From the NCBI GenBank assembly GCA_030448225.1, contig JAUJNJ010000059.1, forward strand, positions 8,240-42,884: a stretch of DNA of 34,645 nucleotides, written 5' to 3'. Each line of letters starts with the position of its first letter. Position 1 is the first letter of the stretch. The notes beneath the pieces were generated by a model. It made no database searches. It worked only from the letters and a program-made list of their open reading frames with translations, and had not been told where the DNA came from. Position numbers and translations under genes: made by a program. This DNA is from Phycisphaerae bacterium (GTDB lineage Bacteria; Planctomycetota; Phycisphaerae; Tepidisphaerales; Tepidisphaeraceae). This document shows positions 1 through 34,645 of this stretch, piece after piece.

Positions 1-1383
1 GACCTGTTCGGGACCCCCGTCGCGGCCGAGCGCTGCGGCGAGTGCGGCGCGGATCTGGCCTCGCCGGGCGCGCGGGTGACGGGCGAGCGGCAACGCAATC
101 GCCCGCTGCTGGCGCTGGCGGCGGTGCTTGCGCTCGTGGGCGGCGGGCTCCTCGCGGCGTCGGCGCCGTCCACGCTCGGGCGTGTCGATTGGCAGCGGGT
201 GAAGCCGGCGTGGACGCTGCGGCGGGAGGTCGGATCGACGCACCAGAAGCGGGCCGTCGCGGCCGCGAACGAGTTGCGCCGCCGGTTCCAGGCCGGCGGG
301 CTGGACGACGGGCAGGTCGTCACCGCGGTGGAAGCCGTTCTGCGGCGCCAGGCCGACCCGGCCGCGGCGTGGGACACCGCGTTCGGCGATCTCGTCGAAG
401 CGGCGCGGCAGCGGCGACGGGTCCCGGACCCGCTCTGGAAGCGCTACGCCCGCCACGCGCCGCGCGTCACGATCGAGTCGCGCCCAATCGTGCGTCGGAG
501 CGATTCGTTACCCTACGACGCGACCCAGCAGCCGAGCCGCGTCGGGTCCGGCAGGTACGCGCCGGAACTTCTCCTGTCGCACCGGCTCGTCGGCGTTCGG
601 GTCGACGGCGGCCCGGTCCATCGGACCTACAACAGTTACGACCCCCTTTCCGGTTTGTCCGAATTGAACAGTAGCCCGTACCGGCTCGGCCGAGATCGAC
701 CGGTGAACCTGCCCGACCTTCCACCCGGAACGTACCGCCTCACGTTCGTGTTCGACGTCGGCGTGAAACGGCTCTTCCGATGGGCTCCTGACGACGGACC
801 GGCGATCGCCGCGTGGCAGGAGACGGTCGACGCGCCGCTGACGGTGGTGCCGGCGGGCACCGAATCGGTCGCGGTCGTGACCGACCCGGCGGTCGGCGCG
901 GCGGTCGCGCGGGCGGTCTCGATCGGAGCCACGCGGCGGGATTCGTGGAGCCCGCGACGGGCGATCGTCGGCGCCGGACGGGGCAGTCCGGTGAGCATGA
1001 CGATCGACATCGCCCGCCTCCCGGTCGGCCTCGCGTGCGACGTGTTCCTCCGCGACGTTTACGGAACCGAGATCGAGGTAGGCGAGGTCACGGGACGGGC
1101 CGGGGAACCGCGGGCGAAGGGCGTCGAGTTTCAGGAGCCGGTGCTCTACTGGCTGCAGGGTGACCGGCTCGACGTCGTGCTGCGGCCGGCCCCCGACGTC
1201 GCGCGGCGGACGACGGCGATCGCCTCCATCTGGGGCGGCGAGGTCGTGCTGCGGGACGTGCCGGTCGTGTGGGTCACCCCGCCCCGCAACCCGGCGGCCG
1301 CCGGCGCCGGGGGAGGGGGCGCGAAGTACCTCCAGCCGGAAAGTTCTGACGACCGGTCCGGCGTCGGCTCTCGTTCGCGGTAG
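1..1383 (+). CDS. Zinc-ribbon, single-pass membrane protein (5' partial)
   Basis: The frame is open from the first base, so the true start lies upstream of the window. The first visible residues contain a CGEC pair (residues 12-15 of the visible part), the second half of a zinc ribbon. A hydrophobic segment follows at about residues 33-50 (LLALAAVLALVGGGLLAAS), then about 400 soluble residues. This suggests a cytoplasmic zinc ribbon, one membrane anchor and a large exterior domain. The exterior part has Tyr/Pro-rich stretches (PPGTYRLTFVFDVG) that look beta-rich, but I recognise no family. A GTG at 76 could serve as a start but would cut off the CxxC motif. The frame is intact to the TAG at 1381. 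Function unknown. Confidence 0.7.
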   Translation, partial: DLFGTPVAAERCGECGADLASPGARVTGERQRNRPLLALAAVLALVGGGLLAASAPSTLGRVDWQRVKPAWTLRREVGSTHQKRAVAAANELRRRFQAGGLDDGQVVTAVEAVLRRQADPAAAWDTAFGDLVEAARQRRRVPDPLWKRYARHAPRVTIESRPIVRRSDSLPYDATQQPSRVGSGRYAPELLLSHRLVGVRVDGGPVHRTYNSYDPLSGLSELNSSPYRLGRDRPVNLPDLPPGTYRLTFVFDVGVKRLFRWAPDDGPAIAAWQETVDAPLTVVPAGTESVAVVTDPAVGAAVARAVSIGATRRDSWSPRRAIVGAGRGSPVSMTIDIARLPVGLACDVFLRDVYGTEIEVGEVTGRAGEPRAKGVEFQEPVLYWLQGDRLDVVLRPAPDVARRTTAIASIWGGEVVLRDVPVVWVTPPRNPAAAGAGGGGAKYLQPESSDDRSGVGSRSR

Positions 1384-1420
1384 CGCTTCGCGCGACGTCG
1401 TCAGGCGCCTCGTCAGTCCA

Positions 1421-1447
1421 GGTAACTGTGGGAGCTTGCTCCCCCGG
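1421..1447. repeat. REP-like palindromic repeat, left copy
   Basis: The core is the near-perfect palindrome GGGAGCTTGCTCCC, preceded by GGTAACTGT. The same unit occurs in inverted orientation at 1978-2005, so the pair brackets the small gene at 1539-1910. The layout resembles the paired REP units (BIMEs) of other bacteria. Confidence 0.55.
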
Positions 1448-1538
1448 CGGTCGATGAGCCTTCACGCTCGCCGCGGTACTGTCGAGCGTTCAGAGGTGGC
1501 CGATGCGTGCCGATCGCGCGAAACTTCGGCGGTTCAAC

Positions 1539-1910
1539 TCAACGTTCGACGCGGTAGAACCATCGGTCGGCGTCGTCCCTCGTCAGCACGACTTCCACGC
1601 CGGTGTCGAGAAGGGCCACGAACTTGGCCTCGGCGATTTGGATCATCTCGCACCGCCCGCTCGCCACACGGCGGACGGCGCCGCGGGCGTCGGAGATCGG
1701 CCCTTCGAAGTCGAGGTACGCTTGGCGGTGGTCCGGCAGGCGGCTGAGCACGTCGCCCGCGCCTGGCGGCCACGCCGGCGATCGCCAGGTGGCGAGGGGG
1801 GAGCCGGGGGCGGTCTCGAACATGAGGTCGTAGTGGGGCTCGGGGACGCCGGTGTGGTGGAGCACGACGTAGCGGAGCGGGAGCGCGTTCGTCATGGCCA
1901 TCCGTGACAT
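1539..1910 (-). CDS. LigD 3'-phosphoesterase-domain-like protein
   Basis: The gene encodes 123 residues, consistent with a single domain. The stretch RYVVLHHTGVPEPHYDLMFE (residues 13-32) matches the conserved opening of the 3'-phosphoesterase domain of bacterial NHEJ ligase D, with His18/His19, His26, Asp28 and Glu32 in the expected pattern. Later, LDFEGPISDARGAVRRV fits the strand-rich middle of that fold. In LigD this domain trims 3' ends during double-strand-break repair. Here no ligase, polymerase or Ku gene is nearby, so repair activity is only inferred and the protein may be a diverged relative. Three Met codons lie within the first six residues and none has a clear ribosome-binding site, so the start is uncertain by up to five codons. 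The frame is intact. Confidence 0.6.
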   Translation of the reverse strand: MSRMAMTNALPLRYVVLHHTGVPEPHYDLMFETAPGSPLATWRSPAWPPGAGDVLSRLPDHRQAYLDFEGPISDARGAVRRVASGRCEMIQIAEAKFVALLDTGVEVVLTRDDADRWFYRVER

Positions 1911-1977
1911 TTCGCGATGCGCGGCGTGACGTCGCTTTCAGCGCATCGCGATGCTGATCGGCCAGCGTTTCGGAACG

Positions 1978-2005
1978 CCGGGGGGAGCTTGCTCCCACGG
2001 TTACC
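1978..2005. repeat. REP-like palindromic repeat, right copy
   Basis: Inverted partner of 1421-1447. It carries the same GGGAGCTTGCTCCC core and ends in GGTTACC, the mirror of GGTAAC in the left copy. It lies between two minus-strand genes (1539-1910 and 2144-3217). Confidence 0.55.
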
Positions 2006-2143
2006 CGCGGGTGGGGGTCACTACGCGGTCCCGCGTCCGATACGCGCGATCGCGATCGCCTACAGCGGGCCCTTTTCGGACCTGCGGCGAAACGGGGCGT
2101 CCGGGTTGTTCGGACGGCTCTACCTCGGCAGATCGCGACGCCC

Positions 2144-3217
2144 CTACGCGATCAGCACCGGCGGGGGGACGTACCCGCTGCGGACGCGGCCGCTGGGGTC
2201 CGTGCTGCTCTTGAGGTCGCACGGGTGCGCGTCGTCGCCCAGGCCGAAGTCGCGCGCGTAGTCGACGGCGAGCTGCGTCAGTTCCTCGCGCGACAAGTTC
2301 GGCTTCTCGACCGCCTCGCACGCCTCGCGCACCTCGTGCTCGTTCAGCAGCGTGGCGGTGATCGACGTCATGCCCGGCTGCTGGAGCAGCCACTTGCACG
2401 CGAGCTGGTGCACGGTCATGGCGTGGTCGGTCGCGTAGTGGCGGACGAGCTCGAGCTTCTTCAGGCCCTGCACCTTCCAGTGATGGTCGCGGAACTTGCG
2501 GTGGTCGTTCTCGCCGATCTCGGTGTCGATCTTGACGACGTCCTTCAGGATGCTGCTGTTGTCGTGGACGCGGGCGACGACGCCGCCGCGCGTGGCGACG
2601 GCCGTCTCGCAGAACTCGCGGCCGGGGTTCTGCTCGAACAGGTTGTAGACGGTCTGCACGGCCTTGGCGCCGTGATCGAGCATCGCCTTCACGCCCTCCT
2701 CGCGCCACCCGATGGCCGGGCCGAGGCTCACGCCCCACACCTTGATCTTCCCCTCGTCCTTCACCTTCTCCAACTCGGCCCACAAGTCGTCGCGGAACTG
2801 CGGCAGCTTGATGTTGTGGGCCATGTACAGGTCGACGTGGTCGGTCTTGAGCCGCCGCAGCGACTTCTCGAGGCTCGACCGCATGAATTGGGGGGAGAAG
2901 TCCTGCCTGCGCTCGCGGTGGGAGCCGGCCTCGCCGGGGTCGGAGTAGAAGTCGTAGCCGAACTTCGAGCCGATCTCGACGCTGGAGCGGTCGACCTTAG
3001 CCGTTTGCATCCAGTTGCCGAAGAGTTCCTCGGCCCGGCCGTTGCCGTAGGCGTCGCCGTTGTCGAAGAACGTGACGCCGAGGTCGCGGCTGAGGCTGCA
3101 CATCGCGTCGCAGTCGGCCTGGGTGCGGTGCCCCCACCAATCGACGCCGAAGATCCAGCAGCCGAGGCTGATGGGCGACACTTCCAGACCGGTATCTCCG
3201 AACGGACGGCGCTGCAT
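2144..3217 (-). CDS. Aldo/keto reductase
   Basis: NAD(P)H-dependent oxidoreductase of the aldo/keto reductase superfamily, 357 residues, probably cytoplasmic. It starts MQRRPFGDTGLEVSPISLG, the usual family opening. The catalytic tetrad can be placed: Asp52 and Tyr57 in FFDNGDAYGNG, Lys85 in GSKFG and His134 in YMAHN. The start at 3217 is preferred because GAGGAG lies five bases upstream; an open extension to 3400 lacks family similarity. The domain is complete and unbroken. The C-terminal tail, after about residue 320, ends SGYVPPPVLIA. Substrate cannot be read from sequence. It is most like the general AKRs often annotated as predicted oxidoreductases. Confidence 0.9.
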   Translation of the reverse strand: MQRRPFGDTGLEVSPISLGCWIFGVDWWGHRTQADCDAMCSLSRDLGVTFFDNGDAYGNGRAEELFGNWMQTAKVDRSSVEIGSKFGYDFYSDPGEAGSHRERRQDFSPQFMRSSLEKSLRRLKTDHVDLYMAHNIKLPQFRDDLWAELEKVKDEGKIKVWGVSLGPAIGWREEGVKAMLDHGAKAVQTVYNLFEQNPGREFCETAVATRGGVVARVHDNSSILKDVVKIDTEIGENDHRKFRDHHWKVQGLKKLELVRHYATDHAMTVHQLACKWLLQQPGMTSITATLLNEHEVREACEAVEKPNLSREELTQLAVDYARDFGLGDDAHPCDLKSSTDPSGRVRSGYVPPPVLIA

Positions 3218-3360
3218 GAGGCTCCTCGCGGTTGGGAACGGGCCCGCCCGGGTGCACGTCCCGCGGCCGGCGTCTGCTGCGCATTTTAGGGCACCCGGCG
3301 GGCGGGCGGAAGCGGCCTCGCGCCTTGTGCCGCGTGCGGCGGGGGCGCACACTCGCGGGC

Positions 3361-4152
3361 GTGACGCAGCCGCAACCCGTCCTGCCGTACCGCTCGCCAC
3401 CGCCGGCCGAGCCGCCGCCGCTGCCGGGGCAGCGGCGCAAGCGTCCCGGAATGCTCCACCCGTGGACGATCATCCCGGTGCTGCTCTTCGCGGCGGCGGA
3501 GGTGATCTGGGGGTACCCGCAGGCCCGCGTCAAGGCGTCGGCGCCCGACCCGTCGGTCGCCGTACCGTACGCGGTCGGCCGCATGGTCGGCGGGATGATC
3601 CTCCCGCTCGCGATCGCCGCCGCCGTCTGGTTCCCGAGCAGGTCGCGGCTGGCATCGTCGCTCGTGTTCGCCTGCGCCCTGCTGATGGTGGCGGCGTTCA
3701 CGGTCGTCCGCGCGCCCCTCGTCCAGCGGCGCGCCACGGCGAAGCCGGTGACGGACGTCGCCGCGACGATCCGCCAGAAGACCGCCGCGGCCGACGCCGC
3801 CCGGAACGCCGTGATCGCCAGCGGGACGCTCGACCGGATCGAGGAACTGACGTCGGTCGACGAGATCGAGCGGCGGCTGCGGCTGCTCGAGGCGGGGCGG
3901 CAGGCGACGCGGGAACTGATCGCCGCCGGCGACAACGTCGGCGCCACGCTCCGCGACGCGATGGCGGGCGCCGGCGTCGGCTCACGGGTGGCGGGTCAGC
4001 AGGCGTCGTCGTTCGAGGCGGGGTTCGACTGGCCGTCGAAGCGGCCGCACTCGAACGAACGCGTCGCCGCCGCAAGCCGCCGCGTGCTGCGTCGAAACGG
4101 CCGCTGGATCGAGCGCTCCGCAAGGTCGTGTTCGAGGACGACCGCCAGGTGA
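3361..4152 (+). CDS. Three-helix membrane protein of unknown function
   Basis: GTG start at 3361; the frame is open further upstream but only Arg-rich non-coding-like residues lie there. Residues 1-28 are Pro-rich (PPPAEPPPLPGQ). Three hydrophobic segments follow at about 34-52, 72-92 and 98-117. A charged, probably helical region (about 125-210) contains EELTSVDEIERRLRLLEAG. After base 4000 the residues become Arg/Ser-rich and a neighbouring frame looks as good, so the 3' end may be displaced by an indel and the stop at 4152 is uncertain. The Pro-rich head followed by adjacent helices resembles small planctomycete inner-membrane proteins, but I recognise no family. Confidence 0.55.
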   Translation: MTQPQPVLPYRSPPPAEPPPLPGQRRKRPGMLHPWTIIPVLLFAAAEVIWGYPQARVKASAPDPSVAVPYAVGRMVGGMILPLAIAAAVWFPSRSRLASSLVFACALLMVAAFTVVRAPLVQRRATAKPVTDVAATIRQKTAAADAARNAVIASGTLDRIEELTSVDEIERRLRLLEAGRQATRELIAAGDNVGATLRDAMAGAGVGSRVAGQQASSFEAGFDWPSKRPHSNERVAAASRRVLRRNGRWIERSARSCSRTTAR

Positions 4153-4351
4153 TTGCGTTCCGTCGAACGGGGCGCTGGGACCGAGTTGGAGGCCCAGGCC
4201 GCCCGCCGCGCCGCGGGCCGCCGCACCCGTTCGACTGCACCGTCCAGCGCGACCGCTCGCGGCCGAACGGGGCGTGGGACCGGCATTCGTCGTCCAGCGA
4301 CCCTCCGATTCGTCGTGGCGGCTTGCCGCGCGCAATCCACACCGTCCCCGC

Positions 4352-5102
4352 ATGGCCGAGGAAGAAGAACGCGTCGCCGCCGCCGCCGCGACGGCCTGTC
4401 TCGCCGCGTGGACGGTCGCGGCGTTCGCGCTGGCGATCGTGATCGGGGTGGCGGCGTTCCAAGTGTCGCGCTGGTCGCTGCAACGCCCAAACCCGCCCGC
4501 CGACGTCTCGTCGACGGCGGCCCAGCGCTCGACCCGCACCGCCGGCGGGTGGAGTCGGCGATGGGAAACTGCGCGAGGCGAACTTCCTCGACTTCCGCGA
4601 CGTCAGCCGGGCCGACGTCGACCGGCGACTGGCGCCGTCGGGTGACGCGGTCGCCGCGAACGACGCGTTCGCCGCCGAGGCCGCCCGGCTCGACCCGCGT
4701 CGATCCGCCGGAGATCCGCGAACTCGTCGACGCCTACGCGGCCCGCGTCGACGTCCTGCAGCCGGGGCGGCGGACGCTCGAATTCCTCCGCGACCACTAC
4801 GGCCGGTGGGAGTACGACACGGCTGGCCGAAGTTCGCCGACGACGTGCTCGTGCAACAGTTCGCCGTCATCCAGCAAGACCTCCAGAACGCCGCCCGCCG
4901 CCACGAGGCCGCCGCGACCGGCAAGCCGGCGACGACGCGGGCGGCGACGCGATCCACGACACCGGCGACGAGACCGGCTCCGACCGCCGGCGCCCCTGGC
5001 CACGGGAGCGGCTCGCTAGGTCTCGTGTCAACATCGCGACGGGGCAGTCCCCCCTTTTTCGGTGAAGGGGGCACGGGACGAAGCAGGCGTCACACGCCGT
5101 AG
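4352..5102 (+). CDS. Membrane-anchored unknown protein, several frameshifts
   Basis: It starts MAEEEERVAAAAATACL and has one hydrophobic segment at about residues 22-42 (VAAFALAIVIGVAAF). The reading then changes frame at least three times. One frame carries GKLREANFLDFRDVSRADVD (from 4563), the next VDPPEIRELVDAYAARVD (about 4703-4760) and then WPKFADDVLVQQFAVIQQD (about 4827-4885). Each piece has coding-like composition and stops abruptly, so one gene with indels is the simplest reading. The final open frame runs to 5102, but the last 30 residues look like read-through; another frame stops at 5019. Family unknown. It may form a pair with the three-helix protein at 3361-4152. Confidence 0.45.
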
Positions 5103-5250
5103 GCGACCACCGATCCCGCGTGGTGACGCCCGTCACGGGGGATCGCGTGAACGAGGAAGTGCGGACCGCCGCTTGCGTCTGCGCGATCGAATCGCGACGA
5201 CGCGAGTTGACCCCCTACGCCTGGCGACGCTGACACGTTCTACCTTCGTC

Positions 5251-5298
5251 ACCCCTTCACCCCTTCACCCCTTCACCCCTTCACCCCTTCACCCCTTC
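5251..5298. repeat. Octamer tandem repeat (ACCCCTTC)6
   Basis: Six exact head-to-tail copies of ACCCCTTC, directly beyond the 3' end of the VOC-family gene. The complementary word GGGGTGAA appears in the array at 5727-5822, on the other side of the same gene, so the two arrays could base-pair around it. Confidence 0.85.
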
Positions 5299-5683
5299 AC
5301 CTTCTCCGCTTCCCTTCCCGCTCAGTGCCCTGGATCTCGATGCGGTTCCCGTCCGGGTCCCGCGTGAAGAAGCGGTCGACGCCCGCGATCTTGTGCCGGC
5401 TGTTCCACAACATCTCGCACCCCATCCCCCGCACGCGCCGGCCGGCGGCGTACACATCGGTCACCCAGAGGCAGAAGTGCGCGGGTGTCCAGGCGGCGGC
5501 TCGGCCTCGACGAGCAGGTGAAGCGTGCCGAAGCCGAGGCGGCACCACAGGCCGGGGAAGTCGAAGCTCGCCGGCCGCGGCACCTGCGTCAGGCCCAGCA
5601 CGCCCCCGTAGAAGGCGTCGGCGCGGGCCAGGTCCGTGACGTAGATCGCGACGTGGTCGTACCGCTCGACGTGGATCGTCCAT
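5297..5683 (-). CDS. VOC-superfamily (glyoxalase-like) protein, frameshifted
   Basis: The pieces read, in order, IHVERYDHVAIYVTDLARAD (a metal-binding His in the first strand of the VOC fold), then AFYGGVLGL and CRLGFGTLHLLVEAEPP, then after a frame change AHFCLWVTDVYAAGRRV and FFTRDPDGNRIEIQG, which supplies the terminal Glu ligand. This is one complete VOC domain of about 128 residues. VOC proteins include glyoxalases, ring-cleaving dioxygenases and fosfomycin/bleomycin resistance proteins; which one cannot be told. There are two frame breaks, one just after the ATG at 5683 and one near 5500. The gene is bracketed by octamer repeats on both sides. Confidence 0.65.
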   Translation of the reverse strand: MDDPRRAVRPRRDLRHGPGPRRRLLRGRAGPDAGAAAGELRLPRPVVPPRLRHASPARRGRAAAWTPAHFCLWVTDVYAAGRRVRGMGCEMLWNSRHKIAGVDRFFTRDPDGNRIEIQGTEREGKRRR

Positions 5684-5726
5684 ATGGCTCAGCCCAAGAT
5701 GCGGGCGAGGGATGACAAGGAGAGCG

Positions 5727-5822
5727 GGTGAGGGTGGGCCGAAGGGGTGAGGGTGAAGAGGCGAGGGGTGAGCGGGTGAGCGGGTGAGGGTGAAGGGGTG
5801 AAGGGGTGAAGAGGTGAGCGGG
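5727..5822. repeat. Degenerate GGGTGA/GGGGTGAA tandem repeat array
   Basis: About ten imperfect copies of GGGGTGAA or GCGGGTGA. The words are the reverse complement of the array at 5251-5298 and of the array at 5867-5932, so this block can pair with either. Confidence 0.75.
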
Positions 5823-5866
5823 TGAGGGCGAGAGACGGGCTCGGGCCGACTTCACCGGGGCACCCC

Positions 5867-5932
5867 CTCACCTTGTCACCCCTTCACCTTGTCACCCCTT
5901 CACCTCGTCACCCCTTCACCTTGTCCCCCGTC
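5867..5932. repeat. CACCCCTTCACCTTGT repeat array upstream of ettA
   Basis: Three to four imperfect copies of a longer unit, TCACCCCTTCACCTTG. They are complementary to the preceding G-rich array across a spacer of about 45 bases. The array ends about 50 bases before the ettA start, so a folded transcript would place a hairpin in its leader. Confidence 0.75.
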
Positions 5933-5982
5933 GGTCCCTCGCCTTGCCAACCCCGCGAGTGTGCAGACTTTCGGCGATACAC

Positions 5983-7651
5983 ATGGCCAGCAACGAACCC
6001 ACCACCAATAAGGTCATCTACTCGATGACCGGCGTCACCAAGTCCTTCGACAAGAAGGTCGTCCTGAAGGACATCTACCTGTCCTACTCTACGGCGAAGA
6101 TCGGCGTGCTCGGCCTCAATGGCCTGGGCAAGAGCTCGCTGCTGAGCATCCTGGCCGGCGTCGACAAGAACTACCAGGGGGCAGATATCCCTCTCGCCCG
6201 GCTACACGGTCGGCTACCTCGAGCAGGAGCCGAAGCTCGACGAGACCAAGACCGTCCGGCAGGTGGTGGAAGAGGGCGGCCGAGAAGGTGAAGCTCGTCA
6301 CCGACTTCAACGCGATCAGCGACAAGCTCGGCGATCCCGACCTCGACCCCCGACGAGATGGAAAAGCTGCTGGCCGCCAGGCGCGTTGCAGGGAGCAGAT
6401 CGACCACCAAGGCTGTGGGACCTCGACTCGCAATTAGAGATGGCGATGGACGCGGCGTTGCCCGCCGCCCGACGCGCCGTGCTGGCGCGTTGTCGGGCGG
6501 CGAGAAGCCGCCGCGTCGCGCCTGCCGCCTGCTGCTGCAGCCGGACGTGCTGATCCTCGACGAGCCGACGAACCACCTCGACGCCGAGAGCATCGCGTGG
6601 CTCGAGCAGCACACCAGCGGCCACGCGGGGACAGTCCATCGCCGTCACCACGACCGTTACTTCCTCGACAACGTCGCCGGCCGATCTGGAAGCTCGACCG
6701 CGGCGAGGCATCCCGTGGAAGGGGAACTACCAACTGGCTGGAGGCGGCGGTCGCGCCTCCAGGTGGAAGAGAAGAAGGAGTCCGCCCTCAGAAGACGCTC
6801 GCCCGCGAACTCGAATGGGTGCGCCAGTCGCCACGGCCGCCAGGCGAAGAGCAAGGTGGTTGCAGGCTTACGAGTCGCTGCTGGCGCAGGACCAGCGCAG
6901 AAGGAACAGGAGATCGAGATCTTCATCCCGCGGGCCCGCGGCTCGGCGAGCGCGTGATCGTGGCCGACAAGGTCGCCAAGGGGTACGGCGACCGCCTGCT
7001 GTTCCAGGACGTGAACTTCAGCCTCCCGCCCGGCGGCATCGTGGGGATCATCGGCCCCAACAGCGCGGGCAAGACCACGCTGTTCCGCATGATCACCGGC
7101 GGCGAGCAACCTGACGCGAAGCTGTCGATCGGCGAGCGTGAAGCTGACGTACGTCGAGCAGTCGCGCGACGTGCTGACCGACGACCAGCAGGTCACGGCA
7201 GGCCGTGGCCGACGGGCAGGAGACGTTCATGCTCGGGCCGACGCGGCTCAACAGCCGGGCCTACATCAGCCGCTTCGGCTTCACCGGGCAGGACCAGCAG
7301 CAGCGCGTCGGCACGCTGTCGGGCGGTCAGCGCAACCGCCTGCACCTGGCGCGGATGCTCAAGAGCGCGCGAACGTGATCCTGCTCGACGAGCCGACGAA
7401 CGACCTCGACGTCAACACGATCCGCGCCGAAGAAGCGATGGAGAACTTCGCCGGGTGCGTCGTCTGCATCAGCCACGACCGCTGGTTCCTCGACCGCGTC
7501 GCCACGCACATCATGTAGTTCGAGGGGACAGCCAGGTCGTCTGGTTCGACGGCAACTACAGCGCCTACGAGGCCGACCGCAAGCGCGCCTCGGCCTCGAC
7601 GCCGACCAGCCGCACCGGATCAAGTACCGCAAGCTGACGAAGTCGGCGTGA
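5983..7651 (+). CDS. ettA: ABC-F ATPase EttA, multiple frameshifts
   Basis: EttA binds the ribosomal E site and gates the first elongation steps according to energy state. The opening [20 protein letters not shown] is typical, and the span gives about 556 residues against 555 for E. coli EttA. In order: Walker [10 protein letters not shown] (about residue 44), LSGGE near 6490, LDEPTNHLD near 6556; then GPNSAGKTT near 7055, [15 protein letters not shown] near 7318, [10 protein letters not shown] near 7380, [15 protein letters not shown] near 7470. The C-terminus [12 protein letters not shown] ends at the TGA at 7649. The frame changes many times and a TAG interrupts at 7516. Some breaks look like single extra bases in G or C runs. 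Both Walker A motifs differ from the usual NGAGK (NGLGK, NSAGK). Confidence 0.85.
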
Positions 7652-7868
7652 CGCGCGCAAGGGGGGTCGGCGGTCGGAATCCGTGCGGGACGCGAGGAAG
7701 CGTCGTCGCCCGCAAGGCGGGGACGTCGCGAGGTCATCACGTCGCGACGTCCACGCAAAAACGCCCGGGAGCCGAGGGTCGCACTTGATGGCCTCGGGCG
7801 GAAGTCCACCGGTTTCAGAGATCACCCGCGGCGACTCCGCGGTCGCAATTCGCCCTTCGCGCCCCGGT

Positions 7869-8351
7869 TCAATGTCGCCGGCTGGTGGCCTTGCGGAGCT
7901 CGCGGTCCATCTCGCGCTTGCGGATCGCGTCGCGCTTGTCGTGGTGCTTGCGCCCCTTGCCGACGGCCAGTTCCAGTTTGGCCCGACCGTTGACGAAGTA
8001 GATCGACAGCGGGATCAGGGCCGTGCCCTGCTCGCGGATCTCGTCGGCGAGCTTCTTGATCTCTCGCTTGTGGACGAGCAACTTGCGCTCGCGGAGCGGC
8101 TCGTGGTTGAGGATGTTCGCGTTGGCGTACAGGTCGATGTGCAGGCCGTGCAGGACGAGCTGGCCGTCCTCGATGCGGGCGAACGCCTCCTGGAGCTGGG
8201 CCTTGCCCGCCCGCAGGCTCTTGACCTCGCTGCCCATCAGGGCGATGCCGCACTCGAGTTTGGCGGTGATCGAGTACTCGTGCAGCGCCCGGCGGTTGTT
8301 GATCCGCGGCGACTCGTTCTTCTTGTCCTTCTTGCCCGCCATACCCGACAT
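7869..8351 (-). CDS. smpB: SsrA-binding protein SmpB
   Basis: SmpB carries tmRNA into stalled ribosomes during trans-translation. The protein is 160 residues, normal for the family. Recognisable blocks are NNRRALHEYSITAKLECGI, LMGSEVKSLRAGKAQLQEAF, HIDLYANANILNHEPLRERK, LLVHKREIKKL and GTALIPLSIYFVNGRAKLEL, followed by the basic tail with RKREMDRELRKA that inserts into the decoding centre. The gene is intact. The start is either 8351 (MSGMAGKK) or 8342 (MAGKK); neither has a good ribosome-binding site. No tmRNA gene was seen in the window. Confidence 0.95.
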   Translation of the reverse strand: MSGMAGKKDKKNESPRINNRRALHEYSITAKLECGIALMGSEVKSLRAGKAQLQEAFARIEDGQLVLHGLHIDLYANANILNHEPLRERKLLVHKREIKKLADEIREQGTALIPLSIYFVNGRAKLELAVGKGRKHHDKRDAIRKREMDRELRKATSRRH

Positions 8352-8400
8352 GCTAAGCACGCGGTGCGCGGCGGGGAAGGGAGGATGGGGCGCGGAGGGT

Positions 8401-8542
8401 CCAATGACCAAGCCTCAATGACCAACAAATGGCAATGACCAAGTCCCCAACGAAGACGTCGCGACAGCACCACGCGGCGAGCGATCAGCAATGCCGGGCC
8501 CGACGTCGGTGGACGTTGCGGCTTCTTTAGTCATTGAGGCTT
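8401..8542. repeat. CAATGACCAA repeats with inverted distal copy
   Basis: Three to four copies of AATGACCAA lie at 8401-8444. The 13-mer AAGCCTCAATGAC at 8410-8422 recurs as its reverse complement at 8530-8542. The same word family forms a larger inverted structure at 19813-20035. The region lies between smpB (leftward) and tRNA-Leu (rightward). Confidence 0.65.
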
Positions 8543-8594
8543 CCCGCCTGCCTCTTGACACCCGGCGGCCCTCCAATAAAATTGCCCGTTCGCC

Positions 8595-8677
8595 GCGGGT
8601 GTGGCGGAATTGGCAGACGCGCTAGATTCAGGTTCTAGTGTCCACAAGACGTGCAGGTTCAACTCCTGTCACCCGCA
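8595..8677 (+). tRNA. tRNA-Leu(CAG)
   Basis: Acceptor arms GCGGGTG and CACCCGC pair perfectly, with discriminator A at 8677. The anticodon stem CTAGA/TCTAG encloses the loop TTCAGGT, giving anticodon CAG (reads CUG). A long variable arm (class II) is present, as expected for leucine. The T arm is CAGG-TTCAACT-CCTG. The 3' CCA is not encoded; the next bases are TCA. Confidence 0.96.
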
Positions 8678-8799
8678 TCAATGGAACGCCGCTGACCCGA
8701 GGGTCGGCGGCGTTTTCTGTTAGAGGCGCAGGTGGCGCGCGGGCGGCTTCGGCCCACTTCGGAGCCGCCACCGCTCAACGGATATCGGGAGGTCACGGC

Positions 8800-9000
8800 G
8801 TGGCGGACGACACCGACAAACCCGCGGACGCGCTGCTCCGCCACGAACTGCGCAACAGCCTCAACGCGATCTCGCTCTCGGTCGCGGTGCTCAGCCGCGG
8901 CGGGATCGGCGACGTCGCGGAGGAACTCGAGTGGGTCGACGCGATCCTCTCCGCGGCCGACAAGGCGATCGACGTGCTGGATCGCGTGCGATGGGATTGA
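8800..9000 (+). CDS. Stand-alone H-box (histidine-kinase dimerisation-like) small protein
   Basis: A 66-residue protein starting at GTG 8800, with GGAGGT seven bases upstream, which fixes the start against a longer open frame. Residues 14-24 read RHELRNSLNAI, matching the H-box of histidine kinases (HE-x-RN-x-L), where the His is phosphorylated. Two amphipathic helices can be drawn, about residues 10-28 and 37-62, separated by GGIGD: the shape of a DHp helical hairpin. No ATPase (HATPase_c) domain follows; the gene ends at TGA 8998. It could be a phosphotransfer or kinase-dimerising partner, an anti-kinase, or a remnant. A receiver-only regulator lies 1.9 kb downstream on the same strand. Confidence 0.65.
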   Translation: MADDTDKPADALLRHELRNSLNAISLSVAVLSRGGIGDVAEELEWVDAILSAADKAIDVLDRVRWD

Positions 9001-9551
9001 CGCGCACGCATCCCGCCGGCGATCGGCTTAGGGCGCGATAGAAAAACACCGTTGCGTCCACGCCTCAAGCCCACGACGACGCCGCGCGACATCGCCTGCG
9101 TTCGTTCGCGTCGACGTCGTCGCCGTCGGCGCGGTGCTGACGATGGCGCACGACGAGCCACCTACTACCGCGTCTCGCCAAGGCCCTGTCGGCCCGCGTC
9201 TCCCCCGTCAAACGCCGAGCGCGAAGCGGGACGAGACGCGGCTCGTTGTCGCCGCTCGATGCCGCCGCCGGACTGGCACCCGTGGCGCCTCGGCTGTGGA
9301 CCCCGTGCCGATCCGAGCCCGGTCAGCCCCATCAACCGCGACGACCTGACGCGCGACCCGCACCTGCCATCGCCGGCGCACGCGAGATCTCTGCGCCGCG
9401 CTTCGCCATCCATTGATACCAAGCCGCGGCTTCGTGCCGGCGGGCCCGTCGTAGTGCGTGGGCGGCCACGGCCGGCGCGGCGGTTCGGGTGAAGGTAGAT
9501 TTCAGAAATAAGCGGGACGGGCCGGTGGTTCGACACGGCGGAACCCGACGC
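9001..9551. other. Gene-free interval
   Basis: Only Arg/Pro/Ala-rich open frames without ribosome-binding sites are present on either strand. A lower-GC patch near 9490-9515 (GATTTCAGAAATAAG) is the likeliest promoter area for the ferritin-like gene, but no clear -35/-10 pair was found. Confidence 0.4.
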
Positions 9552-9589
9552 GCCCTCGCTGCCGTGCCACTTCGTGCGGCGGCGAGGGC
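9552..9589 (+). promoter_or_regulatory. Hairpin in the leader of the ferritin-like gene
   Basis: GCCCTCGCTGCCG pairs with CGGCGGCGAGGGC around a 12-base loop, with one wobble in 13 pairs. It lies about 18 bases before the AAGGAG ribosome-binding site of the gene at 9622. No T-run follows, so it is more likely a leader structure than a terminator. Confidence 0.4.
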
Positions 9590-9621
9590 GGGCCGGTTCG
9601 ATTTGCCAAGGAGCCAACCCC

Positions 9622-10537
9622 GTGTCTGACGCAATCAACGATCTGAAGACGTTCGCCAGCAACCGCCGCCGCTTCCTGACCGGCACCGTCGCCGCCGGCG
9701 CCGCCGCCTTCGCCGCCGGCACGTTCGGCGTCACGAGCCCCGCCGCGGCGGCGCGGCCGGTGCGGTTCGGCCGGGCGCGGTGAAGGACAGCGACATCCTG
9801 AACTTCGCGCTGAACCTGGAGTACCTCGAGGCCGAGTACTACCTCCGCGCCGCGTTCGGCCGCGGCCTGGCCGACGCCGACGTGACCGGCAGCGGCATCG
9901 CGGGCGGCGTCACCGGGGGACGGCAGGTCACCTTCGCCAACCCGGTCATCCGCCAGTACGCCGAGGAGATTGCCCGGGACGAGGAGCGCACGTGAAGCTC
10001 CTCCGCGCCGCGCTGGCGGGCGGCGCGGTGCGCGGCCGGCGATCGACCTCGAGGCGAGCTTCAACGCCGCCGCCCAGGCCGCGGGCCTCGGCGTCGTTCG
10101 ACCCGTTCGCCGACGAGAACAGCTTCCTGCTCGGCGCGTTCGTGTTCGAGGACGTCGGCGTCACCGCCTACAAGGGCGCCGCCCCGCTCCCGCGCAGCCC
10201 CGACATCCTCGAGGCGGCCGCCGGCCTGCTGGCGGTCGAGGCGTACCACGCGGGCGAGGTGCGCACGGTGCTGTTCGGCCGCGGGCAGGAGGGCGCCGGA
10301 GTTGATCAAGCCGCCAACGCGATCTCCGCCCTTCGCGACGCCGCCGACGGCGAGGGCGACACGGACCAGGGCATCACCGAGGGCGACGCCGACGACGGCA
10401 CGGCCAACATCGTCCCGACCGACGCGAACGGCCTGGCGTTCAGCCGCACGTTCCAGCAGGTGCTGAACATCGTCTACCTCGGTGGACCGACGCCCGGCGG
10501 GTTCTTCCCCGTGGGCCTGAACGGCGTCATCCGCTGA
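9622..10537 (+). CDS. Tat-exported ferritin-like domain protein, frameshifted
   Basis: GTG start with AAGGAG eight bases upstream. The signal [17 protein letters not shown] is a twin-arginine leader, so the folded protein is probably exported. The mature part reads [59 protein letters not shown] and [20 protein letters not shown]. These helices carry the Glu/His spacing of the Ferritin_2-type four-helix bundle seen in desiccation-related proteins. The C-terminus ([13 protein letters not shown]) is also typical of that group. Frame changes occur near 9775, 9990, 10030 and 10090. Role in metal binding or stress protection is inferred from the family only. Confidence 0.75.
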
Positions 10538-10568
10538 GCGACGCACCCGTCCCGGTCGATCATCCTGG

Positions 10569-10604
10569 CCCCCGTAATGCCATCGTGCATTGCGGGGGTT
10601 TTCG
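10569..10604 (+). terminator. Intrinsic terminator after the ferritin-like gene
   Basis: CCCCCGTAATGC pairs with GCATTGCGGGGG (one wobble) around a short loop and is followed by TTTT. It lies 30 bases after the stop codon at 10537. Confidence 0.8.
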
Positions 10605-10876
10605 CGTCCGAGGGACTGATCGGCTGAGGTGATCGGGGGGCGCATGAGCCGGGCGGATGACGTGCAACGCGGGTGCGTGTCATGCGTGCCTTGCCGCTAC
10701 CAAGGGGTGTGCACGCGCGTGCCGCTCCCCTCGCCGGCGACTGCGATCGTCGTCGGGAAACCCGGTGGCGTCTCAGATTTTTCCGTTCCGCGAACCTGTT
10801 CCGGCCGCCGGCGTAGTGAGCGGGGGACGAGGGCGTCAAATCGTCGGGCGGCAAGTGGGCGGGCAAGGGTGTGGGT

Positions 10877-11267
10877 ATGACCGTTCGTGCGTCGAAGGGC
10901 TGTAGCATTCTCGTGGTCGAGGACCATCCGGCCAGCGCGGAGGTGATGGCGAAGCTGTTGCGGATCTGCGGCCACGAGGCCGTCACCGCCACCAGCCGCC
11001 AAGGCCGCCGTGGAGCGGGCCGCCGAGCGGCGGTTCGACCTGCTCGTCTGCGACGTCGGCCTGCCCGACGGCGACGGGTGCGACGTGTTCCGCGCCGTCA
11101 ACGCGATGTACCCCGTGAAGGGGATCGCCGTCACCGGCTACGGCCCCGACGAGAACCTCGCCCAATGCATGACGGCCGGCTTCTCGGCACACCTCGTCAA
11201 ACCCGTCGCGTTCGAGAAGGTCAAGGCGGTGCTGGAACAACTCTGCACCCCGGCCGACGCGGCCTGA
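10877..11267 (+). CDS. Receiver-only response regulator (CheY-like), one frameshift
   Basis: About 130 residues, a single receiver domain with no output domain. SILVVEDHPASAEVMAKLL supplies the acidic pair (ED), LLVCDVGLPDGDG the phospho-accepting Asp, AVTGYG the switch Thr and LVKPV the conserved Lys. The frame breaks once near 11000, between TATSRQ and ERAAERRFD. The start is ATG 10877 (GTG 10871 is possible). Such domains shuttle phosphate in relays or bind a partner. The H-box protein at 8800 is a candidate partner by proximity only. Confidence 0.8.
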
Positions 11268-11380
11268 AACGCCCGTGCGGCGGCCGCCGCACGCGGTTCT
11301 CCGAGACTCCGTGGTCTAATTCCTGACCTCTGCGTCCGTCTCCGCGTCTCCGCGGTTGCTTTGATCGAACGGCAGGAACG

Positions 11381-11422
11381 AGAACGGCCGCCCGCATGAT
11401 CTGCGGGCGGCCGTTCTGGTTT
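11381..11422. terminator. Perfect 16-bp hairpin between convergent genes
   Basis: AGAACGGCCGCCCGCA and TGCGGGCGGCCGTTCT are perfectly complementary around the loop TGATC. GGTTT follows on the plus strand. It lies between the response regulator (plus, ends 11267) and trxA (minus, ends 11446) and probably ends transcription from the left; minus-strand use is weaker because no T-run follows there. Confidence 0.75.
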
Positions 11423-11445
11423 AAGTCGCGAGCTGCCGGCGGCGA

Positions 11446-11777
11446 TCAGCCGAGGTTGTCGAGCCGCTTCCTTGAAGTCGCGGCTCCTGGCGGAGGCCGA
11501 CGAACTTCTGGGCGACCTGCCCGTCCTTGAACAGGATCACAGTCGGGATCGCGCTGATGTTGTACTTGATCGAGATGTCGCGGTTCACGTCGGTGTCGAC
11601 CTTGCCCACCCGCACCTTGCCGACGTAGTCGTTGGCGATCTTCTCGATCGTCGGCGCGAGCATCCGGCAGGGGCCGCACCACTCGGCCCAGAAGTCGACG
11701 AGCACCGGCTCGCCGCTCTTCAACACCTCGGCCTCGAAGTTCTGGTCGGTGAATTCTTTGACGTTTTGGCCTGCCAT
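11446..11777 (-). CDS. trxA: Thioredoxin
   Basis: Thiol-disulfide reductant of the cytoplasm. The active site WCGPC sits in FWAEWCGPCRMLAPTIEKIA, and the cis-Pro is in ISAIPTVILF. The start at 11777 (MAGQNVKEFTD) has AAGGAG six bases upstream. Two small indels near the 3' end disturb the last residues; the expected reading RDFKEA...LDNLG ends at the TGA at 11446, while the uncorrected frame runs on to 11421. Otherwise normal length, about 110 residues. The hairpin at 11381 lies just beyond its stop. Confidence 0.92.
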
Positions 11778-11902
11778 CGCTGCTCCTTCGTTCCGGGAAA
11801 GGACGTCCCGCCCTGATCGGCGGGGTGCGCTCCCCGAACCGATCATAGAAGTCGCCGAAACCGCTTGTCAACGCGGGAACGCCCGCCGCGCCCGGCGGCG
11901 GG

Positions 11903-13246
11903 TCACGCCGGCGGGGTCTGGGGCGCGGCGTCGTCCTCCGGTTGTTCGTCCGCCGGCTTCATCAGGTTGCGCAACTGGAACGCGCTCAGGACGCCCATCG
12001 TCACGACGGCCAGTCCGACGAGGACGAGGATCGCGGCTGAGCCAGATCGGCTTCAGCACCAGCAGGGCCGCCTCTTCGTCGATCGCGAACCGCAGCAGCG
12101 GGATGAGCATCAGCATCAGGCCGACGGTCAGGAGGATCGGGATCGTCGTCCGGCGGACGTCGATCCGCCGCTGGCGCGCCTCCTGTTCGGCCCGGTTCCG
12201 CCGCCGCGTCAAAGCCGGCGGCGGCGCGCCGTCGGTGTCCATCGCGGGGATGGCGACGGCGTCGTCCTCCTCGGCCGCCACGCCGGCGTCGTCGGCCGGG
12301 TCGTCGTAGCCGGTGAGGTCGACGATGTCCTCGACTTCGTCGCCGCCCGTGTCGGCGGGCGCGGCCGGTTCGTGCGGAACGGGCGGGCCGGCGGGCCGGG
12401 GGGGCGCGGGGCGGGGGCGGCTGACGCGGGCCGGCCTTCGGCGCGCCGGCGCGCGGCGGCGGGCGGACGTGCCGCGCCAGGGCCGGCCGGACCGGCAGCG
12501 CCGGCGGCGGGCGGCCGGGCGGCGTTCCCGGCGGGCTGCGGCGGGGTGGGGGCCGCGGGGCGGGCGCGCGGGGGGCGGGAGGGCGGCGTTCCCGGCGCGG
12601 CCGAACGTTGCGGACGAGGCGCGGGCGGGGCGGCCGCGTCACCCCCCGGGGCGGCGGGTCGCTGCGGCCGCGCGCCGGGGGCGACGCGCCTGCGGGCGCG
12701 CCCCCGCGGCGCGCGGGGCGGGGCACGCGCGCGGGCGCGCCGGTCGAGCCGCCGGCTGGCGCCCCGCGCGACGGCGAGCCCGGGGCCGCGGGCCGCCCGG
12801 GCCGCTGTGCCGGCGGCGGGGGCGGCGCGCGCGCGCCGGGAAGCGCGGCCGGGGCGGCGCCGGCGGGGCGCGCGCCGCCGGTCGGGCGGGGGCGACATCC
12901 GCGGGACGGCCACCCGGCGCGGCCGCCGGTCGTGGCGGGGCGCCGGCGGGTCGCGGCGGCGGGCGCCGGCGGCGGGCTTCGTCGCGGCGGGATTCCGTGG
13001 CGACGCGACGGGCCTCGGGGCGCGACCGGCTTGGGCGTGGCCGCGGGCCGCGCGCCACCGGCCGGCGCGGGCGGCGGTCGCCGCACCGGGGCCGCGGGCG
13101 ACGGCGGCGGGGCGGCGCGCCGAGGTCGGCGTGGCCGTGCGGGTCGTGCTCGTCGTGCCCGTCCTCGTCCGGCGGCTCCACGTGGTCGCCGGCCGAGAGC
13201 CGGCTCCTGCCGCGTCGGCCAGGTCATCGTGGTTCTGGTTCGTCAT
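11903..13246 (-). CDS. Pro/Ala-rich protein with C-terminal membrane helices, frameshifted
   Basis: The N-terminus reads MTNQNHDDLADAAGAGS and then, after an indel, HVEPPDEDGHDEHDPHGHAD, a His/Asp-rich stretch. About 250 residues of Pro/Ala/Arg/Gly low complexity follow, encoded by exceptionally GC-rich DNA. The end is clearer: DEVEDIVDLTGYDDPADDAG, a basic stretch RRRNRAEQEARQRRIDVRR, a helix IPILLTVGLMLMLIPLLRF and, after another indel, a second helix ILVLVGLAVVTMGVLSAF, then QLRNLMKPADEQPEDD to the TGA at 11903. The result is a long disordered cytoplasmic arm on a two-helix anchor. Frame in the low-complexity part cannot be settled. Function unknown. Confidence 0.6.
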
Positions 13247-14188
13247 CGGCGTCCCGCCTCACCCCTTCTGCTCGGCTCCCCCTGCGATCCCCTTACGTTC
13301 CCGCGCGCGGTACGTTCTACCGTTCGCGGACGAGCGCGTCCGACCGGCATCGCGTGCGCCTCCCGCAAGTCGACACGCGCCCCCTCGCGCGTGCGTCGCG
13401 TCCCCCGCGCATTCGTGAGGCCTCCGCACGTCCGCGCGTCCTTCGCCCGCGGCGGGCAAACTCGCCGGCTAAATGGAGGCATCACGCCGGGCCGCTGCGT
13501 TTCCCCGCCCGCTCCCGGCACGCCCGGAGGCGGCGCGGGTGAGGGTGCAACTGCGGCAAGGCACGAGCGTCGATTGAGGAGGGCGGGAAGCTTCGGTGCG
13601 GTCTCCCGCCTCATCCTCCCGCCGTCCATCGCTTCGCCTCGCGAACGTCACCCGCCTCCGGCGCCGCACCCGGAGAGGCGACGCCCTTCGTCACGCTCCG
13701 CCGAGGCGTGACTCGACTCTGTTGAATGAATGCCACACGCGCCGTCTTCGGCCCGCGCTTGTCGTGGACACAAGCGCCCAAGAGTCGCCGCACGGCCAGC
13801 GTCTATCGTTCCCGACGTCGCGGCGGCGGCGGGGGCGCGCGCGCGCCGCGGATTTCCGCGATGCCCGCTGCCGCACGCGTCATACATCGCGGTTCCCCGG
13901 AGGCGTCGCCTCGCTCCCGGCGGATCGCACCGTACGAGAGGCGGCGGCGGGGCGGCTGCGTTCCTCGAGATCACGCGCGATCCGCGGCCGCGTCGCCACG
14001 TCTTGCCCCGCCGCCGCGTCGCGCGCAGCACGGCGTGTCGTGGTCGGTTCGGGCGGGCCGCAATCGCGTGCGGCGGCGACTTCACTTCCGGCGCATCTTA
14101 CCCGTTTGCAACTCCCGACGGAAAATCGACGTGCAGTTCCTCCAAAAGGGGTGTCTGCGAGTCGGGCGGTCGCCTTATAGTGCGACGC
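13247..14188. other. Gene-free divergent interval
   Basis: Lies between a leftward and a rightward gene. Open frames here are all Arg-rich and lack ribosome-binding sites. An imperfect inverted repeat (GAGGAGGGCGGGA near 13577, TCCCGCCTCATCCTC near 13604) is the only structure noticed. TTATAGT at 14175-14181 could be part of a promoter, but it overlaps the likely start of the Memo gene. Confidence 0.4.
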
Positions 14189-15124
14189 GTGCACGGGCCA
14201 CCGCCCGAGACGCGTTCGGTCCGCCCGCCGGCCGTCGCGGGGACGTTTTACCCCGCCGACGCCGGCGCTGTCTCGGTCTGGTCCGGCAGTTCTTCGACGC
14301 CGCCGCCGCCGACAACGCCGCGGCTACGACGGCGGGTGCGGATCGGCGGTGGATCGGGCGGCTCGTGCCGCACGCGGGGTGGATCTGTAGCGGCGCGATC
14401 GCGGCCGAGACGATCGCCGCGACCGCCGCCGCGATGGCGTCGGCGAAGCCGCCGGACGTGGTGGTGGTGTTCGGCGCGGTGCACGCCTTCGGCGACGTCG
14501 ACTTCGCCGCGCTCGACGCGCACGCCCGCTGGGCCGTGCCCGGCGGCGAGAGCGAGGTCGCCGCCGACCTCGGCGACGCGCGTCGTCCGCGGCCGGGCGG
14601 CGGGGTTGTTCGCGGTCGAGCCCCGGCTGCACGCCCGCGAGCACGCGATCGAGGTCGAACTGCCGCTCGTGCGGCACGCGTGGCCGGGCGTCACGATCCT
14701 CCCGGTCGAGGTGCCGCCGATCGACGCCGCCGCCGACATCGGCCGGGCCACGGCCGCGGCAATCCGGGCGGCGGGGCGGACGGCGGCGTACTTCGCCAGC
14801 AGCGACCTGACGCACTACGGCCCCGCCTACCGGTTCGCGCCCGGCGGCGTCGGCCTGGGCGGCCTGCGGTGGGCGAAGGCCAACGACCGCCGCCTGCTCG
14901 ACGCGGTCGAGGCGTTCGCCGTCGAGCGGATCGTCGGCGAGACGCGGGCGCACGCCAACGCCTGCGGCGGCGGCGCGATCGCCGCGATGATGGCCGCCTG
15001 CCAGGCCGAGGGGGCGACGACCGCCCGGGTCCTGCGGCACGCGAGCAGCTTCGAGACGCTCGCCGACGTCCACCCGCAGCCGCCGACGAACGCGGTGGGG
15101 TACGCGGCGGTCGTGGTGGGTTAG
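14189..15124 (+). CDS. Memo-family protein (AmmeMemoRadiSam system protein B), two frameshifts
   Basis: The opening VRPPAVAGTFYPADA is diagnostic. After a frame change come PHAGWICSGAIAAETIA and VVVVFGAVHAFGD, then after a second change HAREHAIEVELPLVRHAWPG, YFASSDLTHYGPAYRF and ACGGGAIAAMMAA. Human MEMO1 binds metal through His49, His81 and Cys244; the equivalents here are the His of PHAG, the His of VHAFG and the Cys of ACGGG, all present. About 312 residues, full length. The start is GTG 14189, or GTG 14180 three codons earlier. In many bacteria the gene sits beside AMMECR1 and a radical-SAM gene; neither is here. Its bacterial role is unsettled. Confidence 0.85.
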   Translation: MHGPPPETRSVRPPAVAGTFYPADAGAVSVWSGSSSTPPPPTTPRLRRRVRIGGGSGGSCRTRGGSVAARSRPRRSPRPPPRWRRRSRRTWWWCSARCTPSATSTSPRSTRTPAGPCPAARARSPPTSATRVVRGRAAGLFAVEPRLHAREHAIEVELPLVRHAWPGVTILPVEVPPIDAAADIGRATAAAIRAAGRTAAYFASSDLTHYGPAYRFAPGGVGLGGLRWAKANDRRLLDAVEAFAVERIVGETRAHANACGGGAIAAMMAACQAEGATTARVLRHASSFETLADVHPQPPTNAVGYAAVVVG

Positions 15125-15457
15125 CGGTAGTCGCGGGCGGATGTCCGCGGGATGAAACATCAGTTACGCGCGAGCGCGTGAACAGGTCGCGCCCGCCGAC
15201 ACGAATCGCCACGTCGACCCGGGGAAATCCGGCGAACACGACGACCGACCGCTCGCGCACGACGCGGGGCGGCAACGAACGGAACAAGCAGGCGCGCGCG
15301 CCCTCGCAAGGCCGGCAACTTCGCCCGGGGGGCTTGACGCCCCGCGGCGGACGGGCGCGGCTCGCGCCGCGGCCGTCACGACGGATCGGCTCGCCCCGCA
15401 CGGACGGGGAGCATGCCCGGGAAGGGGCGGATCGACGAAAGGGAAGCGGTTTCATAC
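15125..15457. other. Intergenic interval
   Basis: No supported gene; frames are Arg/Pro-rich. An ATG at 15413 extends the downstream coiled-coil gene by 15 residues (MPGKGRIDEREAVSY) and could be its start instead. No terminator was found after the Memo gene. Confidence 0.4.
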
Positions 15458-15739
15458 ATGAACGAACACGAGTTCCAGTCCAAGCTCGCCGAACTGATGG
15501 GGGAGATCAGCACGCTGCCGGTCACCGAACGCCAGAAGCTCGAGAAGCTCGCCGACGAGACCCGCCAGCGCCACGAGCGCCTGCGCCAGACGGTCGGCAG
15601 CCTCCAGGAGAGCCTCGACTACCTGCGGCTGAGCATCAAGTATCTCGTCTTCGACCTCGAGGCCACCCGCCGCGAGAACGGCTACCTCCGGCGGATCCTG
15701 GAGGAGACCCACGGCAACGACGGGGCGCACGAGATCTGA
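15458..15739 (+). CDS. Small coiled-coil protein
   Basis: A 93-residue protein, MNEHEFQSKLAELMGEISTL onward, intact. Almost all of it is predicted helix with heptad spacing: VTERQKLEKLADETRQRHER, LRQTVGSLQESLDYLRLSIK, YLVFDLEATRRENGYLRRIL. It has no Cys and no membrane segment, so it is probably a cytoplasmic coiled-coil dimer. The aromatic block SIKYLVFDLEATRRE is striking and likely conserved. I recognise it as a type seen in planctomycetes but know no function. A strong hairpin follows 58 bases after the stop. Confidence 0.7.
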   Translation: MNEHEFQSKLAELMGEISTLPVTERQKLEKLADETRQRHERLRQTVGSLQESLDYLRLSIKYLVFDLEATRRENGYLRRILEETHGNDGAHEI

Positions 15740-15796
15740 CGCGCGACGGGACGGGTCGCGGCGATCGGCCCGTCATGTGATACGCATCGAGCAATT

Positions 15797-15837
15797 CGAC
15801 CGCGCCGGCTGCGCTCGCAGCCGGCGCGGTCGTGTTA
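15797..15837 (+). terminator. Hairpin after the coiled-coil gene
   Basis: CGACCGCGCCGGCTGC pairs perfectly with GCAGCCGGCGCGGTCG, leaving a tight four-base loop. Only a weak T-containing tail (TGTTA) follows. It lies 58 bases after the stop of the gene at 15458. Confidence 0.6.
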
Positions 15838-15865
15838 GGACGATCGAAGCTTTCGTGGTCCCGCT

Positions 15866-15887
15866 CCCTCGCTGCGCTCGGGATGAC
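15866..15887. repeat. Half-site of the GCTGCGCTC-GGATGAC repeat
   Basis: CCTCGCTGCGCTCGGGATGA here matches, with two changes, the right arm of the inverted repeat at 24605-24682. No partner arm was found close by, so this copy appears single. Confidence 0.5.
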
Positions 15888-16027
15888 GGTTACCGGTGAG
15901 CGGGGGTCTGGGAGCAGCCTCCAGGGCGGGCGCGAAGGGTCGTGGGGGGAGCCGCGCGTTCCGCTGATCCAAATCTTCCGTTCACCTCCCGCCATATGCC
16001 CGGGCGGATGCGACACACCCACTTCGC

Positions 16028-16468
16028 TCAACCGGCCGTTTTCGATTGCTGGTACGAAAGGAACCCGGCGGCCATTTCGCGGAGGGTTGCCGATCGTGTC
16101 GCATCGGTCGCGATCGCGTCCAGTAGCCCCACGAGCGCGGTGCCGCCGACGTCGGCCCGTCCGCCGTTGATGAGGCGGTTCACCATCATCAGCGAGAATT
16201 CGCCGGGCGCTCGCAGCACGGATTGCACGAGTTGCGGCTCGTACGCCGGGGACATGGTTTCGAGGAGGTGGACGATCCCCCACGTCACGCCGTTGCCGTC
16301 GTCGTGGGGAAAACGCTCGAACACGCCGAGGAGTGAATTGATCGCCCGTTCCCGATCGGGCCGGGCACCCAGTTCCCGCACCGCGGCGTCCAGCGCGTCG
16401 AGCGTCGCCGGGTCGTCCAGCGATCGGACGCCCTCGATGCGGGCGATAATGGCGCCGGTGTCGGTCAT
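16028..16468 (-). CDS. Unknown all-helical protein, 146 residues
   Basis: MTDTGAIIARIEGVRSLDDP onward; start ATG 16468, without a good ribosome-binding site. Key stretches are INSLLGVFERFPHDDGNGVT, WGIVHLLETMSPAYEPQLVQ and SVLRAPGEFSLMMVNRLING. Helical pairs with a conserved-looking DDG-W core recall HEAT-like bundles and some small immunity proteins of polymorphic toxin systems (for example the Imm30 type). That resemblance is from memory and weak, and no toxin gene is nearby. The DNA here has a lower GC content than its surroundings, which fits acquisition from elsewhere. The frame is intact. Confidence 0.65.
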   Translation of the reverse strand: MTDTGAIIARIEGVRSLDDPATLDALDAAVRELGARPDRERAINSLLGVFERFPHDDGNGVTWGIVHLLETMSPAYEPQLVQSVLRAPGEFSLMMVNRLINGGRADVGGTALVGLLDAIATDATRSATLREMAAGFLSYQQSKTAG

Positions 16469-16545
16469 CAAGAGTCCGAGAGGTCGACCGCGCCTCGTGT
16501 TCGCAGTGTCGTCTCTGCGCCCGAGTGCGACGGCCGGGAGCGCCA

Positions 16546-18240
16546 TCACTGCGTTGCCAGGATGCACACGGTCGCCGGCTTGACCTTCGCGGCGATCTCC
16601 TCGGCCGAGAGGGAGGTGGTGCCGGGGTCGGCGGCCTCGACGGTCACCTTGTTCTTCAGGAGGAACTTGCGGACGTTGCCGGCGCTGATGCCTAGGCCGT
16701 AGCTGTCCTCCAGGGCGGTGGCGATGCTCTTCATGCTGACGATCGCCATGACGTTTCCGTGCTTGTCGAGGATCGGCCCGCCGGAGTTGCCGGGGTTGAC
16801 CTTCGCGTCGAGCACGACGTCCGGGCCGGACGCGCGGGCGGCGCCGCTGCTGACGATGCCGCGGGTGATCTTGATGTTCGCGCCGAGGCGGTCGATGAGC
16901 GGGAAGCCCATGACGGTGCACTCGGCCCCGTCGGCCGGCGCGGCGGCGGCGGCGAGGCGCACGACGGGGAACACCTTCTTCTCGTCGTTCTTCACGCGCA
17001 CCAGCGCCAGGTCCTGCGCGTCGTCGAGCACGACGACGTCGGCCGACCGCTGCGTGCCGTCGTTGAGCATGACCATGAACGTCTTGCCCTTGTCGACGAC
17101 GTGGCGGTTGGTCAGGATCAGCCCGTCGGCGTTGATGAGGAACCCGGTGCCGCTGGACATCACGCCGGCCATCGCGTCGGTGCGGTCGCTCTTGGCGTCC
17201 TCCTCGTGCAGGCCGACGATCACGAACTGCCGCCCGCCGGGCGCGACGCCGTACTTGCCGGCCAGCAGGGTGGCGGCGGCGAGGGCGGGCTTGACGGTCG
17301 CGTTGTTGCGGACCTGCCGCGGGGCGACGGAGATCGCGGCGCAGAGGTTGGTGACGATCTCCTTGCTGTCGCGCCCCTGGGCGGCCTTGTGGAGCATCTG
17401 GATCGCCCGCGCGTGCTGCCGCTTGTTGACCTGGAGCAGCGCGAGGTTCGACAGCGTCTCGGGCGAGTCGGGCTTGAGCTTCAGGGCCGCGTCGAAGAAC
17501 TTCTGGGCCTCGGGGGCCTTGTGCTGGAGCATGTTGAGGTAGCCCAGCAGGAACGTGGCGCGGAACGAGTTGGGGTACTCGGCGACGGCCTGCTCGAACT
17601 TCGTGATCGCCTGGAGCGTCTGATTGCCCTTCATCAGGTCCCAACCCTCGCGGTTGAGCGTGTTGGCCTTCTCCAGGATCGCCTTGCGCTCCTCGCCGGC
17701 CACCCACCGGCCCTTGATCTTCTCGGCCTCCCCCTTGGTCAGTTCCTGCCACTTGGCCATCTCGGCCTTGGCGGCGGCGAGTTCGGCGGCGGCGGGTTTG
17801 GTGTCGAGGAACTCCTGCCAGATCGCGACGGCGGCGATCGGCTTGGTCACCGCGTTGGCGCGGGCGGTGGCGGCGTCGAACGTCAGCGGCACCTTCTTGC
17901 GCACGCCGGTGGCGGTCGTGCCGGCGGTGGCGGGCGCCGTGGGGGTACCGGCGCCGGCGCGCGGCGGGGTGGCGCCGACGCGCGGGCGGGCGGCGGCCGG
18001 CGAGTCCGAGCGGACGCCCTTCTGCACCGACTTCACCGAGTCCTTCGGGATCGTCCGCGTCTCGCCCGCCTCGGTCTTCACCCAGTAATCGCTGCGCGCG
18101 CGAGATGGCGGTGCCGAAGACGACGGTGCCGTCGACGAGCGTGATCTTGTCGGCGCGCCCTCGCCGGCCAGCGCGAGCAGAGCGATCGCGGCCAAAACGC
18201 AGCAGGCACCGGGACGGCGGACGAGGACGGCGACGGACAT
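16546..18240 (-). CDS. Exported trypsin-like serine protease with TPR-like region
   Basis: Start ATG 18240 with AAGGGG eight bases upstream; signal peptide VLAAIALLALAGEG. Two indels between about 18100 and 18170 hide the first mature segment, ADKITLVDGTVVFGTAI, recovered from another frame; SDYWVKTEAGETRTIPKDSV continues it. A TPR-like stretch follows (AITKFEQAVAEYPNSFRATF, AQKFFDAALKLKPDSPETLS). The protease domain carries the triad His in LTNRHVVD, Asp in DAQDLALVRV and Ser in NPGNSGGPI, as in the DegP/HtrA-like S1 family, but no PDZ domain. The protein ends VKPATVCILATQ. It is probably periplasmic quality control or signalling; substrate unknown. Confidence 0.85.
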   Translation of the reverse strand: MSVAVLVRRPGACCVLAAIALLALAGEGAPTRSRSSTAPSSSAPPSRARSDYWVKTEAGETRTIPKDSVKSVQKGVRSDSPAAARPRVGATPPRAGAGTPTAPATAGTTATGVRKKVPLTFDAATARANAVTKPIAAVAIWQEFLDTKPAAAELAAAKAEMAKWQELTKGEAEKIKGRWVAGEERKAILEKANTLNREGWDLMKGNQTLQAITKFEQAVAEYPNSFRATFLLGYLNMLQHKAPEAQKFFDAALKLKPDSPETLSNLALLQVNKRQHARAIQMLHKAAQGRDSKEIVTNLCAAISVAPRQVRNNATVKPALAAATLLAGKYGVAPGGRQFVIVGLHEEDAKSDRTDAMAGVMSSGTGFLINADGLILTNRHVVDKGKTFMVMLNDGTQRSADVVVLDDAQDLALVRVKNDEKKVFPVVRLAAAAAPADGAECTVMGFPLIDRLGANIKITRGIVSSGAARASGPDVVLDAKVNPGNSGGPILDKHGNVMAIVSMKSIATALEDSYGLGISAGNVRKFLLKNKVTVEAADPGTTSLSAEEIAAKVKPATVCILATQ

Positions 18241-18373
18241 AGACGATCCCCTTTGGGTGACGTGGTCGGGCCGGCCGCCGGCGACGCGCACACATCCGTC
18301 GCGCCGGCCCGGCCGGGCCGGTAAAATCGTACGGTCCCGCCGCGATGGTCACAACAGAAAAGCGGGTGTTCCG

Positions 18374-18534
18374 GGAGGGTAGAGGGAGAGGGTAGAGGGT
18401 AGAGGGTAGAGGGTAGAAGGTGGAGGGTGGAGGAAGACGGGACGCGAAGATCGCGCGGCGGTGTTTTCCTCGACCCTCCCCTCTACCCTCTAACCTCCAC
18501 CCTCTAACCTACCCTCTAACCTCCACCCTCTAAC
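18374..18534. repeat. Inverted heptamer arrays (AGAGGGT)n / (ACCCTCT)n
   Basis: The left arm (18374-18435) repeats AGAGGGT with period 7. The right arm (18468-18534) repeats ACCCTCTA or ACCTCCACCCTC. The arms are complementary across a spacer of about 32 bases and could form a hairpin more than 50 bp long. The structure lies in the divergent space between the protease gene and rpsL, just upstream of the rpsL promoter. Confidence 0.85.
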
Positions 18535-18561
18535 TCGCTTCCTCCCCACGCCCCGCGCGAC

Positions 18562-18588
18562 TTGCCACCCGAACCCTTAGCTTATACT
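18562..18588 (+). promoter_or_regulatory. Probable rpsL promoter
   Basis: TTGCCA (18562-18567) and TATACT (18583-18588) match sigma-70-type -35 and -10 boxes, though the spacer of 15 is short. It lies about 90 bases upstream of the rpsL start in otherwise GC-rich DNA. Confidence 0.45.
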
Positions 18589-18676
18589 GCCCCGCTTTCG
18601 ATTCTGCTCATGAGGCGGCGGTCTGGGATCGAACTCTTTTGCTCCGCCCGAGTTGTAGACTTGCAAGGACACGGGA

Positions 18677-19044
18677 ATGCCGACGATCAACCAGCTCATC
18701 AAGAACCCGCGGCGCGCGTTGCCCCGGAACAACAAGGTCAAGGACCTTCAGGCCAGCCCGCAGAAGCGGGGCGTCTGCCTGCAGGTCAAGACGATGACCC
18801 CAAGAAGCCCAACTCGGCGTTGCGCAAGATCGCCCGCGTGCGCTGAGCAACGGCAAGGAAGTCACCGCCTACATCCCCGGCGAGGAGCACAACCTCCAGG
18901 AGCACAGCATCGTGCTCGTCCGCGGCGGCCGCGCGCGACCTGCCGGGCGTGCGGTACCACGTGGTCCGCGGCACGCTCGACGCCCTCGGCGTCGAGGGCC
19001 GCAAGCGCAGCCGGTCGAAGTACGGCGCGAAGAAGGGCAAGTAG
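18677..19044 (+). CDS. rpsL: Ribosomal protein uS12, three frameshifts
   Basis: Decoding-centre protein of the 30S subunit. It reads [20 protein letters not shown] and [14 protein letters not shown], then [64 protein letters not shown] and [11 protein letters not shown], ending at TAG 19042. All hallmark blocks are present in order. Three single-base indels break it: a missing C in the run before AAGAAGCCC (near 18796), a missing C in GTGCGCTGAGC (near 18842), and one extra base in the CGCGCGCG run near 18935. A cell cannot live without this protein, so error in the sequence is the best explanation. Confidence 0.95.
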
Positions 19045-19047
19045 GCC

Positions 19048-19136
19048 GAAGGATGAAGTCAGAAGGATGAAGGATGAAGAGGCGATTCGCCTCGCGTCCC
19101 GATTCATCCTTCCGCCTTCATCCTTCATCCTTTGAT
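19048..19136. repeat. Inverted AGGATGA / TCATCCT repeat hairpin between rpsL and rpsG
   Basis: The left arm repeats AGGATGA (GAAGGATGAAGGATGAAGAG and nearby copies) and the right arm repeats TTCATCCT. The loop holds its own hairpin, GAGGCG-ATT-CGCCTC (19079-19093). It fills the space between two genes that are normally co-transcribed, so it may sit inside the rpsL-rpsG message. Confidence 0.85.
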
Positions 19137-19222
19137 TGACCGGAGTATTCCCGCGTCCGGTCCGGAACCGTTCCGGCGGTGATCACGGGGAGAAACACCT
19201 AGCGGAAACGGAGCGTTTCGAG

Positions 19223-19695
19223 ATGGCGTTCAAGAAGTTCACGGCCAGCGAAGAGATGCTGAAGCCGGACCCCCGGTACAACAGCAAGCTCATCAGCAAG
19301 TTCATCAACTGCCTGATGTGGGACGGCAAGAAGACGGTCGCGCAGAAGATCTTCTACGACGCGATGGACACCGTCACCAAGAAGGTGAAGGACGTGCCGC
19401 CGGTCGAGCTGTTCGAGACCGCGATCAACAACATCAAGCCGTACGTTGAGGTCCGCTCCAAGCGGGTCGGCGGCGCCAACTACCAGGTGCCGATGCAGGT
19501 CAACAAGCGCCGCCAGCAGAGCCTGGCGTTCCGCTGGATCCTCAACGCCTGCCGCGAGCAGGGCGGCCGCCCGATGTCAGCGCCTCGCCGACGAGCTGGC
19601 GGCGGCCTACCGCAAGGAAGGCATCGCGATGAAGAAGCGCGAGGACACCCACCGCATGGCCGACGCGAACAAGGCGTTCGCACTTCGCCTGGTAA
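19223..19695 (+). CDS. rpsG: Ribosomal protein uS7, frameshifted
   Basis: Primary 16S-binding protein of the 30S head. It starts [20 protein letters not shown] at 19223. Blocks [60 protein letters not shown] and [18 protein letters not shown] are intact in one frame. A break near 19578 moves [20 protein letters not shown] and [12 protein letters not shown] to the next frame, and two missing bases near 19680 hide the ending HFAW before the TAA at 19693. About 157 residues, normal for the family. The usual downstream fusA and tuf genes are absent; a terminator follows at once. Confidence 0.95.
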
Positions 19696-19720
19696 GGCGG
19701 CCCCGGAGACGGAAAACATG

Positions 19721-19757
19721 CGACGGGGCGAGCCAGTCCGGCTCGCCCCGTTTCTTT
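19721..19757 (+). terminator. Intrinsic terminator after rpsG
   Basis: ACGGGGCGAGCC pairs perfectly with GGCTCGCCCCGT around a five-base loop and is followed by TTCTTT. It begins 25 bases after the rpsG stop and closes the rpsL-rpsG unit. Confidence 0.88.
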
Positions 19758-19812
19758 GGCGGGCGTGTGGTTGTTTCTAATAGGATCGCCATGAAGCTGA
19801 GGTTCCGCATCG

Positions 19813-20035
19813 AATGACCAATGACCAAGCCACAATGACCAACAAATGACCCATGCTCCAATGACCAAGGAGGGACGGCACCTTGTACTGCAGAGCGGCC
19901 GATGTCACCGGCGGTATCGCGCTGATGCCATCCGCGGCCCTACACGGCGATGCACCATTCACCCCAGCTGTCTTTGGGCATTGGGGTTTGGTCATTGGTC
20001 ATTGTTGTTGGTGATTCGGGCTTGGTCATTGGAGC
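19813..20035. repeat. Inverted AATGACC / GGTCATT repeat structure
   Basis: The left arm (19813-19868) carries five copies of AATGACC(A), and the right arm (19985-20033) carries three to four copies of GGTCATTG. The spacer of about 110 bases holds no gene. The same words occur at 8401-8542. Confidence 0.75.
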
Positions 20036-20060
20036 TCGGCGATCGCCCTCCCCGCCCCCA

Positions 20061-20097
20061 CAAACGAAGAACGCCACGACCCTCGGCCGTGGCGTCC
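20061..20097 (-). terminator. Intrinsic terminator reading leftward
   Basis: On the minus strand, ACGCCACG pairs with CGTGGCGT around a nine-base loop and is followed by TCTTCGTTTG. It lies about 30 bases after the likely stop of the tiny gene at 20129-20289 and supports transcription in that direction. Confidence 0.7.
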
Positions 20098-20128
20098 TCC
20101 GTTATTCAGTTGTCGGCCGAGTCCGCGG

Positions 20129-20289
20129 TTACCGCGACTTGCGGGCGTAGCGCGCGAGCGCGCAGGGTGCGCCGGCGGCGTCGAGTTGCGTGCTCATCTT
20201 GCCGAAACTCGCGCGCGCGAGCGGCTGACGAGGACCTGGCGGCGGCTGACGGACACGCGGGCCGCCACACGATTCTGCAGCTTCTGCAT
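20129..20289 (-). CDS. Tiny basic protein, probably one indel
   Basis: ATG 20289 is preceded by AAAGGAG seven bases upstream, one of the best ribosome-binding sites in the window. It reads MQKLQNRVAARVSVSRRQVL and VSRSRA; the uncorrected frame stops at 20194, while a one-base shift gives SFGKMSTQLDAAGAPCALAR and YARKSR to the TAA at 20129. The product would be about 53 residues, rich in Arg, Lys and Ser, without a membrane segment. A terminator follows in the same direction. I do not recognise it. The arrangement (ribosome-binding site, short frame, terminator) argues for a real transcript, coding or not. Confidence 0.5.
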
Positions 20290-20404
20290 CAAGAAACTCC
20301 TTTCGGGTACGAAGCCGTGCGGAAGAATACGCATCGGCCGCCACCGAACAGATTCCTTATGTTTTTCGCGACAGACCGATAAATGCGGGGTCGACCGCAG
20401 AGCG

Positions 20405-20709
20405 CGAAGGGCGCGGAGGACGGGCGGAGAGGAGTGTGATCTAGCCACCGATGGGGCACCGATGGACACCGATAAAAGCCTCAAACAAGCCGGCAGCAGA
20501 TTGAACCACGGAGTTACGGAGACACGGAGGAAGACCTTGAGAAGAACTGTTTCGCCGTGCCTCGTGGTTCAAATTGGTTTCATTCCGTACGACGCCTAGA
20601 CGTGAAGCAGGACTCACCCGCGTCCGCATTTATCGGTGCTCATCGGTGCCCCATCGGTGGCTAGAACTTTTTTCTTCCCATCTCCGCGCTCCTCCGCGTC
20701 TCCCTGGTC
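20405..20709. repeat. Nested three-layer inverted repeat
   Basis: The middle layer is two 36-base arms, 20441-20476 and 20629-20664, complementary at 34 positions; they are built from the word CACCGATGG. Inside lies an inner pair (TTGAACCACGGAG near 20500, CTCGTGGTTCAA near 20561) next to the word ACGGAGACACGGAGG. Outside lies a third pair of words, GGCGCGGAGGAC (20410) and CTCCGCGTCTCC (20692). No supported gene lies within. It precedes the 3' end of the PSC/WD40 gene. Confidence 0.85.
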
Positions 20710-20718
20710 AAACCGCCT

Positions 20719-23700
20719 TCACTTCCCCGCTGCCTGCTGCTGCGGCTTTCGGACGTGGATCATCACCGGCCGTCCGGTGGGGCCGCCGGCTTCGCGGGCC
20801 TTGGCGTAGCAGAGGCGGTCGGTTTCCTGCACCCACAGGCGCACTTCAGGAAGACCTGGCGGCGCTGGGTTTCCTTCTCGGGGATCAGCACGCCGTTGAG
20901 GCCGATGTCGGAGACGATGACGCCGTGGGGGAGGTTCTCGATGTCGAACGACACGAGGCCGTCGTGGCCGTTGTGCTCGAGGCGCAGCCAGACGGGCACC
21001 TCCTGCCCCGGCGCGCGATCGTGATCTGCGGCGACGGTCCGTCGAGCGTGTACGTCGCCGGCCCCGTCGGCTTCTGCGGCTGAAGGTCCACGAACACCGG
21101 CGGCTCGGCGGCGACCATCGGCGGGGCGGGCCACGCCACGGGCTTCGTGACCTCCTTGCCGTTCACCGTCGCCGTCGCGGTCACCGCCATGCTCGGCGGC
21201 GCGCTTGACGCAATAGGCTTATCCTTCGCGTCCTTCGCGTCCTTCGCGTCCTTCGCGTCCTTCGCGGTTTTCACCTCCGCGGCCGACTTCGCCCGATCTC
21301 CTTCGCGTCGACGGCGGCGAACAGCGTCGCCCGCGCTCGACGTGGCCGGCCTCGATGGTCACGGGGCTCGACACGGTGAACCCCGGCGGCAGGCCCTTCA
21401 GGTCGACGCGGATCGGGCCGTCGTAGCCGTCGGCGCGGTCGGCCTTCAGCGTGAACGCCCGGCCGCTGCCGGCGGGCACGTTGGCGTCGAGCCCTTCTAC
21501 GCGCACCTCGAAGTCGTGCACGGCCGGGCGGACGATCAGGCGATAGGCGAAGCGGTCGCCGGATAAGCCGCGGGCGTCGGTGACGCGGGCGAGGTAGGCG
21601 CCGTCCTCCGGCGCGACGAAGTTCACGCGCTGAGTCGGCGCGCCGAGCCGCCGGTCGGCGTCGTCGTCGTTCGCGTAGTGCAGCGTGAACGTCGGCAGCC
21701 CGTTCGGCGGCAATGACGTCCCCGGCGGGTGCGGCTCGACGACGTAGCACGTCTCGTCGAGCCGCGTGGCCGGTGGCGGTCGTGTCGAAGTAGCACCGCC
21801 GCTTGCCGTTGATCGCGTAGAAGTCGAACTCCGAGTCGGGCCCGCGCGGGTAGAGGAACAGCTTCGCCACCTCGCCCTGGAAGTAGACGTACTCGTTGAG
21901 CTCCATCTCCTCCCAGTGCCAGAGTCGTGCGCGCGCACGTTCGCGTCGATCGGGCGGAACGTGATCCACGAGTCGCGCACCGCCCGCAGCAGTACGCGCT
22001 CGACCGGCCTGCCGTCGGCGGCGTGCAGGATCTCGACCCGCGTGTCGATCGGCGAGCCGCGGCCGTCGGCGAGCGTCTCGATGATGAGGTTCTGCCCGGC
22101 CTTGGCCTCGAAGCGGAACAGGTCGGCGTCCTCGCCGCCGGCGCTGCTGGCCGCGATGCGCCCTCGCCCGCGCCGGGCACCGCCAGCGGCGTGGCGGCGG
22201 CGGGGCGGTCGTTCGGCTCGGCCTCGACCGTCGCCGGCAGCGGCGAGACGGGCACCTTCAGCGCGGCGCGCGGGCGGAACTTCGCCGCATCGAGCGGCAC
22301 GTCCGCCTCGCCGCCGGCGCCGGCCTTCACCCGCGCCGTCGCGCCCGCGGGCAGGTTGTAGCCGAGGAGGTTCACCGCCGTCTCCGCGCTCGGCGGCACC
22401 GCCAGCGGCGAGGTGCCGGTGACGACGCCGAAGCTACCGATCGACAGCCGATAAAAATGGTCGGCCGACGCGTTCGCCTGCAGTTCGCTCACCCGCACGC
22501 CGTAGCGGCCGTCGGCACCTGGCGTGAAGACGACGAGCGGGTCGAGGTCGCCGTCGGTGTCGTTCACGTGCGCGAGCACCCGGCCGGTCGCGTCGGTGAC
22601 GGTGAGCACGACGTCGGCCTTGGCGCCGAGACGTTTGGCCGCGCCGTCCAGCACGATCGCCTGGCCCGCCTTGGCGTCGAACGTGAACGCGTCCGTATCC
22701 CCCCGGCGGTCGAACGTGCCCCAGACGTTCGCCGGCAGCGCCGGCAAGTTCGCGGCCGACTCGTCCTTCGGCTCTGCGTCGGTCGTTTGCGGCAAATCGT
22801 CGACGTGAATCGCAACCTTCGCGCTCTCGCCGCCGGGGCCTTTCAGCGACACTTCGTACGCGCCGGGCGCGAGCGCCGCGTCGGCCGTCAGCATGACCGC
22901 CGCGCCCGCCGCCGACCGGCCGTCCGCCGCGAGTTCGGCCTTCAGCTTCGGATGGTGCGGGATGACCGCCGTTACGTCGTCGAGGTTCTTGCCGCTAAGC
23001 TTCACCCGCGTCGCCACGCCGCGCTGCACGCCGCGCGGCTCGGCGGCGGTCAACTCCGGCTTGGCCGGTGGCGGCGGGGGGCTGACGTTGCCGCTGGCGA
23101 GGTCGTAGAACTCGACCGACCCGTCGAGCCGGCCGACGATCGCGGCCTTGTCGCCCGGCGCGAACGCCAGCGCGGTCGGCCAGTCCGGTTGCGGCGGCAG
23201 CGCCCGCACGGGCGAGACGTCGGCGGCGTTCCAGAGCTTCACCGTCTTGTCGTCGGCCGACGAAATGATCGTCTTGCCGTCGGCGGAGAACGCGAGGCGG
23301 AGGATCGACCCCTCGTGGGCGAACTGCGACGTGGCGAGCTTGTTCGTCCCCTCCTTCGCCGTCGGGCTCACGGCCCACACGCGAATGCGGTTGTCGACGC
23401 CGCCCGCGATCACGCGCGAGCCGTCCGGCGTCCAGGCGACGGCGTGAAGCTCCTTCGTCGATTCCGACAGCGTGTCGAGCCGCGCGCCCGTGGCGACGTC
23501 CCACAGCTTCACGGTGCGGTCGGCGCTGGCGCTGGCGAGCGTCTTGCCGTCGGGGCGGAACGCGAGGTCGAAGACGCCGCCGTTGTGCCCCTCGAGCGTG
23601 CGAAGTTCGTTGCCCGTCTTGAGGTCCCACAGCTTGATCTTCTGATCGTAGCTGCCGGTGGCGAGCGTGGCGCCGTCGGGCGAGATCGCCAGCGTGTAGA

Positions 23701-24409
23701 CGGCGTCGGCGTGCCCGGCGATCGTGCGGACGGGGACGGCGCCCTTGGTCTTGAAGATCCGCACCTCGCCCGCCACGCTGGGCGACCCCGAGGCCGCCGC
23801 GAGGAGCGCGCCGTCGGCGGAGAAGACGAGGTCGTTCACGTTGCCGCGCAGCCCCTCGATCGTGCGGACGATCGAGCGCCGGTCCGCCGTCCGCAACTCG
23901 ATCCGGCCGTACCCCGCGACCGCGTAGCGGTTGCCCTTGGAAGCCGCCGCGATGGCGTTCGCCGGCTGGCGGGCCGGGCCCTTCGGCGCGATCTTCGGTA
24001 ACTCGACCGGCTTCGTCGTCGGCGACGACGCCCCGAGCGGGGTCGGCCCCGGCTTCGCGCCCGCGTCGATCCACGCCCGCACGAGCGCGATCTCCACGTC
24101 CGACAGCTTCGCCCCCTTCTTCGGCGGCGGCATGAACGGCTTCGTCCGGTGCTCGATCATCGCCACGAGCGGGCTATCCGCCGCCTTCCCCGCGAGGATG
24201 GCGGGCCCGCTCTCGCCCCCCTTCATGAGGAGGTCGAACCGCTCCATCACGAACTCCCCCTCGGCCTCCTTCGCGTCGTGGCACCCCATGCAGTGCTTGG
24301 CGAAGACGGCGTGCACCGCCGCGTAATCCGGCGGCGCGGCCGCGACGGCGGCGAGCGGGGCGGCGGCGATCAGCAGCAGGGCGGAGAGGATGTATCGCGC
24401 GAAGGGCAT
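20719..24409 (-). CDS. Planctomycete cytochrome c / WD40 / PPC-like exported protein, frameshifted 3' half
   Basis: About 1230 residues. Signal peptide at 1-24. A mono-haem c domain follows: CMGCH at 40-44 and a candidate axial Met at 93 (PFMPPPKKGAKLS), matching the planctomycete cytochrome C (PSC) type. Residues of about 150-440 form WD40 blades, for example AVYTLAISPDGATLATGSYD and VFDLAFRPDGKTLASASADR. Beta domains resembling pre-peptidase C-terminal (PPC) modules come next (DTDAFTFDAKAGQAIVLDGA). The frame is clean to about 22150, then breaks at least five times. Pieces such as VHDFEVRVEGLDANVPAGSG, SFDIENLPHGVIVSDIGLNG and VRLWVQETDRLCYAKAREAG carry the reading to the TGA at 20719. It is probably periplasmic. 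It shares a strand with the PSD1 and DUF1501 genes. Confidence 0.85.
21222..21266. repeat. Nine-base tandem repeat inside the PSC/WD40 gene
   Basis: Five exact copies of TCCTTCGCG. Read on the minus strand they encode KDAKDAKDAKDAKDK, an in-frame charged linker between two beta domains, because nine bases equal three codons. The word resembles the intergenic words GCGAAGG and CTCCGCGTC seen near 20405, 20692 and 11336. Confidence 0.85.
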
Positions 24410-24827
24410 GTTTATTTCAGCGGTAGAACAACTTCACTCCCTCGCCCGATACGCCGGAGACGGCGGGGGCGAGGGTGCATTTCCGTTCGACCTTCGGAGA
24501 CGGTTGCGGGCCCCTCGGTTCGACAGGGGCGTCCCGAACGGTCGACGCAGGACACGCGACGCTAAAGCGGCCTGCATCACCACGTGGCGTTCCCCGGGAC
24601 ACATGTCATCCTGATCGCAGCGAAGGATCTCACGTGGTTCTCGCAAGACCTGCGGGAGATCCTTCGCTGCGCTCAGGATGACAGGAACGGGCGCCGCTAC
24701 GCGGAGCTCTGCAACCCGCTCTAGTAAGTAACGCGGCCGTGCCCGGCCGATCAACGACTAACCCGCGCCAAGCGACTTCGACTCTGCCGGAACGCTCGCC
24801 GCGAGTTCCGACGGTGCAGCAGCTCAC
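24410..24827. other. Intergenic interval with a dispersed inverted repeat
   Basis: No supported gene. It contains an inverted repeat with 27-base arms at 24605-24631 and 24656-24682, which differ at one position and are separated by 24 bases. The arms carry CATCCTGA, GCAGCGAAGGATCTC and the mirror words. A half copy lies at 15866-15887. The frames here are Arg-rich shadows. Confidence 0.6.
24605..24682. repeat. Inverted repeat, 27-bp arms
   Basis: Left arm GTCATCCTGA..GCAGCGAAGG and its mirror with one mismatch in 27. It could fold into a near-perfect hairpin with a 24-base loop. No T-run follows, so it does not look like a standard terminator. Confidence 0.85.
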
Positions 24828-25179
24828 TCATCTTCCTGCGGTCCGCCGCAGCGACCAGCCGTCCGTGTTGCCCAGATCGGCGTCGGCCCAGTCAACACTG
24901 TACGCGATCCAGGTTGCCGCGACCGATGCGACGGCCGCACCCGTCCCAGCCTCTCCCACGTCGGTGTCTCCGTCGATCTCGAGAATGGCGATCTGGAAAT
25001 AGTCTGGGTCGACGCGGTGGCGCGCAAAACGAGCGGCCGGACCATGCACCCGCGCCGGCTGCAGAGTACTTGTGCGCTTTGATGCACCGGATGTAGCTCT
25101 TGCGAGCATCGCTCGGGCGATCAACGGCGACGCGTACTTCGATGACGCGTTTGCGCCCGCCAATCATCTTTTCGGCCAT
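24828..25179 (-). CDS. Hypothetical protein, one frameshift
   Basis: The start reading is MAEKMIGGRKRVIEVRVAVD, then RPSDARKSYIRCIKAHKYSA from ATG 25179. Near 25040 the frame changes, and the reading RHRVDPDYFQIAILEIDGDT, TGAAVASVAATWIAYSVDWA and DADLGNTDGWSLRRTAGR continues to the stop at 24828. About 116 residues, no signal peptide or membrane helix. Codon use is less GC-biased at third positions than in its neighbours, which may indicate transfer. I do not recognise it. It interrupts the PSD1-PSC/WD40 gene order. Confidence 0.5.
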
Positions 25180-25258
25180 GGCTGAGGCATGTCGCATGGG
25201 CACGTACCTCGGGCGGTTCCTAGCGGACGATAGGTCGATCGACGGCCTCGGCCCGCGA

Positions 25259-27709
25259 TCATCGGTTGAACAAAAACTCCTTGCTGCTCAGCAGGCTCCA
25301 GTACAAATCCTCCACGACCTCCCGTTTCTCCGCCGGCTTCGCCTCCGCCAGCACCGCCAGGATCGCCTTCGACTCCTCCGCCGTGGGCTTGCGGCTGAGG
25401 GCGGCGACGTAGGCCTGTTCCACGAGCTGGTCGTCCGGCGTCTTGGCGGCGAGCGCGCTCGACGACGCTGCCCTTGGCCCGCAGTTTCTGGTTCACCGTG
25501 TCGCCGTTGGCGATGTGGAGCACCTGGGCCATGCTCGGCTCTTTCGTCCGCTCGCACTCGCACGTGGCCTCGCGCACCGGGCGGCCGAAGGAGGCGAGGA
25601 AGTAGGACTCGACGTTCGTGTCGGGCAGTTGCGTCGCGCGCGCCAGCCGGCGGGGTAGTTCTTGAACTCGGTGGGGACGCCGGTGACCTGGCTGAACGCG
25701 TCGAGCAGCGTCTCGGCCATCATGCGGCGGGGGTAGTAGCGGCTGTAGAACCGGCGGTCGCCGGCGTTGCCGGGCAGGGGCTTGCTCGAGCGCTGATAGG
25801 TCTCGGACTGAAGGATGAGCCGCATGAGCGCCTTCAGGTCGAACTTCTGTTCCACGACGTGGGCGGCGAGGGCCGCCATGAGCTTCTCGTTGCTCGGCGG
25901 GTTCGTCTCGCGCATGTCGTCGACCGACTCGACGAGGCCGACGCCCATGAAGTTCGCCCACACGCGGTTGGCGATCGAGCGGGCGAAGGCGGGATTCTTC
26001 GGCGAGCAGAGCCAGTCGGCGAGGTACTCGCGACGGTCGCGCGTGGCGTCGGCGGGCACGGCGTCGCCCTCGAGCGGGCGGGGGGGCTGGGGCTTGCCGG
26101 TCAGCGGCTGGACGAGGTCACCCTCGTCGGCGGCGAAGACGACGCGCCCTGGCCGCCCTTCTTGCCGGTGCCGCCGTCGCCCTTGGTGCGGACGCGGGCG
26201 AAGAGGTTGGCCATGCCGTAGTACTGGTCGTTCGTCCACTTCTCCATCGGGTGGTTGTGGCACTTGGGCGCAGTTGATGCTCTGGCCGAGGAACGTGAGC
26301 GTGACCGTCTCGCTCATCTCGCGCGCGGGTCGTCGTGCAGCGCGAAGAAGCTGGCCGCGCCGTTCTCCGACGTGCTGCCGCGGGCGGTGATCACCTCGCG
26401 GGCCAGGGTGTCCCACGGCACGTTCCGGGCGACGCGGTCGCACCCAGTTGGAGTAGGCCCACATCGTGCCGGGCTTGGCCGCGACGCTGCTGACGAGAAG
26501 CAGGTCGGACCACTTGTACGTCCAGTAGTCGACGAACTCCGGCCGTTGCAGGAGCGCCTCGATCAGTGCGTCACGCTTGGCGCCCGAGGCGTCGGCGACG
26601 AAGGCCCGCGTCTCGTCCGGCGTCGGCAGCACGCCGATCGTGTCGAGGAACGCGCGGCGGACGAACTCCTCGTCGGCGCACCGCGGCGACGGCGGGAGGT
26701 TCAGGTCCTTCAGCTTGTCCAGCACGAGGTCGTCGACGAGGTTCCGCCGGGGGGCGGCGGCGAACGTCTCCGGCGGCACCGGCGTCGCGTAGGGCGAGGC
26801 GACGGTGGCGATGGCGATCTTGCTGAGGTACCACGCCGTGATCGCGCCCTCGCCGTGGCCGACGACGCTCACCTTGCCGGTTGCGTCTTCGACGGTCGCC
26901 ACACTCGTGTCGGCGGCGGTGTACTTCGCCCATCGGGTGACGTCCTGCGCGGAGCCGTCGTCGAAGTGGGCGCGGACGACGATCTGCTGCGCGTCGCCCG
27001 GCTTGAGGATCACGTGGTTCGGCAGGATCTCGATGCGCTGCACGCGCGCGTCGTCCGCCTTCGGCCCCGGCGCGCCGGCGGCGATCCACTCGCCGAGGAC
27101 GCGGTACTCGCGCGAGTCGGGCGCGAACCGCACGCCCCCCTTGTGCGGGACGGCGCCGGTCGCCTTCGTCACCAGCAGGCTGCTCGACGGATCGGCCGGC
27201 ACGATCCGCCGGCCCAGCGCGTGGCGGGTGAGGCTCCGCCAGTCCCCCTCGTCGTCGTACCCGCGGAGCGAGAGGCGGAACCCGTTCTGCCCCGCGGCCG
27301 CCCCGTGGCAGGCGCCGCTGCTGCAGCCGAACTTCGCCAGCACCGGCTGCACGTGATTGCGGAAACTCCACTCGAACGCCTCGCCCATTCCCGCGACGGT
27401 GACCTCCGCGACCGCGGTCGCACCATGCGATTGAACTGAGATGTGAGCGCGTCCGTTCGCGACCGGCACGGCGACGCCGGCCTCGATCTTCACGACCGCC
27501 GGGTCGCTCGACGAGAGGGCTAAGCCCTCCGTCACCTGCCCGAGCAGGCGAGAACCGTCGACGCGCTGCACGAGGAGCGTCTGCCGCGCCGCGGGGCCGT
27601 CGAGCGTGATCTCGGCCGGCAGCAGGGCGACGCCGGGTGCGGCGTGGGCGACGGACGTCCACGTCGTCAGAAGGATGATCGAGCAGAGCGTCAGGAACGG
27701 CTTCTTCAT
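25259..27709 (-). CDS. PSD1-type protein with DUF1549 and DUF1553 domains, frameshifted
   Basis: About 817 residues from ATG 27709, with signal peptide [21 protein letters not shown] Big-like beta domain precedes [20 protein letters not shown] (Cys129, Cys134, His135), a CX4CH haem-c-like motif. A second Big2-type domain follows at about 210-300. DUF1549 covers about 325-480 ([40 protein letters not shown]). DUF1553 follows ([60 protein letters not shown]). The true ending [17 protein letters not shown] precedes the TGA at 25259. Breaks fall near 26440, 26330, 26275, 26145, 25650 and 25465. It is exported; its function is unknown in all planctomycetes, but it typically pairs with DUF1501 genes. 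Confidence 0.88.
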
Positions 27710-27932
27710 GGTCGTCGTCTCGAACGTGCTTGAGCGAGCCGGGCTACCGCGGCGCGATCGGTGCGGGTCTTCGCGCCGCAATTGTCGTGTGGCGTACGGC
27801 CGACGAGTCACGTCGCCGCGCTCGCCACGCCTGAAGACATGTACGCTCACCGCATCCCCTCGCCGGCGCACCGGGAGGGTTTTTGTGAGTCGCCGCCGTC
27901 GCAGTCACGTCGCGCGGCGTCACGCGAACGCG

Positions 27933-29309
27933 TCAGAACAGTTCCTCGATCGCCTTCGTCCCGAAGTCCGCCACGGGGAACGGCCGGCCGGCGGGGCCGG
28001 GGAGTTCCTCGGTGAGGTCGACGCCGAGGCTGCGGTAGATCGTGGCGACGATCTCCGCCGGGGTGACCGGGCGCTCGGTCGGGTAGGCGCCCTTGTCGTC
28101 GCTGCGGCCCACCACGCGCCCGCCCTGCACGCCGCCGCCGGCGAAGTAGACCGTCCAGCACTGCGGCCAGTGATCGCGCCCGCCGGCGGGGTTGACGCGG
28201 GGCGTGCGGCCGAACTCGGCGAGGTTGCAGACCATCGTGTTGCCAAGCAAGCCGCGTCGGTCGAGGTCCTCGATCAGGGCGCTGTAGCCCTGGTCGTACA
28301 TCGGGCAGACGATCTCCTTCATCCCGGTGATCGACGTGAACGGGTTCGACCCGTGCACGTCCCAGGTGATCTCGTTGAAGACGGTGATGAACGTGTTGAC
28401 CGTCACGAACCGCACGCCCGCCTCGACGAGCCGCCGGGCGAGGAGGCACGACTGGCCGAAGCGCGTCATGCCGTAGCGCTCGCGGACGCTGTCGGGCTCC
28501 TTCGTGAGGTCGAACGCGTCGCGGGCGCGGGGGCTGGTCATCAGCTTGAACGCCGACGCGAAGTTCGCGTCCATCAGGGCCGCGTTCTCGCTCGACTCGA
28601 ACCCCTTGACGGCGCCCTCGACGATGTCGCGCAGCTTCTTGCGCCGCGCCACGCGCGCCTCGCCGATCTCGCTCGGCGGGAGCAGGTCGGGGACCTTGAA
28701 CCCCTTCTGAGACGGGTCGGCGTTCAGCACGAACGGGTCGAACCGCTTGCCGAGGAACCCCGCGTCCTGCCCGTGCGGCATGTTGCCGCCGGTCGGGCCC
28801 ATCGCCTGCGGCAGGATTACGTGGGCGGGCAATTCGTTGCGGCGGCCCTTGAGAAACTCCATCGCGCAGCCGACGTGCGGCGTGTTCACGCCGCCGCTGA
28901 ACAGCCGGCCCGTCTGCATCATCTGGTGGCCCGTGTCATGCACGGCGGCCGCGGTGTGGTAGCAGCTGCGCACGAGCGAGAACTTGTCGGCGATTTTCGC
29001 GTGCAGCGGCAGCAGCTCGGTGAGCTGGATGTCCTTCACGTTCGTGCGGATCGTCTTGAACGGACCGCGGATTTCCTCCGGCGCGTCGGGCTTGGGGTCG
29101 AAGAGGTCAATCTGGCTCGGCGCGCCGAGGTTGAAGATCATGATGACCGACCGCTCGTCGTGGCCCTGCTTCACCGCGCCCGCCGCCTGCATCGCCATGA
29201 GGTGGGGGAGCGACAGGCCGAGCGCGCCCAGCGCGCCGACTTGCAGGAAGTCGCGGCGGGTCGTGCCGTCGCAGGTCTGGGTGGATCCCCGGCCGGTGAA
29301 CTTGATCAT
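27933..29309 (-). CDS. DUF1501 protein, Tat-exported
   Basis: 458 residues, intact. The leader TTRRDFLQVGALGALGLSLP at residues 17-36 is a twin-arginine signal. The body resembles the alkaline-phosphatase/sulfatase-like DUF1501 fold: SVIMIFNLGAPSQIDLFDPK, SCYHTAAAVHDTGHQMMQTG, RRLVEAGVRFVTVNTF, GLLGNTMVCNLAEFGRTPRV and GRDHWPQCWTVYFAGGGVQG, with conserved His, Asp and Glu residues likely to bind metal. The start at 29309 is chosen because the Tat signal begins there; the longer open frame to 29561 is Arg-rich. The gene ends 223 bases before the PSD1 gene on the same strand with no terminator between, so the two may be co-transcribed, DUF1501 first. Confidence 0.93.
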   Translation of the reverse strand: MIKFTGRGSTQTCDGTTRRDFLQVGALGALGLSLPHLMAMQAAGAVKQGHDERSVIMIFNLGAPSQIDLFDPKPDAPEEIRGPFKTIRTNVKDIQLTELLPLHAKIADKFSLVRSCYHTAAAVHDTGHQMMQTGRLFSGGVNTPHVGCAMEFLKGRRNELPAHVILPQAMGPTGGNMPHGQDAGFLGKRFDPFVLNADPSQKGFKVPDLLPPSEIGEARVARRKKLRDIVEGAVKGFESSENAALMDANFASAFKLMTSPRARDAFDLTKEPDSVRERYGMTRFGQSCLLARRLVEAGVRFVTVNTFITVFNEITWDVHGSNPFTSITGMKEIVCPMYDQGYSALIEDLDRRGLLGNTMVCNLAEFGRTPRVNPAGGRDHWPQCWTVYFAGGGVQGGRVVGRSDDKGAYPTERPVTPAEIVATIYRSLGVDLTEELPGPAGRPFPVADFGTKAIEELF

Positions 29310-29920
29310 CGCCGCGTGCCCTCGTTTCCGCCGGTTGCAGAGACTCGCGGGCGGCCGAACGCATCGGAGGTCGGGCCGCCGGCTGACGTGATGCCGTGAG
29401 GCCCGCAACTTACCCCGTCGGGCCCGCCGCCTCCACCAAAATCGACTAAATCCGGCCGACGGCGGCAGCGGGGAACCGGTCACGACCGATAACGATCCGG
29501 CACGGCGGCCACGCGCCGAGTCCGAGCGGACGCTCCCGAAAGCGGGGTGATCCGTTTCCACGAATTCGGCCGGATTTGCGCTAACACGCCTATTGACACT
29601 ATTGCCGACCCCGCCTCATATACCCACCTTGATGCAGCTTGAGCCGCCGAAAACGCCCGTTCTGACGACGTTGACAGGAGCCGGGTTCCATCTCTCCGGC
29701 AGTCGAGCACGCCGCAGGCGCGCCGCGGGCGGCAGTGTCTTTACGATCCGTGTCGGACCGTCCGACGCGCGTGGGCTGCCGAGGCCTGGGCGCCCGGGGC
29801 CGCGCGGTCAGCCGCACCGAACAACACGTCACCCATCCAAGACAAGAGAGGCACGCGACACACGTCCCCACGTGGGGGAGCAGGCCGCGTCCGCCAGACA
29901 GTGAGAAGGAGTTCACGCAC
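29310..29920. other. Divergent intergenic region and long leader
   Basis: No supported gene. It separates the leftward DUF1501 gene from the rightward Calx-beta gene. It includes the candidate promoter at 29593-29622 and a leader of nearly 300 bases. I searched the leader by eye for known riboswitch motifs and saw none. Confidence 0.5.
29593..29622 (+). promoter_or_regulatory. Probable promoter of the Calx-beta gene
   Basis: A consensus -35 TTGACA (29593-29598) is followed after 18 bases by CATATA (29617-29622). The AT-rich pocket contrasts with the surrounding GC. Transcription would start near 29630, giving a leader of about 290 bases. Confidence 0.55.
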
Positions 29921-32900
29921 ATGAGCCGATCCACACCGCGCCCGAGCAAGACCCGCCTCCAACGCGCCGCCGCGACCGCCGTCGAGCGGCTGGAATGCCG
30001 CCGCCTGTTCGCCACGTTCGTCTGGGACGGCGGGGCGGGCGCCGATGACAACTGGACCACGCCGGCCAACTGGGTCGGCGAGGTCGCGCCGACGGGCGCC
30101 GCGGACGACATCCTGCAGTTCCCCGAGGACGCCGCCCGCAAGACCAACACGAACAACTTCCCCGACAACACGACGTTCGGGCAGATCCAGTTCACTGGCA
30201 CCGGCGGCGGCTACGCCCTCGGCGGCGCGCCGATCACGCTCGGCGGCAACATCGCCTCGTCGAGCACCGGCGCGCTCGCGAACATCGTTGACCTCGGCGT
30301 AACGCTCGGCGCCCCGCTCGCGTTCACGCAGGCCACCGGCGGCACGCTCCGCGTCTCGGGCGACGTTAACCTCGGCACGAACCTGCTGGAGACGACCCAG
30401 GGCGGCACGATCGAGCTCGAGGGCGTCGTCTCCGGGACCGGCACCGGCGCGACCGGCGGGATCGCCCGCCGCGGCGGCGGCGGCACCACGCTCATCGAGG
30501 GCGACAACACCTACACCGGCACGACGACCGTCGCCAGCGGCGGCACGCTCACCGTCAACGACCCCGCCGGCGGCACGTTCGCCACGGGCCTGAGCAACGT
30601 CTCCGTCTCCGGCTCGCTCCGCGGCAATGGCAGCGTCGGCGACCTCCGCCAAGTCACCTCGACCGGCCGCATCCTGCCGGGCGTCGTCTCCGGCGGCACC
30701 GGCGTGATCGCCACCGAGGACATCGAGACCGGCACCGGCGCGCAGTACACCGTCAACATCAACGGCGCTGACCCCGGCACCGGCTACGACCAGCTCAGCA
30801 CGACCGGCGCGGTCGACGTCAGCGGCGTCACACTCGAGGTGGACACGTTCGGCTCCGGCTTCACGCCGACGACCAATCAGCAGTTCATCATCGTCAGCAA
30901 CGACGGCACCGACCCGGTTAGCGGCACGTTCACCGGCGTCGCCGAGGGCGGGACGGTCACGGTCGGCGACGGCCCCGGCACGTTGACGGTCTCCTACGTC
31001 GGCGGCGACGGCAACGACGTGGTGCTGACCAACGGCACCGGCGGCGGCGGCGGCGGCGACGCCGGCGACCCGCCGGTCAACATCGTGCCCACCGCCGCCC
31101 AGACCGTCGCCGCCGGCGCGACGCTCACGTTCAACCAGGCCAACAACAACCGCATCACCGTCGCCGACGCCGACGCGGGCACCAGCCCGATTCAAGTCAC
31201 GCTCACCGCGACCGGCGGCACGATCGCGCTCGGCAGCGAGACGGGCCTGACGGTCACCGACGCCGACGGCGACGCCACCACCGCGTTCACCGGCACGGTC
31301 GACGCCGTCAACGCGGCCCTGGCCGGCTTGACCTACACCGCCGGCGCGACCGCCGGCAGCGGCAGCCTCCAGATCGCCACGAGCGACCAGGGCGCGACCG
31401 GCACCGGCGGCGTGCAGACCGACACCGACACGGTCCCGATCACGATCACCACCGGTGGCGGCGGCGGCGAGGAGAACGACGCGCCGGTCATCACCGTCCC
31501 CGGCGCCCAGACCGCGTCGCAGAACACCCCGCTGGTCTTCTCCACCGCCAACGGTAACGTGGTCTCCGTCGCCGACACCGACGCCGCCGCCGGCGACGTC
31601 GCCGTCACGCTCGCCGCGACCAACGGCACGATCAACCTCGGCTCCACCACCGGCCTGACGTTCACGACCGGCGACGGGACGGGCGACGCCAACGCCGCGT
31701 TCACCGGCACGCTGGCCGAGGTCAACGCGGCCCTCAACGGGCTCTCGTTCCAGCCGACGACCGGGTTCGTCGGCGCCGGCGGCCTGCAGGTCACGGTCAG
31801 CGACCAGGGCGCGACCGGCACCGGCGGCGCCAAGACCGACACCGAGAACGTGGCGATCACGATCGGCTCGGCCGGGAACATCGCGTTCAGCGCGGCCAAC
31901 TTCGACGTCGACGAGAACGCCGGCGTCGCCACCGTCACCGTCACGCGCACGGACACCGCCGGCGCCGCCACCGTCGACGTCACCACGTCGGCGGGCACCG
32001 CGACCGAGGGCGACGACTACGCCGAGGGCACCGGCACCGTCTCGTTCGCCGACGGCGCCGGGACCGCGACGTTCAACGTCACGATCGTTGACGACATCGT
32101 CGACGAGGACAACGAGACGGTCACCGTCACGCTCAGCAACCCGACCGGCGCCGTCTCGCTCGGCGCGCAGACGGTCTCCACCGTCACGATCGTCGACGAC
32201 GACCCGACGCCGACGCTCACGATCAACAACGTGACCGTCGCCGAGGGCGAGAGCGAGACGGCCGACGCGTCGTTCACCGTCCTGCTCTCGGCCGCCAGCG
32301 CCCGCGAGGTGACCGTGACCTACGCGGCCGGCGGCGGCACGGCCGTCGTCGTCCAGGACTACACCGCGACCACCGGCACGCTCACGTTCGCGCCCGGCGA
32401 GACGCAGCAGGTCATCAGCGTCCCCGTGGTCGGCGACACGTTCGACGAGGAGGACGAGACGTTCGAGGTCACGCTCACCGCGCCGACCAACGCGACGCTC
32501 GACGACGCGACCGGCACCGGCACGATCGTCAACGACGACGCGGACGGCCCGATCGGCGTGTTCATCAACGACGTGATCGTCGAGGAGGGCGACGAGGGCT
32601 CGTCCGACGCGACGTTCAACGTCGAACTGTCCCGCGCGCTGCCCGAGGGCATCACCGCCACGGTCGACTACGCCACCGACAACGGCAACGCGACCGCGGG
32701 CGAGGACTACGGCGCCCGCACGGGCACGCTGTCGTTCAGCGGCACGACGACGAGCCAGAACGTCGCCGTCCCGATCACGGCCGACACGGTTGACGAGCCG
32801 AACGAGACGTTCACCGTCAGGCTCACCGCGCCGGTCAACGTCGCGCTGGCCGACGCGACCGCAACGGGCACGATCGTCGACGACGACGTGCCGGTCGGCG

Positions 32901-34213
32901 TCACGATCGACGACGTGACGATCACCGAGGGCGAGAGCGGCACGTCCGACGCGACGTTCACCGTCACGCTCACCGCCGCCAGCACGCAGCCGGTCAGCGT
33001 GCGGTACGCGACGGCGGACAACACCGCCATCCGCCTGCTCGACTACACCGAGTCCACCGGCACGCTGTCGTTCGCGCCGGGCGAGACGACCAAGGAGGTC
33101 GTGGTCCCGGTCGTCGGCGACGCCAGCGCGGAGCCGACCGAGACGTTCTTCGTCAACCTGTCGAACCCCCAGAACGTGACGCTGACCGACGCGCAGGGCG
33201 TCGGCACGATCGAGGACGCCGACGCGGGCGCAGGGCCCGAGGCCGTCGACGACCAGGTCACCCGCCCGACCGGCGCCGCGCCGGTCGTGATCACCGTGCT
33301 GGCCAACGACGCGGCCTTTGCCGGCCAGACCGTGACCGTCACGCTGACCGAGGAGCCGACCAACGGCACGGCGGTCGTGAACCCGGACAACACGATCACC
33401 TACACGCCGGGCACCGGCTCGACGGCCAGCGCGCCCGACTTCCTCACCTACCGCGTGAGCGGGCCCGACGGCGACGCCGAAGGCGACGTCAGCATCTACG
33501 TGACCGGCGTCACCGCCGGCCCCAACCCGTCGAACCCGCAGCAGACGGCGCTGTTCATCGCCGGCGACACCGGGGCAAACCGGATCACGGTCGGCCGCCG
33601 CCGCACGCAGCTCAGCATCCGCATCGACCGCAACGCGCCGCAGCTGTTCGACATCCCGACCGGGCAGGTCATCATCGTCGGCGGCGACGGCGACGACCGC
33701 ATCACCCCCGGCGGGTTCCGCGGGCCGGTCCGCATCTTCGGCGGCAACGGCAACGACCGGATCAGCGGCGGGCGGTTCAGCGACGTGCTGATCGGCGGCG
33801 CGGGCGACGACCGCATCGCGGGCGGGCTCGGCCGGAACATCATGATCGGCGGCGCCGGCGCCGACCGCATCAACGGCGGCCGCGAGGACGACATCCTCAT
33901 CTCGGGCCAGAGCGACTTCGACGTCGACAGCCCCGACAACCGCACCGCGCTGGCGGCGATCTTCAACGAGTGGGTCGGCGCCGGGCCGTACGCGACCCGC
34001 GTCACCAACATCACCGGCACCGCCGGCGTCGGCGAGAGCGGCGCCGGGTTCAACGCCACGTCCACGCTCGACGACGCCAGCGAGGATCGCCTCGTCGGCG
34101 GCGGCGGAACCGACCTGTTCCTGGCCAACCAGCAGGGCGGGACGATCGTCGACCGCGTGACCCTCCAGCGCCGCCCGGCGCCGGAGACCCTTGTCGACCT
34201 CACCAACGAGTAA
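29921..34213 (+). CDS. Giant secreted Calx-beta / cadherin-like / RTX-like surface protein
   Basis: 1430 residues, unbroken, from ATG 29921 with AAGGAG nine bases upstream. VERLECRRLFA at 21-31 is a variant of the planctomycete LEPR-XLL motif near the N-terminus of surface proteins. Residues 34-360 hold beta-helix-like segments (DDNWTTPANWVGE, GDNTYTGTTTVASGGTLTVN), as in autotransporter-associated repeats. Two cadherin-like modules follow (about 384-510, 520-648), each opening with TLTFNQANNNR or similar. Four Calx-beta domains (653-761, 766-873, 875-988, 990-1100) carry VDENAG or EGESGTSDATF and VDDD. A further Ig-like domain spans 1106-1200. Then RTX-like Ca-binding turns appear (GGDGDDRI, GGNGNDRISGG, GGAGDDRIAGG) at about 1240-1310. 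It probably acts as a calcium-dependent adhesin or matrix protein. Confidence 0.92.
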   Translation: MSRSTPRPSKTRLQRAAATAVERLECRRLFATFVWDGGAGADDNWTTPANWVGEVAPTGAADDILQFPEDAARKTNTNNFPDNTTFGQIQFTGTGGGYALGGAPITLGGNIASSSTGALANIVDLGVTLGAPLAFTQATGGTLRVSGDVNLGTNLLETTQGGTIELEGVVSGTGTGATGGIARRGGGGTTLIEGDNTYTGTTTVASGGTLTVNDPAGGTFATGLSNVSVSGSLRGNGSVGDLRQVTSTGRILPGVVSGGTGVIATEDIETGTGAQYTVNINGADPGTGYDQLSTTGAVDVSGVTLEVDTFGSGFTPTTNQQFIIVSNDGTDPVSGTFTGVAEGGTVTVGDGPGTLTVSYVGGDGNDVVLTNGTGGGGGGDAGDPPVNIVPTAAQTVAAGATLTFNQANNNRITVADADAGTSPIQVTLTATGGTIALGSETGLTVTDADGDATTAFTGTVDAVNAALAGLTYTAGATAGSGSLQIATSDQGATGTGGVQTDTDTVPITITTGGGGGEENDAPVITVPGAQTASQNTPLVFSTANGNVVSVADTDAAAGDVAVTLAATNGTINLGSTTGLTFTTGDGTGDANAAFTGTLAEVNAALNGLSFQPTTGFVGAGGLQVTVSDQGATGTGGAKTDTENVAITIGSAGNIAFSAANFDVDENAGVATVTVTRTDTAGAATVDVTTSAGTATEGDDYAEGTGTVSFADGAGTATFNVTIVDDIVDEDNETVTVTLSNPTGAVSLGAQTVSTVTIVDDDPTPTLTINNVTVAEGESETADASFTVLLSAASAREVTVTYAAGGGTAVVVQDYTATTGTLTFAPGETQQVISVPVVGDTFDEEDETFEVTLTAPTNATLDDATGTGTIVNDDADGPIGVFINDVIVEEGDEGSSDATFNVELSRALPEGITATVDYATDNGNATAGEDYGARTGTLSFSGTTTSQNVAVPITADTVDEPNETFTVRLTAPVNVALADATATGTIVDDDVPVGVTIDDVTITEGESGTSDATFTVTLTAASTQPVSVRYATADNTAIRLLDYTESTGTLSFAPGETTKEVVVPVVGDASAEPTETFFVNLSNPQNVTLTDAQGVGTIEDADAGAGPEAVDDQVTRPTGAAPVVITVLANDAAFAGQTVTVTLTEEPTNGTAVVNPDNTITYTPGTGSTASAPDFLTYRVSGPDGDAEGDVSIYVTGVTAGPNPSNPQQTALFIAGDTGANRITVGRRRTQLSIRIDRNAPQLFDIPTGQVIIVGGDGDDRITPGGFRGPVRIFGGNGNDRISGGRFSDVLIGGAGDDRIAGGLGRNIMIGGAGADRINGGREDDILISGQSDFDVDSPDNRTALAAIFNEWVGAGPYATRVTNITGTAGVGESGAGFNATSTLDDASEDRLVGGGGTDLFLANQQGGTIVDRVTLQRRPAPETLVDLTNE

Positions 34214-34251
34214 CCGCCGACGAGAATCCCCACGCAACGCACCCTCAACCC

Positions 34252-34287
34252 ACCCCCGGCGCCGCAAGGCGCCGGGGGTGCTTTTTT
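34252..34287 (+). terminator. Intrinsic terminator after the Calx-beta gene
   Basis: ACCCCCGGCGCC and GGCGCCGGGGGT pair perfectly around the tetraloop GCAA, followed by GC and six T. It lies 38 bases after the stop codon. It is the strongest terminator in the window. Confidence 0.95.
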
Positions 34288-34469
34288 CGACCCCACGATC
34301 GCCCCGCAGCGTCCCGACTTCAGCGGGGACGCGAACGACACGAGCGACGCGACACAAGCTTCACATGGCGGGAACCACCCGTTGCGTCGTCCATCTCACC
34401 GTCGAAAACGACGTCCAAAAAACCGTCGGGTCGCGGAAAATTTCCTCGATCCCTCCGCTCCACCCGGCG

Positions 34470-34475
34470 TATGAT
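34470..34475 (+). promoter_or_regulatory. Candidate -10 box for the structured RNA
   Basis: TATGAT matches the -10 consensus at five of six positions and stands alone in GC-rich DNA, five bases before the first hairpin at 34480. No good -35 was found. Confidence 0.4.
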
Positions 34476-34479
34476 TGGA

Positions 34480-34645
34480 GCGTCCGACACGGTGAAACGG
34501 GTCGGACGCGAAAGCGGCCTTCAGATGCGGATCTGGAAGGTCGCCTTGGTGCCCGGCAAGGCGTTGCCGGGCGGTATAGCCCGGAGGCGGGCAGTAGAGG
34601 GCCACACTAAGGCCGGAGTCCCAGGATCGACGTGAGTCGATGCCC
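34480..34645 (+). ncRNA. Putative structured RNA running off the window (possibly HEARO/omega-RNA-like)
   Basis: Six consecutive hairpins lie within 162 bases. H1: GCGTCCGAC with GTCGGACGC (34480-34509). H2: GCGGCCTTCAGAT with ATCTGGAAGGTCGC (34514-34544, one bulge). H3: GCCCGGCAA with TTGCCGGGC (34551-34572). H4: GCCC with GGGC (34579-34592). H5: GGCC with GGCC around ACACTAA (34600-34614). H6: ATCGAC with GTCGAT capped by the GNRA loop GTGA (34626-34641). Stem perfection is far above neighbouring DNA and protein frames here are unconvincing. The order hairpin, GGTATAGCCCG, CGGGCAGTA, small stem, GGAGTCCC recalls the HEARO (omega) RNA that precedes IscB genes. That match is from memory; no IscB gene is visible because the window ends. 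Confidence 0.45.

What the first reader, a model, noticed from the sequence alone, without database searches (positions are those of the whole stretch)
34470..34645. Dense multi-hairpin RNA candidate at the window edge, possibly an omega-RNA
Seen: six tandem hairpins in about 160 bases (perfect 9-bp stems at 34480-34509 and 34551-34572, a GTGA-capped stem at 34626-34641), five bases after a TATGAT box and after a strong terminator closing the previous gene. No credible protein frame explains it. Known: HEARO/omega RNAs are compact structured RNAs placed just upstream of IscB, the HNH nuclease ancestor of Cas9. Inference: the segment GGTATAGCCCG ... CGGGCAGTA ... GGAGTCCC resembles my recollection of that RNA class, which would make the window edge the start of an RNA-guided nuclease locus. 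If not HEARO, it is an unexplained structured RNA.
Basis: partly seen in the sequence, partly recalled or inferred. Interest (0 to 1): 0.7.

Follow-up and report, generated by a model that had tools for sequence, protein, structure and literature searches.

The report
Ribosome-binding structured RNA of planctomycetes
The hairpins at the window edge are the first part of an unnamed structured RNA gene, present as one copy per genome in many planctomycete bacteria of one class, which carries a near-perfect ribosome-binding site and a tiny reading frame and so probably works by holding a ribosome.

Summary
Window 34470-34645 is the 5' ~165 nt of a larger RNA cut off by the record's end. BLAST finds it once each in three close relatives (E 1e-15 to 1e-19). 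Complete homologues (261-504 nt from -10 box to terminator in the 8 of 12 with a box) have covarying helices.

The missing 3' part is the surprise: a 9-15-nt complement of the 16S rRNA 3' tail in 107 of 109 distinct elements, then a 6-23-codon frame (107 of 109 at most 15) stopping at or in a covarying stem. Peptides differ between clades, but the start-to-stem distance changes mainly by whole codons. A covariance model finds it in 141 of 397 class genomes. Downstream genes point either way, 24:24.

No Rfam family matches at its cut-off. Caulobacter sRNA CC2171 (RF01867) gives sub-threshold matches over the element, and its alphaproteobacterial members share the 16S complement and a mini-ORF: a distant relative or convergence.

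Best reading: a stand-alone RNA that captures a ribosome and translates a mini-ORF to reset its own fold. RNA family: strong; mechanism: inferred.

The parts
34470..34475 (+). -10 box TATGAT of the RNA gene's promoter
   Evidence: A CGTATNNT-type box stands just before the first hairpin in 7 of 10 aligned rows, the window included (read by eye). Transcription not tested.
34480..34509 (+). 5' hairpin 1, perfect 9-bp stem
   Evidence: Fold. Hairpins of differing sequence stand at the same place in L102, L107 and L108 (read by eye).
34514..34544 (+). 5' hairpin 2 with inner TCAGATGCGGATCTGGA
   Evidence: Fold. Inner part kept in L105 and, less exactly, L107 and L109 while outer stems differ (read by eye). 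BLAST identity with L057 (same place as L105) starts here.
34549..34574 (+). Core hairpin with invariant AAGGCGTT centre
   Evidence: In the 9 homologues of A5: 9 pairs, 5 with changes on both sides, 100% of cells paired. AAGGCGTT invariant with the window in the 10 rows of A4.
34579..34592 (+). 5' arms of the core long-range helices: GCCCGG (34579-34584) and GCGGGC (34587-34592) with an internal loop between them; 3' arms lie beyond the window
   Evidence: Partners seen in homologues; 90.7% and 97.8% of cells paired, but mostly invariant, so weaker evidence.
34597..34601 (+). 5' arm GAGGG of a long-range helix; partner CCCTC (after CAGTCA) lies beyond the window
   Evidence: All 5 pairs change on both sides in at least one of 9 sequences; 95.6% of cells paired.
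34606..34624 (+). Conserved linker ACTAAGGCCGG..TCCCAG
   Evidence: ACTAA invariant and several further columns invariant or nearly so over the 10 rows of A4.
34626..34641 (+). GTGA-capped hairpin
   Evidence: Hairpins of differing sequence at the same place in L103, L104, L105, L107, L108 (read by eye).

Best explanation
The window edge is the 5' part of a mostly single-copy, stand-alone structured RNA gene found in many genomes of the planctomycete class Phycisphaerae (class name from record titles of the nearest relatives). SHOWN by sequence comparison: a -10 box and an intrinsic terminator in most members looked at; a folded 5' domain; then a 9-15-nt complement of the 16S rRNA 3' tail placed as a Shine-Dalgarno; then a mini-ORF whose stop lies in, or directly before, the 5' arm of helix P1. 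INFERRED: a 30S subunit docks on the over-long Shine-Dalgarno, translates the mini-ORF and terminates on the 5' arm of P1, melting P1 (and probably P2). The RNA is thereby a ribosome-anchored switch: with an active ribosome the 3' domain is open; without one P1/P2 close. What the folded 5' domain does (bind a protein, pair with a target, or present itself on the ribosome) is unknown. The peptide itself is probably not the product. The alphaproteobacterial sRNA CC2171 has the same core plan and may work alike.
For: Homology of the window part: E 1e-15 to 1e-19 in G001-G003, aligned in A4. Covariation of the 3' domain: 19 of 25 pairs change on both sides over 48 sequences, 92.7% of cells paired against at most 56.7% when slid (alignment fitted to the model). 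5' domain, plain MAFFT alignment of 9, helices picked by me from these same sequences: 11 of 25 pairs with double changes, 96.4% paired against at most 55.6% when slid. 16S complementarity: 9-15 nt in 107 of 109 distinct elements, 67 with 12 or more; the tail GGCTGGATCACCTCCTT is present in 12 of 12 genomes tested. Mini-ORF: start 9-13 nt from the first G of GGAGG and an in-frame stop in 109 of 109, 6-23 codons, 107 at most 15; starts GTG 88, ATG 13, TTG 8. Of 50 distinct elements of the first set, 48 have 8-15 codons in frame 0 against 0 and 3 in the other frames. Frame conservation: start-to-stem distance 20, 23, 26 or 29 nt in 82 of 89 elements with an exact GCTGC arm; the 7 others are at 21 or 24 nt and in 6 of them a stop stands right before the stem. 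Single copy: each of the 141 matching genomes has one match, except G001 with two at contig ends that break inside the RNA. Not a leader: nearest downstream gene + in 24, - in 24 of the 48 of 51 loci that have one (tallied). Recurrence: 5 of 5 CC2171-family loci from Alphaproteobacteria have a 9-15-nt 16S complement and a 24-26-codon frame, (V/M)SHC....
Against: No transcript, ribosome-profiling or protein evidence. R1 and R2 contain the Shine-Dalgarno, so its presence in hits is partly selected; the stop placement is less so. L111 (23 codons, hairpin insert) and L147 (17 codons) break the short-ORF rule; L239 is off-frame without the early stop; L149 and L235 have only 6 and 7 nt of unbroken complement. 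The Shine-Dalgarno is not predicted to be more open than its 175-nt context (mean unpaired probability 0.356 against 0.354). GGAGGTGATCC also occurs elsewhere: 2-12 sites per genome in 12 genomes, 16S and the element included. R2 finds the RNA in only 141 of 397 class genomes (stricter filters, incomplete MAGs, or true absence). A terminator was found by a simple heuristic in 47 of 60. The 3' part is not seen in the window itself (R2: no match). The resemblance to CC2171 may be convergence on the universal 16S tail.
Confidence: 0.55

Rival explanations
1. Ribosome sponge, a translational counterpart of 6S RNA: an abundant RNA that occupies the anti-Shine-Dalgarno of 30S subunits and lowers initiation globally; the mini-ORF only lets trapped ribosomes leave.
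For: Complement covers up to 15 nt of the 16S tail; the TTGACA/TAAAGT-like promoters of some members (L134, L142, read by eye) suggest strong expression.
Against: One gene copy would have to outnumber ribosomes; the strict stop placement at P1 is not needed for a sponge.
Confidence: 0.15
2. Messenger for a functional micro-peptide with long structured UTRs.
For: A frame is kept in nearly all members; within clades the peptide is similar (CDC..GL, IG.LP). In the CC2171 family the start (V/M)SHC is kept in 5 of 5.
Against: Between clades length and sequence change freely, e.g. VKGDKR, VTIGEQTRWLR, MVGTIGELL; the common end -GLL/-LP coincides with the P1 arm.
Confidence: 0.13
3. Trans-acting base-pairing sRNA whose mini-ORF is incidental or serves stability (dual-function sRNA).
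For: Stand-alone gene with -10 box and terminator; variable 5' hairpins could carry seeds; the distant look-alike CC2171 is filed as an sRNA in Rfam.
Against: Frame and stop conservation argue that translation matters. No search for seeds was made.
Confidence: 0.1
4. Cis-acting leader-peptide attenuator for the next gene.
For: Leader-peptide-like ORF; four alternating GCTGC/GCAGC arms, one mismatch allowed in each, in 88 of 109 elements, 44 exact; terminator behind it.
Against: Downstream gene orientation is 24:24 and gene families differ between clades. No shuffled control was made for the arm pattern.
Confidence: 0.06
5. Omega-RNA / HEARO of an IscB-type nuclease.
For: Dense hairpins only.
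Against: No RF02033 match; no such nuclease among 20 downstream neighbours, 9 of which have no Pfam hit; single copy.
Confidence: 0.01

Closest known systems
CC2171, Caulobacter sRNA (Rfam RF01867)
   Same: AAAGGAGGUGAUCCAGUG-type 16S complement plus start codon; behind it, in 5 of 5 alphaproteobacterial loci, a 24-26-codon frame with TAA, TAG or TGA stops; a helix that takes in the early codons, and a terminator hairpin (model structure). Sub-threshold matches (22-37 bits, cut-off 75) over the element in L130, L135, L141 and in 8 of 20 further loci.
   Different: CC2171's model starts about 12 nt before the complement, so it has no 5' domain, the part that the window holds; its frame is longer and its main helix (AUUGUC/GACAAU) is another. 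R2 scores CC2171-family loci at 12-16 bits only, mostly on the Shine-Dalgarno.
Ms_IGR-5, Actinobacteria sRNA (Rfam RF02471)
   Same: Consensus begins GGAAGGAgGugGuCcGag, a partial 16S complement; sub-threshold match over the element in L130 (30.2 of 45 bits) and L221 (22.7).
   Different: Below cut-off, 2 loci only; its reading frame was not examined.
HEARO / omega-RNA (RF02033)
   Same: Compact multi-hairpin RNA.
   Different: No model match, no such nuclease seen, single copy, has its own Shine-Dalgarno and mini-ORF.
tmRNA (RF00023)
   Same: Structured RNA with a short frame and, in the order of G001, a T-loop-like hairpin (GGTGNRANTCC).
   Different: tmRNA lies at other loci of the same order (20 of 26 over cut-off); here the frame has its own Shine-Dalgarno and start codon.
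Leader-peptide attenuators (trp, his, erm type; recalled)
   Same: Short ORF whose ribosome would occlude one arm of a hairpin.
   Different: No regulated downstream gene: orientation 24:24.
6S RNA (RF00013)
   Same: Conceptual parallel: an RNA that may occupy a core machine.
   Different: Different RNA; 6S candidates lie at other loci in 8 of 26 genomes, 1 over cut-off.
Rhodopirellula-1 motif (Genome Biol 2010 11:R31, PMC2864571; one table row seen)
   Same: Candidate structured RNA listed for Planctomycetes.
   Different: Listed for Proteobacteria and Planctomycetes, no Rfam accession in that row; sequences not available here, so not compared.

Membership tests
CC2171 (RF01867) | Score over the family's gathering cut-off (75 bits) | tested here: not met
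   Best 37.0 bits (L233, E 0.00015); others 22-30 bits or not listed.
CC2171 (RF01867) | 16S-tail complement directly followed by a start codon and short frame | tested here: met
   Elements. CC2171-family loci: 5 of 5. That this defines CC2171 is my observation, not Rfam's.
CC2171 (RF01867) | Common descent | tested here: inconclusive
   Similarity centres on the 16S complement, which convergence could give.
HEARO / omega-RNA | Match to RF02033 | tested here: not met
   Not listed at E up to 10, 0.5 or 1.
HEARO / omega-RNA | IscB/IsrB/TnpB-type gene next to it | tested here: not met
   20 nearest downstream proteins of homologues, 11 with Pfam hits. Window's own downstream DNA not available.
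tmRNA | Match to RF00023 / ARAGORN | tested here: not met
   tmRNA elsewhere.
RNase P RNA | Match to RF00010 | tested here: not met
   Found at other loci in 22 of 26 genomes of the order.
SRP RNA | Match to RF00169 | tested here: not met
   Found at other loci in 20 of 26.
6S RNA | Match to RF00013 | tested here: not met
   Candidates elsewhere, 8 of 26 at E<=0.01.
Leader-peptide attenuator | Co-directional regulated gene directly downstream | tested here: not met
   24 same, 24 opposite strand of 48 loci (own ORF caller).
Leader-peptide attenuator | Ribosome on short ORF would mask one arm of mutually exclusive helices | tested here: inconclusive
   Stop lies at -3 to +16 nt from the P1 arm in 88 of 89; alternating arms in 88 of 109 (no shuffled control).
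Dual-function sRNA | Translated ORF plus base-pairing targets | not testable with these tools
   No transcriptome or target data.
Rhodopirellula-1 motif | Sequence/structure match | not testable with these tools
   Alignment not in the passage seen.

The most novel reading that the evidence does not exclude
A bacterial RNA machine built on the ribosome: an RNA that pairs with nearly the whole free 3' tail of 16S rRNA, is translated over a mini-ORF for the sake of translation rather than the peptide, and uses the terminating ribosome to switch its own fold, so that it reports or controls ribosome availability in trans. The same plan in alphaproteobacterial CC2171 would make it a type of RNA found in two phyla and not yet recognised as such.
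Probability: 0.4. Interest if true: 0.88.

Novelty: new variant of a known kind. Interest (0 to 1): 0.75.

Why it matters
Structured RNAs that occur as a single copy through much of a bacterial class, outside the housekeeping set, are rarely found. Here the most conserved part is a ribosome docking site and a reading frame whose existence, not sequence, is kept. The same plan hides in the named but unexplained sRNA CC2171 of Alphaproteobacteria, so Caulobacter or Methylobacterium laboratory strains offer a direct test of whether bacteria keep RNAs that work by being translated.

Tried and rejected
Omega-RNA/HEARO: rejected. Plasmid and phage relatives of the window part: one chance-level plasmid match (E 0.5, 34 bases), no phage match. 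Exact DNA patterns in genome and viral contigs: none. Housekeeping RNAs: rejected. Internal pairing of GGAGGTGATCC with CAGTCACCCTC: considered by eye and dropped, because in L104 the second segment changes, in step with the GAGGG arm, while the first stays. Conserved neighbour gene: none over clades; an ABC-transporter-like protein (by eye) occurs somewhere within several kb in 11 loci and EF-G downstream in 5, at 174-3163 nt. SD accessibility: no signal. Literature: searches gave nothing on such an RNA (listings; passages only of PMC2864571, PMC11701678 and PMC12559287). Of the 9 papers that hold the word CC2171 five were listed; the one on RNA, the Rfam 15 paper, names it once in a table. 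Subscription papers are not held, so absence from print is not shown.

Counting notes. The 109 distinct elements are 111 loci (12 full-length order members, 39 further R1 hits, 60 R2 hits) minus exact duplicates. The 60 R2 hits are mainly the best-scoring of those new, plus some weak ones; the other new hits were not fetched. With a naive first-start rule 50 of these 60 gave 8-16 codons; the rule preferring ATG/GTG at 10-13 nt was adopted afterwards. A first count of complementarity used one base more than the 16S pattern had verified; one search replaces it. Many loci are close relatives, so counts are not independent. Of six CC2171-like plasmid loci fetched from 21 matching records, five match RF01867 at E 0.01 or better, two of them over its cut-off; L266 does not and was left out of the 5 of 5.

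Changed after the report check: sub-threshold Rfam matches seen had been left out; following them up brought in CC2171, and I lowered the novelty rating from categorically new for that reason.

Full report
OBSERVATION. The opposite strand folds almost as well (z -6.1), so energy alone decides nothing about strand. For the end of the window Rfam lists four matches at E up to 10, all far below their cut-offs; over the whole window only a tRNA-Leu passes.

FINDING RELATIVES. The window has no genome on hand. Its SmpB (window 7872-8342, minus) is closest to four MAGs, three titled Phycisphaerales (62-68% identical) and one Planctomycetota (65%). Searching ten genomes reached through SmpB hits with window 34430-34645 gave one strong match each in G001, G002 and G003 (E 1.0e-17, 2.6e-19, 4.8e-15), and nothing better than 0.05 elsewhere. 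All three are followed by the same conserved stretch. Using that stretch, 14 of 26 genomes of the order matched at E<=0.01; one of these, G017, matched at a place without the element and looks like chance. With covariance model R1, 16 of the 26 match, G017 now at another place.

ANATOMY. Twelve complete elements show: a -10 box of the type CGTATNNT in 7 of 10 rows compared, window included; one or more variable hairpins in most; a hairpin with invariant AAGGCGTT; the helix GCCYGG/CUKGGC with an asymmetric internal loop (CG opposite GRCGG) and a second helix GCG../..CGC; in nine (with the partial L105) a long-range helix GAGGG/CCCTC; then GGAGGTGAT, the mini-ORF, helices P1 and P2, and an intrinsic terminator. 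In the order of G001 the P2 loop carries an extra hairpin with a T-loop-like sequence GGTGNRANTCC. L112 and L114 are compact (242 nt from the AAGGCGTT hairpin to the terminator, against 293-428 in the other ten), with the middle part missing.

COVARIATION. On a plain MAFFT alignment of nine 5' domains 96.4% of cells pair and 11 of 25 pairs change on both sides; slid controls reach at most 55.6% and 4 pairs. The helices tested there were picked by me from the same sequences, which favours them. All five pairs of the GAGGG/CCCTC helix covary. For the 3' domain of 48 sequences 92.7% of cells pair and 19 of 25 pairs change on both sides, against at most 56.7% and 8 for slid controls; that alignment was fitted to the model and leans towards it.

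DISTRIBUTION. Model R1 matched 52 of 397 class genomes at E<=0.001 and 3 of 392 phylum genomes. Model R2, built from 48 of the elements found, matched 141 of 397 class genomes at E<=0.01 and 14 of 392 phylum genomes: 11 that are also in the class sample and 3 (G539, G572, G584) of unknown class. How many phylum-sample genomes belong to the class is not told, so this is only a rough outside control. Each matching genome has one match, G001 alone two at broken contig ends. Both searches used stricter filters and the genomes are often incomplete, so absence in the other class genomes is not shown. E-values of such models are rough.

THE 16S COMPLEMENT AND THE MINI-ORF. The 16S tail GGCTGGATCACCTCCTT is present in 12 of 12 genomes tested. 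Against its 17-nt complement, 107 of 109 distinct elements hold an unbroken match of 9-15 nt and 67 hold 12 or more; L149 and L235 hold 6 and 7. After it comes GTG (88), ATG (13) or TTG (8), and in all 109 an in-frame stop after 6-23 codons, 107 within 15. In the first 50 distinct elements 48 have 8-15 codons in this frame, against 0 and 3 in the other two. The distance from start to the GCTGC arm of P1 is 20, 23, 26 or 29 nt in 82 of the 89 elements with an exact arm. In the other seven it is 21 or 24, and six of those end the frame with a stop directly before the arm. So indels keep the frame, and where a clade is out of that frame it has a different stop. The peptide is not kept between clades. 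I read this as selection for translation itself and for the place where the ribosome stops. Exceptions are L111, L147 and L239.

THE NEAREST KNOWN RNA. At Rfam cut-offs nothing matches. Below them, Caulobacter sRNA CC2171 (RF01867, cut-off 75 bits) is listed over the element in L135 and L141 (29.1, 26.3 bits), L130 (22.0) and 8 of 20 further loci (22.0-37.0 bits, best E 0.00015), and Actinobacteria sRNA Ms_IGR-5 in L130 and L221 (30.2 and 22.7 of 45 bits). Others (McaS, rnk_pseudo, STnc310) fall mainly on terminators. The CC2171 consensus reads AAAGGAGGUGAUCCAGUGUCUCAU. A BLAST with its first 46 positions found 21 plasmid records of Alphaproteobacteria; of six loci fetched, five match RF01867 (68-84 bits, two over the cut-off). 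All five have a 9-15-nt 16S complement followed by a frame of 24-26 codons beginning (V/M)SHC and diverging afterwards, with TAA, TAG or TGA stops. So the plan '16S complement, mini-ORF with a helix laid over it, terminator' exists in a second phylum. R2 scores these loci at only 12-16 bits, and CC2171 has no 5' domain. Descent and convergence cannot be told apart here.

NOT A LEADER, NOT ANOTHER KNOWN RNA. By a codon-usage ORF caller the nearest downstream gene is on the same strand in 24 and on the opposite in 24 of 48 loci (my tally; three of 51 had none). Gene families differ: EF-G, YebC, UvrA, PurD, DNA polymerase X, peptidase S9 and others; 9 of 20 tested have no Pfam hit, none of the hits is a nuclease of the IscB/TnpB kind. 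RNase P, tmRNA, SRP and 6S candidates of the order lie elsewhere.

MECHANISM. Shown: a stand-alone RNA, covarying helices, 16S complement, frame and stop conservation. Inferred: ribosome docking through an over-long Shine-Dalgarno, translation of the mini-ORF, and opening of P1/P2 by the terminating ribosome. In 88 of 109 elements four alternating arms of the GCTGC/GCAGC type follow each other, one mismatch allowed in each (44 exact), which would allow a 1:2+3:4 versus 1:4+2:3 switch; this was not controlled by shuffling and fails by eye in several members of the clade of L150, L153 and L157. The SD is not predicted to be especially open. The role of the 5' domain, and hence the output of the switch, is unknown.

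LIMITS. The window itself contains only the 5' ~165 nt; that its 3' part has the ribosome site is inferred from relatives (R2 finds nothing in the window). No expression data were available.

Noticed in passing
L261-L265 (Methylobacterium, Azospirillum, Sphingobium, Skermanella plasmids): CC2171-family sRNA loci encode a 24-26-codon frame beginning (V/M)SHC behind a 9-15-nt 16S complement, a feature that no call showed as described.
   Followed up: partly
window 29735-34213 (+): Large protein with four Calx-beta stretches, a bacterial Ig domain and an RTX calcium-binding repeat; its terminator at about 34251-34287 precedes the RNA gene.
   Followed up: partly
L105 end and L106 start (G001): The G001 assembly breaks inside the same RNA; the overlapping ~30 bases differ at one position, so two strains, a second copy or an assembly problem. 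The window's record also ends inside it.
   Followed up: no
L103, L104, L108, L109, L185: An EF-G gene lies downstream of the RNA at 174-3163 nt in five loci, including one from a distant clade.
   Followed up: no
12 genomes: 2-12 exact GGAGGTGATCC sites per genome, 16S and the element included; the others may be genes with an over-long Shine-Dalgarno.
   Followed up: no
L112, L114: Compact form of the RNA with the middle section missing, divergent from a guaB-like gene (MEHSKILHDAITFDDVLL, name recalled from sequence).
   Followed up: partly
L111, mini-ORF: A 19-nt hairpin insertion inside the mini-ORF breaks the usual frame yet leaves P1/P2 intact.
   Followed up: no
window 27936-29561 (-) and 25496-27871 (-): DUF1501 gene next to a PSD1/PSCyt2 (DUF1553/DUF1549) gene; this pairing is typical of planctomycetes (recalled).
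   Followed up: no
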